64,000 bases of DNA from Arabidopsis thaliana (Eukaryota; Streptophyta; Magnoliopsida; Brassicales; Brassicaceae): the NCBI RefSeq assembly GCF_000001735.4, contig NC_003076.8, forward strand, positions 16,371,835 to 16,435,834. The letters run 5' to 3'. Below are positions 1 through 64,000 of the stretch, piece by piece (position 1 is the stretch's first letter; each line of letters opens with the position of its first letter). The position numbers and the translations under genes are program-made. The notes under the pieces are model-generated. The model did no database searches and had not been told where the DNA came from. It saw only the letters and a program-made list of their open reading frames with translations.

Positions 1-1
1 G

Positions 2-151
2 CTCAAAGTCATTGAAGAATCTGTAAAAGAGAAGAAGAATCTTAAATCTCCTCTGAATTATCACCATCGTTGTCTTCCGAGATTCTCGTCTTTTAAAGGA
101 AGTTTAATGGACAAGAGAAAGAAGAAGAAGAAGAAAATTCATGTGAAATGA
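2..151 (+). CDS. 3' end of an unidentified Lys-rich protein gene (partial)
   Basis: An open frame enters from the left edge at base 2 and runs 49 codons to TGA at 149-151. The visible tail is basic, with a run of six lysines shortly before the end (K-K-K-K-K-K-I-H-V-K). The composition and the absence of stops suggest a real C-terminal exon; the sequence turns strongly AT-rich after the stop, as in a 3' flank. From gene order it would be the neighbour upstream of UKL1 (AT5G40860 by recollection, function unknown). I recognise no domain in this fragment. Confidence 0.6.
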   Translation, partial: LKVIEESVKEKKNLKSPLNYHHRCLPRFSSFKGSLMDKRKKKKKKIHVK

Positions 152-1165
152 GATTGAAAGTTTGGATGTTTGCATTATAAAAATCTGGAAACTTTCAGCA
201 TAGTAATTTTACAGGTTATTTACTGACTGATGTGATGAAAAACATAAACGATATAGATGAAGAGAAAACTTTTTACCACTTTCTAAAAAGTTATTTAGAT
301 CGTTGTATTTCCCCAACAGAATTTCTGGTTCTATTACAACTACTGGTTCAAGTTTCTAGTTCCTTCTAAACTGTGTGTTTCGTAATGGCTTTAATATTTT
401 TTATTTGGGCTTCCAAATATTGGGCCATTGGCTCTGTAAAACTTTTTTTTCTGATGCTTTATATAATAAGACAATAATGCTTAATTGTTTTAGAAAAAAT
501 CAAAATATAACATGCTTAATTGATTAACATTATTATATAATTTATTATTTTGTATTTTTTGAATATAAAAACCTTTTCTATATACATATATAATTTAGTG
601 TACAATTTCAGGATTTAATATGTGGTATGACAGGCAGAATCTTTTTTTAGTAGTATAGACAATAATGTTAGATTTTACAAATTTTTTTTTGTATTAAAGT
701 TAATAATTGTGTATAAGTACAATTAAAAAAAAAATTGATGCTGATAAAATATTCAAATAAGATTTAAACCGTATTACTACTTTTGGTTGATGATATTATA
801 AATTTGTATTAATATTGATCCAAACCCGTTCCACCATATAACTCTCGTGAAATATTACTTTTTATAAGTTTAAATATTAATAATGTTTATAAAGTTTAAA
901 TAGTTCAATAATATATTTCAAAAATTAATATGTTTTTGCCTTTTACGTAATGACATTTTTTGTAATTCTTACTAAAACAAAATAACTCTATAAAATGTAA
1001 TTCAATTTTTTAATGTAGATAATGTTAAAATTTATAAATAAATATTTAGTTTAATCATAATTTATGATTGATATGTATTTGAGTTTTTGGACTACCTTTC
1101 ACGTCATTTAATAGCCTACATTGGGTAGTTTTGTAACATTCTTTGAAATAATAATATTATCTTAA

Positions 1166-2016
1166 TCTATATATACATTTTTGCAGTCATTTTAGCAAAT
1201 AAATCTTATAGTTGGACTTATTTACAACCCAATGCCATTAGCATTAAATCTTTTTCCAAAATAATTAATTTTACTTTAAATTTTTAATTTAAATTGTCAA
1301 TTACATTATCAATCAAATTTAATCCAAACAAACTTCACATCAATCCCTTAAAATTAGCATAAACGTATTTTATTAACAATATTTTAAAACAAAGTTTTTT
1401 GTTTAAATAAATATTGTTCTTACTAAACGTTTTTTGTTTAAATAAACAAATCATGTATTTGAACTTATTTACAATATCATGCTACTTACATTAATTATTT
1501 AGGCATAAAAATATTTATATAAGATTTAAATCTTCTAAATTCTTGCTTTTAGAGTTATTATATCATTACCTAAAAGGCAAAAAATATTATTTTTTTGAAT
1601 ATTATTATTTGTATATTTAAACTTCATAAAACATTATCAATATTTGAAATTATCAAAAGTTTAATATATCAAAAAAATTAACATCATTATATAATATATA
1701 GAGTTTAAAAAAATCTCAAAAAAAATTTCGTCATATTTTGTGATTCGAAATTTTAAGAATGAACATATATTAACCAATTGGCAAAAAATGTGTGGATTCA
1801 ACGTCCCGCAACGACTAAAATATTTTGACAATGATTCATAAACATATTATAAAGAAGATCAACATTAATAAAATAAATAGTTTTTTTTTTTGTGGACGGG
1901 TTTGGCAGGACGTTACTTAGTAACAATGGTAAACTATAAAATAATTTACAAATTTTTATATATATTAATTTTAGAAAATGAATTGTCTTCATGGTGTACC
2001 GCGGGTTAAAATCTAG
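1166..2016 (+). mobile_element. Probable non-autonomous Helitron (3' end clear, 5' end tentative)
   Basis: The sequence ending at 2016 has a GC-rich half-palindrome (GTGTACCGCGGG), then TTAAAAT and CTAG followed by T. This is the hairpin plus CTRR layout of a Helitron 3' terminus. It closely resembles the clearer terminus at 16144-16172. The stem is partly eroded on its left arm. A candidate 5' end is the TC at 1166, after an A, but this is a guess; two similar stretches inside (about 1213-1255 and 1460-1500) are consistent with an old element. No Rep/helicase coding sequence is visible. Confidence 0.45.
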
Positions 2017-2830
2017 TACATGTACATTTTACTAACTGAAAATATGAGATTGATTCTTTATATTACACTGATAATGAATGATTCAAAACTAAAGATCAGA
2101 GTGTAATATAGTTTAGCTTAGAAAATAATTAAAACAATTTTATTATTTATTTAGTTTCCTAAATTTTAGTTTAGATTCAGAAAATAATTGTTTAACTTCT
2201 TTAGAAGATGATAAACATATATGGAAGATTTGAATCTCTATTCATATATATTTAAAAAATCAATAATGTCAATATAATTAAAGGATAGTTTAGAAGAAAT
2301 TTTCTTGAATTCTAAATAATTAATTTGTATTTTTAAACAAATATTAAATACTGTAAAAACGAAATATTAAATAAATATGGAAAGAAAATCCTGCCTTAAA
2401 AGATTTTGTATTATTGAAACCGATTTTTTTTTACAGCAAATTTAAACCAAAAATTAATAAATACTTAAAAGAGATCTTAGGAATGATTTTGTTTGAAGTA
2501 ATGATTTAGTCGCAAACTCTAGCAACTAATCAACTCCTAAATCATAAAAACCCCAAAATATGCGTTTTTCTTTAAATAACTATAATTGTAATTATCTTTA
2601 AAAATGTAACTTTTAAAATTATAAATAATGTTTAAGATAATTATAATTGAAAATTTCAATAAAAGCATTTTAGAGCAGAATTTTGTTTTATCCACTTTTG
2701 GACTATTTTGATCTCATATACATTTTCCTATAACAAGTGTAGCTTTGTTGATTGGTATAAAATGGAAGTAAAAAAGTGGAATATTCCTTATTATGTCTTT
2801 TATTTTCACAAGCCCAATACAGTTTCTACG

Positions 2831-2876
2831 AAATGTATATCTATTTATCCACCAAAAAAAAAATGTATATCTATTT
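2831..2876 (+). mobile_element. Poly(A) micro-insertion with 16-bp direct repeats
   Basis: Two perfect 16-bp copies of AAATGTATATCTATTT (2831-2846 and 2861-2876) flank ATCCACC plus an A run. This looks like a target-site duplication around an insertion that is almost only poly(A), as expected of an extremely 5'-truncated LINE-driven retroposition. Confidence 0.6.
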
Positions 2877-3186
2877 TATTTGTTTCTTATTTAATTAGCA
2901 TCACCACAATTTGGTGCAATAAAGAGTATCAAATTATCAAAACATAAAATAAATAAATTTATAAGCCAAATATTAAAATAAAATCTAATATAATAAGATT
3001 TGTTCCTATCCCAAATCCTAAATGTAAGTACAACACATTATTTATAATAAACAAGACAGAGGTCTGATATTTGCGTTGAACAGAATCGTTGTCACTTGTT
3101 CAGTCTTCACTACGGAGCTGTTTTTTTTCGATTCGCCGGAAAAATCATAAAATCCAAATCTACAACCACCTTTTTATCGCAATCCA

Positions 3187-6100
3187 ATGCCGGAAGATTC
3201 TTCTTCTTTAGACTACGCGATGGAGAAGGCATCAGGGCCTCACTTCTCCGGTCTTCGCTTCGACGGCCTTCTCTCTTCTTCTCCACCCAATTCCTCCGTC
3301 GTCTCTTCACTCCGATCAGCTGTTTCTTCTTCTTCTCCGTCTTCTTCCGATCCCGAAGCGCCTAAGCAGCCCTTCATTATCGGTGATTTCTCAAACCCCA
3401 TTTCGCTCTAGCGTTGTTTAGGTTTTATCAAATTTGGGAAATTGGGTTCTGTCTCTCTTGATTTCGAGAGTTTCTTCTGCATTAACTTCGTTGGAATCTA
3501 GGGTTTTGATGATAGAACCTCTGAGTATGGTAGCATTTTTTGTGCTCCTGAGATTTAACAGAACTAATTTGGTTTCAATTGTATTAAAGTATCGTTTTTT
3601 TTTTTTTTTGACGTTTTGTTTGATTTGACCTTTTGACAGGGGTTTCTGGTGGTACGGCTTCTGGTAAGACCACGGTCTGTGACATGATAATCCAGCAACT
3701 TCATGACCATCGTGTCGTTTTAGTTAATCAGGTTTGATTCTATTGCTTCAATCTTGTTCTCAATGTCCCACTTTATTCTGTATGAGATTCACATCTTATA
3801 ATGTTTGATATCTTTTGTTGATTAGGATTCCTTTTATCGTGGTTTGACATCTGAGGAGTTGCAGCGTGTGCAAGAGTATAACTTTGATCATCCTGGTAAA
3901 CTAACTTAATCGTTTTTCTTGAATTTTCTTCTCACTGCTTGCTTGTATTTTGGTTTTAAGTACACTGCGGTTCAGCTGACAGCAGCATTTGGTATTCTTT
4001 TGCAGATGCGTTTGACACTGAGCAGCTTTTGCATTGTGCTGAGACTCTCAAGAGCGGGCAACCCTATCAAGTTCCAATCTATGACTTTAAGACTCATCAA
4101 CGTAGATCTGATACTTTCCGCCAGGTGCTTACTCTTATGTCCAAGACCATTATTGTGGTTCTTGTGCTCATGTGATTTGAATCTCTTATTTATGTGTTCC
4201 TATTTTAACTTAATGGGCATATTAGCATATATTCATTCCCTTTAAACTTAATATCTGTTGGGAGCCTCTGTCAGGTCAATGCTTCTGATGTAATAATATT
4301 GGAAGGGATTCTAGTTTTCCATGACTCACGAGTTCGGAATCTGATGAATATGAAGATCTTTGTTGATACAGGTATCAACCGCTATGCCTTTTTGTTTCCC
4401 CAAAACATGCATATGTCTTGCGCTACTCATCCTTTTTCACTCTTTGGATAACCTTATTAGTTTTGTATACCTGGAAATGATATTTTGTAATCAAAGTTGT
4501 CTATCTCCTTGGAATCTTTTTCACTTCTCTCTAGTCCTCAACATAAGCTATTAAATGGTTTCAGATGCTGATGTAAGGCTTGCTCGCAGAATTAGGCGTG
4601 ACACAGTTGAGAGGGGTAGGGATGTCAATTCTGTGCTTGAACAGGTCAGTCCTCTTTTCGATTTATGCTGTAGGATTTGTAAGCATAGGTTCATCTAACC
4701 TAGTTAGGTAGCTTTATTTTGTGTGTGTATATGAGACATGAGTAAATACATGGAAATTCTGCTCTAGGGAACATCTCATTGTGTCTCTTCTCTGGTTTCT
4801 TCTTCCTTTTCTGCTTCCTACTGTTGTTTTTTTACTAGATAACTCTATATGTTCTTATTCCATCCTTTGAGATGCTCCTCTGTAAAACATCTCTTTTATC
4901 TTCTGAGCTTCCCATGTGCCTAATTTGTTTTCTGAGGATGTTATGTTCGTTTACAGTATGCAAAGTTTGTGAAGCCGGCATTTGATGACTTCGTGCTCCC
5001 TTCAAAGAAATATGCTGACGTGATCATTCCTCGAGGAGGTGATAATCACGTTGCAGTCGATTTGATTACGCAACATATCCACACAAAACTTGGGCAGCAT
5101 GATCTCTGCAAAATCTACCCAAATGTTTATGTTATCCAGTCAACATTTCAGGTATTTTCTCACTCTTGCTCTCTTTGATACTTGATTTAGATGGTAAGTG
5201 TTATCGATGGTCTCACTATAGGATCATGATTGCAGATAAGAGGCATGCATACACTTATTCGGGAAAAGGACATATCAAAGCATGACTTTGTGTTTTATTC
5301 AGATAGACTCATTCGTCTGGTATATCTCTCCCTTATGTCTTCTCTTTCAACGTCACTCACTTTTCAGGCTTTCTTATTTTAACTAATATCAGTTCAATTT
5401 CAGGTCGTGGAGCATGGTCTTGGTCATTTGCCATTCACTGAGAAACAAGTAGTTACTCCAACAGGTATGAGAAGAGAATGCATGAGCTGTAACAATACTG
5501 TATACACTTTTTTATATAACTTGGTCATCAGATGTCCGTCTCCTTCACGTCAATCTAGTTAGAGTTAGCTTATTCAACTCATTTAAACTTATCTTTTCCA
5601 CACCAGGAGCTGTATATACCGGTGTTGATTTCTGCAAGAAACTTTGTGGGGTCTCAATTATTAGAAGGTGAGCCTTTGAAAGGTATTGTATTTGGTTAAG
5701 TTTGATATGATAAGATGCTTATTCTTCCAACTGTTTTACATCATGCAAGGCATAAATTTACTTGTTTGCGATTAAATTATCTCTCCTACGTGGTTTCTGT
5801 TTTGTATGTTTTTCCTAGTGGTGAAAGCATGGAAAATGCATTACGCGCTTGCTGCAAAGGAATTAAAATAGGGAAGATTCTCATCCACCGTGATGGCGAT
5901 AATGGAAAACAGGTCTTCCTATTAATATTTTGCTCTGTTTTTAAAAGTATCAAGTATAATCTCTTTTTATAAACACGAATTTTGAAGTTTCTCTTGTCGT
6001 GATAATCAGCTTATTTATGAGAAGCTTCCTCACGACATATCTGAACGCCATGTCCTGCTTCTAGATCCTGTCTTAGCCACAGGTACTCTGTCTCTCTACG

Positions 6101-6550
6101 CTGTATATTTCGATTTTGGTCCTTTTTGATGGATTTTTGGTTCTCGAAATTCATATCTCGTGATATTGCTTCTTCTTGAAGGTAACTCGGCTAATCAAGC
6201 CATTGAACTACTCATACAGAAAGGTGTTCCTGAAGCTCACATTATATTCCTCAACCTTATATCGGTGAGTGTAAAAAGCTATATATCGATCTTTCGCTCT
6301 TTTGTGAATGTAGAAGCTAAAGATCTCATTATGTATCTGCTTCTCTATCTCTTTGCTTCTCTCTTTCCCTCGTCATGACCTTGCTTTCTGACAGGCGCCG
6401 GAGGGAATCCACTGTGTCTGCAAACGTTTTCCAGCATTGAAAATTGTGACGTCTGAAATAGACCAATGTCTGAACCAAGAATTCAGAGTTATACCGGGCT
6501 TAGGCGAGTTTGGCGATCGTTACTTCGGCACCGACGAGGAAGACCAGTAG
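3187..6550 (+). CDS. UKL1: Uridine kinase / uracil phosphoribosyltransferase-like protein
   Basis: Fourteen exons: 3187-3382, 3640-3731, 3826-3895, 4006-4124, 4275-4371, 4565-4644, 4957-5151, 5236-5319, 5404-5464, 5607-5667, 5819-5912, 6010-6082, 6182-6264, 6395-6550; all GT-AG and in frame. The Ser-rich N-terminus is followed by a P-loop ([13 protein letters not shown]) and a uridine kinase domain. The C-terminal half has UPRT features, including the PRPP-binding loop L-L-D-P-V-L-A-T-G split between exons 12 and 13. The family salvages uridine and cytidine to UMP and CMP; whether the UPRT half is active in plants cannot be told from sequence. It matches UKL1 (AT5G40870) in architecture and order. 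ATG 3187 is the first ATG of this frame; a second in-frame ATG lies 11 codons in. Confidence 0.95.
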
Positions 6551-7646
6551 CCACCACTCAACACTGTGACTGGTTTCAAAGGAAAAGCCTAAATTTATGA
6601 CTAGAGCGACAGTAGAGGCACTTGCATGTCTTTGTAGTTTGTGCTAAAGAATCTTTATCTTATTGTTTATGAAGCTCCTCTTGCTTACTTGAATTATTTT
6701 TGAAAAACTACGTTAATTTTCTCATTAAAAAAATGATCGGGACAATGCTAGTTTTCTAAACCGGTGGAAAAAGACATAACCAATCCTTTTATACATGATT
6801 TTGACAATCGTACGAAAATTCCAGTTCTCTCTAATTTTAATTTCTTTATTTACATGTTGATTAATATATATTTACCATTTTTCTTAAGGATCTTAGGGTT
6901 TAGGGATTATGACCTAAACCTAATGATAGAATTTAACCTTAGTTGGACCCACGAATGATGGGCCTAAGTTAAGCCCAACTATAAATTAATGTAGCGTAAC
7001 CGCCACACGCTCATCTATAAATACACCACTCCTATGCAAGACCTATAGTTTTATTTCAGTCGACTCTTGACCTTCAATTTCCTCCGTCTCTAAATTTCCT
7101 TTTCTTTTGGCTCTCTCTGCGATCGAGTTCGAAACCGTTCCCTAATCGAAGATCTAGATTCAACATACGTTTTATCTCTCAGGTTTGCTTCTTCTTCGAC
7201 TACGTTTTCTCCGCGATTATGATGATGCCTTCTTCTTCCTGCTTTCACTTTGGGTTGCGTTTCTTCATCTCCTCGATTCGCGATCCTCCTATTCGCATCG
7301 ATACCCAGAGATCTAGGGTTTCCACCGATATGGATATGGATAAATCTTAGGGTTTCACCGATAAGGATTATGGATTCGAGTTTCTCTTCTATGTACATTG
7401 TCGGAGCTACATCTTCTCTTCTTGTTGTTAGTGTTAGGGTTTTGAATAGGTTTTAGGTGATGAATTATAGGTTTAGAGTTCTGAATTAGAGATTTATTTG
7501 GTTTTTTCTGTGGACGTGGTGCTCTATGATACCTGGATTGAATTTGGGGTTACAGACAGAAGAATGTGTTGCTTTTGATTCTCTAGCGATTGGGGAATTC
7601 AGAAACTCCTTGCTTCTGGACTTGTTACCCTTGTGAAAATTTATGT
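6551..7646 (+). promoter_or_regulatory. UKL1-ZFWD3 spacer with ZFWD3 leader and leader intron
   Basis: After the UKL1 3' UTR come telomere-like TTAGGGTTTAGGG (about 6894-6906) and a CTATAAATA TATA box near 7015-7022. The long leader of ZFWD3 follows. A plausible leader intron runs from GT at 7183 to AG at 7554-7555, containing two more AGGGTTT motifs. Telo-box motifs (AAACCCTA on the other strand) are typical of plant growth and translation genes. Confidence 0.55.
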
Positions 7647-9371
7647 ATGGGTCATCAGTCATCATGGATGAAGCAAACAGTTATCGACTCTGTGGTTCAG
7701 TCTTCTAAAGTTGGTGTTTTCTCAATGTTTAGTATGGATTACAAGGCGCCAAGGAAATACTCACACGGAAGGAATTTTGGAGTTGCGAGACAGCAAGATT
7801 TTGCAGCAGATATAGTTACGAGAAGACCTTATGCCCCGTATGACAATGGTATGAAGAAAGGTCCTAATAAGTTGTCAAGGAATCTGGTTTGGACGTCAAA
7901 AGAGTACAAATCACCAGAGGGAAACAGGCCAAGGCAGAATGCAGCCAATGGGTCAGCGAAACCACAAGTTATAGGCACAGGACATCGTGTATCAAACCAG
8001 CCGAGGAAGAATGCTGTGTATGGGCCAAGGAGCTCTTCTCTTTCAGACACCAGAGGTTGTGGGCCGAGACTCAATGGCAGTCCCAAAAAGAGTGTGTGTA
8101 ATTTTTGGAAAGATGGAAACTGCAAAAAGGGCGAGAAATGCCAGTTCTTACACTCTTGGTCTTGTTTTCCTGGACTGGCCATGGTAGCTGCTCTTGAAGG
8201 ACACAAGAATGATATTAAGGGAATCGCCCTTCCTCAGGGTTCAGATAAACTCTTTTCAGTCAGTGGTGATGGTACATTGCTAATTTGGGACTGCAATTCT
8301 GGTCAGTGTGTTCGATCCATCAACCTCCAGGCAGAAGCAGGGTCTCTAATTAGTGAAGGACCATGGGTTTTCCTTGGCTTGCCAAACGCTGTAAAGGTTA
8401 GTTTAAGGCGTCTCTTAACACAAATATTCTTCTGTTATCTAAATTCTGTTCGTTAAACTCAGTTGATTCTGGTGTTAAAGTTTTTGTTTATCAATTTTGC
8501 AGGCTTTTAACGTTCAAAACAGTAAAGATGTGCATCTTGAAGGGGTGGTTGGTCAGGTGCATGCAATGACTGCTGCAAACGGAATGCTTTTTGCTGGAAC
8601 AAGTGTAAGCATTTTTAACTTAACTCTCTATCTTCTCTATACATGTGTTAGGTTCTCTGCTTCTTTGTTGGATCTATACTAATAAGTTTCTTTTGTCTTT
8701 TTTGGAATTGCAGTCTGGTAGTATATTAGTCTGGAAAGCTACAGACTCGGAGTCTGATCCATTCAAATACTTGACATCTCTCGAGGGACATCATAGTGGT
8801 GAAGTCACTTGTTTTGTTGTTGGAGGTGAAGTGCTATACTCTGGTTCTGTCGATAAAACAATAAAGGTAAGATATGGCTGCTACTAAATACAAAATGATT
8901 TCATCTTTAATCTTATTTTGAATGCATTCTAATAACTTCTGTTTGCTGTGGTTCTAGGTGTGGGATCTCAACACCTTGCAATGTAGAATGACCCTGAAGC
9001 AACATATCGGCACTGTCACTTCACTCTTATGTTGGGACAAGTGTCTGATATCGTCTTCCTTGGATGGGACCATAAAACTTTGGGCTTGTTCTGAAAATGA
9101 AAGTTTGAAAGTTGTTCAAACTCGCAAACAAGAACTGAGTGTTCATACTCTCTGTGGAATGCACGATGCAGAGGCCAAACCGATCATGTTTTGCTCTTAC
9201 CAAAATGGAGCAGTTGGCATTTTCGACCTACCATCTTTTGAAGAAAGAGGAAAGATGTTCTCTACGCAGACGATCTGCACACTTACAATTGGTCCTGGAG
9301 GATTGTTATTCAGTGGAGACAAGAGTGGGAACTTGCGTGTATGGAGCTTAGCTTCTGGCACCAAAGTTTAG
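7647..9371 (+). CDS. ZFWD3: CCCH zinc finger and WD40 repeat protein
   Basis: Four exons: 7647-8396, 8503-8604, 8714-8866, 8958-9371, giving 472 aa. One CCCH finger with C-x7-C-x5-C-x3-H spacing (CNFWKDGNCKKGEKCQFLH) is encoded at about 8098-8154. A WD40 propeller follows to the end, with repeat endings such as L-L-I-W-D, I-L-V-W-K and I-K-L-W-A. The open frame extends upstream but has no earlier in-frame ATG. An overlapping out-of-frame ATG lies at 7643, so initiation context may matter. The ZFWD family has an RNA-binding-type finger with a propeller scaffold; molecular function is largely unassigned. It matches ZFWD3 (AT5G40880) by length and position. Confidence 0.9.
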
Positions 9372-9810
9372 TCGTTTTAACAATTTTCGACTATTGATTT
9401 TCATTTAATTTGTACATATACATTGGTGGTTGATTCTAAATCCTTGCATTAATGTAATAACTTTTAATGTTGCCAAGATAAAAGAAAGTAATATTTTCAT
9501 ATCCGTTCTCTCATAGAAAGATGTTTATTTAACACAATTCCTTAAAAGATTTGTGAACTCCATGGAAGCTTCAAAGTTTTGTTCTGTATTCAAATTTCTT
9601 ATTCTTCTTCTTTTGAAACTGAAAACGTGGGGAAAAAAAAGGAGATTTACAAGTAGAAAACACAAATCTACCAAATGGTATAATTTGTTTTTGGTCTTGA
9701 AGGAAGAATGCAAGCAAAACTGGACAGAATATATATCAACTAAGAATGTGGAAAGACACACGAATCACACAAACCAAATAATAGTGAACGCTCTTTGCAT
9801 TTTGGCTTAT
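9372..9810. other. ZFWD3/CLC-A convergent 3' spacer
   Basis: Both genes end into this 440-bp stretch, so it should hold both 3' UTRs and poly(A) sites. The overlapping ORFs on both strands have no ATG-led plausible protein. Nothing else seen. Confidence 0.7.
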
Positions 9811-12800
9811 TCATCTAGCTTTTCCACTTTTGTGTTTATCCAAGTGAGGAAATGCTTGTAGAATGTTATAAGCCCTGAGATCTTGCCTTGTTAAGATCCC
9901 TATCACAGGTGACATCTGCAACAACACAAGACACACGTTTAGTAGTGTTCTTGAATCTTGAATCAAGAGAGTAAAAAAGCAAACTTACCCCTGAAGCTTG
10001 AATCTTGGGAACCACCAGTAAATGTCTGAGACCCACTGACCGGAACAGAACCAAAGCTTTAGCCACTGACATACTTTGCACCACTGTGTAAGGTGTAGTG
10101 TTGGTCAAAGGATGAAGATCAACATACAATTGCATCTCTGAGCTTGTGATTGCAACATCATCGAAGTTATCTTCTCTCTCAGCTAATTCAACCGGTGTGA
10201 ACTTTTCCCTAACTTCCCACTCTTCTGTTCTCCTTTTCTCATTCAAGAACCATCTCTTTTTCAGAACTTTCACAAGGTGAGCTCTTAGGATCAGACCATG
10301 GAGCTCTGTGCCAGTGTTTTGATCTGCTCCATCCAAGACTGGGAATGCGTTATGCGTTGTGTTCCTTAGTACATCGACTATATTTGCCACTTTTTCTACT
10401 CCGTTAAGTGTTACAACCGGAGGCTTAGCGTCGTTAAGCTCACCTACAGTGAGATTCCTCATCCACGGCTCTGGATTTGCTTCCAAGAAAGGTAAGCCCT
10501 TAAGATGGAGAATGATCTCGTAGATACTTAGATTGAAGCTGTCACCTACTGTTTTAGCTATCAGAAGCACAAACATTGTAATGGGCAACAAAAGAAGGTT
10601 GTTGGTGAGTTCCAGAAATATAACACAGAGTGAAACAGTCATTCTCATTGAACCAGCCATGAGTGAAGCTGCACCAAGAACCGCGTAAAGCCCTTGATCT
10701 ATGTTTGTGTAAGACCCCATTGCTGTGCCTAGCATCCTACCGTATGCAGAACCCATGAGGATAATCGGTAGGAAGAGACCCGACGGTGTCGCTATACCGA
10801 ATGTTATAAGACCCAAAATGCAGTAGAGGCCAAAGAATATCCAGAGAGAAACCATGCCAAACTCATTAGGAGTGTTTGAAGAGAAAATGTTTCTGACTGC
10901 ATCATCATTGGTTGTGAGAAGCAGAGTGGATAGATCGTTGTAATAACCATTTGGACAGTTGAATTGCTTGAAATTTCCTGATCTTCCGTTTGTTGGACAT
11001 ATCTCGTCTATAGAAGGATCACAAGGCTTGCATTCCGCTAAGAAAGGAAGACCGAACAAGCAAACTGATGTGAATAGAGATACCCCAAGACTTAGAAGCA
11101 CCTTATGAATCTTTCCCTTCCTACACCAAAATTTACCAAACAATGTTAAGTAAAAAGAAATCTTTAAGACTCTTGAACGTTCATAAACACTTACTGGTTG
11201 ATGAGATTGTAAAGCCGGAGAACTTTATGCAGAAGATGATTGTACAAGCTTCCAAGAATGCCACCAAAGACTCCAATCAATGTGACTGGGATTATATCTG
11301 CTGCGTGGTACCTAACCTCTACATGACTCACATCGAACATAATGAGTCCTCCTGAGCCGAAAAGTCCGCATTTCCCGGAGTTACAAATCTCAATGAACGC
11401 TCTTAATACAACCACCACAACGGCTGTACTGAAGAATGTTCTCCACAAGAGAGCGCTTCTCCACCACGTAGCGACTTCCTCAAGAGCGAAAAGTACTCCT
11501 CCTACTGGTGACCTGAAAGCAGCACATACTCCAGAGGCAGATCCACATGTAATAAGATCTCTTCGATCTCTATCGTTGTTGAAGTAACGAAGCCATCTCC
11601 ATTTGATTCTGTGATTATCTGGACCACCTTGACCAAGCAAAGAAGCTATGCAACTTCCAATATGAACCAATGGCCCTTCTTTACCAAGATCAAGTCCAGC
11701 TGCAACCGCTCCAATACTTCCAACAATCTAATCGGAAAAAAACCGCAAAATCCATCAGTAAAACAAAAGATCTCACACTAACTTTGTGGGAAGCTTCAAA
11801 CTTTGTGAAGGTTTAAGAAACAAACCTTAACCATCATGGTGGTAAAACCAAACATATTGGGAGTGTCAATGCCATTAAGGTAAGCTTTAATCTCAGGGAT
11901 CCCCGGACCAGCCGCCGTAGGAGCAAAGTAAACAACAAGTACTGTCGCCACCAAAGTCAGACCCAAATTCGCCCCCGTAAAGACCATCAGACCTGTCCAA
12001 AACCTATTTCAAAAACATAAACTTGTCATACAAGGTATCTCAATTTCTTGATCTTGACTGTTTTGTTTTTCAAGATTTGGCTGATGAGTCAATACCTATC
12101 TTGAGCAATGTAGTAGCCGACGGCGAGAAGTTTGTAACCGGCGATGTTTTCGACAGCAAGGTTGATGAGAGTAGCGATAAGACCAGTGAAGAGACCAACA
12201 AGACAAGCTAATGTCCATTTTAAGAATATGTATTGAAACACTTGTGCTTTTGATCTGCTTCTCCAGTCATGCTTGAACAGATCATTCTCGTTTATTCTGC
12301 AGAAATCCAAAATCTCAAATCAAAAATCTATACAAGTATATGTCTCCATCACTGATTATTTTCCACCAAGTTTAAGAAAAAAAAATATATGAAGATTGTC
12401 TGAAAACAGAGTAAAGATAAATAAACGTTATAGAAAGAGATTTGAGACCAAGACTTATCATACAACTAATAAACAAAAGGTAACCTAATTATCTGGATCT
12501 TGTACAAGATTTGGTTTATGATTGCTTGCGGCAAATTGAAAATGTGAGAAATAATTGAAGTATCACAACAGGTCATATGTCTCCATCACTAATATTTTCA
12601 TTCTTCTTGTCAAAATTATCTCTAATATTTTCATAATTTATGTTCTGAAAATCAGGATAAAGATTTAAAAATTTATAGAAAGAGATTGAGACAAATAATC
12701 CATTCAATTTTATTTCTTTCTAAAATGAAAATTAGCTGAAAAAATAGTAAGATTGAAACTTTACAAAAAAAAAAGATAATGACAAACTCAATAAACCATC

Positions 12801-13165
12801 AGAAAGTGAAGATTTATCTGGAAACAGAGTAAAGCTCAAAACTTTATAGAATAAGGTTTTTTTTTTGTCACTCTTTATAGAACAAGATTAAGACTCATCC
12901 AAAAAACAATTCAAGAAAAGTAAAATTCGATATGAAAACAGAATAAGAATCAAATAATCAAGATCTAGAAGATAAAGAAGACATACTCATAATCTAAACT
13001 CTCGATGTGTGAAACCTTGGCACCGACCAAAGCAAGAGGAGTTGAAGAAAGAGTTCTATGTCTCTTAAGCAGTGGTTGATTCAAAGTGTTGTTCTCTGGA
13101 TCTTCTCCTTCTTCTTCTCCATTGTAATTACTATTACTAATCTGCAAGTTTCCATCTTCATCCAT
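9811..13165 (-). CDS. CLC-A: Vacuolar nitrate/proton exchanger of the CLC family
   Basis: Six coding exons on the minus strand: 13165-12987, 12296-12096, 12003-11826, 11727-11195, 11120-9989, 9915-9811; the total is 775 aa, the known length of AtCLCa. Diagnostic motifs are G-P-G-I-P with the proline linked to nitrate selectivity, G-K-E-G-P with the gating glutamate, and F-A-L-E-E with the proton glutamate. These mark a 2 NO3-/H+ exchanger rather than a chloride channel. The C-terminal cytosolic part carries two CBS domains (about residues 590-770), which bind nucleotides in this family. AtCLCa loads nitrate into the vacuole. Intron 1 (12297-12986) is unusually long and repetitive. The neighbour ZFWD3 converges on it with about 440 bp between stops. 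Confidence 0.96.
12335..12900. repeat. Diverged repeats inside CLC-A intron 1
   Basis: A unit of roughly 120 bp occurs two to three times. Copy 1 is at about 12335-12452, copy 2 at about 12574-12698, and a partial copy 3 at about 12810-12895. Shared landmarks are GTCTCCATCACT, the block with AACAGAGTAAAG, and TTATAGAAAGAGATT. Copies 1 and 2 differ by many substitutions and an AT-rich insertion, so the duplication is old. Copy 3 is interrupted by the poly(T) micro-insertion at 12842-12887. Confidence 0.6.
12842..12887 (-). mobile_element. Poly(A) micro-insertion in CLC-A intron 1
   Basis: CTTTATAGAATAAGG (12842-12856) and CTTTATAGAACAAGA (12873-12887) are 13/15 identical and flank ten T followed by GTCACT. 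Read on the minus strand this is a stub AGTGAC plus A10 between target-site duplications. It lies inside an older intron repeat, which supports a later insertion. Confidence 0.55.
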
Positions 13166-13567
13166 CGATAGCTGTCTCTCTAATGATCCAAGAAACAATA
13201 AATAGGACCACTCCGAAAATTTATGAAAAGAAGAAGAAGAAGAACAAAAGTAGATTTTGGTTAGATCTTCAAGAGCTTTCTATCTATCTCTCTGTTACAA
13301 AACTACTTTTGGTTTGGATTTTCTCTGCGAATTTTGTCGTTTTTTCTAGAGAAACACTTTTATGAAGCTTTATAGATCTCTCTCTACATATGATACATGC
13401 ATGCATCAATATACACCATTATATGTATGGTGATACAAACATAACATTTAATTTAAATGTTATTTGTTGTGAGGAGGAGTCACAGTGGGTGGATGGGTAC
13501 CATATGCTATTCTCACTAAAGATAAGACAATCATTGGTCTATATTATATTGCCTACTTAAATAATAT

Positions 13568-13621
13568 AACCTAAAATAAAGGTTGTCATCAAAAAAAAAA
13601 AAAAAAAACCTAAAATGAAGG
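13568..13621 (+). mobile_element. Poly(A) micro-insertion
   Basis: AACCTAAAATAAAGG (13568-13582) and AACCTAAAATGAAGG (13607-13621) flank TTGTCATC plus 16 A. The repeats match at 14 of 15 positions, as expected of a moderately old target-site duplication. Confidence 0.6.
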
Positions 13622-15857
13622 CATGATATGTGTGTTTGTGTAGGCATCTACTATTCTCTAGCTATGTTTCAATCTGAATAGTGAATACAGTATATAGTTT
13701 TGAAATCCATTGTTGGTTTTGAAGTTAGAAGGAAGAAAGTTATAATTCTGTATACAAACCCTATATTAGTTTATTTATTCTTATCAATATTTTTAGTCCA
13801 TTTTGTTGTGTGTACAAATCTACTTTGTCTTTAGCTATATACATACTTTTGTTTTACTCGTTTTTCATGTATATTAATACCCAAAATAAATTTGAAATTA
13901 GTTTGTGATTTTGACGTAGTTGAACAACGACGAATTTTTTTATATTGAAATAATTCTTATCCACTAAGGATATAACCCTTTTTGTGTGTGTAGAAATCGA
14001 CTATTATCTAGCTATTAATTTGTACTCAATTTTTTTATTTCTTTCATTACAAATCAATATGTGATTTTGACGTAAAGTTGAAGAGGGAAAGAAAAATGAT
14101 TTACATAAACATTAAGGTAACTTTTAAGAATTTTTGTGGCAGACATAAAATGTTTTACGTCGATAGTTCCAAAATCTTTGGGCGCATAGTGCAACTTGTA
14201 TAATTTGGTTTCATAATAGGGTTTCTTGAAAAGTACTGTCAAAAATGCATATGTGGAAGTCCAAAAATACTACTCCATATCCCAAATTTCTCTAAGTAAT
14301 AGTCCCTAACAACTATTAATATCACAATTAGTTATTTATTAATTTATCAAATACATAATTATTTTAAAATAGACATTTTAAATATTTTCATGAATTTCTT
14401 GCACAGACCAACGCTCTCCATACTTTTCCGTTTTGGATCGACAAAGACGGTTGCATGTGGATCTCTAAGGCATTGACAAATCTTTTCTGTTTTCATGTAT
14501 AAAACTAATGATATTCAAACATTGTCCATAAAAAACATTACTCATAGAATACTCTACAATTTGCACTAGGGGACATAAACAAAATTTGTTTCGGTTGCTT
14601 GTGTACACATGGTAGATCACAATAATAATCTTCTTTTTAATTCCTTCATTTTTCATTATACATCACACATTACCTGAATAAGTAGCTTCTATCTTTTTTA
14701 TTCTCCCATGTACTTTTTTCATATATCATTTCATCCGTTTTCATATAAATATCGATTCAAACTTTTTACTTAACTTTTAAAAATATGGAAAGAAGAAATC
14801 AAATATCAACATTTAAATAAGATTTTGTAATTATTTTTCTTCTAATTCATATAATTCATTCTTGATTCTTCATTGATCAGCCATTTGCCCATTTGGTTGC
14901 GTACTGGCCAAGTGACTATATCTCTCTTCTGTTAAATTGGTGACTTGTGTCAAATGACAACTCAGCCACTAGGTCTGACAGATCAGCAAAAACCTTTGTA
15001 ACCAATAAGTATGAACATGTGTAATCTTACACATTCGTTCGATAATTCCAAGATCCAACGATCAAAAGAATTCCGACCCTTGAGGTCATCGAACAGCCCT
15101 TTTTAAATTTTCTCTTGTACGAGTATTTATCTCTAATCATTTATTCTCCAAACACGTGATTTATATATTCCGGACCCTAGAAACGTCCAATTGGAGAAAT
15201 ATATTTGACCACATAAACGTAGATATAATTAATCTTTAACATTATACGATGTTTTGTGTACTACTTAGTCTACTTTGTTGTTGAATAAGTATAATTTAGT
15301 TATATATATACTTATAAGTTGTAAATCAATATGAAATGGATGAGACTGAAGTATCCCATAACTAAATATGAGAAATTATTATGAAAAAAAATATATAAAT
15401 ATTCAAAAGTATGAGTGGCAAAACCATAGAAATTATACAACCCAAAAAGAAGATATGAAATAAATACTCTAAGAAAATGCTATTAGCTCTAAGGTATTGA
15501 GCGTCTGAGGTGATTGTACATAAGCGATTAATCAAATCTAAATGAACTTCGAGCAAATTTTTACTGGTGGTTAGCTATGTTTCCCGTCACAGTAGTTATT
15601 CGAAATTTGCTCTATTTGTTAGGATTCAAAAGTTGATAACTAGTACATAAATAACCTTTACTTCTTTTTATTTATATAAATTTTGTTTTTAATGCAGGAA
15701 ATCTATTTTAATGAGTTGTACCATTTGTTTAATTACAATGACAAACACATTATATTGTTACCTAGCTAGTTCGGGTACTATGGATAGTGTGGGACTAAAA
15801 TCCTAGAATTGCAAGATTGCTATGGGGTCTGGGAGCATGGTTTTGTTCAACTGAGAA

Positions 15858-16172
15858 TCCCTTTATTATTAAAAAGGAAGTACAAATTGAAATTTTGTCT
15901 AATTTGACATCAATTTTGATTTCAATTTTGGATTTTGTTTTATGCTATTCAAAATTATTAAGGGTAATTTTGTCTTAACAATCTCCTAAACTTTATATGA
16001 TCCGATTCAATCAAAACCGTTCAACAAAAATAATATTCAAATCATATATTACGATTCTTACTAATCACTAAAAAATTATATTTATAAGTTTAGAATATCA
16101 AATTTATTCGAATATTTAGTATAAAAACCAAATAAACCGATTGCCCGCTGTAAACCGCGGGTTAAAACCTAG
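15858..16172 (+). mobile_element. Small non-autonomous Helitron, ends intact
   Basis: The element starts with TC after an A (TCCCTTTATTATTAAAAAGG). It ends with a hairpin (CCCGC 16144-16148 paired with GCGGG 16157-16161), a short AT spacer and CTAG at 16169-16172, followed by a host T. TC at the start, CTRR at the end, an A/T insertion site, a subterminal 3' hairpin and no target duplication are the defining Helitron features. At 315 bp it has no coding capacity and would depend on a Rep-helicase supplied elsewhere. Confidence 0.7.
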
Positions 16173-17127
16173 TTGTGCTGAATTTTGTCATACAGTAATA
16201 AATTGATGAAAGTAAGAACACAAAAATGTTTACGAAGAATTATAATACTCTCATAAATTGATCATGTTATAATATTTGGTATAAAATATCAAATAATATA
16301 CATCCCAACAAAAAGAAAGGAGATATATACTCTACAAAAAACGACTAGTCTATCAAGTAAACTATTAGGTGTTGGTAATTTAAACTTCTATTCATCCATA
16401 AAATGAGAATTAAAATTTTAGATATTCGCATTATCAAATATTGGTATAGCAGAGAGAAAACTACTCTATATATGTTTCTAAGAAATTATGTTTTGGATTT
16501 TTTCACACAAATTTAGAAAAAATATTTTTATTTTTATTTTTATTTTTGTTAGTTTAGTAATATTAATTCTACTTCTCTTTTTTCTTTATTGGTTACAGAT
16601 GAAAGTAATAATAACATTGATAAAAACATTAATTTTTGTGGAACAAGAAAAAAAAATCTTTAGGAAATAGATGGAGTAGTTAACTTGTTATGATCCATGG
16701 TACGTATAAAGAAATTATTTAGAAAATTCTTGGTTACCAAATAATTATAATAAATAATCCAACCAACCGAATAATGTGTTGTACATAAATTTTGGTCAGA
16801 AATGGGGCCAGTAGAGAAGAAGCTACACTTGGCATATGCGAAACCATGTGATCCATATGTAGAGTCCCTATTTGACGACGATCTTGTGATTAGATCTAAA
16901 TCCAACTGGCTGGTTTCATGAATGAGCTACGTATCTCGTCATGGTTCATGTGACTTTTGTTTTTCGCTTTTTATTTATTTTTTGGTTTCTTTCCCTCATG
17001 ATTGAGAATTTGAGATGATGAAAGAAAAAATTACTGACCGAAAAATAGACACAATTATAAGTACAAACAGAAGTTATATGTTAATATGTTAATATGATAT
17101 GATAAGAAAACAGAAGTTATATACAAA

Positions 17128-17179
17128 TTATAAACAAAATAGGCCCTTTAACAAAAAAAAAAAAGTTATAAACAAAATA
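17128..17179 (+). mobile_element. Poly(A) micro-insertion
   Basis: Perfect 14-bp copies of TTATAAACAAAATA (17128-17141 and 17166-17179) flank GGCCCTTTAAC followed by 12 A and a G. Same architecture as the other poly(A) micro-insertions here. Confidence 0.6.
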
Positions 17180-18628
17180 TTTGGTTTTCTTGTTTGTAAA
17201 ATTGTTCGGACCAACAATTTCTTTTTATGTAAAGATTGTTGGAGATAACATTTTGTTTATAATGTAGCTAAATGGGAACATGGTCAAAGCTTTCGGAAGA
17301 GTATCTTTCGTGTTAACGGCAATTAAGAGATGCATCCATTCGTGATATATAATACATAAAACAAAAACATTATCATGTGTTATAATTGGAGCAATATAAT
17401 CCGCCAATCTTAACCAATATGCATGCATCTGTTTATTACAAGTTTTTGGTTCAAAAACTATAGTCCATTATGTTTTTATATAGGGTTCAGGATTTAAAAA
17501 ATATATATTGTTTTTTTTTGGGTTTTAATGTTAAGCTAAAATCGATATTGCTTTAGGTTGGATAATTTAGTTTACGTGATAATCTTTTTATAAGTTAATC
17601 AATGAGAGAAAGCGTAACAACTTACCAGATTCATGAGTTTTCAACACTTATATTAGATTTATGAAGAAAAAAATATTTGATTTATGAACAATTAACAAAT
17701 CTTCAGTCTTTTCATGATGAAATTTAATAATGCGGATATCGAGATTTGCATATTTGCTTTGAGTATGAAGTTAGGCAAAGTTATTGGCGAAAATATTATT
17801 TTAATTTTGGAAAAAAGAAACAAAAACTTCAACAAAAAAGATGGTAATGTTGAACACGGCGTCGACTCACCGCCTATGGCCGACCAGATACGTACACTCT
17901 TGATATGTTTGTTATGTAATTCCTCGACTTTGGGGATGAGATGATAGTGACCAAAAGATTATAAACAAATTAATAATATTTTTCAAAAATTAAGTGAATT
18001 AGAAAAACATTAGACAAGAAAAATTTATTTAAGGATTAGGTAGTTTTAGTTTATCAGAATCTTCAAGAGAGTGACCGTTTTTTTAGTCTTCGGATCATAC
18101 CCAATATTTCTTTTCGAATGTTCAATTTTAATACTACTACTATTATTAATTAATTAATCATACACGATAATCGTGTGTTTAAATATTAATGGCGGTGACA
18201 GTATTATAAATATATACAATCAATTAGAATATAACATAAGAAAAAGTCTTTTGTAATTAAATAACCAAATGCTGGAGGTTTATTTGTAAAAATATGATAA
18301 CATGTAAAATAGCATGCATTTTTTATAAAAAAAACATACACAAATGTTACATAATTTGTTTAAAACATATGTGATATGTATCATATACTCTACTTATTCG
18401 TGATTTTGCCACCTAATTATCATTTTTCAAATAATCATTCCACATATATATGGTCATTTTAAAGAATATTGGAAATATAAAGAACTAAATTTATAGTACT
18501 AATCAGCTGATTTACCTTTTTGAAATGACATCAATATTTCTAGTTAATATTTCAAACATCAATATTTCTAGTTAATATATGCAATGATGACAGAGAATTA
18601 AAGATATTTTGGAGTATTATTTGTAACA

Positions 18629-18669
18629 CCAAAAATACTCACCTTGGGATGGAAGTTGAGTATTTTTGG
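18629..18669. repeat. 13-bp inverted repeat (hairpin)
   Basis: CCAAAAATACTCA (18629-18641) and its exact reverse complement TGAGTATTTTTGG (18657-18669) enclose 15 bases. GGAGTATT also occurs just outside both arms, which suggests the core of a small degraded MITE. I could not define ends or a target duplication. Confidence 0.45.
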
Positions 18670-19410
18670 AGTATTAATTTAGAGGAGATAATTTATGTTT
18701 TAATAGGTATTAACAAACGTCTATGGATGTGAGTGTCTAAGATATCAAAACTCAAGTTGGTTATAAAGAAACAAAAGGTCGAACATCAAACATCAATATT
18801 TCTAGAAACATAAATACGTTCAAGAATCAAGATTATATATTGTTATCCCCTTTTGGGGTCTGACTTGTCAAATCTTATCAACTTCTTTTACATTTGCTTA
18901 TCTAGTAAACCAACAATATTCACTAATCAAATCATTGGCTACTGAGACATCATCACCGGTTAAAATATTCCGGTTTAAGGACAAATGATTGGTTTTGTTT
19001 CCCTTATTGGCTATTTATGGATTGCAATAATTTACTTTCTCTTTTATATATTACAAGATGTAATTTAGATTACTGTACTTACGTTACTCTTGTCGGCCTG
19101 ATTGGTAAATAAATATTTAATATACAGTGACCGTATCTCTGTGGCCATTATATTCTTTTTGTTTTTCCTTCAATAGTGAAGGCTAAACTAACCAGTTTAA
19201 TATGAATATATATAATCATAATGATTTTGAATCATATTCTTATATATATATTATAGTTTTTTGTTTATTTTAATATGAACAAGACACCACATATTCCGAT
19301 GATATACAATACTACTAGACATAATTAAATACCTACGAAATATATTTCACCAAGAATATACCTACGAAATATTTACACATTTTTATGTTATAATTTCTTT
19401 TAAGGTTCTC

Positions 19411-19438
19411 AATATATATATATATATATATATATATT
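19411..19438. repeat. (AT)n microsatellite
   Basis: About fourteen uninterrupted AT units in an AT-rich flank; likely length-polymorphic. Confidence 0.8.
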
Positions 19439-19924
19439 ATTTAAAAATATATGGATCAATCTATACAACCCATAATTCGCCATTCTCTTTATTTATTTAG
19501 AAAATAAAAGTTACTGAACCCATGAAATAAACGGTGGGTTGAAGTACATGAATAAGGGTCGGACCTAGCAATCCATTTTAATGCAGCAAGTAATTAAATA
19601 TATTTGAAAAAACATCTGGAATCAGAAAACAAATATTAAAAATGGATGTAAACTTGGAGAAACGATCTGTCCTAACAACAATCTCTATTTGAGTCAAACA
19701 AAATTAATTTGAGTAATAAATTCTGAAAGGTGCAAAATGCAATTATTTGTCATAAAAGAGAGAATCCCAATAATTAGTGTATAGTATAATCTAACCATTA
19801 TTTACTTAACAAATATGGATTTGGAAGCAAAAGGAAATGACTGTAACCAGATTCTGCATGAACCCCTTCTTATCTATTCAATGTATTCACCATTAATGCC
19901 AATATAACAAAAGGACATATATTT

Positions 19925-19971
19925 TGGACTTCCAAGATTTTTTTTTTGGTCGAAATGGACTTTCAAGATTT
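19925..19971 (-). mobile_element. Poly(A) micro-insertion upstream of the DUF271 gene
   Basis: TGGACTTCCAAGATTT (19925-19940) and TGGACTTTCAAGATTT (19956-19971) match at 15 of 16 positions and flank a T run followed by GGTCGAAA. In the poly(A) sense the stub is TTTCGACC. It lies about 40 bp upstream of the start codon at 20013, so it is in or next to the 5' UTR. Confidence 0.55.
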
Positions 19972-20012
19972 TATATTCTAAGATTTTGCAATCAAAACTC
20001 AGTAGAACAAAA

Positions 20013-21541
20013 ATGAAGATTGTAAGGATAGTGAAATCACCTTACCTTGTCATATGTTGCCTTCTCTTGATCATTCTTTGGTTATTGTCTCATCATGATC
20101 ATAATCATCACTCTTGTGCTCCATACATGAATACTATCAGAGGAACACAATTCTCGCATCTTCAACCTGTAAGATCAAGATTATGATCCAATTATGATGC
20201 TTTTTATTTAATAACATTATATATTGATAGATTTGGTATTTCTGATCATAGGAATCTTCAGGCTTATCGAGTCTACTTAAAGAAGCAGCTACAGAAGACA
20301 AGATAGTGATTATTACCATGGTCGATCGAGAATGGGCAAAACCTGACTCTATTCTTGATCTATTCCTGGAGAGTGTACGGATTGGAGAAAGAACCAAACA
20401 CTTGCTAAACCATTTGATCGTTGTGGCTTTAGATGATCAAGCTCTTCGATATTGTCTTCGTGCCCACCCACATTGTTACCTTCATAGATATTCTAGAAAA
20501 AAATCAGAATCTTTAAAACCAGATGGTCTTGTTACCGGTTGGAACAAGAAGTCTTTGGTTAAAGAGATCTTAGAACTCGGCTACCACATAATGTTCACCG
20601 TAAGTTCTCTTAATGCAAATGTTTCCCTTTCTACAACCAGTTTTTATAGAACAAGTATGACTTTGTATTCAAGAACCTAGGTTAGGTACTTAGGTGGGCA
20701 CCTAGCTAGATTGGCATATCCCGCTCCATGAATAACCTTAGATGGTGGATTTATGAGTTTTTTCCACCTAATATATATTTTTTTTTATTCAAATTTATTG
20801 TTTTTGTCCATCTAATTCTTCAGAATCATTATTTCTAATTATTATATATGTCTTAGAATAGTGAAACAACTAGAGTTTGAAGTAGAAGAAATGTTCTGAT
20901 ATCACAAAGCCAAAAAAATAGATCAAAATTTATTTTATTTTTATCTAAATCATTTGTTTGTAACAAATTGTAATATTGATTTGTTAACAAGTTTTAAAAT
21001 TGAATTATTGATTGTAGTGTTTATAGACCATGTTGTTTACGTTTTTGGTTACATAGACGCTTAAAATTGGTTGCAGGAAGCAGATGTGATGTGGCTAAGA
21101 AATCCTCTAATGCACTGCAACCCACAAAATGCAATATCAGTGGCTTGCGGGAACTCATTAATTGATCATCAACATGATCATTTAACAACGGAAAACACAG
21201 GAGGTTTCTTCTATGCCAAGTCCAATGATATAACCATAGACATGTTTAATATCTTGAACGTAGAAAGGGTTTTGTATCCTGCAACTGGAAACCAATCCTT
21301 GTGTGATATTGTCAAGCGCGAAGATGTAATCAAAGCCCTTGATAAGAAAGTCACCTTCTTGGATGATGCTAACTTTGGGAAGTTTTGTCAACCAAATCCG
21401 CAAGATCAAAGCAAGATAACAACAGTCCATGCAAGTTGTTGTCATGATACAAAGAGTAAGGTGCGTTACCTAAAGCTACTTCTCCAGGACCGGAAAAATA
21501 TGAATCCGCAATGGATTATTCCAAGCCAGTTATGCAGATGA
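20013..21541 (+). CDS. Putative nucleotide-diphospho-sugar transferase, DUF271 type
   Basis: Three exons (20013-20168, 20252-20599, 21077-21541) give 322 aa. Residues about 7-25 form an uncleaved signal anchor (YLVICCLLLIILWLL), giving a type II Golgi topology. The luminal part has the family's V-I-I-T-M-V-D-R-E-W segment, then V-V-A-L-D-D-Q-A, and at the start of exon 3 E-A-D-V-M-W-L-R-N-P. That last block is the position of the metal-binding D-x-D motif; here the first Asp is Glu. The C-terminus has several cysteines. The family is related to GT77 glycosyltransferases; donor and acceptor are unknown. I chose ATG 20013 because the frame's extension upstream lacks an ATG. Corresponds to AT5G40900 by order. 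Confidence 0.85.
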
Positions 21542-21620
21542 TTTTATTCGTTACAATTTTTTTTAACATATGTATAACATTTTGTACAACATGAAAGAAC
21601 GAAAAACTACATTACCTTAA

Positions 21621-22099
21621 GACCATGTTTATAGGTGATTTTATTTGAGTATCATAAGCCCAAAAATCATTTTTTAATGCAGTAAAGCATGTATTTGGGC
21701 ATGATCTGTATCAGTCCACTGATACTTTTGATACTGAGTATCAGATGACGTGACATCACACCATTGGTTCAGCGAAAACAAAGAAAAAAAAGAAAAATCT
21801 TCTCTCCTCTCTCACTGATAATACTATTTTTCTTTCGTTCTCTTCTACAAACCTAAAAAATCAGAGCGATAAACGAACAGGTATGATTGAACTGAACCTA
21901 AAAACCATTTTCCTTTCGTTTTTATATATTTATTTTCGATGTTGCAATTTTTTTCTTTTTATGATATTTAAACCGGTCTCACCAATAGAAATCGATTTAT
22001 TACGAGTATCATACAAAATCTTAAATAATAAACAAACATTAAAATTAATATTAAAAAATTACTAATGATATTCTATGAGTATCAACTATATACATGCTC
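21621..22099. mobile_element. Harbinger-type MITE, 479 bp
   Basis: The left end GACCATGTTTATAGGTGAT and the reverse complement of the right end GAGCATGTATATAGTTGAT match at 16 of 19 positions, and similarity continues to a shared GAGTATC/GATACTC. Both sides carry the trinucleotide TAA (21618-21620 and 22100-22102), the target duplication typical of PIF/Harbinger elements. The interior has no transposase. It lies about 75 bp from a truncated NB-ARC relic, so it may mark a breakpoint. Confidence 0.75.
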
Positions 22100-22174
22100 T
22101 AAGTTTTGACCAAAAAGTAGCCTCATCTGAAGATTCATCCTCTAAATAACTCATCTTTTAGACTTTGTGGCAAC

Positions 22175-22526
22175 AGTTGAAGGCACATGGGATCAATGTT
22201 ATCTACCATGTAGATTATCCATCCGAAGGATAGGCGCTTGAGATCTTTTGTCTATATGCTTTTAAACAAAGTTCTCGGCGGGATGGTTATGAAGAGCATG
22301 CAGCAAAAGTAGTTAAGCTTTGCGGTAATCTTCCACTGGCCATTCGTGTTGTGGGTTCTTCTTTTAATGGAGACAGCTAAGATGAGCGGATGCTTCAATT
22401 ATATGGGACAGAAACTAATCTTGATAGAAAAATTGAGGATTTCGTCTTCAGAGTGGGTTATGACAAATTGTTGGAGAAACATCATTCTCGGTTTCTTCAT
22501 ATTGCATGTTTTATGTGACAACCATG
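22175..22526 (+). pseudogene. TNL relic: NB-ARC domain fragment
   Basis: About 350 bp closely related to TNL copies 1 and 2 (compare 24770-25130), covering the part after RNBS-B through the GLPL region to the start of the ARC2 segment. It carries several lesions: an in-frame stop where the paralogues read P-S-E-E-E-A, another after G-D-S, and a deletion of about 20 bp near the end. There is no TIR, P-loop or LRR. It is followed directly by a TOM20-like promoter and exon, the same TNL-then-TOM20 order seen at 32388-32689, so it is the leftover of a third TNL/TOM20 unit. Confidence 0.85.
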
Positions 22527-22544
22527 GGTCGAAGACCCCAATAT

Positions 22545-22950
22545 ATTTTTGTATTCTTTATTGGGCTGACTTTATCATAAAGCCCATAAGGCCCATTACT
22601 TTATTCTGTAGGATTCGTGAAACGGCCTTATGATTATGAATTCTGCAATAAAAAAAATTCGTGATTTGTCGTTACGGAAGAAAAAAGGGAAAAAATCGCG
22701 AAGCTTGAGAACACATAGATATGCAGAGTGAAATCGGGAGATTGATGTTCCCTGAAGATGCTCGAAAAGTAGCTGAATCAATCTCTAGATTCCGATGTTC
22801 GCAGTTTAATTCTCATCGGAGAATTTGTACTTCGATTTGGGTTTCTTTGATTTTTTCTTTTGTAGAACTTGACGAGATGGGGAGGAGCATTACTGGAAAT
22901 TTCACAGTTTCAGAAAGTCTCTGAAGTCAAAACAAATGAATCTAGGTGCT
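22545..22950 (+). pseudogene. TOM20 relic: promoter, exon 1 and exon 2
   Basis: Similar to TOM20-4 from its promoter (GGGCTGACTTTA, AAGCCCATAAGGCC) through exon 1 (M-Q-S-E-I-G-R-L-M-F-P-E-D-A-R-K-V-A-E against TOM20-4 M-Q-N-E-N-E-R-L-M-V-F-E-H-A-R-K-V-A-E) and exon 2 (about 22866-22945, with the conserved DNA block TTGACGAGATGGG). The reading is disturbed after exon 1, and the remaining exons lie 4.5 kb downstream on the far side of TNL copy 1. It cannot make an import receptor. Confidence 0.8.
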
Positions 22951-23339
22951 TTTTTTTTTCCTTCTACTTTTTTTTTTTGTTAGCTTTGATGATAATTTTC
23001 AAATTCAATTTAAGAACATAACTGTCATTGATTCTGCCTGGAAATGTGAACTCTTATGGTAGGATTTCAAAATTCTCTTAAAAAAAATGAGTTCTTATGT
23101 TTATAGTGTCACTTTTGACCTTGCTTCAAAGTGGCACTTAAGATTCAGTAGTAGTAGTGCTACTTTTAATGTTTTGCAATTTTAGTAAGATGGATGTGTT
23201 TTGAGGTAACAAATGTTGGTGATTTAGCTTTGCATTCTTTGCCACTAATAACCACGTGAGAATGCTATTCAACAGACTCACGAATTATTCACCTAGTTTT
23301 GAATTATGTCTTTATCTTAATCTCTAGCTTTTATTTAGT

Positions 23340-23672
23340 TCCATAATCAAAGGAATTTAAAACTTATTCTTTGTAGGTTAGCACAAAGAAGCTGACGCCT
23401 ATGTATGCAAACTTTATACAATTGAATTCAAAATCATAAAGGTCAGTGGTCTTCGACGACTGTGGGGACACATTGTTTGTCACTTTGTATTTTTCTGTAG
23501 AAATTTCTTTGGTGTTTCTTACTATAGTGATAGTGGGAAACACAGTGTTATGTGGTCTTTGATGACTTTGGGGACACATGTTTGTTTTTTTCTCTTATCT
23601 TCTCATTTTTCCCTTAATATATAGCACATTGTGATACCTTCTTCTTCAAATCTCACTTTTACTCTATCTCTT
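23340..23672 (+). promoter_or_regulatory. TNL copy 1 promoter and leader (duplicated)
   Basis: Nearly identical to 28508-28844 upstream of TNL copy 2. Both have a TATA-like TTAATATATAG about 55 bp before the ATG. Inside each is a diverged direct repeat (a GTGGGGACACATTGTTTGT-like block and TTTGGGGACACATGTTTGT about 100 bp later). The shared 5' region implies both copies started with the same regulation. Confidence 0.6.
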
Positions 23673-26600
23673 ATGGCTTTTTCATCACCGTCTGACTTCA
23701 AGAGATACCATGTCTTTTCGAGTTTCCATGGACCAGATGTCCGTAGTGGATTTCTCAGTCATTTACACAATCACTTCGAAAGCAAAGGGATCACTCCGTT
23801 CAAGGATCAAGAGATCGAGAGAGGCCATACGATCGGACCTGAGCTCATACAAGCGATTAGAGAATCTAGAGTCTCGATTGTGGTGCTTTCAGAGAAGTAC
23901 GCTTCTTCGTGCTGGTGCTTAGATGAGTTGGTGGAAATCTTGAAGTGCAAAGAAGCTTCGGGGCAAGTTGTGATGACTATTTTTTACAAAGTTGATCCGT
24001 CCGATGTACGGAAACAGCGGGGAGACTTCGGAAGTACTTTCAAGAAAACATGTGAAGGGAAAACCTGGATAGTGAAGCAGAGATGGATCAAAGCTTTGGA
24101 ATATATAGCAACCGTAGCTGGAGAACACTCTCTAAGCTGTTTTTTTTTTTTTCTCTTGGCTCAATGAGTTAGAATGCTTTTCTCTTTCTTAATTGTTTCT
24201 TCAACCGTGGAATTTCTATCATTTAATTAGACCCACCAACTTGATTTTGTTTGCTTTTATTAGGGCTAATGAAGCAGAGTTGATCCAAAAGATTGCTACA
24301 GATGTTTCAAACAAACTTAATCTTACACCGTCGAGGGATTTTGAGGGGATGGTGGGACTTGAAGCTCATTTGACAAAACTGGACTCTTTTTTATGCCTTG
24401 AGAGTGATGATGTAAAGATGATTGGCATTTGGGGTCCTGCTGGAATTGGTAAGACTACCATTGCTAGAGCTTTATTTAACCAACTCTCTACCGGTTTTCG
24501 GCTTAGTTGTTTTATGGGGACCATTGATGTTAATGACTATGATTCGAAGTTGTGTTTGCAAAACAAGCTTCTGTCCAAAATTTTGAACCAAAAGGATATG
24601 AAGATACATCATTTAGGCGCAATTGAAGAATGGCTACATAACCAAAGAGTTCTTATAGTTCTTGATGATGTGGATGATCTAGAGCAACTAGAGGTATTGG
24701 CTAAAGAAAGTTCTTGGTTCGGTCATGGAAGTCGGATCATTGTTTCCTTAAATGATAGAAAGATTTTGAAGGCACATGGGATCAACGATATCTACGATGT
24801 GGATTTTCCATCCGAAGAAGAAGCTCTTGAGATCTTATGTCTATCTGCTTTCAAACAAAATTCTCCACAAGATGGTTTTGAAGAGGTTGCAAAAAGAGTA
24901 GTAGAGCTTTGCGGTAAGCTTCCATTGGGCCTTCGTGTTGTGGGTTCTTCTTTTTATGGGGAGAGCGAGGATGAGTGGAGAATTCAATTATATGGAATTG
25001 AAACTAATCTTGATAGGAAAATTGAGAATGTCTTGAGAGTGGGATATGACAAATTGTCGGAGCGACATCAATCTTTGTTTCTTCATATTGCATGCTTTTT
25101 CAACCATAAAAGTGTTGATTATGTGACAACCATGCTCGCTGACAGTACTTTGGATGTCGAAAATGGGTTAAAGACCTTAGCCGCTAAATCTCTTGTGTCT
25201 ACTAATGGATGGATAACGATGCACTGTCTACTACAACAATTGGGTAGACAAGTTGTTGTTCAACAGGGTGACCCGGGGAAACGTCAGTTTTTAGTAGAGG
25301 CCAAAGAGATTCGCGATGTCTTGGCAAATGAAACAGTAAGTTCTAATCTATATACCCTGGATATTGCCTAATTTTGTTTGTGATAACAGTGTCATCAGTC
25401 TTCTTTTGCAATATTTTGTAGGGTACTGAATCCGTCATAGGTATATCGTTTGACATTTCGAAGATCGAGACGTTATCTATAAGCAAGCGAGCCTTTAATA
25501 GAATGCGTAATCTCAAATTCTTAAATTTCTATAATGGAAGTGTTAGCTTGTTAGAGGACATGGAATATCTACCTCGTCTAAGGTTACTTTATTGGGGTTC
25601 ATACCCGAGAAAAAGTCTTCCTCTGACATTTAAGCCAGAATGTCTCGTCGAACTCTATATGGGATTCAGCAAGTTGGAGAAGCTATGGGGAGGAATCCAG
25701 GTTGGTATTTGATACTTGTGATTGTGAATACGTTTGTTTACCAATGATATTTAACCTTAGTATGATATTCCTCATTTTTTTGTGTGTTTGACATGCAGCC
25801 CCTCACAAATCTAAAGAAAATAAATTTGGGATATTCCTCTAATTTGAAAGAAATCCCAAATCTTTCGAAAGCCACTAACCTCAAGACGTTGACGCTTACC
25901 GGTTGTGAGAGTTTGGTGGAGATTCCATCCTCTATTTGGAATCTACAGAAACTGGAAATGCTGTATGCGTCAGGATGCATTAAGCTACAAGTTATTCCCA
26001 CCAACATCAACTTAGCATCTCTTGAGGAAGTCAACATGAGTAATTGCTCACGTCTGAGAAGTTTTCCAGATATATCTAGTAACATTAAGCGTCTCTATGT
26101 AGCAGGCACAATGATTAAAGAATTTCCTGCATCCATTGTTGGACACTGGTGTCGTCTTGATTTTCTTCAGATAGGCAGCAGAAGCCTCAAGAGATTAACA
26201 CATGTCCCAGAGAGTGTAACACATCTAGACCTACGCAACAGTGATATAAAGATGATCCCAGATTGCGTCATAGGTCTTCCGCATCTAGTATCTCTTCTCG
26301 TCGAAAACTGCACAAAACTGGTGTCAATTCAGGGTCATTCCCCTTCGCTGGTGACCCTATTTGCAGACCACTGTATATCACTCAAGAGCGTATGCTGCTC
26401 TTTCCACGGACCAATCTCGAAATTGATGTTCTACAACTGTCTGAAACTGGATAAGGAATCAAAAAGAGGAATCATACAACAATCGGGTAACAAGTCTATA
26501 TGCTTGCCAGGTAAAGAAATCCCTGCAGAGTTCACTCACCAAACTATAGGGAACTTGATAACCATCTCCCTGGCTCCAGGTTGTGAGGAGGCTTATTCTA

Positions 26601-27295
26601 CGTTCTCAAGATTTAAGGCTTGCCTCCTGCTTTCGCCAATCAAGAATTTCGCATTTAATAAGATAAATTGTTTTCTAAGAAGCAAAGGTGTCGAAATTAG
26701 TCGCACTACAGAGTCTATATATCCTTTTGTGTCTGGTGGATCTCTATCAGAACATCTGTTTATCTTTTGTGGCGACTTATTTCCTGAAGAAAACAGAAGC
26801 CTTATGGACGTGACTCCGAACGAGATTCTGTTTGATTTCAGCTCCAGTGATGTCGAGATTGTGGAATGTGGTGTAAAGATCTTTTTAAGTAGTGGCATTG
26901 AAGTGGGCTACTGTGAAACTGGAGGCAACAGAAACCACCACATAGATGGAGAAGCAGAAGCGTTTAAGGTAACTCAAGTTGAAAACAGTAAACATACAGG
27001 CCACTGGAGTTGGCTTAGGAAGCTTCGTCTGGGGAAGAAGAAGATGAAGAATAATAAGACAGAGCTTAGTTCGAGACCAGTCTCAGGATTTAGTGATCTT
27101 ACTCGGGGAATCTTTATAAGGTATCAGGAGCCTGAAGCTGTTGAGCTCACTAAAGATGAAAGAATCACAGATCTTTCGAGTTTACTATGTATTGGTTCCC
27201 TTGTGGTCTGTTTTTTTCTTTCTGTTTTTTTCGGGCAACCCCTTGTGGTCTCTGTTTTGTTGCTTTTTTCTTGCTTCTTTCTTCAGATGCAATGA
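23673..27295 (+). CDS. TIR-NB-LRR immune receptor, copy 1
   Basis: Exon 1 (TIR) starts at 23673; exon 2 (NB-ARC) is 24264-25335, exon 3 25422-25700, exon 4 (LRR and C-terminus) 25799-27295; about 1,100 aa. The TIR domain keeps W-C-L-D-E-L with the glutamate needed for NADase activity. NB-ARC shows the P-loop (GPAGIGKTT), kinase-2 (L-I-V-L-D-D-V-D-D), GLPL-type L-P-L-G-L-R-V and M-H-C in place of M-H-D. LRRs run from about 25,500 to 26,450, then a C-JID-like segment ([13 protein letters not shown]). The last 40 residues are hydrophobic. The exon-1 donor is odd: copy 2 has CTG|GTTTG, here it is CTG followed by T, with no GT at 24140-24141. The nearest GT (24139-24140) shifts the frame by one base. 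Read-through would give a TIR-only protein of about 164 aa. Corresponds to AT5G40910 by order. Confidence 0.85.
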
Positions 27296-27377
27296 GCTGC
27301 ATCACAGACAGATCTTGTTGTGTTTGTATGTGCGAAACAAAAAAAGATTTCAGTTTTCTTGTTCTTATATATACTCC

Positions 27378-28190
27378 CTCTGGGAGAGGCCTTGTTAATC
27401 TATCCAAAGAAGCACGATGCTCTTTGGTGCATTGGGGATGCTCATACTTCATATGGGGTTTTGACTCCTGATCAAACTGAGGCTAGAGATCACTTTGAGA
27501 AAGCTACTCTGCTTTTTCAACAAGCTTTGGAGGAGGTAATTAGTCTCTTTCTTTTGTAATCCTCACCTAATCAAAGTGATTGTTATTTGTTTTTTGTGCG
27601 TGGTGTTTTGTAATTTGAGATGTATATTTACGCAGCAACCGGAGAATGCTCACTATGCGAGATCACTGGAATTGGCTTCCAAGGTACATCTTTATTGTTA
27701 AAGTTTCCTCAAATTTGTCATGTTTCATCTTTTGGTTCTGGTTTAAGAAACTGAGATCTACGTGTTGTAGAGGCTTATCTAGTTGTCTTAGCAATAGGAA
27801 CTGCGAGGTGGTTTGGTTTGATGGATATATATATAATCACTCATAGACGGAGAAAAATGTATCTGAATCATACCTTTATGCCTAGATATGAAGTTTCTTT
27901 AGTGTAGAATAAACTCATTGTACAGTGAAGCAATGGTTATGAATCTTTGGTTTTTGTTCGTTAGACCAATTCTCCTTCTATTTGTGCAAAAATGCAGGGT
28001 CCAGAACTAAATACAGAGGTTCACAAACATGGTTTAGGTCCACAACCATTGGGCGGCACCGCAGGACCACCATCTACCAGTGCGAAGGTATTTTCTTTTC
28101 TTCAAATATCCCAATTGGTTTGATGAAAATCTAACATTTTTGTTCTTTCTTAGATTACTTTGAGAAAGCTACTCAGTTCCTACAACAAGC
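27378..28190 (+). pseudogene. TOM20 relic: exons 3-5 plus an extra exon 3 scrap
   Basis: Counterparts of TOM20-4 exon 3 (27378-27536, starting L-G-E-A-L and including P-K-K-H-D-A-L-W), exon 4 (27636-27683) and exon 5 (27998-28087) keep splice signals and open frames. The last exon with the membrane anchor is missing; instead a second piece of exon 3 (D-Y-F-E-K-A-T-Q-F-L-Q-Q-A) follows at about 28152-28190. The relic begins in the middle of exon 3, 83 bp after the stop of TNL copy 1. With 22545-22950 it forms one TOM20 copy split around TNL copy 1. Confidence 0.8.
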
Positions 28191-28199
28191 TTTTTTTGT

Positions 28200-28480
28200 T
28201 TGCTCTCTTTTTAGTATTCATCAAATTCAGATGAGCTTTAATGATAAGGTCATATTCGTTTGATTGAATCTGCCTGAAAATGTGAACTCTTTATGTTAGA
28301 ATTTCAAAATACTCTTGAATTTGGAATATTCTTTTATGTATGTATGTATGTTAAGATGTACAGTTTTCTCTATTAAAAAAAAAAAAGATGTACATTTTGT
28401 TGAAATTCGAATTGGGTGGTTTGTTCGAATTACAGGAAATATCACAGTTTCAGAAAGTCGAGAGTCAACAGACTCTCGAA
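28200..28480 (+). pseudogene. TOM20 relic: intron 2 and exon 2 scraps
   Basis: 28250-28400 matches intron 2 of TOM20-4 (ATTCGTTTGATTGA, then TATGTATGTATGTTAAGATGTA). 28436-28460 (GGAAATATCACAGTTTCAGAAAG) matches exon 2, though it lies after the intron piece and so is out of normal order. It shows more than one rearrangement. A poly(A) micro-insertion lies inside at 28353-28394. Confidence 0.6.
28353..28394 (+). mobile_element. Poly(A) micro-insertion with empty site in the window
   Basis: AAGATGTACA occurs at 28353-28362 and 28385-28394 around GTTTTCTCTATT plus 12 A. The homologous TOM20-4 intron 2 (about 33065-33095) reads straight through AAGATGTATGTTTTGTTATTG with a single copy and no A run, i.e. 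the unoccupied site. Confidence 0.65.
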
Positions 28481-28844
28481 TTATTCACCTAGTTTTGAAA
28501 ATTTTGTCTTTATTAGTTCCATAATCAGAGGAATTTATAACTTATTCTCGTTAGCACAAAGAAGCTGATGCCTATGTATGCAAACTTTACACAATTGATT
28601 TCAAAATCATAGAAGTCAAGGTCTTCGACGGCTGTGGGGACACATTGTTTGTCACTTTGTATTTTTCTGTAGAAATTTCTTTGGTGTTTCTTACTATAGT
28701 GATAGTGGGAAACACAGTGTTCTGTGGTCTTTGATGACTTTGGGGACACATGTTTGTTTTTTTCTCTTATCTTCTCATTTTTCCCTTAATATATAGCACA
28801 TTGTGATACCTTCTTCTTCAAATCTCACTTTTACTCTATCTCTT

Positions 28845-31800
28845 ATGGCTTTTTCATCACCGTCTGACTTCAAGAGATACCATGTCTTTTCGAGTTTCCA
28901 TGGACCAGATGTCCGTAGTGGATTTCTCAGTCATTTACACAATCACTTCGAAAGCAAAGGGATCACTCCGTTCAAGGATCAAGAGATCGAGAGAGGCCAT
29001 ACGATCGGACCTGAGCTCATACAAGCGATTAGAGAATCTAGAGTCTCGATTGTGGTGCTTTCGGAGAAGTATGCTTCTTCGGGCTGGTGCTTAGATGAGT
29101 TGGTGGAAATCTTGAAGTGCAAAGAAGCTTCGGGGCATGCTGTGATGACTATTTTTTATAAAGTTGATCCGTCCAGTGTACGGAAACAGTGGGGAGACTT
29201 CGGAAGTACTTTCAAGAAAACTTGTGAAGGGAAAACCGAGGAAGTGAAGCAGAGATGGAGCAAAGCTTTGGCCTATATAGCAACCGTAGCTGGAGAACAC
29301 TCTCTAAACTGGTTTGTTGATTAAATTATAATGCTTTTATCTTTCTAAATCGATGCTTCAACGGTGGAATTTCTATGATTTAATTAGACCCACCAACTTG
29401 ATTTTGTTTGCTTTTGTTAGGGATAATGAAGCAGAGATGATCCAAAAGATTGCTATAGATGTTTCAAACAAACTTAATGTTACACCTTCAAGGGATTTTG
29501 AAGGGATGGTGGGACTTGAAGCTCACCTGGCGTAACTGGACTCTTTGTTATGCCTCGAGTGTGATGATGTGAAGATGATTGGCATTTGGGGTCCTGCGGG
29601 AATTGGTAAAACTACCATTGCTAGAGCTTTGTTTAACCAACTCTTTACCGGTTTTCGGCATAGCTGTTTTATGGGGAACATTGATGTTAATAACTATGAT
29701 TCGAAGCTGCGTTTGCATAACATGCTTCTTTCGAAGATCTTGAACCAAAAGGATATGAAGATACATCATTTAGGCGCAATTGAAGAATGGCTACGTAACC
29801 AAAGAGTGCTTATAGTTCTTGATGATGTGGATGATCTAGAGCAACTAGAGGTATTGGCTAAAGAAAGTTTTTGGTTCGGTCCTGGAAGCCGGGTCATCGT
29901 TACCTTGAAAGATAAAAAGATTTTGATGGCACATGGGATCAACGACATCTACCATGTGGATTATCCGTCCCAAAAAAAAGCTCTTGAGATATTTTGTCTT
30001 TCTGCTTTCAAACAAAGTTCTCCACAAGATGGTTTCGAAGAGCTTGCAAGAAAAGTAGTAGAGCTTTGCGGTAATCTTCCATTGGCTCTTCGTGTTGTGG
30101 GTTCTTCTTTTTATGGGGAGAGCGAGGATGAGTGGAGGCTTCAATTGTATGGGATAGAAACTAATCTTGATAGAAAAATTGAGCATGTCTTGAGAGTGGG
30201 GTATGACAAATTATTGGAGAAACATCAATCTCTGTTTCTTCATATTGCATGCTTTTTCAACCATGAAAGTGTTGATTATGTGTCAACCATGCTCGCTGAC
30301 AGTACTTTGGATGTCGAAAATGGGTTGAAGACCTTAGCCGCTAAGTCTCTTGTGCATATATCTACTCATGGGCTGGTAAGGATGCACTGCCTACTACAAC
30401 AGTTGGGTAGACAAGTAGTTGTTCAACAGTCTGGTGAGCCGGGGAAACGTCAGTTTTTAGTAGAGGCCAAAGAGATTCGTGATGTGTTGGCAAATGAAAC
30501 AGTAAGTTCTTACCTATATATATACTCCCTTGATATTCCCTACTTTCTGTTTGTGATAACAGTTTCATCGGTTTTGTTTTGCAATATTTGGTAGGGTACT
30601 GGATCTATCATTGGTATATCATTTGATATGTCCAAGATCGGGGAGTTCTCTATAAGGAAACGAGTCTTTGAAGGGATGCATAATCTCAAATTCTTAAAAT
30701 TCTACAATGGAAATGTTAGCTTGTTAGAGGACATGAAATATCTACCTCGTCTAAGGTTACTTCATTGGGATTCATACCCGAGAAAAAGGCTTCCTCTGAC
30801 ATTTCAGCCAGAATGTCTCGTCGAACTCTATTTGGTATCCAGCAAGTTGGAGAAGCTATGGGGAGGAATCCAGGTTGGTATTTGGTACTTGTGATTGTGA
30901 ATACGTTTGTTTACTAATGATAATTAAACTTAGTATGATATTCGTCATCTTTGTGACATGCAGCCCCTCACAAATCTAAAGAAAATAAATTTGGAATACT
31001 CCTCTAATTTGAAAGAAATCCCAAATCTTTCGAAAGCCACTAATCTCGAGACGTTGAGACTTACCGGTTGTGAGAGTTTGATGGAGATTCCGTCCTCTAT
31101 TTCGAATCTACACAAATTGGAAGTACTGGATGCGTCAGGGTGCTCTAAGCTACATGTTATTCCCACCAAGATCAACTTATCATCTCTAAAAATGGTCGGC
31201 ATGGATGATTGCTCACGACTGAGAAGTTTTCCAGATATTTCGACTAACATCAAGATACTCAGTATAAGAGGCACAAAGATTAAAGAATTTCCTGCGTCCA
31301 TTGTTGGAGGTCTTGGTATTCTTCTGATAGGCAGCAGAAGCCTCAAGAGATTAACACATGTCCCAGAGAGTGTATCGTATTTAGACCTAAGCCATTCTGA
31401 TATAAAGATGATTCCAGATTACGTCATAGGTCTCCCGCATCTACAACATCTGACCATCGGAAACTGCAGAAAACTGGTGTCTATTGAGGGTCATTCCCCT
31501 TCGCTGGAGTCCATAGTTGCATACCGCTGTATATCACTCGAGAGCATGTGTTGCTCTTTCCACAGGCCAATCTTGAAACTGGAGTTCTACAACTGTCTGA
31601 AACTGGATAATGAATCAAAAAGACGAATCATACTACACTCGGGTCACAGAATTATTTTTTTGACAGGTAATGAAGTCCCTGCACAGTTCACTCACCAAAC
31701 TAGAGGGAACTCGATAACCATCTCTCTGTCTCCAGGTGGTGAGGAGTCTTTCTCTGTGTCCTCAAGATTTAGGGCTTGCCTTGTGCTTTCGCCAAGCAAG

Positions 31801-32388
31801 AATTCCCCATATTCTGACATAAATTGTTTTCTAAGAACCAAACAAGGTGTCGAAATTAACAGCACTGCAAAGTCCATATATTCAAGTCCCCCTAACAGAT
31901 CTCTATCAGAATATCTGTTAATTTTTTTTGGCGACATATTTCCTGAAGCAAACAGATGCCTTATGGACGTGACCCCGAACGAAATTGTGTTTGAATTCAG
32001 CTCCTCTAGTGCTAAGACTATGGAATGTGGTGTACAGATCTTGGCAGAAGGAGGACAGAATTGTAGTGTCGTCGAAATGGGCCACTCTGAAACTGGAGGC
32101 AACAGAAACCACCTCACAGATGTTTTAAAGGTATCTCAAGTCGAAACCATCAAAAACAGTAATAATACAGGTCACTGGAGTTGGCTTCTAGGGAAGAAGA
32201 AGACAGAGCTTAGTTCGACATTAGTCTCAGGATCCAGTGATGATACCTTGATGAGGCATCATGAGCCTGAAGCTGTTCAGCTCAGTAATGATGAAAACAC
32301 CAGAAATCTTTCGCGTTTGCTATGTATTGTTTCCCTTGTGATCTCTGTTTTGTTACTTTTCCATTGCTTTTTTCTTCAAATGCAATGA
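28845..32388 (+). pseudogene. TIR-NB-LRR immune receptor, copy 2, with one nonsense codon
   Basis: Exons 28845-29311, 29421-30501, 30595-30873, 30964-32388 splice cleanly (GT-AG) to a 1,083-codon frame with one in-frame stop, TAA at 29533-29535. It falls at codon 194, just before the NB-ARC P-loop; copy 1 has a sense codon there (A-H-L-T-K-L-D against A-H-L-A-stop-L-D). Everything else looks intact: TIR with W-C-L-D-E-L, P-loop, kinase-2, GLPL, M-H-C, LRRs, C-JID-like region and a C-terminal hydrophobic segment (L-L-C-I-V-S-L-V-I-S-V-L-L-L-F). The full-length protein cannot be made without read-through; a TIR-only protein of about 193 aa could. It corresponds to AT5G40920, which I recall as annotated a pseudogene. 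Confidence 0.9.
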
Positions 32389-32688
32389 CCTGATGCATTA
32401 CACTACAGATCCTGTTGTGGTTAGACGTAATAGTTGTTGTTGTATTGTTTGGTGTTTTTTTTGTTGTTACTAGTTGTTGTATGATTGTGTGAAAAAAAAA
32501 GGGTTTAGTTTTCTTAGATATTGTTGGGCTGACTTTAGCAAAAGCCCATAAGGCCTTTTAAGCCCACTTCCCGGACGAGAAGAGCGAACCGACTTATATA
32601 CGAGGATTTATAGCTCGTCTTCCTTAAATTATCGTTTGTGACGGAAGAAGAATCAAAACAATTAATCGCGAGGCTTGAGAATCAATCA

Positions 32689-33991
32689 ATGGATATGCAG
32701 AATGAAAACGAGAGATTGATGGTCTTCGAACATGCTCGCAAAGTAGCAGAAGCAACCTACGTCAAAAACCCTTTAGATGCCGAGGTTAGTCTTTTGATTT
32801 ATCGTTTTTTGGATAATTTACCCTAAATTCGATTACGAATTTTGTTATTCGAATTTTGTTTCTTTGTTTCTGTAGAATTTGACGAGATGGGCAGGAGCTT
32901 TACTTGAACTATCACAGTTTCAGACAGAGCCAAAGCAGATGATTCTAGGTTCTTTGTTATTTCTTCTCGTTTTAGTTTTGTATCGAATTCAGATTAAATT
33001 CGTTTGATTGAGTCTGCCTTGAAATTGAATTATTATAGACTTAGATTAGTCGTTTATGTATGTATGTTAAGATGTATGTTTTGTTATTGAAATCTGTAAC
33101 TAATACTTAAAAGATGGAATTTTACGTAGAGGCTATTTTGAAGCTGGGAGAGGCCTTGGTCATCGATCCAAAGAAGCATGATGCTCTTTGGTTAATTGGG
33201 AATGCTCATCTTTCATTTGGGTTTTTGAGTTCTGATCAGACAGAAGCTAGCGATAACTTTGAGAAAGCTTCTCAGTTCTTTCAACTTGCTGTGGAGGAGG
33301 TAATTAGTCTCTTTCTTTCGTAATCCTGACCTAATTAATATGATTTGTTTTATGTTTTTGTCTTCTGTGGTGTTTTGAAATGTGAGATGTATTTTTGCAG
33401 CAACCAGAGAGCGAACTCTATCGGAAATCATTGACATTGGCTTCCAAGGTACATCTTCATTGTTAAAATTTCCTCAAATTTGGTCATGTTTACTTCCTGA
33501 TTTAAGAAATTGAGATCTGCTTAGCTAGTTGTCTTAGCAATAGGAACTGCGAGGTGGTTTGGTTTGATGGATATATATAGTAACTCATAGACGGGGAATA
33601 ATGTATGTGAACTGAATCATACCTTTATGCCTAGAGATGAAGCTTTTTTAGTGTAGAATAAACTCATTGTTCAGTGAAGCAATGGTTATGAATCTTTGAT
33701 TTTTGTTCGTGAGACCTATTCTCCTTCTCTCTTTGTGAAACTGCAGGCTCCAGAACTACATACAGGCGGCACCGCTGGACCATCATCTAACAGTGCGAAG
33801 GTTGTTTCTTTTATTCGAAACTACAATTTGGTTTGATGAAAATTTAACACGTTTGTTCTTTCTCACAGACGATGAAGCAGAAAAAGACCAGTGAGTTCAA
33901 GTATGATGTGTTCGGATGGGTCATCTTAGCCAGTTACGTTGTTGCGTGGATCAGTTTTGCCAATTCTCAGACGCCGGTGTCAAGGCAGTAA
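32689..33991 (+). CDS. TOM20-4: Mitochondrial import receptor subunit TOM20-4
   Basis: Six exons (32689-32784, 32876-32948, 33130-33299, 33401-33448, 33747-33800, 33869-33991) encode 187 aa. Plant TOM20 is a tail-anchored outer-membrane receptor for presequences; the TPR-like helical domain is residues about 1-145 and the anchor is near the C-terminus (V-F-G-W-V-I-L-A-S-Y-V-V-A-W-I-S-F-A). The frame is open upstream but only from GTG; ATG 32689 is the first ATG in frame. It is the only complete TOM20 here, with relics at 22545, 27378 and 34360. Exon 5 is 36 nt shorter than in the relics. The promoter has AAGCCCATAAGGCC site-II-like motifs, usual for mitochondrial protein genes. Confidence 0.95.
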
Positions 33992-34049
33992 CGCTCACCA
34001 AGAGCGTCTAAAGACCAGCACTTTTTTTTTAATGCATTTTGAAACAAAA

Positions 34050-34295
34050 GAGTTTTCTCATTATAACAACTCCTAGAACATATTTGAAGTTAAGAATGAG
34101 AGAGACTCAGAAAATGTATAAGAACTCATATTGTCCTTTGGAAATTAACATACAAATTAGTGAAGACATTATGCCTAACTCAGTAGAGTACTCTTCATAA
34201 TCACCTTCTTCTTCTCCCCCATCGCTTAGCTCTGACAAAGACTCCCTATGTAACCTGTTTCTCGTTGGGTACCGTACCATCATTTGGTTAACAAA
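34050..34295 (-). pseudogene. Duplicated 3' end of FLA20
   Basis: Minus-strand homology to the last coding part and 3' flank of FLA20 (compare 34705-34960). Shared blocks include TTTGTTAAC/TTTGGTTAA around the F-N-Q-M segment, the acidic E-E-E-G tail and S-S/T-E-L-G. It is degraded and lacks the FAS1 domains. With the TOM20 3' relic at 34360-34680 it forms a second copy of the TOM20/FLA20 boundary. Confidence 0.7.
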
Positions 34296-34359
34296 AATAT
34301 CAGTTTTCTTTTCCTTGTACTATATTTGTCCATGATCAGGTTCTAGCTTTGAAGATTAA

Positions 34360-34680
34360 CATTTCATCTTATTCTAGCGATAGTAACTTCTAGGTGGTTC
34401 GAATTTATCTACTCATACAAGGAGAATAGTGCATCTGAATCATGTTCTGCCTATAGATGAAGTTTTTAGTCTAGAAAAACACAGTATATAGTGAAGCAAT
34501 GGTTATGACTTATGAGTGCAGGCTCCAATACTACATACAGAGGTTCACGAACATGGTTTACGTCCACAAATACGAGCAACCTCACAGGCTATGAAGAACA
34601 ACACTGATTCCAGGTACTAACTACCATCAACCTCAGAGACCAATATCGAGCCAGTAACATTCACCAAGAGAGTCTAAATT
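34360..34680 (+). pseudogene. TOM20 relic: intron 4 to 3' end
   Basis: Matches TOM20-4 from within intron 4 (CGATAGTAACTTCTAGGTGG against CAATAGGAACTGCGAGGTGG) through exon 5 (34526 onward, L-H-T-E-V-H-E-H-G-L) to the 3' end (CAGTAACATTCACCAAGAG against CAGTAACGCTCACCAAGAG). Exon 6 is mostly lost. It keeps the E-V-H segment that TOM20-4 lacks. Confidence 0.7.
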
Positions 34681-34821
34681 CACAACTTTATATTCATTTT
34701 CAAACTAAAGAGGTTCTCATTGTTAACAACTCTGAACAGATTCGAGATTATGAAATAAGAGAATCAACACTGATATGAGTATCTCTCTACATTGCTGTTG
34801 AATCAAATTGTCTTGTAGAAA

Positions 34822-35973
34822 TCAGTGAAGACCATAGTCACCTAACTCAGAAGAGTACTCTCCATGAACACCTTCTTCTTCTTGTTCTCCATTGTTTAGC
34901 ACTGTGATAGAATCTCCCACATCCACCTGTTTCTCTTTTGTTACAATCATCTGATTAAAGCCATGAACAGCAATCCAATCGTTGACATACAAATCTGGAT
35001 ATATGAGTGGAACTCCATTGAGAAGAAGTATATCACCGGACAAAGAAATCTCAATCTCATACCCTTTAAGAACAGTCTGCAGAATCGATCCTTCCTTAGC
35101 AAATTTCTGAAGATCTTTCCATAAGAGAAGTTGACTGACAACATGTCCTCTGAAAATAGTAACGTAATCGGAGAATTTAGTAGTTGGATTTGGAATTGCT
35201 TCGTCGATCGGAGCAAAGACTGTGATCTTCGTGTCGTTTCCTGAAGTATTATCTTCTAATTGCAGAGCGAGAAACGTAGCTATAATCACGAAACCTCTCG
35301 ACATTAACAATCTTGAAGCCGATTCAAAGATGTTGAAGCGATTCACTGGTTTAGATCTATTGGGAAGATTTCGAGTGGAATCCGAAGCGATATTAGGACT
35401 TGGAGGTGTTTGAGTCGCTGAGCTAGGGATAGGGATTGAACCAGTAGATGAAGTAGTGCTTGGGATTGAAGAAGAAGATGATGAATCGTCGGAGATTTTC
35501 GTCGGTGATGTGAAAAACTCGTCGGATCCGTAAATCACGACGTATCCGTCGTCAAAAACAGGAGAATCTTGGACTACGACGTTGTTGATCGAAGTTTTAC
35601 CTCCGAATCGTGAAGAATTCGTGACGGTTAGAGAGTAATTAGATCTGAGAGTAGGGATTTTGGCGCCATTTGGGAGGTTTCTTAAGGTTTCTCCTGGGAG
35701 TCTCGTCGGAGAGAGCTGGTACTTCATATCGAGAAGCGAAGGTTGACCAAACTTAGAGAAAGATTGATCAGAAGGTGCGAAGAGGGTGAGTTCTTGCCAA
35801 TCTTCGAGGTTTAGATCTTGATTCGCGAGCTTTAGTGTGAGTCCCATGGATAAGTAGCCGGAATCGGAAAGAACTTCCACGGCGGATGAAACAGATGTCA
35901 TAGAAGTTGCGACGAGATCGATATCGAGAACGAAAAATATGAGGAAGAAGGTCGTTAGAAGCTTCGACGCCAT
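34822..35973 (-). CDS. FLA20: Fasciclin-like arabinogalactan protein
   Basis: Intronless, 383 aa from ATG at 35973. Residues 1-24 form a signal peptide (S-K-L-L-T-T-F-F-L-I-F-F-V-L). Two FAS1 domains follow (about 30-155, with L-T-L-F-A-P-S-D, and about 225-350, with I-T-V-F-A-P-I-D). Between them is a Ser/Thr/Pro-rich linker (S-S-S-S-S-I-P-S-T-T-S-S-T) suited to arabinogalactan glycosylation. The C-terminus is acidic and hydrophilic, so I see no GPI-anchor signal. An upstream in-frame ATG at 36096 would add 41 residues and bury the signal peptide, and the TATA box at 36041-36048 lies downstream of it, so I reject that start. Role: cell-wall or cell-surface adhesion. Corresponds to AT5G40940. 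Confidence 0.85.
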   Translation of the reverse strand: MASKLLTTFFLIFFVLDIDLVATSMTSVSSAVEVLSDSGYLSMGLTLKLANQDLNLEDWQELTLFAPSDQSFSKFGQPSLLDMKYQLSPTRLPGETLRNLPNGAKIPTLRSNYSLTVTNSSRFGGKTSINNVVVQDSPVFDDGYVVIYGSDEFFTSPTKISDDSSSSSSIPSTTSSTGSIPIPSSATQTPPSPNIASDSTRNLPNRSKPVNRFNIFESASRLLMSRGFVIIATFLALQLEDNTSGNDTKITVFAPIDEAIPNPTTKFSDYVTIFRGHVVSQLLLWKDLQKFAKEGSILQTVLKGYEIEISLSGDILLLNGVPLIYPDLYVNDWIAVHGFNQMIVTKEKQVDVGDSITVLNNGEQEEEGVHGEYSSELGDYGLH

Positions 35974-36040
35974 TGATGCGTTCTTCGAGCTTTTTTTTTC
36001 GTTTGGTTTCAGAGAAAAGCCGTTGCAGAGGAAGTTACAG

Positions 36041-36048
36041 TTTTTATA
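36041..36048 (-). promoter_or_regulatory. TATA box of FLA20
   Basis: TATAAAAA on the minus strand, about 70 bp before ATG 35973. Transcription should start near 36010-36020, downstream of the ATG at 36096, which decides the start codon. Confidence 0.65.
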
Positions 36049-36096
36049 GTCCGTCCTATTAAGAGAGGGAAAATATTTACTGGGCTTTTTATTCAT

Positions 36097-36138
36097 AGGC
36101 CCATGTGTTTTTTTGTCAACAGGCCCATATGTTTTTTT
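36097..36138 (-). mobile_element. Poly(A) micro-insertion between FLA20 and the R2 gene
   Basis: AGGCCCATGTG plus T7 (36097-36114) and AGGCCCATATG plus T7 (36121-36138) are separated by GTCAAC. In the poly(A) sense the stub is GTTGAC. The event also doubled a GGCCCAT (site-II-like) promoter motif between two divergent genes. Confidence 0.5.
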
Positions 36139-36331
36139 CTTTTTTAGTTTTCAGTTTTTCACATTTTCCCTCCCGCTTCTTTTTCTTATTTCCCTCTCTA
36201 AAAACAAGAAAACATTTTTACATTTTCCCTCCTAAATCTCCAAATTTTCAGAATAAATATCTCAATTACAAATCCATGATAATCCACACAACAATAAACA
36301 CTCATCGATTAAATCTTCTTCACCGGAAAAA

Positions 36332-37331
36332 ATGCCTTCGATGCCAGAGGAACCAATCCTAACACCAACACCAGATCGATTCTGTATGTTCCCAATCCAA
36401 TACCCACAGATTTGGGAGATGTACAAGAAAGCCGAAGCATCCTTCTGGACAGCCGAAGAAGTCGATCTCTCTCAAGACAATCGCGACTGGGAAAACTCAC
36501 TAACCAACGACGAACGTCACTTCATTAAACACGTCCTCGCCTTCTTCGCCGCATCAGACGGAATCGTTCTCGAGAATCTCTCAACTAGATTCATGTCCGA
36601 TGTTCAGATCTCAGAAGCTCGTGCCTTCTACGGATTCCAAATCGCGATTGAGAATATTCACTCCGAGATGTATAGTCTCCTTCTCGACACGTATATCAAA
36701 GACAACAAAGAGAGAGATCATCTTTTTCGTGCAATCGAAACCATTCCTTGTGACGAAAAAAGCAGAATGGGCTATGAAATGGATCAACGGATCTCAAAGC
36801 TTCGCTGAGAGAATCGTAGCGTTTGCTTGCGTTGAAGGTATATTCTTCTCCGGTAGCTTTTGTTCGATATTCTGGTTGAAGAAACGAGGTTTAATGCCTG
36901 GACTCACTTTTTCAAACGAATTGATTTCGAGAGACGAAGGTCTTCACTGTGATTTCGCTTGTTTGATATATAGTCTTCTTAGAACTAAGTTTGATGAAGA
37001 TCGTTTGAAAGCGATTGTTTGTGATGCTGTTGAGATTGAGAGAGAGTTTGTTTGTGACGCGCTTTCTTGTGCCTTGGTTGGGATGAATCGTGAGTTGATG
37101 AGTCAGTACATTGAGTTCGTTGCTGATAGGTTGTTGGCTGCGCTTGGGTGTGGTAAGGTGTATGGTGTGACTAATCCTTTTGATTGGATGGAATTGATTT
37201 CGCTTCAGGGTAAGACCAACTTTTTTGAGAAGAGAGTTGGTGAGTATCAGAAAGCTTCTGTTATGTCTAGTGTTCATGGAAACGCTGCGTTTAATGATGA
37301 TCATGTCTTCAAGCTTGACGAGGATTTTTAG
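36332..37331 (+). pseudogene. RNR2B: Ribonucleotide reductase small (R2) subunit gene with a frameshift
   Basis: Intronless R2 gene. The first frame (from ATG 36332, 158 codons to its stop) matches R2 to A-I-E-T-I-P-C at about codon 140. The match then jumps two bases to the frame ending at 37331 (V-T-K-K-A-E-W onward). A loss of two bases in a TGTG stretch at 36749-36752 explains this. Iron-ligand positions remain: D in the N-terminal half, E-N-I-H-S-E-M-Y with the radical tyrosine, C-V-E-G, and [10 protein letters not shown]. The C-terminal R1-docking tail F-K-L-D-E-D-F is intact. R2 supplies the tyrosyl radical for dNTP synthesis. The rest shows no decay, so the lesion may be recent or accession-specific. 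Promoter CCCTCCCGC is only a weak E2F-like match. Corresponds to AT5G40942. Confidence 0.85.
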
Positions 37332-38744
37332 ATTTTGCTTACTTGCTTTATTTTTAGTTTTGTAATTTTCAGTATAATGAAAAACAGATGAAGTTTAATT
37401 TGATAATGGACATTTAATTTCTTAATTATTTAACATAGTTTTTACATGGTTAACATATAACTAATCCGGATCCTAGTAATTACATGGGTCTACCCAAATC
37501 CAAAAAGGATTGGAGCCAATGACTTTGCTATATATTTCGTTCTTAAGAACATTGCTAGGTTTCTAGCTATATTGGTTTTGCCTCTTTATTGGCAGAGGGA
37601 GCACAAAGAGAATCCTCCCCTTTCGACATAAAAATGTTATTTTCTCATGGTCTTTTGGATGATTAGCAAGACTTACTCTTAAGTTTTTGCATAAGTATCT
37701 TACATCACTTTCTAACTCAACCTTCGAAATATGCATTTGTTTCAAACAATCCAGTGTTCATTTCCAAGTAGGTGTAGTGACTTATGATAAGAAAGCATGT
37801 CGATTATGGTAAAAATATTTTAGTGGCTGTTCACAATAATTCTATGAGAGAGAATCATTAGTAGGCAAATTGAATAGGAAACAGACATGATATCAAATTC
37901 TTTTGAAGGCAGAAAGAAATGAAAATATAGAAAACATAACTAAAAGAGAATAAACAACCAATTACCATTTACCGTTCCAAAGACCTTCATCGTCGAATTT
38001 CAAGAACAATGAAGGTCTTTGAAAGATACTTTTGTCAATAAATATGAAAACCATAAACAATTAGTAGAGATGAGAGATCACTATAACTCTCCTATGACTT
38101 TCCATCCAATCAAAAAGAAAAGTTTGTGTCCATGTCTCTATAACTCTATCCAACTTCTTTAAGATAAGATCATTTTCTCGCTTATTACACCAAGTATACA
38201 GCGGACCATGGGATGATAGGTCTCAAACAAAGCAATAGTTTACCACTGATTGAAAGTCTCTCATTCCATTGGTATAATAGGGTTGTCTTCAGCTCTAGAA
38301 TGCTCCACAAGTTCTAAAATCTCATTAAAATCTCCAAACATTATTTAAGGCTTGCTACTAATGACAGGAGAGTCATAGTGATCTCTCATCTTGTTCATAA
38401 TACTTTTTTCTCCTCTAACCAACTAGACAGTCTATGAAACTCAAATAATATAATTTTTAATTTTCGGTCAAAACTGTAAAAACATGTCAAAATCAAATAA
38501 TATTTTTTTTTTGCCAAATCAGAAAATTACATTTTTCCGCCAATGTAAAAATAATTTTTAGAGTGACATTGTCAGTATAAATCCTAATTTATGTTTTAAT
38601 ATTATAGCTAAAGTCTATAATTATTTTTGGCTGCTTCTTGCATATTATTATTCTAAGTTTGGTTTTTGTTTTTATCTGAGAAATTTCTACTATATAATGA
38701 ATATTTGAAACTGTAGTCTATATATTTAGATTTAATATTTTATA
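37332..38744. other. Intergenic with LINE relic
   Basis: After the R2 3' flank there is no supportable gene. A minus-strand ORF at 37563-37745 is unrecognised and short. 37979-37990 and 38009-38020 form a perfect 12-bp inverted repeat (AAAGACCTTCAT). A LINE endonuclease relic fills about 38060-38440. Confidence 0.6.
38060..38440 (-). mobile_element. LINE relic: endonuclease domain fragment, with inverted piece
   Basis: Read on the minus strand, 38340-38280 encodes M-F-G-D-F-N-E-I-L, the G-D-F-N motif of the APE-type endonuclease of plant L1 LINEs. It continues with E-H-S-R-A-E-D-N-P and, further on, L-S-S-H-G-P-L-Y-T-W and L-K-K-L-D-R. A one-base frameshift after P-M and a stop before D-L-S-S show decay. 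The stretch encoding M-R-D-H-Y (38364-38391, minus) recurs as a 28/30 match on the plus strand at 38069-38098, so the relic is partly palindromic. No reverse transcriptase is present. Confidence 0.75.
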
Positions 38745-38750
38745 CAACAA
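38745..38750 (+). promoter_or_regulatory. CAACAA start motif of the tRNA gene
   Basis: CAACAA immediately upstream of the tRNA, the usual transcription-start motif of plant tRNA genes, within an AT-rich flank. Confidence 0.55.
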
Positions 38751-38790
38751 GTTGATATGGCCGAGTTGGTCTAAGGCGCCAGATTAAGGT

Positions 38791-38823
<33 letters not shown>

Positions 38824-38831
38824 TGTCAACA
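38751..38831 (+). tRNA. tRNA-Leu (anticodon AAG)
   Basis: Acceptor arms GTTGATA (38751) and TGTCAAC (to 38830) pair with one G-T; the discriminator is A. A-box TGGCCGAGTTGG, a 7-base anticodon loop TTAAGGT between CCAGA and TCTGG giving AAG, a long variable arm as in class II tRNAs, and B-box GGTTCAAATCC. CCA is not encoded and there is no intron. A T6 run at 38837-38842 would terminate RNA polymerase III. Confidence 0.95.
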
Positions 38832-38836
38832 TTCAC

Positions 38837-38842
38837 TTTTTT
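38837..38842 (+). terminator. Pol III terminator of tRNA-Leu
   Basis: Six T starting six bases after the mature 3' end. Confidence 0.7.
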
Positions 38843-38977
38843 CTCTTTTTCCATTATTTACTTGCTGACGTGTACTCACCTTATCTTACATTATTTGATG
38901 ACGTGTAATTTTAGTGGTCACTAATCGAGAGAGTGAGACGAAACGATAAGGAGAAGAACTTCTTCTTCAACCTCAGA

Positions 38978-38986
38978 AAACCCTAA
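38978..38986 (+). promoter_or_regulatory. Telo-box in the L27 leader
   Basis: AAACCCTAA about 45 bp before the start codon, the plant telo-box common in ribosomal and translation genes. Confidence 0.6.
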
Positions 38987-39031
38987 TTTCTCCATTTCGA
39001 AACTCCAACGAATTCTCTGGTGATTTTACCA

Positions 39032-40011
39032 ATGGCGATGGCAACATCGATGAGTTTGAATCTAATTGGGGCATTCAAAGGCTTGTCTCTTTCTTCGACT
39101 TCGTCTTTTCTTAGAGGCGATTTGAGTTTTTCCCCCAAAACCTCTTTCACGGTGACTCTTCCTCTGGAAAATCTTCAAGCTCCGATTCCGTTGACAATTG
39201 AATCGGCCCATAAGAAAGGAGCTGGTAGCACCAAGAACGGTCGTGATTCTCCTGGGCAACGACTCGGCGTCAAGATCTACGGTGACCAAGTTGCTAAACC
39301 TGGTGCTATCATTGTTCGTCAACGTGGCACTAAGGTAACACTTAAGAACACAGAATTGTTGAAATTGAGAACCTCTTAAGCTCCTCTTTCAATTCTCTTC
39401 TAATTTCACCGCAACTCTGTCAATTTGGTCAGTTTCTTATGGGTTTAGCTCTCAAGCTCTGTTTTCAGATTCCATTCTCGAACACATCTGGGTTTAGGAT
39501 GAATTTTCGTATTTAGTAGCTCTTGTTTCTGATGCCATTGCCATTTCTCTGGAAGTTCTACGTTATGTTTGTGTTTAGGATGGAACTATATTGTTTGAGA
39601 AGATTGATTCATGAATGGTGATGTTTGGTGCAGTTCCATGCTGGGAAAAATGTTGGGATTGGTAAAGATCATACCATCTTCTCTTTAATCGATGGATTAG
39701 TCAAGTTCGAGAAGTTTGGTCCTGACAGGAAGAAGGTATACCTGTAGTTATACTGAGTAAGGTTTATAAGCTTTCTTAATCTTCTAGGATGTTAAAGGAA
39801 ATGAGACTTGTTTTTGCAGATAAGTGTGTATCCAAGAGAAATTGTACCAGAGAATCCCAATAGCTACAGAGCAAGAAAGAGAGAAAACTTCAGATTGCAA
39901 AGGGAGAAGAAGAAGGCGAGACGCGAGAATTACTCGTACACACTTCCTACACCAGAACTTGTTCTTGCATCTGCCTCAGTCGATGATGCTGAAGCCAATC
40001 CGGAGTGCTAG
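39032..40011 (+). CDS. RPL27: Plastid ribosomal protein bL27, nuclear-encoded
   Basis: Three exons (39032-39334, 39634-39735, 39820-40011) encode 198 aa. The first ~55 residues are Ser/Thr/Leu-rich and low in acidic residues, i.e. a chloroplast transit peptide. The mature part begins near [16 protein letters not shown], the hallmark L27 N-terminus that reaches into the peptidyl-transferase centre. It continues with G-Q-R-L-G-V-K and I-I-V-R-Q-R-G-T-K. Compared with bacterial L27 there is a plant C-terminal extension (about 60 residues). ATG 39032 is chosen because the upstream frame starts only at GTG. Corresponds to AT5G40950. Confidence 0.95.
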
Positions 40012-40910
40012 AAGATTGAATGTGGAGTTTCCTTGTCTCTTTTTGTTTAGTCTTGTTTATGAAAAATGATCCTTTCAGAGTATTAAGAGTTGGTTGTATT
40101 GTCGAATCCAAGCCTCTCTTTTGTCAAATTGAGTCCCAAGCAGGCGGATTTTTACCCAACTTGAGTTATTAGTGTAATCAAATGGTTATTGTTAATTAGT
40201 CAAAGCCTCAAAGGTTTTAATTTAGTGAATTTCTCTTCCAACTTAGTAATTCTGAATCATTGATAAGAGAGACCACCAAACCTTTGAATGCCCCAATTAG
40301 ATTTAGTCAAGTATAAATCTAGTTCAAGTGTCTATTTGAGGTTTTTTTATTATAAAAATTATAAAACTTATTTGGATCCCAAAAATGGATCCATTGTTAG
40401 TCTAAGAAGCCGAAGACTTTATGGGCCTTCTAGCGAAATAATGGGTTTTAGCCCAATTACTTAGCATTTCGGAATATGTAGATAGTGGTACAAAAAAGAA
40501 ATTGAATAATATTCATTTTCGTCTATCATTGCATAATTAGTGGAATGAAATTATTATTCTATGTTTTTTTTTTTTCATTTATCTATATCTTGCTCATCTT
40601 GAATCCATCAATTTCGCTAACGTTTTACCTGTACCATATTAGATCCTTTGTGTTATCTTTAGGCCATATTTCACCAGCTTGAGGTCAAATACTTATACAC
40701 ATGTATGTAACGATATATATATGTAAGATGACGATATATTATTGAATAACACTAAAGGCCTAGAGCAAAAATAGTAATTGATGAGAAGTTTTAAATTCTA
40801 GGAGCAGTAATTAAGAAGAAGAACAAAGACAAATCCTAAAACAAAGCATATCAGTAGTAAAACCTTGTAGCACAAAGCAGAGAGGCACATACATGAGTGT
40901 AATAAATGAG
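40012..40910. other. Intergenic, nothing recognised
   Basis: 3' flanks of L27 and of the convergent DUF3339 gene, AT-rich, with AAGCCGAAG/GGGCCTT/AGCCCAATT motifs near 40409-40460. No gene or repeat supported. Confidence 0.6.
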
Positions 40911-41117
40911 CTATGCATAGACATGGACGTTGAGAACAACGAGAAAGAGGATAAGAAAGAGACCATAGAGAACAGTGTGAACGAAAATAGAAGCTACCGT
41001 CGTCTTCATGTTCATGAAACCCACCGGAGATTCTTTCCCCGGAAACTGCAGTATCAACCCTGGCGACAGAAACGCGAACAAAGCCGAAGCTATCAACGGT
41101 GCAGCCCAATCATGCAT
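40911..41117 (-). CDS. DUF3339 mini membrane protein, copy 1
   Basis: 68 aa, single exon, start ATG at 41117. Two hydrophobic helices (about residues 8-26 and 45-66) flank a short polar loop. The family signature D-W-A-x-P near the N-terminus, L-S-P-G-L, Q-F-P-G-K and M-K-T...V-H-T is present. The plant-specific family has no settled function. Corresponds to AT5G40960; two paralogues follow. Confidence 0.88.
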   Translation of the reverse strand: MHDWAAPLIASALFAFLSPGLILQFPGKESPVGFMNMKTTVASIFVHTVLYGLFLILFLVVLNVHVYA

Positions 41118-42246
41118 CTCTTCTTACAAGAACAAGAACAAAAGAAAAAGAAAAAGAGAAATGGAGAAAGAAAGAAGAGAGTGGGAAATAGGTTTGGATG
41201 GGTGAAAAAGGAGATGATGGAATTGTGAGAATGAGAATCTGATAAAGTCTAGTTCTTTACAATTAAAGGAAGAGAGAGATTTTTTGGAATTTTGCTTTAG
41301 GTGAGGTGTCTTAATTTAATCGTAATTGGCTATCGAAGGAGAGTTTGAATTTGAAACGATTCTAGCTTAAGCATATCAAATGCTCGATTGTATTAGAATA
41401 AACATGGTTTGAGCTGTATATCTATTCTATGCGGTTTGAGCGGTTTGAGCGGTTTAACCAATTTACGTGGTGCAGTTTTGCCTTTGGAAGAATAACTTTC
41501 AATAATATAATTGTACTCTGTTTTACAATTAAGCAATGTAAAAACAGAAGAAAAATAAACAATGTATGTAATTTGTAGAGAAACGGTTCTATGTCACATT
41601 CAAAATCCTATGTGATTCACATGAATAGCGACATATCTTTCGGTGATCAATAAATGTACACGCCACTTTTCGAAATACGTTTGGAGGAATTTTGTTATTT
41701 TATTACTTGGAATGTATTCTTGATTAGTAGAATTTGTTTGACTTGAGAAGACTAAATTAGATTACAAGTAACGGGTCCACCACTTGCTAAGCGACCAATA
41801 TATTCCGTAAGAAGAGAACAATATTTCTCCACTTTTTTTTCCTACTAAAAACAAAAATTCAACTTTTTTATATAGTTATTGTACACTTTTCATATCTCCA
41901 AAATTTAGTATTTATAATTTTTTTTGGTGACTATAAAATCAAGACGATATAAATCTTAGTAATTTGTTTGACAAATATATTTTTTCCATCCCGAAATGCT
42001 AATCTTTTTACTTTCTAGTGGGCAATATATACGAGATTATCTCAAAATTGTAACAAAAAATAATAATGTTGGAATTAACTCAAAATAAATATGAAGAAAA
42101 TAAAATAAGAATTGGGCTTAGCTCAGCTTTTCTTCTTTGTTTCAACTTTCAAGTCTCTGTTTTTGACTCTTTTACTCTCTCTCACGAGTCACGCCACCGC
42201 TTTATCGAAAAAAGGCGTCTGCTTTTACGTTTTCTACTTCACAGCA
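41118..42246. promoter_or_regulatory. Divergent promoter region between two DUF3339 genes
   Basis: The two genes point away from each other across 1.1 kb. It holds a three-copy 9-mer GCGGTTTGA tandem repeat at 41431-41457 and AT-rich sequence. The plus-strand gene has a pyrimidine-rich leader near 42150-42230. No other gene seen. Confidence 0.5.
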
Positions 42247-42456
42247 ATGGCGGATTGGGCTCCAGTTCTCGTCGGAGTTGTATTATTCGTTATCCTTTCT
42301 CCGGGACTTCTTTTCTCGTTGCCCGGACATCACCATACTCTCCAATTCGGCGGCATGAAAACCAACGGCAAAGCCATCGCCGTTCACACACTCATCTTCT
42401 TCGCTGCTTACACCATCTTGATCCTCGCTGTCAATCTCCACATCACTACCGGCTAA
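42247..42456 (+). CDS. DUF3339 mini membrane protein, copy 2
   Basis: 69 aa, M-A-D-W-A-P start at 42247, with L-S-P-G-L-L-F, a loop rich in His and Gly, and a second helix ending N-L-H-I-T-T-G. The frame is open for 45 codons upstream, but the family always starts at the D-W motif. Corresponds to AT5G40970. Confidence 0.9.
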   Translation: MADWAPVLVGVVLFVILSPGLLFSLPGHHHTLQFGGMKTNGKAIAVHTLIFFAAYTILILAVNLHITTG

Positions 42457-43042
42457 TTTATGGGCCGAAATAAAGGTAACCCTTTTGCTGAATCTGAGCT
42501 CTCTCCCTCTCAGGAATCTTCTGAGATCTGGAACTCTGTTTTTAGGGATTTGTATACTTTACTCTGTTCTCTAGTTTGTGTTGTGCATTGAGTTAATACT
42601 GAAAAATGTAATAATCATTAAGCTTGTATTGATGTCATTAAGTTATAATGCAAAATTTGATGTTTGATTCCATCTTTGCTATTGAATTGTGAAATACAAA
42701 ATCACATATTTTTAGTTGTCTATACAATATTTACCTTGAAACCATATCAGCAAAGAAGCAGAGATTAGTGAAAAATGTGGGAACAAACCAAATTTGTAAC
42801 TAAATGAAGATGCTTTATGTTACGTTATTACATGCTGAAGCTACGAGAGATCAGAGGATATTGTTATCTCATTTGAATTGTGGAAAACAAAATTACCGAT
42901 TATTTATTTGTGTACAACCTTTTTAAATCACCCTGCTTGAGACCCTATGAGCCAAGAATCAGAGATTAGGAATAAAAAGAAAAGAAAAAATAGATGAAGG
43001 CGAAGTTGAGTCCAAAGAAGCTGTCTTTGTTACACTACATGA
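42457..43042. other. Convergent 3' spacer of DUF3339 copies 2 and 3
   Basis: About 590 bp holding the 3' flanks of both convergent genes. Nothing else recognised. Confidence 0.6.
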
Positions 43043-43252
43043 TCAGAAATGGATGTGAATTTGTATGGCAATGATCAAGATAGTGAGTATACAGAAGTAA
43101 ATAATGGCGTGGACCAAAATCGAAATCCCGCTTGTGCTCATGTTCCCGAATTCCATCACTCTTGTCCTTGCCGGTAGCTGAAATAGCAATCCTGGTGAGA
43201 GTAGGATGAACAGAGCCACTGCTACAATCACAGGTCCCCAGTCTGCACTCAT
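43043..43252 (-). CDS. DUF3339 mini membrane protein, copy 3
   Basis: 69 aa on the minus strand, start M-S-A-D-W-G-P at 43252. Helices at about 9-27 and 46-67, L-S-P-G-L-L-F-Q-L-P, then M-S-T-S-G...V-H-A-I-I-Y. Convergent with copy 2. Corresponds to AT5G40980. Confidence 0.9.
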   Translation of the reverse strand: MSADWGPVIVAVALFILLSPGLLFQLPARTRVMEFGNMSTSGISILVHAIIYFCILTILIIAIQIHIHF

Positions 43253-45393
43253 ATCTCAACAAAATCTGTTTTTTGAAATGAGTTTTTGTATAACAGGTTC
43301 TTGTGTTTTGGTGGCAGGTGAAAATGGAAGATGAAACTGAGAATGGAGAAGCTTGCTAGTGTTTTATGTAGAGTTATGGGTTTCTTGGTGGCTAAGGAGA
43401 GGAATTGGTTTAGATGCTAAGCTTTGTGAAGACTACAAAAGAAAGGTATTATATTCTTGAAGTGGGATTTGCTTTTTTTGGTCTATGAACTTTCTTTATT
43501 CTTAATTCTTCAATCAATTGCGTCTTTTAAGTTTCTGTTTTCTATTTTCTACAACTGCTTTACAGATCGTTCTTGGTATGTGTTTTCTGCTTTCGTTTTT
43601 TTGCTTTTGTTAAAGAAGTGCTCAAAAGTAGATGACTGTGTAAAAAGATGATATTACCAGTTGTTGTTTCGTTGTAAGGGTCTACTTTGATAGTTTTCTT
43701 CATAGGTTTGGATTTAGCTTTTTCTTGGTCAGTCTCGAGGAAACTGTTGGACAGATGAAAGTCGGTGTTTAATATTCTTATGATGTAAACAAACTGTTCG
43801 GGACTAACCGGGACTGATTTCGGTAATTTGGTATTGAAGTTTGTGTATAGGTCTTGGGTCTAATTATGTTGTAATGCATAGCTAAAGAGAGGGAATACAA
43901 ATAAAAGATAATCATCACTTCACTTTCTTCTTATTTATAAGTTTGTGTGTTTGTATCTATGTTTCAACTCTCTAGCCCTTTCCAAATTTTAATTCTTTTT
44001 CCTCGTTTCAAATGTGATGTGTTCAGGTTCTGTAGTAGTAGTAGTAGTTTCTTGACTTTAAACGCTCTGCATCAGTGTGAATCTTGACCAACTTCTCGGT
44101 TTCCATGGTCGGGGTCATATAACGAGAACTTGTTGTCTCGGTTTTTCTCCGCAAGATTCAAGGTTACTTCAACTTCATTGATCTTTAGTTTTGAGTTTTG
44201 ACAACAGCAGTGTTGACTACAACAAGAATTGGTCAAGATTATTTGTTTCTGGGCTTATTTTCGTACTGGGCCTAAATTTCAAATATGGCCCATTATCCTT
44301 TGCTCTTCTTCTTTAACACGAATCGTCTCTACTCCTAACTTAAGGATCCACAACGTTCTTCCTCTTTTTCTTTATCAAAGGAAAGCAATCTTCACAAAAA
44401 CAAATATCAGTTTCGGTGACCAAGCTAATTTTCACACCAATGAAAGATTTTACTTTTCGGCAAGCACATACCTAAACATCATTTTTTTATGTGACAACTA
44501 AAATATTTTTTCTTTATCTATTCAATTTTTTTTCATCAATAACATGGATTTGATCCCATACGTTAACATCATATTAGCTATTTCACTAACACAAATCACC
44601 AGCCTACAAGTAGTTTTGCATGTATAGTTATCAACTTATCAATCAATGATTTTTCTAGAATATTACTGTTGGTTCTGTTGAATAATTTTAAAATGTATGA
44701 TTATTACTAATTTACCTACTCCACAAGAAACATGTAACGACTGCTCTATGGTCAATTTTGCTCACTAGTCTATCATAAATTACATATACTATTGTCTCAG
44801 TCAAAAGTGACTTGCGTGATTCTAATTGAAAAGTATTGTGTATTGAAGTTTTGACTAGCCAACTTAGAAAGTTTATGCATATAACAAATTTAAATTTTAA
44901 ATTAAAATCCATTTAAATTTAATAGAGAATTATGAATTTTCTATTAAAATTTTGAAATGTCAAGAATTTAAGAAAATGACATTCTATTGTAAATAAGAGC
45001 CAATTCTAAAATTTATTTAACTTTTTTTGCAAAAAAAATATATATAGATTGAAAAAAGAGTAATCATTGATTATCTATAAAAAAAAAGAAGTAGTCCAAT
45101 TTAATTGGAAGTCAATATGGTTTAGTCCTTTTGCTCTGTTCAAAAAAATCAATTTATGTTATTTTGTTTTGAAAAACCGGATATTTTTATCTTTTGGTCT
45201 CAATTCTGAAATTTGGAATATATCAGAAATCGCTAAATGAAAACAATTTTTCATGGAGGTTGAATACTCTAAGTGGGTTTTATATATAACAGTTTTCAAA
45301 TTTATTGTCATATTTACATCTACGGATCTACCTAATATGATAAGAGCATGTTTTAGATGGTCAAGTTCAATATTGTTACATGCCAAATATTTA

Positions 45394-45790
45394 GGAGGGT
45401 GTATTCAATCAAACATTTTCAAGTGATTTGTGTTAAAATAACAGATCTTATGTTATTCAATCATGAATTTTTAAAAGTCTCATAAAATCTAATGTTATTG
45501 AACTAGTGATTCTAAAATCTACTTAAAAGTCCCCTGTTATTGAAAACATTTTAAAGATTGGATTTGTAGTGACTTTAAGAGACTTAAGTGAATTTTAGTG
45601 GATTTCCTTAGTTAAAAATACAGAATTTTAAATCCCATGGTTTTAGGTAGAATTTGAGAGGATTTTACAATAAATCATAACAACTTTCTTAAATTCACCC
45701 AAATTCTTTAAAATCATATAAAACTCAAAATAATTCAAATCACTCAAAATATAATTGCAGTTAATCCTAACTAACCCAACAAGGATTTTA
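45394..45790. mobile_element. Possible truncated MITE
   Basis: Begins with GAGGGTGTATTCAATCAAAC, the style of terminal inverted repeat common in plant Tourist/Harbinger-like MITEs. The next 350 bp are rich in AAATTC/GAATTT, AAAATC and related words, as in self-complementary MITEs. I could not find the matching right end, so it is truncated or misidentified. Confidence 0.35.
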
Positions 45791-47028
45791 CAGAATTTTT
45801 TCGAGTTCGCTGAATTAATAATTTCAAAAACAAAATCAGACATTGTTGAATCATTTAGTTTCTTCACTAGATTCAGTGAAATTCAGACAAATAAAAACCT
45901 GATCTCAAAACTCATAAACAAAAACCTAGACCTACGAGTGAACAAACGAAGCAAAGCAGGAATTGTTTTGAGGGATAAAATCGACGTTACTTATGTCTGG
46001 TTTTGTATGGGTTAAAACGCTTTTAAGACAATCTTTCATGATTAAATAGTCTAATATCTGCAAAGTCAAACTAGACGGCATTTTCCGAAAAGTAAAATTG
46101 AAGGGACGCAAATAATATTTATACTTATTTAGGTATTTTATTTTATATCCGAAAAAGTAAAATTGAAGAAATAAAAATTGAATTTTGGAAAATAAAAATT
46201 GAATTTTTGAAAATAAAAATAAATAATAAATTAATTGAAATATGAGTGAAACTCAAATTATATGAAGTCTATGCAAATGAAAGTTAACTTGAATTATTCT
46301 TCATTTAAATGATCAATTATCCTTCATTTAAACTCAAATATTAAAACTGGACTTTTAAATAGTATCTAACAATTCACAAAAAATATCTAGGAGATGTGAG
46401 GATAAAAAGTTTGGCACATTCTTAAATAATTTAATATAAATATGCAAACTCAAATTTAAAACTCAACCCAAAAACTTTTTTTACCACTATCAAAATTTTG
46501 TAGAAATATTTAAGAAATTTGTATTTGATAATCAGCCAAACTAAAAAGATAATTGTTGTGTGATTACATGAACATGGTACATCAATAGAGGAGCAAAACC
46601 AAACACAAACAATCTAAACAAGATGGACTCCTCAACACGAAACATTACCACCAAATACATACAACTTCGTCAAGGACCTTAAATTTAAGACTACTCTATG
46701 CCGAAACATAGATAGTAGAAAACAGAGCAAGGAACATAATGGCGAGAGGTTAGATAGAGTAAAGTTTAGGTAAAATGAATTTTATATAGCTCCTTTACGT
46801 CTTTGTCAATTTCATACTTTTATCAACAAGACATATTTCCGACTTCGATTCAAAGTCGTACATTGGAAAATTATGCTTTAGAAAAAACAAACTTGACGAC
46901 CAAAAATATTTTTTAAAACTTAAAAATAAAAAAAAACTGTTAATAAAAAAAGTTTCAAAAATAGCTTGAGCAATGCATGAAAGAGAGCTGGGAGTGATAG
47001 TAGAAGCAAAAAAAAACCTTTCAGGAGA

Positions 47029-47037
47029 TATATATAA
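47029..47037 (+). promoter_or_regulatory. TATA box of GLIP1
   Basis: TATATATAA about 50 bp before the start codon, predicting a short 5' UTR starting near 47060. Confidence 0.55.
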
Positions 47038-47085
47038 CCCAAAGGCCAAAGCTCTATATTAGAACACAAACATTAAACATTAGGC

Positions 47086-48566
47086 ATGGAAAACTCTCAA
47101 TTAGTTTCGATCACTTTCTTAGCTTACACTATAATCATATCAATCGGCTCCATCAACTGCATAGACAACAATAATCTTGTAACAAACCAATCCGCTCTGT
47201 TCGTGTTTGGAGATTCTGTGTTCGATGCTGGAAATAACAACTACATCGATACTCTCTCTAGTGTCCGGTCTAATTACTGGCCGTATGGTCAAACAACATT
47301 CAAATCCCCTACTGGAAGAGTCTCTGACGGACGTTTGATTCCTGATTTCATCGGTACCAAAATTACTTTTTCGTTTCCTTATTTTATTTTAAAACATTTT
47401 CTTTGTAACTGATCGATAACATGGCAGCGGAGTACGCATGGTTACCGTTGATCCCGCCAAATTTACAACCATTCAACGGTAACAGCCAATTTGCCTATGG
47501 GGTAAACTTTGCGTCAGGTGGCGCCGGAGCTTTAGTCGGAACCTTTTCTGGATTGGTATTCATTAGTAACTACTTTACATTGGTTTTATTTATTTGTTTT
47601 CTTTTGTTGAATCCATGGTAATTGTTTGTCTTGTCTATTTTTTTTTCTTTTTCAAAAAACATTTTCACCACTGCAAGGTGATAAATTTGAGAACACAATT
47701 AAACAACTTCAAAAAGGTTGAAGAAATGTTAAGGTCTAAGTTAGGAGATGCTGAGGGGAAGAGGGTTATCTCAAGAGCTGTTTATTTGTTTCATATTGGA
47801 CTCAACGACTATCAATATCCATTCACTACAAATTCTTCCTTATTTCAATCCATTTCCAACGAGAAATACGTAGATTATGTTGTCGGTAACATGACAGACG
47901 TTTTCAAGGTAAAAAATTTTCAAAAGGGTTTTTGTAGAGTTTCTATTGTGAACAACTTTTGGTCTGAAAAATGAGAGATGATGTTGTGTTCTTAGGAAGT
48001 GTATAATCTTGGAGGAAGGAAGTTTGGAATCTTGAACACGGGACCGTACGATTGTGCACCAGCCTCATTGGTTATAGACCAAACAAAAATAAGATCTTGT
48101 TTCCAGCCGGTCACTGAACTGATCAATATGCACAACGAGAAGCTTCTGAATGGTTTGAGACGGCTAAATCATGAACTATCCGGATTCAAATACGCCCTTC
48201 ACGACTATCACACTTCCCTATCGGAAAGGATGAACGATCCTTCAAAATATGGTAACAAAACTTGGTTAATAATTGCAATATATATAACAGAGTCTTTACT
48301 ATAAACTTTTTGATCGTTTTGAAGGGTTCAAGGAGGGGAAGAAAGCATGTTGCGGAAGCGGACCATTGAGAGGAATCAATACGTGTGGAGGCCGAATGGG
48401 ACTGTCGCAAAGTTACGAGTTATGTGAAAACGTTACAGACTATTTGTTCTTTGATCCTTTTCATTTGACGGAAAAGGCTAATCGACAGATCGCTGAGCTG
48501 ATTTGGAGCGGACCTACCAACATTACTGGACCCTATAATCTCAAAGCGCTGTTTGAACTTAATTAA
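47086..48566 (+). CDS. GLIP1: Secreted GDSL lipase
   Basis: Five exons (47086-47353, 47428-47555, 47678-47908, 47996-48251, 48325-48566) encode 374 aa, the known GLIP1 length. Signal peptide at residues about 1-24 (F-L-A-Y-T-I-I-I-S-I). GDSL/SGNH blocks: F-G-D-S-V-F-D-A-G-N-N-N (nucleophile Ser), G-V-N-F-A-S-G-G-A-G (oxyanion Gly), G-L-N-D-Y (Asn), and F-F-D-P-F-H-L-T (catalytic Asp and His). N-glycosylation sites occur (N-M-T, N-V-T, N-I-T). GLIP1 is an apoplastic lipase tied to ethylene signalling and resistance to necrotrophic fungi. The last intron acceptor is AAG with no obvious pyrimidine tract, unlike the others. Corresponds to AT5G40990. Confidence 0.95.
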
Positions 48567-49075
48567 AGCTCACTATCTCGTCGTGTCATCTTGTTTGGTT
48601 TTCATTCAAAATTTTTTGTGTATTTGAATTGTCACCAGAATCTTTCAGTTTTCTTAGACTCTTGGTCTCCAAGGCTTTACGCGAGCGATATATATCACTC
48701 GTTTCGATTTTGAGTTTTTGACCGTTTGAACTTTGAAGAGTGTTTCTTCAAATTAAACCAAACCAATTTTACAAAACCAAAATTCATAACTGATTCTTTT
48801 GGTTCACACTAAACCGAGTTTATCAAAACTACTTTAAAATATGGTTTGGTTTAACCAAATTATACGTCTTAATCAATGATTAGGAGACTTTATTAAAGTC
48901 TATAACCGCAATTCGTCATCAACTACCATTTCCTTCTCCAATGGAGTTCTTCTCTGAGAGTGAGAGGAATCACTGAAAAAATAATACTGACCATTTCCCA
49001 AAAAGTTATGTACTTATTCTGACGAAATCTGCAGGAAATTCTCAATTTTTTTAAAAGAAGTAGCTTTTTGGAGTT
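48567..49075. other. GLIP1-YSL4 spacer
   Basis: 3' flank of GLIP1 and promoter of YSL4. 48740-48850 is rich in AAACCAAA/TTTGGTTT words on both strands. Nothing else. Confidence 0.5.
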
Positions 49076-51863
49076 ATGGAGACGGAGATTCCTAGGTCAA
49101 CGGAGATATCAGAGACATTGTTGTTACCAGAAACGAATCTAGATCACGGTGAATATGTACCCGAGTGGAAGGAACAGATCACGATTCGAGGCTTGATCTC
49201 TAGCGCCTTGTTAGGGATTTTGTTCTGTATCATTACCCATAAGCTCAATCTAACAATCGGAATCATTCCTTCGCTTAATGTAGCTGCTGGTCTTCTCGGC
49301 TTCTTCTTCATCAAGTCGTGGACTGGGTTCTTGTCTAAATTAGGGTTTTTATCTAAACCCTTTACTAAGCAAGAGAACACTGTTATTCAGACTTGCGTTG
49401 TCTCCTGCTACGGCCTTGCTTATAGCGGTAAAAATCGTTACTTGCTTAGATATGGGTTAATAGTAATCTTCTTGATTTGGTTACGTTTAGTTTCAATTCC
49501 TATGTGTTGATGATGAACAATGGGAGATATGGATGATACTAACTTTGGATCCACTTGATGACTTTGCTGAAGGGAACTGTAGCTATTCCAGATTTATGAT
49601 GATCAAGTTTGATTTTTTTGTGTGCCTAATCTGATATAGTTTCTTGTTTTTTTAGGAGGATTTGGTTCGTATTTGATAGCTATGGATGAAAGGACATATA
49701 AGCTCATTGGTTCTGATTATCCTGGAAACAATCCTGAAGATGTTATAAATCCTGGATTGTGGTGGATGACTGGCTTTTTATTTGTAGTTAGCTTCCTCGG
49801 TCTCTTCTGTCTCGTTCCACTTCGCAAGGTAGCGTCTCATTACTGCGATATTAGTATTAATCAAAACAAAATATCTAAGAGAACACTATTGTTTGATCTG
49901 TTGATCCTTATTCAATAGTGTATCTTAGGTGATGATTTTGGATTACAAGCTTACGTATCCCAGTGGAACCGCTACAGCAATGTTGATTAACAGTTTCCAC
50001 AACAATACTGGAGCTGAGCTTGCAGGGTAATTGTCAGAGATTCATCTTCAATATTCAACTCCCTGCAAAACATTGCTTGAGTTTCATTAAAAATTTATCT
50101 CCAATATTATTCACATCAGAAAACAAGTCAAATGTCTTGGGAAATACCTGAGCCTTAGCTTAGTTTGGAGTTGCTTCAAGTGGTTCTTTAGTGGTATTGG
50201 AGGTGCATGTGGGTTTGATCACTTTCCCACACTTGGTTTGACTCTATTCAAGAACACGTAAGTTAACCAATTTCGTACAGTTTAACAATAAGTAAATGAG
50301 AATGGTTTAGCATGTGGATATAATTGGTAACGAGTCATGATTTTTTCTGCTGTGCAGGTTTTACTTTGATTTCAGTCCTACTTTTATTGGATGTGGCATG
50401 ATATGTCCCCATTTGGTGAACTGTTCGGTTCTTCTTGGTGCTATCATCTCTTGGGGTTTTCTCTGGCCATTTATATCACAGCATGCTGGGGACTGGTATC
50501 CAGCTGACCTTAAAGCCAACGATTTCAAAGGTCTCTATGGATATAAGGTACACAATAAACCGATTAAGTAGGAAGAATTTAATGTTAGTAGATGAATTTC
50601 ATAGGTACTCTCATTGTGGTGGTTACTGATTCTCTTTCATATAATTACTGTACTTATAGGTATTTATCGCCATTTCTATCATCCTTGGTGACGGTCTCTA
50701 CAACCTCATTAAGATCATTGTTGTCACTGTGAAGGAAATCTGCAACAAAAGCTCCAGACAACACAACCTACCTGTCTTTACCGACATTTTAGGTGCGAAT
50801 ATATATGATCCTGATTCACAATCGCGTTTGTTAGTAATAGTCATAGTTATTAATAAAGGTGTCTCTCATGACCATACTGACAACGTCTGTCTCAAATATT
50901 TTCTTAAGAGTTTCTTTCTCCATTCTTAATTCAGATAAAAGTAAGACCTCAGTATTAATGCGGGAGAAGAAGAAAAGAGATATCATATTTCTCAAGGACC
51001 GTATACCCCTCGAGTTTGCGGTTTCTGGTTATGTGGGTCTTGCAGCTATTTCAACCGCTATAATCCCGTTGATATTCCCACCATTGAAATGGTACTTTGT
51101 CCTCTGTTCATACTTAGTTGCCCCGGGTCTTGCTTTTTGCAATTCTTATGGAGCCGGGCTCACAGATATGAGCATGCCTTCAACCTACGGAAAGACTGGT
51201 CTTTTCATCGTTGCTTCAATTGTAGGAAATAATGGTGGAGTCATTGCCGGTTTAGCAGCATGTGGCATTATGATGTCAATCGTCTCAACTGCAGCGGATC
51301 TCATGCAGGATTTTAAAACAGGTTACCTCACACTATCATCTGCAAAATCCATGTTTGTAACTCAGCTTTTGGGTACAGCAATGGGTTGCATAATCGCTCC
51401 TCTCACGTTCTGGCTGTTTTGGACTGCTTTTGATATTGGAGATCCTGATGGTCTATACAAAGCACCTTACGCGGTCATCTACCGCGAAATGGCTATTCTC
51501 GGGGTCGAAGGCTTTGCCAAACTGCCCAAACACTGTTTGGCACTTTGTTGTGGATTCTTCATCGCTGCTCTGATTGTAAATCTAATTAGAGACATGACAC
51601 CACCAAAGATCTCTAAGTTGATACCACTTCCAATGGCAATGGCTGGTCCATTCTACATAGGAGCTTACTTCGCCATCGACATGTTCGTAGGAACCGTGAT
51701 AATGCTCGTATGGGAACGGATGAATAAGAAAGACGCAGATGATTACTCGGGTGCAGTAGCTTCAGGTCTGATCTGCGGAGATGGAATTTGGACCATCCCA
51801 TCCGCAATTCTTTCTATATTAAGAATCAATCCACCCATTTGTATGTACTTTAGACCATCCTAG
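49076..51863 (+). CDS. YSL4: Yellow-stripe-like (OPT family) metal transporter
   Basis: Seven exons (49076-49427, 49656-49828, 49929-50026, 50120-50257, 50358-50547, 50660-50792, 50935-51863) give 670 aa. A hydrophilic N-terminus is followed by about 14 membrane segments. Family motifs include [23 protein letters not shown] and [16 protein letters not shown] proteins move iron-nicotianamine complexes; YSL4 and its paralogue YSL6 are reported at internal membranes (plastid/vacuole) to protect from iron excess, which sequence alone does not show. The last exon is one 309-codon block. A displaced piece of intron 5/exon 6 lies at 53705-53880. Corresponds to AT5G41000. Confidence 0.95.
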
Positions 51864-52215
51864 ACATTGTTATCATGTTAAAAATTTGTTGCATTATGGC
51901 AGATAATAGAGTTTTTATATCTCACTCTAGAACACAAAGTGCCAATAGCAACAAGTATGTGGCATAAAGTCAAACAGACAAGGTTGACCAACGAAACTTT
52001 ATTTGGGCTTATTCTGTAAGCCCATAGACTTTTGTTAAGAAGCCCATACGAATCTCTTTCCTCGTCTTTTCGACCGAAATTATTAAAACCTCTAATTCCT
52101 CCTCAAAAACCCTAAAATCCCAATTGAGAAAATTTAGACGCTCAAGGTTTTGTTTACATCTTGTCCGGTGGCTTGAAACAAATTCAACTTCTGCGTACTG
52201 TTTCTTTGTTGAATC
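51864..52215 (+). promoter_or_regulatory. NRPB12 promoter: site-II motifs and telo-box
   Basis: TGGGCTTA, AAGCCCATAG and AGAAGCCCATACG near 52002-52050 are site-II-like (TGGGCY) motifs, and AAACCCTAA at 52107-52115 is a telo-box. This pair is typical of plant housekeeping and translation-related genes. Confidence 0.6.
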
Positions 52216-53087
52216 ATGGATCCAGCGCCCGAACCCGTTACTTACGTCTGCGGAGGTAAGCTCGACTTGAAAACTTCATCGAACATCTAATTTTGCTTTG
52301 AAATCAAAGTTTTGTTAGTATCTGTAAAAGATTGTAGCTTTGTGAAAGTAAATGCTAAAGTTGCCTCTTTTGAGTAGCCATATGAATCCTAATCTATTAG
52401 GAAATTTCATAATCTGGCTTAGTTAGGAGGCATAAATCAATCTTGATCATCAATACTTTACTGTATTGTATTGATCTATTTGACTTGAGGTCTTTTTGAG
52501 GAGGAGCTTTGCTTCTGCTAAGTATCAAGCTTCTCCCAAGCAGCCTCAGACATATACACTTTTAAACCAAAATTCATAAGTAAAAAGGTTGTCTTCGTTT
52601 TATGGGTTTGCTTAATTTCTTATTTTCTGTATCATCAGATTGTGGTCAAGAGAACACTTTGAAGTCTGGGGATGTGATCCAATGCAGAGAGTGTGGGTAC
52701 CGTATTCTCTACAAGAAGCGTACCCGTAGAGGTGACTTATTCTTAATCCTCCTTTTGTTTTGTAATGTTTTTAGCTTTCTTTGATTCCTCTTTTTTTGGA
52801 TCTTGTTCCTAGTTTATAAAAGTGATGGCACCATTTTGAATGCGTCTCAACATATACATGATATCGGGATCCTTTTTTAAGTCTTGATCATAGTTTATGA
52901 TACTGATGGAACGATTTTCAGTGTGTCTTATATAACGCAAATGTTCTAAGGATCCGGTTTCCGAATTTATCTTGAGATTGTTAATCTGTTGGTTTTCTTG
53001 TACAAAATGTAGATGTTGTAAACTTGTTTCCGGCTAATTTATTTGATGGTTTATTCTCTTGCAGTTGTTCAATACGAAGCTCGCTGA
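52216..53087 (+). CDS. NRPB12: RNA polymerase subunit RPB12-like (shared by Pol I, II, III, and IV/V in plants)
   Basis: Three small exons (52216-52255, 52639-52731, 53065-53087) encode 51 aa. It is a zinc ribbon with C-G-D-C-G in the first half and C-R-E-C-G in the second (C-x2-C...C-x2-C), followed by the basic [11 protein letters not shown] and the conserved V-V-Q-Y-E-A-R end. RPB12 bridges the two large subunits. Exon 1 and the last exon are only 40 and 23 nt, so ORF finders miss most of this gene. Corresponds to AT5G41010. Confidence 0.96.
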
Positions 53088-53704
53088 GAACTACTACTCC
53101 TGAAGGTGGTTCATAGTCTGTTAAGATGGGTTGAGACTTTTTGGCACTGTTTGTGATATATATATCGACATGGTGATTGCTACATTGCCAGTTCGATTTG
53201 ATTTGGTCACAGTGTGACTGTGTAATGACTTTACCGTTTTGATAGATGTAATTCTTGGAATAACTAAGTTCACATTGCTATAATCCTTGATTGGCTATAA
53301 TCTCTCGTTGTTTTGCTACCTTTGTTCTTTAGTGTACTCTGCATTTAGTTGATCAGATTCTGGTGGTGGAAAAGGTAGTGACTACCATATATCAATCTTG
53401 TTTGCTACATATTAAGTGTTCGGAAGAAATCGAAGAGAGACATGAAGAGAACCCACCACAATGTTACTCTCAAAATACCTTTTTAGTACCAAGCAGATGG
53501 ATAAATTAGTGTGTTAATATCTGTCTAACGAAACCTTTGGTAAGTCCTATAGGCTATGGCTACAAATAGAAGAGTCAACACAAGAGAATAATCGCGGCAA
53601 ATATGCTCTCTATTAGCTTTCATCAAATACAAACTATGAGTTTTCAATCTCATGATACATTTATCTCGAATACCAAATGCTATGAAATAATCTATACGTT
53701 ACTA

Positions 53705-53880
53705 AATACTAGTACTCTCTTCGGGTGGTTACTTCACTATTTCATATCATTCATTACCGAATTTACAAGCCTTAATTGCCATTGCTATCGTCCTTGGTGA
53801 CTGTATCTAAAACCTGGCTAAACTCATTGTTGTCGCTGATAAACTCTTCCAACAAAAGCTCCAAACAAAACCAACTGTAG
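53705..53880 (+). pseudogene. Displaced YSL fragment: intron 5 and part of exon 6
   Basis: 53775-53870 reads I-A-I-A-I-V-L-G-D-C-I-stop-N-L against YSL4 [14 protein letters not shown], then L-I-V-V matching I-I-V-V and A-A-C-A-A-A-A-G-C-T-C-C-A in both. Similarity continues upstream into intron 5 (AGTACTCTCTTCGGGTGGTTAC against GGTACTCTCATTGTGGTGGTTAC), so it was a DNA-level copy, not a processed transcript. It has an in-frame stop and no flanking exons. Confidence 0.75.
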
Positions 53881-53920
53881 CATTTTTTTTTTTTTTTTGT
53901 CAAAACCAACTGTAGCATTT
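53866..53920 (-). mobile_element. Poly(A) micro-insertion with 20-bp direct repeats
   Basis: Perfect 20-bp copies of CAAAACCAACTGTAGCATTT (53866-53885, 53901-53920) are separated only by T13 and GT. The left copy is the end of the YSL fragment, so the insertion came after the YSL fragment arrived. Confidence 0.7.
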
Positions 53921-54048
53921 ATATAATAGTCTGGGTTATCAAAATCAAATACATTCTCAGAGTTTCTATCTGCTGACATAAGAAAGTACCAACACATATT
54001 ATCAAACAATAAAAAGTACCGAAAAACATGTAAGGTATGGTTCCAAAC

Positions 54049-55815
54049 TTAATCTTCAGGATCATAGGGTCTGTTGTCAAAATCCTCTCTGTCCTCAGCT
54101 ATGTCAGGGCAATACCTGTCAGACAAAATCTCAACTTGTTCTGCAAATGTTTTCGATTTCGGTACGCCGATATGAATGATCATCTGGTTCCACCGTTTTC
54201 TACAAGCTTCTCCATCTCGATTCTCCAAAAGATTATCCCAATCCACATCGTCGATACAAGCAGCATCCAGTTTCAAAAGCTCTTCCAAGAGCCTATAGTC
54301 ATCAACGTTAGCCCACATTCCCTTTGCTACCATTGGTGATATCAACTGCTCATACCATTTCTGGCAGCAAGTCACGTGGTCCCGTGTTTCAAGTACGTCG
54401 CTTATAGCCATCCAAGGGATGTTATCTTTGAGCATACCATGTTTTGAGTGTTTCTCTTTGAATGCTTTCATTCTAAGGTCTTTGTTGACAAGGTCAAAGA
54501 GGTTTTGATACTCCTCCCTCATCCAATGTCCTTTCTTCTTACCTGCCAATCTTCCTCTCCTCCAAGCGTCTTTCACATGCTTCCTGTGCTTACCCATTGC
54601 ATCTGCAAGTGTTTTCCAATCATTCCCGTGTGTCTTTTGAAACTCCATAACGAGTTCAATATCCTCTTTCGTCCATATCCCCTGAGATCCTGCTTCAAAT
54701 ATAGTATGTGCACGATGATACACACTATTATAAGTCCTCCAAGGTAAAGCAGATGTAATTTCTTTCCAACAGCCTTTAAGTTGTGGGTATGCCTTGCATT
54801 CCATAACCATCTTTATCCCCTCATCTCCTAAAGCATGGTTATCAATGTATTCTAATACAGCATTCTTTACCATCTCATCTTCTTCTTTTGTAAACCGCTT
54901 ACCCCTCACCACCTTAACTTCTTCTTCATCATCATCTTCCGTTCCTTCATCATCATCACTAGGAAAAAACTCCACTTGGTCAGAAAACTTCACCCTTTTA
55001 CTTGATGTAGATGGGGTGGTCAAGTCTTCATCACTTTTATCAGACTTTTCTTCAGCCTCAGAGACTTCACTTTGCTTCTTCTTCTTCTTCTTCTTCCTTC
55101 TCTTCTTTGCGTCTTTGGTAGAGTTCAAGCCGTTTTCTTCAGTCTCTGAATCCTCACTTTGTTTCTTTTTCTTCCTTTTCTTCTTTCCATCATTTGTAGA
55201 GTCCAAATTGATATCTTCAACATCTGAATCCACACTTGGTTTCTTCTTGTTGTTCTTCCTCTTCACCTCCTTGTCTATGTTTTCTTCAGCTCCCAAATCA
55301 GTATCATCCCGCTTTCTTTTTCCCTTTTTCTTATCAGATACTTTGGAGCTTTCAGTATTTTCTATCACATCACCACCAGATTCTTTCTTGCTCTTCTTCT
55401 TCTTCCTCTTCACACCATCATGAGCTTCAGAATCAACCTTTGTCTCCTTACTTTTCTCCTTGGATTTCTTCTCCACACCATCATCCTCAGCTTCGGAATC
55501 AGCCTTTGTCTCCTTACTTCTCTTTTTCGATTTCTTCTTCACAGCATCAACAGCTTCAGAATCAATCCTTATTGGCTTCTTCGACTTCTTCTTCTTCTTA
55601 ACTATAAAAACCTCATCACCTAGTTTCTCACTTTCACGCCCAGTTATCTCCATATCTTCTCCAGTAAAACCATCCTTATTCTCTCGCTTATTCTTCTTCC
55701 TCTTCTTTTCCTTATCCTTCATAGAACTGTGCTCGGAAATGAATTCTTCACCGGTTTCTTCAGAATCAACCTTAGCGTCACTCTTTTTCTTCTTATTCTT
55801 CTTCTCCTCAGCCAT
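54049..55815 (-). CDS. Myb-like (Reb1/TTF-1-type) protein
   Basis: Intronless, 588 aa, start at 55815. Residues about 1-290 are very Lys/Glu/Ser-rich with many K-K-K-K-K runs (nucleolar-type, probably disordered). Residues about 305-560 hold Myb/SANT-like repeats: G-K-R-F-T-K-E-E-D-E, then G-I-W-T-K-E-D-I-E, then K-K-G-H-W-M-R-E-E-Y, then G-M-W-A-N-V-D-D-Y, each with spaced Trp residues. This order resembles yeast Reb1 and animal TTF-1, which bind rDNA terminators and stop Pol I; that role here is inference. The telo-box at 55842-55850 in its leader fits a ribosome-biogenesis role. Corresponds to AT5G41020. Confidence 0.88.
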   Translation of the reverse strand: MAEEKKNKKKKSDAKVDSEETGEEFISEHSSMKDKEKKRKKNKRENKDGFTGEDMEITGRESEKLGDEVFIVKKKKKSKKPIRIDSEAVDAVKKKSKKRSKETKADSEAEDDGVEKKSKEKSKETKVDSEAHDGVKRKKKKSKKESGGDVIENTESSKVSDKKKGKRKRDDTDLGAEENIDKEVKRKNNKKKPSVDSDVEDINLDSTNDGKKKRKKKKQSEDSETEENGLNSTKDAKKRRKKKKKKKQSEVSEAEEKSDKSDEDLTTPSTSSKRVKFSDQVEFFPSDDDEGTEDDDEEEVKVVRGKRFTKEEDEMVKNAVLEYIDNHALGDEGIKMVMECKAYPQLKGCWKEITSALPWRTYNSVYHRAHTIFEAGSQGIWTKEDIELVMEFQKTHGNDWKTLADAMGKHRKHVKDAWRRGRLAGKKKGHWMREEYQNLFDLVNKDLRMKAFKEKHSKHGMLKDNIPWMAISDVLETRDHVTCCQKWYEQLISPMVAKGMWANVDDYRLLEELLKLDAACIDDVDWDNLLENRDGEACRKRWNQMIIHIGVPKSKTFAEQVEILSDRYCPDIAEDREDFDNRPYDPED

Positions 55816-55841
55816 CTCATATACCGGCGGACACGGTTACG

Positions 55842-55850
55842 AAACCCTAA
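55842..55850 (-). promoter_or_regulatory. Telo-box at the Myb gene 5' end
   Basis: AAACCCTAA on the plus strand, about 30 bp upstream of the start codon of the minus-strand gene. Confidence 0.5.
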
Positions 55851-56631
55851 TCACAAAAACCGCCGCGACTTTCGCTCAAATCTAAATCCGAATTTCGATT
55901 GAGTGATTTTAAGACACAGCGATGCTGAGATTGATTGTGAAGGAGCTTTTGGATACGGCGGCTTCCTTCATGAATTTGAGATGATTAGGGTATTTAATTA
56001 CTTTTGTTAAAAAAAATTCCTTTGAACTTGGGTCTTCAATGACCCACTACCCATATTTGGGGCTTGAGTACTACTAGGCCCAACGTATTGCTCTTGACGT
56101 TATCAAGTTTTAACAAGAGTTTGATCTAATTTCTATCACTTATGTTACAACTTACAAAGTTGGTGGTTATATTGTGAAATTTCTAAATGATTTGGAAGAA
56201 AAAGAAATCAAATAATTACTACTAGAATAAATCAGTATATAAGAGACCTTGGGAAAAGTATTTAAAAATGTAGAATCTTCTTGGATTAACTTCAATGTTT
56301 TGTGTGGTGGAGTTTGGATCTTACATGATCATTTGGGACAAAGCTAGTTTTCATCAAAGGGATGCAATTGAAGAACATACTAAACATATATAATCGAAAA
56401 CTGATATAAAAAAACATAAACACAAAGGTTTGTTTTGAGTTTTGACCTTATTATCAAGTGATGAAAGAATGTAAAACTTAGTTTTTAATGATGTTGATAA
56501 CCTCTTTTGATTTAAATAAATTCTTTTTAATGTGTGATTTATGCTCAAAACTAAATTTTTCTAATGTTTTCATATTATTTAATTTTGCCCTTGTTAACTC
56601 TCATGGATGTTGCCATGTTGATTTGATTGAG

Positions 56632-56691
56632 CTTTGGATTGGAATTTTTTTTTTTATTTTTTTTTTTTTTTTTTTTTCTTTGGATTGGAAT
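56632..56691 (-). mobile_element. Poly(A) micro-insertion, longest run
   Basis: Perfect 15-bp copies of CTTTGGATTGGAATT (56632-56646, 56677-56691) flank about 30 bases that are all T except one A. No non-A stub remains. Confidence 0.6.
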
Positions 56692-56871
56692 TCATTCGGT
56701 AAGTAAGAATATTTCGTGATTATAGAACTTCTAATTATGTAAAAAAAATAAAATAATGCGTGAAAATAATAAAAAGTTGTTACCCTTTTTTTTTACTTAG
56801 GTCAAGAGGTCACAACACACGCCCCACCTTGAATCTGAGAGAGAGAGAGAAGTACGTCCCCACACCTTGAC

Positions 56872-57603
56872 ATGGTCATGGAGCCCAAGAAGAACCAAAA
56901 TCTACCAAGTTTCTTAAACCCATCACGACAGAATCAGGACAACGACAAGAAGAGGAAACAAACAGAGGTTAAAGGTTTCGACATTGTGGTCGGCGAAAAG
57001 AGGAAGAAGAAGGAGAATGAAGAGGAAGACCAAGAAATTCAGATTCTTTATGAGAAGGAGAAGAAGAAACCAAACAAAGATCGTCACCTTAAAGTTGAAG
57101 GAAGAGGTCGTAGAGTTAGGTTACCTCCACTCTGTGCAGCAAGGATTTATCAATTGACTAAAGAATTAGGTCACAAATCAGATGGTGAGACTCTTGAATG
57201 GTTGCTTCAACATGCTGAGCCATCGATACTCTCTGCTACTGTAAATGGTATCAAACCCACTGAGTCTGTTGTTTCTCAACCTCCTCTCACGGCTGATTTG
57301 ATGATTTGTCATAGCGTTGAAGAAGCTTCAAGGACTCAAATGGAGGCAAATGGGTTGTGGAGAAATGAAACAGGACAGACCATTGGAGGGTTTGATCTGA
57401 ATTACGGAATTGGGTTTGATTTCAATGGTGTTCCAGAGATTGGTTTTGGAGATAATCAAACGCCTGGACTTGAATTAAGGCTGTCTCAAGTTGGGGTTTT
57501 GAATCCACAGGTTTTTCAACAAATGGGTAAAGAACAGTTCAGGGTTCTTCATCATCATTCACATGAAGATCAGCAGCAGAGTGCAGAGGAAAATGGTTCA
57601 TAA
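56872..57603 (+). CDS. TCP6: TCP transcription factor, class I
   Basis: Intronless, 243 aa. The N-terminal third is Lys/Glu-rich (possible nuclear targeting). The TCP bHLH domain runs about residues 69-125: [17 protein letters not shown], then [24 protein letters not shown]. The short basic region is of class I (PCF) type, which binds GTGGGNCC-like sites. A second in-frame ATG follows two codons later (56878), so the first two residues are uncertain. The stop codon and 3' flank are duplicated downstream (57575-57845). Corresponds to AT5G41030. Confidence 0.94.
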
Positions 57604-57845
57604 AGCTCAAACCTTTAAATGGCTTTTAATTAGATATATTTAGCGAGAATGTGATTGCTAGTGAAATCTCAAACTTGATAGCTTATTCATAGCTTATTTT
57701 ACTTCGATCAGCAAGAGAACAATGGTTCCTAAAGCTCAAACCTTTTTTGGCGTTTGCTTTAGATTGTGCATACATAAAGTGAGAAGATGAAATATGGTTT
57801 TGCTGAAATCTCAATGTGCTCATTCATAGTTTATTTTGCTCGACC
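57575..57845 (+). repeat. Tandem duplication across the TCP6 stop codon
   Basis: Copy 1 about 57575-57702 and copy 2 about 57708-57845 share GATCAGCA, AATGGTTC-TAAAGCTCAAACC, the GAAATCTCAA block and TTCATAG-TTATTTT. The unit is about 130 bp and moderately diverged. Copy 2 keeps a decayed version of the last codons before the stop and lies in the 3' UTR. Confidence 0.7.
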
Positions 57846-59613
57846 TTTCTTTAATCAATAGCTTTGATGTACTGATTACTTTATAAAGTTAAGAAGTAAG
57901 TTCTGCTCTTTAAACTGTACTGAATGGAGGCTTCTCTGCATAATTAAGCAAACACTCTGATGATTGAGTTTCGTTGTACAAAGGAAAGTTTTTGCCTTAG
58001 TTAGAAATTCATCTTGTTTCTTTGCCCAGAAGCTGGCTTGCTGATAGAATTTGGACTACGCTACGTTTTCTTGGGTGAAAAACAATCCGCGTCCTTCCAC
58101 GAGAACAGTGAAACTGTACGATGTTCTTATTGTATTGTGTCAACAGCCCATAATCAATGAAATGGGCCTCAATGACAGTATAAGCCGAAAAATATTCGAA
58201 TGCGATCTAGAACTAATCTGAAACCAAACTTCTCAAATCATTAACATTTGATTAGGGCCTAAAAGTCCATCCGTATTTTAAAAAAAAGTTGATAACAAAT
58301 GCAAAAATACAAATATACATTACTATTAAAACTCAATCTTTCTGATTATATGTGGATGGAGAAGCTGTTTTGCAGTGTGGATTTGAATTTTGAAGTTCTT
58401 GTTCAAAAAAGAAAAGAAACTTGGTCAAGCTTCAAAAGAAAGAAAGAAATAAAGACAAGTATACAAATACGTTGACTTCAATTAATATGAAGATAGAAGA
58501 GAAAGATATAGAAATGCGTTTTAAATTGGCGGTGGGAGATATGTGATTCCCTTGGTCCCGCTTTCTCGTTTGATTCGGTAACCTAAACCTTCTCCATCCA
58601 AGAAGACACAAACAAGGAAGAAATTAACCTACGTACGTACATCATTTGAACTACTTATATCTATTATAAATGGAAAATCTATTTTCTTCTTCTCTCTCTT
58701 TTAACCGAAAAAGGAAAAGTCCTCGAAATAACTCTTTAATATAATTCATGTGGAAACCTTCTATATATTTTTTGCATGCTTTTTTGAAATTAAGTAATGG
58801 CATACTAATTAGAAGAAGACGAAAAATAATATGTCTAAGTAATTGAGTTTCGTGGTCAAGGCAAATCAAGATTGCATTCTTTAATTAAGTGTACAAATTA
58901 TGATGTAAGAACCGTTATTTGGCATAACCTAATATATATTAAAAACTGATTTTTTTTTTTTTTAACTTCTGTAAGAAATGGTTTTCTTAATTACCAATCA
59001 TGATCTATTATTGTAAAATGTGTAATTTTGTGTTGCGATTGAAGTGTTCTTAGATAAAGATATGTCATATGCATGATATCATCTATTTGATTTTGAGAAA
59101 ATAAAAACATAACATGAGAACATCGTAGAGAGTAAGATACATGACAAAGAGAAAGAATAAGCTAAGAAGTCATCCAAAAATTGGGAGGCCTACTCTCAAC
59201 TACCAAAAATACAAGTGTTTGTTGTGTTAGGTCATTTATTCAGTCACCTAACCCTAACTATATGAAATACGTTAAAATTCATATATAGAAAAATAAAGAA
59301 GAAATACTATTAGTCAATATAATTTTTTTTAACAAAATAAAAATAAAGAAAGAAACACTATTAGTCAATGAATTAAAAAAAAAAAAATCCATCTTTCGAT
59401 CAAGACCGTCCAAGTATTCTCCTTTCACATAACTCTTACGTTTTACACTAAACAAGACGAGATTTTTATGAGCTTGTGGCTCCCACAACAATCCTCATTG
59501 ATTTCTCCATATATATCACATGAGAATCCAACTCGACTTCATACTAACATTCATCCCAAAAGTTCCATTCTTTTTCACAAAGCCATTGTGCTGTTTTCTC
59601 CATTTGGATCAAA
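57846..59613. other. TCP6-ASFT intergenic region
   Basis: About 1.8 kb without a gene. It contains a 30-bp imperfect direct repeat at 59289-59318 and 59340-59369 around a T8/AAC/A-rich spacer, and the ASFT promoter and leader near its right end. Confidence 0.55.
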
Positions 59614-61252
59614 ATGGTTTGTGTTATCATTCTTGTTTTTGTTTCAACTAAGTGTTCAAAATTCTGTTTATTTATTAAGCTCACGCTTCTTTTGTTTTTC
59701 AGGTTGCTGAGAACAATAAAAACAAGGACGTAACACTCTCTGCATCAATGGACAACAACAACAACAACATCAAAGGAACTAACATTCATCTTGAGGTTCA
59801 TCAAAAGGAACCAGCTTTGGTCAAACCTGAATCCGAGACACGAAAGGGCCTTTACTTCTTGTCGAATCTTGACCAGAACATCGCCGTGATTGTTCGTACA
59901 ATCTACTGTTTCAAATCCGAGGAGAGAGGGAACGAGGAAGCAGTCCAAGTGATCAAGAAAGCTCTGAGTCAAGTTCTTGTTCATTACTATCCTCTCGCTG
60001 GACGCCTCACCATCAGTCCTGAAGGTAACTGACTAGTTCGATTTCGGTCTCTATCTTAATCAAACTCAGACAAAAACATCATCTAATGTCTATGATGTGG
60101 GTGAATTCAGGTAAACTCACAGTTGACTGTACCGAAGAAGGAGTTGTGTTTGTGGAAGCAGAAGCAAACTGTAAAATGGATGAGATTGGTGACATTACCA
60201 AACCCGATCCTGAAACTCTAGGGAAGCTTGTGTACGATGTCGTAGACGCCAAGAACATTCTTGAGATCCCTCCTGTTACCGCTCAGGTCTACTTTTCTTC
60301 CTCCTCAAGCAATCGTTTTGTTTCTTAGGGTTGTAAGTTTTTTGAAGTTGAAGGGTTTGAAATTGATTTGAATTAACAGGTGACTAAATTCAAATGTGGA
60401 GGGTTTGTTCTCGGACTCTGTATGAATCACTGTATGTTCGATGGAATTGGAGCTATGGAGTTTGTTAACTCATGGGGTCAAGTCGCTAGAGGCTTACCAT
60501 TAACAACTCCCCCATTCTCAGACAGAACCATTCTCAATGCTCGAAACCCTCCAAAGATCGAGAATCTCCACCAAGAATTTGAAGAGATCGAAGATAAATC
60601 CAACATCAACTCTCTTTACACCAAAGAGCCAACTCTCTACAGATCCTTCTGCTTTGATCCAGAGAAAATCAAGAAACTTAAGCTCCAAGCAACAGAGAAC
60701 AGTGAGTCTCTCCTCGGTAACTCATGCACAAGTTTTGAGGCTTTATCTGCTTTTGTCTGGAGAGCAAGAACCAAGTCGTTGAAGATGTTGAGTGATCAGA
60801 AAACGAAGCTTCTCTTCGCCGTTGATGGTAGAGCCAAGTTCGAGCCTCAACTGCCAAAAGGGTACTTCGGAAATGGAATTGTTCTCACAAACTCCATCTG
60901 TGAAGCTGGGGAGCTTATCGAAAAACCGTTGAGTTTCGCGGTGGGATTAGTCAGAGAAGCCATTAAGATGGTAACTGATGGGTACATGAGATCTGCTATT
61001 GATTACTTCGAAGTCACGAGAGCAAGACCTTCTCTTTCCTCGACTCTTCTGATCACTACATGGTCAAGATTGGGTTTCCACACGACAGATTTCGGTTGGG
61101 GAGAACCGATTTTATCCGGTCCAGTAGCTTTGCCTGAGAAAGAAGTAACTCTGTTTTTGTCTCATGGAGAACAGAGGAGAAGCATCAATGTGCTTCTTGG
61201 ACTTCCCGCTACAGCCATGGATGTGTTTCAAGAACAGTTTTTACAGATATAA
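59614..61252 (+). CDS. ASFT: BAHD feruloyl-CoA transferase (aliphatic suberin feruloyl transferase)
   Basis: Four coding exons: 59614-59616 (only the ATG), 59703-60024, 60111-60286, 60380-61252; 457 aa. BAHD signatures are H-C-M-F-D (catalytic His, exon 4) and D-F-G-W-G near the C-terminus. The enzyme moves feruloyl from feruloyl-CoA to omega-hydroxy fatty acids and fatty alcohols for root and seed suberin. The ATG alone ends exon 1 (ATG|GTTTGT), joined to GTT-GCT-GAG. If intron 1 is kept or transcription starts later, ATG 59748 gives a protein 16 residues shorter with the whole BAHD fold. Corresponds to AT5G41040. Confidence 0.93.
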
Positions 61253-61643
61253 TATGAACAACGACAAAATACAAATATCTGGCAATTATTGTCAAAACCT
61301 ATTCGTTTTACTCTGTTTTTCTTGCTTCCTTTTTTTTTTATCTTTTTGATTTATGCTGAATTATTATTGTTATCTTCATCTTAAACTTGTCTGTATCTTG
61401 CATCAAGTTTCAACCATAAATTTATATTATTTCAAACTATATTGTAATAATATTATTACTTGAACTGTTTCAGAGATGTTGATGTTTTTAACAAACTAAA
61501 ACTCATATATAAATAAAATAACAAAAGTCTAAAGATAAAATACAGAGGACAAGAAGACAGAACAGAGTGATCCTGTTCTTGTCTTAAGGACAAAGTTAGA
61601 GTAGAAACAAACAAAGACTTAGATTATTGCAGTTTGTTCTCTA
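61253..61643. other. ASFT / Ole e 1 convergent 3' spacer
   Basis: 3' flanks of two convergent genes, AT-rich with several AATAAA-like motifs. Nothing else. Confidence 0.6.
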
Positions 61644-62242
61644 TTACTTGCCACACAAATGAAGATTCTTCTCTAAAGGTCTGAAATTTAAAGCAGTAAA
61701 CCCATAGACACAGAGATTAGATATCTTGGACTTAAACACAACCTGCTCCGTTGTAGTTCTGAAGCCAGGAACGTTGCAGGAATCTTTGGACCTACCGATC
61801 AAGCTTGCTTGACAGGAAGCCATTAGAGAATCTTTCTTTGCTTCAGCGGCGCAAGCAACGCCTTCCAGAGACGTTATGTCTAGCTTGTAGAGTCCAAGCT
61901 CATTTGTGGTTCGATTTGCAGAGAACGTAATCATCTCTCTAGTTCTCGATGAAGCTGAATTGAATCTGCAGATTATTCTCACTTCCACACCTGTATTTTT
62001 TTGTTCAGTTAAAACAAAAGTGAGAGACATTTTAACTATAATTTCAAACAATGTTGATAAGATTCTTTACCGGGAATGAAATAGCTGTGATTGGAGAAAC
62101 TGTTGTTGGAGCAGACGTCGCAGTAAACAAGACCCATTACAGTGATCTTTCCATTTGGTTTGGCTGAAGAATGTTTCAGAGACAGAGAGTTTAAGGACAG
62201 AAGTTGCAGAAGTAACAGAAGCATTATCAGTTTCTGCTTCAT
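61644..62242 (-). CDS. Ole e 1-type secreted extensin-like protein
   Basis: Two exons (62242-62071 and 61990-61644) encode 172 aa. Signal peptide about residues 1-20 (L-I-M-L-L-L-L-L-Q-L-L). The Ole e 1 domain begins G-K-I-T-V-M-G-L-V-Y-C-D-V-C, with the family's Y-C-D-x-C start and further Cys at I-I-C-R, V-A-C-A, A-S-C-Q and D-S-C-N-V-P-G. Ole e 1 domain proteins are secreted; molecular function is unclear. N-glycosylation candidate at N-N-S. The ATG is the first in frame. Corresponds to AT5G41050. Confidence 0.88.
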
Positions 62243-63767
62243 GTTCACAAGTTTCAGTTTTTTTCTTTATCCTTGGATAAACACTTGTTTACAGATGAGG
62301 TTTCCTTTTTGTTTATGTGGTTGATGAAAGAAACAGACAAAGAATGGGCCAAGTGGTTAAAGACAAAAGAACAAACAAAGATCAAACAGTAACTCCATTC
62401 AAACAAAGCTTCAAGCTTGTCTTTTTTATAAAACTCAAGACTCTTGTGGAAAAAGAGATGAGTAAAGAGAGGCACAAAGAGATGAGAGGCCAATTAAAGG
62501 AAAAGTAGAGAAACTGAGAGATTGGTTGGTTAGGTTTAACATTTATTGAGCTCTCATGCTCTCTATTTTAAGGGTTTTTGTCTATGAATCCCCTTATAAA
62601 AAATGGCTAAAACTGGAAAATGGAAGGGAGAAGGTAAGCCACTAGTGTGTATATATATGTGTATGGACCACTGAAAGTGAAGTGTAAACATCATCAATTC
62701 ATCAGCATAAACACCAAGAAAGTAGTCAGAGGATATGGCTCTTTAAATATCAATACAAGAAGCCAAACTATGATATTTTCCCGGTTTACTCTCGGTTGTG
62801 GCTGAATTCTGGAAAGAGAATTTCAGGTTAACTAACTATACAAAGATAAGCTCACATTATAGACTTTTGTTCGTCACATTATAGAACAGCATAAGACTTT
62901 ATTGCATAACAATTTCAGGTTTAAGTGTACTAGAGAAGATAAGCTTACATTACAAGTTCATCAGTTGGAAACAATATATGGGCTTGAGCTTTAAAGAAGG
63001 CCCATTAAGCTTGAAATTGTTCTTCATGTAAGATTGCTGCAGATTTTACTTTAATTTTTTTTTTCTTTTTTTCTTTTGCCCTTAAATTCTTGTAATGCTT
63101 CTAGGTGACTCCATCCACTTTATGTGTTGTTTCCCAATCATTTCTATTTTCAACTTTATTTTTTCCTTTCACAAATTATTTTAAGTTTTAACATTATTTT
63201 CTTCAACATACGAAATTTATACAGTAGTTTTTTTTTGCAGGTACATATAAATCAATAGTTGAGAAAAAGTGGAAAACAATAGAGATAAAAAAAATTAGAT
63301 GTAAATTCGCTGTAAAACAAAATGTTTAAATTTCTTTTCCGTTATCGAATCTCTTTTATGAATAACAAGGTCGAGTACTCAAGGTAAGGAAACAGACCAT
63401 TAGAAAAGTGCCACGTCAGCTTATTTCGTTCTTCACTTTTAGCTTCTGAAAAGTACTTTACCTGAACTAAAACGACGGTGACAGACTGACTCCAGTAGCT
63501 GCTAACAGTCGATTTTTAAAATATTATATTTATTTGCAGGAAAAAAAAAAAGTGAAGGAAGAAGAAGAAGTTGGAGAAGCCAAGAGCAAATCTAATTCTC
63601 TGACTACTCTCATTTTCATGTCGGAGACTTGCCGAAATCTAAAGAATTTCTTCAACGGAGACTGAAAAGCTTTCTCTTTTCTTCTTTCGTTATCTTCGTT
63701 TTAGTGTTTTCCCCTTTGCTTACATTTGAAGAAATCGAGAGCAAGCGATAGAAAGTGAGAGAGAGAG
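62243..63767. promoter_or_regulatory. Divergent spacer between Ole e 1 and DHHC genes
   Basis: About 1.5 kb with both 5' flanks. Contains GGCCCATTAAGC site-II-like motif at about 62998-63010, a T-rich tract at 63050-63080, and a (GA)n leader just before the DHHC start codon. No gene seen. Confidence 0.5.
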
Positions 63768-63851
63768 ATGTATGTGGTGACGCCTCCTCAAAGATCCGGT
63801 TTTGGATCCGATTGTGATTTACGGGTTTACCAAACATGGAAAGGAAGCAAT
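63768..63851 (+). CDS. First exon of a DHHC-type protein S-acyltransferase (partial)
   Basis: 28 codons from ATG 63768 to GT at 63852 (M-Y-V-V-T-P-P-Q-R-S...L-R-V-Y-Q-T-W-K-G-S-N). The N-terminus R-V-Y-x-x-W-K-G-x-N is the conserved start of plant DHHC palmitoyltransferases before their first membrane segment. The catalytic part lies beyond the window. Corresponds to AT5G41060 by order. Confidence 0.72.
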
Positions 63852-64000
63852 GTGAGTTTTAATGTGAAAGCTTTAGGTTTTGGAATTACTTGCTTCTGTG
63901 TTTATACTTGAGCTAGTTTTCTGTTATTTTTCCTATTATTGTGTATAAATTAATTATTAATCCGTTCATGGGCTCAGTTTACTCTGTTTCCAATCTTGTA

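Follow-up and report, generated by a model that had tools for sequence, protein, structure and literature searches.

Interleaved TNL and TOM20 sequences in Arabidopsis thaliana: probable joint tandem duplication of an immune-receptor gene and its downstream neighbour

In a 64,000-nucleotide stretch of Arabidopsis thaliana (NC_003076.8, positions 16,371,835–16,435,834; the window), sequences of TNL immune receptors alternate with sequences of the mitochondrial import receptor TOM20, which raises the question of whether the two genes were copied together, were copied separately, or are held side by side by selection. The array was mapped by self-BLASTN, a repeat search, pairwise alignments with shuffles, and tblastn across the whole window. 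Tests with 200 shuffles used home-made segment swaps intended to preserve dinucleotides, and those with 500 shuffles preserved single-base composition and nothing more. A nucleotide-sugar-transferase-like gene flanks the array on one side and a fasciclin gene on the other; elsewhere in the window, a CLC channel ORF matches CLC-a chains (852 bits over 384 residues), which, with the TOM20-4 tail described below, is why the window is taken as chromosome 5. All parts of the array proper, an NB-ARC relic, two full-length TNLs, an intact TOM20-4 and four TOM20 fragments, are on the forward strand, in the order TNL relic, TOM20 copy A, TNL1, TOM20 copy B, TOM20 scraps, TNL2, TOM20-4 and TOM20 relic D:

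22177–22526, +, TNL relic of unit A, NB-ARC part only (self-BLASTN, translation, site counts)
22558–23082, +, TOM20 copy A: promoter, exon 1, intron 1, exon 2 and most of intron 2
23083–23268, +, filler that matches none of the tested array stretches beyond shuffle level
23269–27360, +, TNL1 block and 3′ spacer; CDS 23673–27295, four exons (splice model, stop, Pfam, spacer homology)
23460–23890, +, tract nearly identical to TNL2 28632–29062: promoter, 5′UTR and first 72 TIR codons
27380–28150, +, TOM20 copy B: from roughly base 15 of exon 3 through exon 5 (introns 3 and 4 and exon 4 included), plus most of intron 5
28151–28464, +, TOM20 scraps before TNL2 (200-shuffle tests)
28153–28186, +, scrap exon-3 piece (0/200 shuffles)
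28263–28319 and 28339–28378, +, scrap intron-2 pieces (0/200 shuffles each)
28429–28459, +, scrap exon-2 piece (0/200 shuffles)
28465–32388, +, TNL2; CDS 28845–32388, open apart from one in-frame stop (TAA, 29533–29535)
32389–32520, +, spacer from TNL2 to TOM20-4, with 32486–32515 in common with the 3′ side of TNL1
32689–33991, +, intact TOM20-4, six coding exons, 187 aa (translation, Pfam)
34151–34291, −, copy of the fasciclin gene 3′ end, following TOM20-4 (against 34816–34958; 0/500 shuffles)
34375–34596, +, TOM20 3′ relic D: intron 4, exon 5 and a weak exon 6 start; adjoins the real fasciclin gene
34822–36150, −, fasciclin-domain gene bordering the array on the right (Pfam PF02469, 1.1e-11)

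This interleaved order, upheld by self-BLASTN, repeats, alignments, shuffles and tblastn, had been proposed in a first-pass annotation, which also placed the restart of TOM20 sequence 83 bp behind the TNL1 stop, right to within a base (stop ending at 27295, homology from 27380). Its 5′ TOM20 part ended too early, at 22950: intron 2 of copy A runs on to at least 23082, with 23027–23082 matching the scrap piece 28263–28319 (0/200 shuffles reach the score). The scraps that it listed are present, in reversed order: an exon-3 piece first, then intron-2 pieces and an exon-2 piece. Searches for homology to the array gave no signal in the DNA upstream of the TNL relic (488/500 shuffles reach the score), upstream of copy A into the spacer (107/500 and 111/500), in the filler 23083–23268 (199/200, 187/200 and 132/500) or in the last bases before copy B (27361–27379; 70/500).

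TNL1, which from gene order we take to be At5g40910, has TIR (5.2e-51), NB-ARC (1.8e-24) and LRR (LRR_4, 1.1e-13; LRR_3, 1.9e-08) domains in TNL order across its exons, together with a ROQ1-type winged helix (WHD_ROQ1, 1.1e-18). For its frame to be open (1100 aa), an alternative acceptor must be assumed at 24275; splicing to the acceptor position used in TNL2 gives a stop after 161 codons. TNL2, presumably At5g40920 by the same ordering, is 86% identical to it (23269–27216 against 28465–32351; self-BLASTN) and carries its nonsense codon (TAA at 29533) directly behind the TIR exon; its domain order is that expected from collinearity with TNL1, the gene covered by the Pfam scan. The At5g name of TOM20-4, like those of the TNLs, is assumed from its fit to gene order. 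TOM20-4 matches PF06552 (TOM20_plant; 4.3e-88 over residues 7–179 of 187), has a hydrophobic C-terminus as read from the translation, and is the only TOM20 sequence here with the features of a complete plant TOM20. Its C-terminal SQTPVSR agrees with the tail given for TOM20-4 in the relevant passage of PMC4154396. Relatives of a 97-aa TOM20-4 stretch were found neither in viral contigs (three pattern matches, of which tblastn showed none to be related) nor in genome contigs (59 pattern matches, none a relative).

The two right-hand units, TNL1 with copy B and TNL2 with TOM20-4, are collinear through TNL, spacer and TOM20 exons 3–5. Behind the TNL1 stop, 27329–27360 matches 32486–32515, just before the TOM20-4 promoter, with a score of 35 against a best of 21 in 200 shuffles (0/200 reach the score). 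Intron divergence is 28/274 between TNL1 and TNL2, a count that omits 27 bases at the beginning of TNL1 intron 1, where alignment is poor, and 58/454 between copy B and TOM20-4 (Fisher P = 0.34; 29/277 and 59/451 with slightly different bounds, P = 0.35), while Ks is 0.18 for the TNLs and 0.21 for copy B and TOM20-4, the latter from few synonymous sites (58). Both genes and the spacer recur in the same order at similar divergence, as in a multi-gene tandem unit, and the agreement in introns and Ks supports a single ~5 kb TNL-spacer-TOM20 block as the putative unit of the later duplication. The earlier suggestion that a TNL/TOM20 pair was the duplicating unit holds for these two right-hand units by collinearity, spacer and intron divergence. 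Taking 7e-9 substitutions per site and year, the later duplication would be ~8–15 million years old.

Joint duplication of a TNL and the adjacent downstream TOM20, followed by decay, is in our judgement the best explanation of the whole array and probably the correct one, with TOM20 as the passenger. The relic TNL directly upstream of copy A counts in its favour, and TOM20 depth is two or three along the gene, as expected from three units. Had TNLs and TOM20s instead been duplicated separately and become interleaved by chance, with no common unit, the excess of TOM20 pieces over TNLs, the position of relic D without a preceding TNL, and the apparently greater age of copies A and D than of the TNL1/TNL2 duplication would be accounted for. 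The spacer in common, the similar divergence of TNL1/TNL2 and B/TOM20-4, and TOM20 intron-2 sequence before both TNLs make such an origin very unlikely.

How copy A relates to copy B is a separate question. The first-pass annotation took them as halves of a single gene, and on that reading TNL1 and its spacer landed inside one TOM20 copy. The near-complementarity that this predicts is seen: copy A ends near TOM20-4 coordinate 33030–33060 and copy B begins at 33144, so that they do not overlap and together lack only ~80–115 bp of the gene, and the left edge of copy A (TOM20-4 coordinate 32521) lies ~6 bp from the end of the spacer homology (32515). Exon divergence from TOM20-4 is the same for both (A, 27/155; B, 47/258; P = 0.90), and Ks gives no clear separation (7/22.8 against 10.5/58.2 sites). 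Against a single split gene, intron 1 of copy A (22/62 differences from TOM20-4) is more diverged than the introns of copy B (58/454; P = 4e-5), although its alignment is near noise (observed mismatch 0.35–0.39 depending on bounds; 0.41–0.57 in 30 shuffles), and the intron/exon contrast differs between the copies (z = 4.4; 3.4 with intron 1 alone); a faster-changing 5′ region would match both observations too. Over the aligned stretches, identity to TOM20-4 is 69% for copy A (22694–22980) and 79% for copy B (27380–28150; both self-BLASTN). Intron 2, also near noise in copy A (observed mismatch 0.40–0.41; 0.44–0.56 in 30 shuffles), differs from TOM20-4 at 43/108 sites in copy A and 40/156 in the scraps (P = 0.016), or 27/80 in copy A when cut at its last secure base, 23082 (P = 0.22). 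Scrap intron 2 itself lies further from TOM20-4 than do the introns of copy B (P = 0.0003), which may simply reflect faster change at the 5′ end of the TOM20 gene.

The lesions also differ. In copy A the start codon reads ATA, with an in-frame ATG two codons on; exon 1 has a 14-base gap and keeps its end beyond it, and exon 2, at 80 bases, is out of frame by one (73 bases, as in TOM20-4, or 79, with the two extra residues of TOM20-3, would keep the frame). Copy B, by contrast, lacks its first ~620 bp (promoter, exons 1 and 2, intron 2 and the opening 14 bases of exon 3) and has an open frame of 97 codons. The spacer behind TNL1 matches that before TOM20-4, and TNL1 leads to copy B as TNL2 leads to TOM20-4. 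Taken with the divergence of intron 1 and the contrast between a damaged copy A and an open copy B, this arrangement disfavours a single copy split by TNL1, an origin that we consider unlikely.

Under joint duplication, the left-hand and outer pieces would derive from one or more older events. The TNL relic has two stop codons within 22177–22512 and otherwise keeps its frame, with 83.6% identity to TNL1 (22177–22512) and 84.6% to TNL2 (22177–22526; both self-BLASTN). At 333 sites compared, all three sequences agree at 270, TNL1 agrees with TNL2 alone at 31, the relic with TNL2 at 17 and with TNL1 at 11, and all differ at four; by these counts the relic would either fall outside the TNL1/TNL2 pair or have evolved faster. 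In scrap intron 2, one stretch is A-like and another TOM20-4-like. At the right-hand end, 33966–34272 matches 34632–34944 at 70% (self-BLASTN), and the exon-6 piece of relic D is at the edge of detection (1/500 shuffles reaches the score). A copy of the fasciclin 3′ end thus precedes relic D and the real fasciclin gene follows it; to judge from this arrangement, the right-hand boundary of an older duplication apparently fell within the fasciclin gene.

Collinearity, spacer homology, the lesions and the near-identical tract are direct observations, whereas the mechanism of the events that we propose is inferred, as are their order and dates, which rest on one haplotype. Head-to-tail joint duplication, by unequal crossing-over or a similar tandem process, would first have produced the TOM20 lines of copy A, relic D and the ancestor of copy B and TOM20-4, a bit of the fasciclin gene being carried along. 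Later duplication of the ~5 kb block would have given TNL1 with copy B and TNL2 with TOM20-4. Deletions would then have removed most of the first TNL (now the relic), the 3′ half of copy A, the missing 5′ end of copy B and parts of the scrap copy, so that one intact TOM20 was left, and recent gene conversion would have given TNL1 and TNL2 almost the same promoter and 5′ TIR part.

The tract behind this last step (~430 bp) has one mismatch to TNL2, followed by 18 differences in the next 246 bases, within a pair that differs at 420 of 3888 columns overall. The longest identical run is 340 columns, against a largest run of 110 in 1000 permutations, and recent conversion over the TNL 5′ ends is the simplest reading of these comparisons. 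Elsewhere in the pair, Ka is 0.165 and Ks 0.194 in the LRR and C-terminal part, and 0.059 and 0.224 in NB-ARC.

Copy B retains a TOM20_plant match (Pfam, 3.6e-37) covering only 60–155 of the 187 profile positions, without the anchor exon. Its intron 4 is closer to TOM20-4 (28/293) than introns 3 and 5 are (30/161), which could mean partial conversion of copy B or uneven rates along the gene. Against TOM20-3 (1zu2), 73 residues comprise ten changed in TOM20-4, 11 changed in copy B, 17 changes common to both, three sites where all differ and 32 where all agree. That copy B is long dead, as exons and introns diverging alike might indicate, was considered and is unsafe given the open frame and these symmetric amino-acid changes. 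By these counts TOM20-4 has changed as much as copy B, and Ka/Ks between the two is 0.18/0.21, which at most hints at relaxed constraint on TOM20-4. A 12-codon stretch of exon 5 is kept in copy B, mostly kept in relic D and absent from TOM20-4; TOM20-3 has residues there, as far as the match to the solved chain runs, so the stretch was probably lost in TOM20-4.

Selection maintaining a TNL next to a TOM20 has only the repeated adjacency in its favour. With four of the five TOM20 pieces truncated (A, B, scraps and D), two of the three TNLs broken (the relic and TNL2) and no fusion seen, we give functional coupling hardly any credence; TOM20 appears as a passenger of NLR birth and death, with no sign here of the two genes working together. 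The array could be kept as a source of TIR-only proteins, in which case TNL2 would be a working truncated receptor and not a dead gene. The table of FPA-sensitive NLR genes in PMC8116057 includes a TIR-only protein isoform of At5g40910, a gene that this source also lists with non-stop transcripts. Together with the TNL2 stop behind the TIR exon and the converted promoter and 72 TIR codons, this isoform suggests such a role, which we nonetheless think quite unlikely.

The counterpart of At5g40920 in the Tsu-0 assembly is disrupted by a pair of VANDAL21 elements arranged head to head, at a site reported as hypermutable in met1 but not in wild-type plants (PMC12312487). This shows that accessions differ structurally at TNL2, by way of a transposon and not of TNL/TOM20 crossing-over. 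The TNL/TOM20 array is not described in the titles and abstract openings among the matches listed, the literature covered lying mostly outside subscription papers. It offers a readable case of a housekeeping-type gene duplicated and damaged as a bystander to the turnover of immune receptors, in which the fasciclin fragment, the spacer and the conversion tract are markers that would let pangenomes reconstruct the steps, and the copy number or integrity of TOM20-4 might vary among accessions owing to its neighbours.

The array is no new system and belongs to a known kind, in which a passenger gene is caught up in the turnover of an NLR cluster. Tandem TOM20 copies also occur in the TOM20-1/TOM20-3 pair on chromosome 3, between which we know of no TNL. 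In soybean Rhg1, a multi-gene copy-number unit, several unrelated genes are likewise copied as one block, whereas in the present array the copies of the passenger gene are broken, with no known dosage effect. The Arabidopsis RPP5 and RPP8 clusters resemble the array in having tandem NLR copies, broken members and gene conversion between copies; the array differs from them in being small (three TNLs) and in having a unit that includes an unrelated mitochondrial gene.

The 5′ ends of the two full-length TNL immune-receptor copies, TNL1 and TNL2, are near-identical between 23,460–23,890 and 28,632–29,062 (1 mismatch), whereas the 246 bases on the right flank hold 18 differences. This pattern probably reflects a recent gene conversion. 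At 24,139–24,275 in TNL1, the donor region of the first intron is altered (poly-T, loss of G), and joining at the acceptor used in TNL2 would therefore break the frame; a predicted splice to another acceptor, at 24,275, would give a frame of 1100 aa.

At 33,747–33,800, exon 5 of TOM20-4, the intact TOM20 gene of the array, lacks 12 codons that are still present in copy B, the truncated TOM20 3′ part behind TNL1. The 3′ end of the neighbouring fasciclin-domain gene is duplicated behind TOM20-4 (34,151–34,291), where it appears to mark the boundary of an older duplication.

Elsewhere in the window, an AT-rich inverted repeat (848–956/1,560–1,671; ~110 bp, 82% alike) is possibly a fold-back element. 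Direct repeats of ~165 bp (50,605–50,764/53,712–53,871; 74% alike, spacing 3.1 kb) lie near an OPT-transporter gene, and a Myb-domain reading frame contains 78-bp and 66-bp tandem repeats (55,085–55,570).
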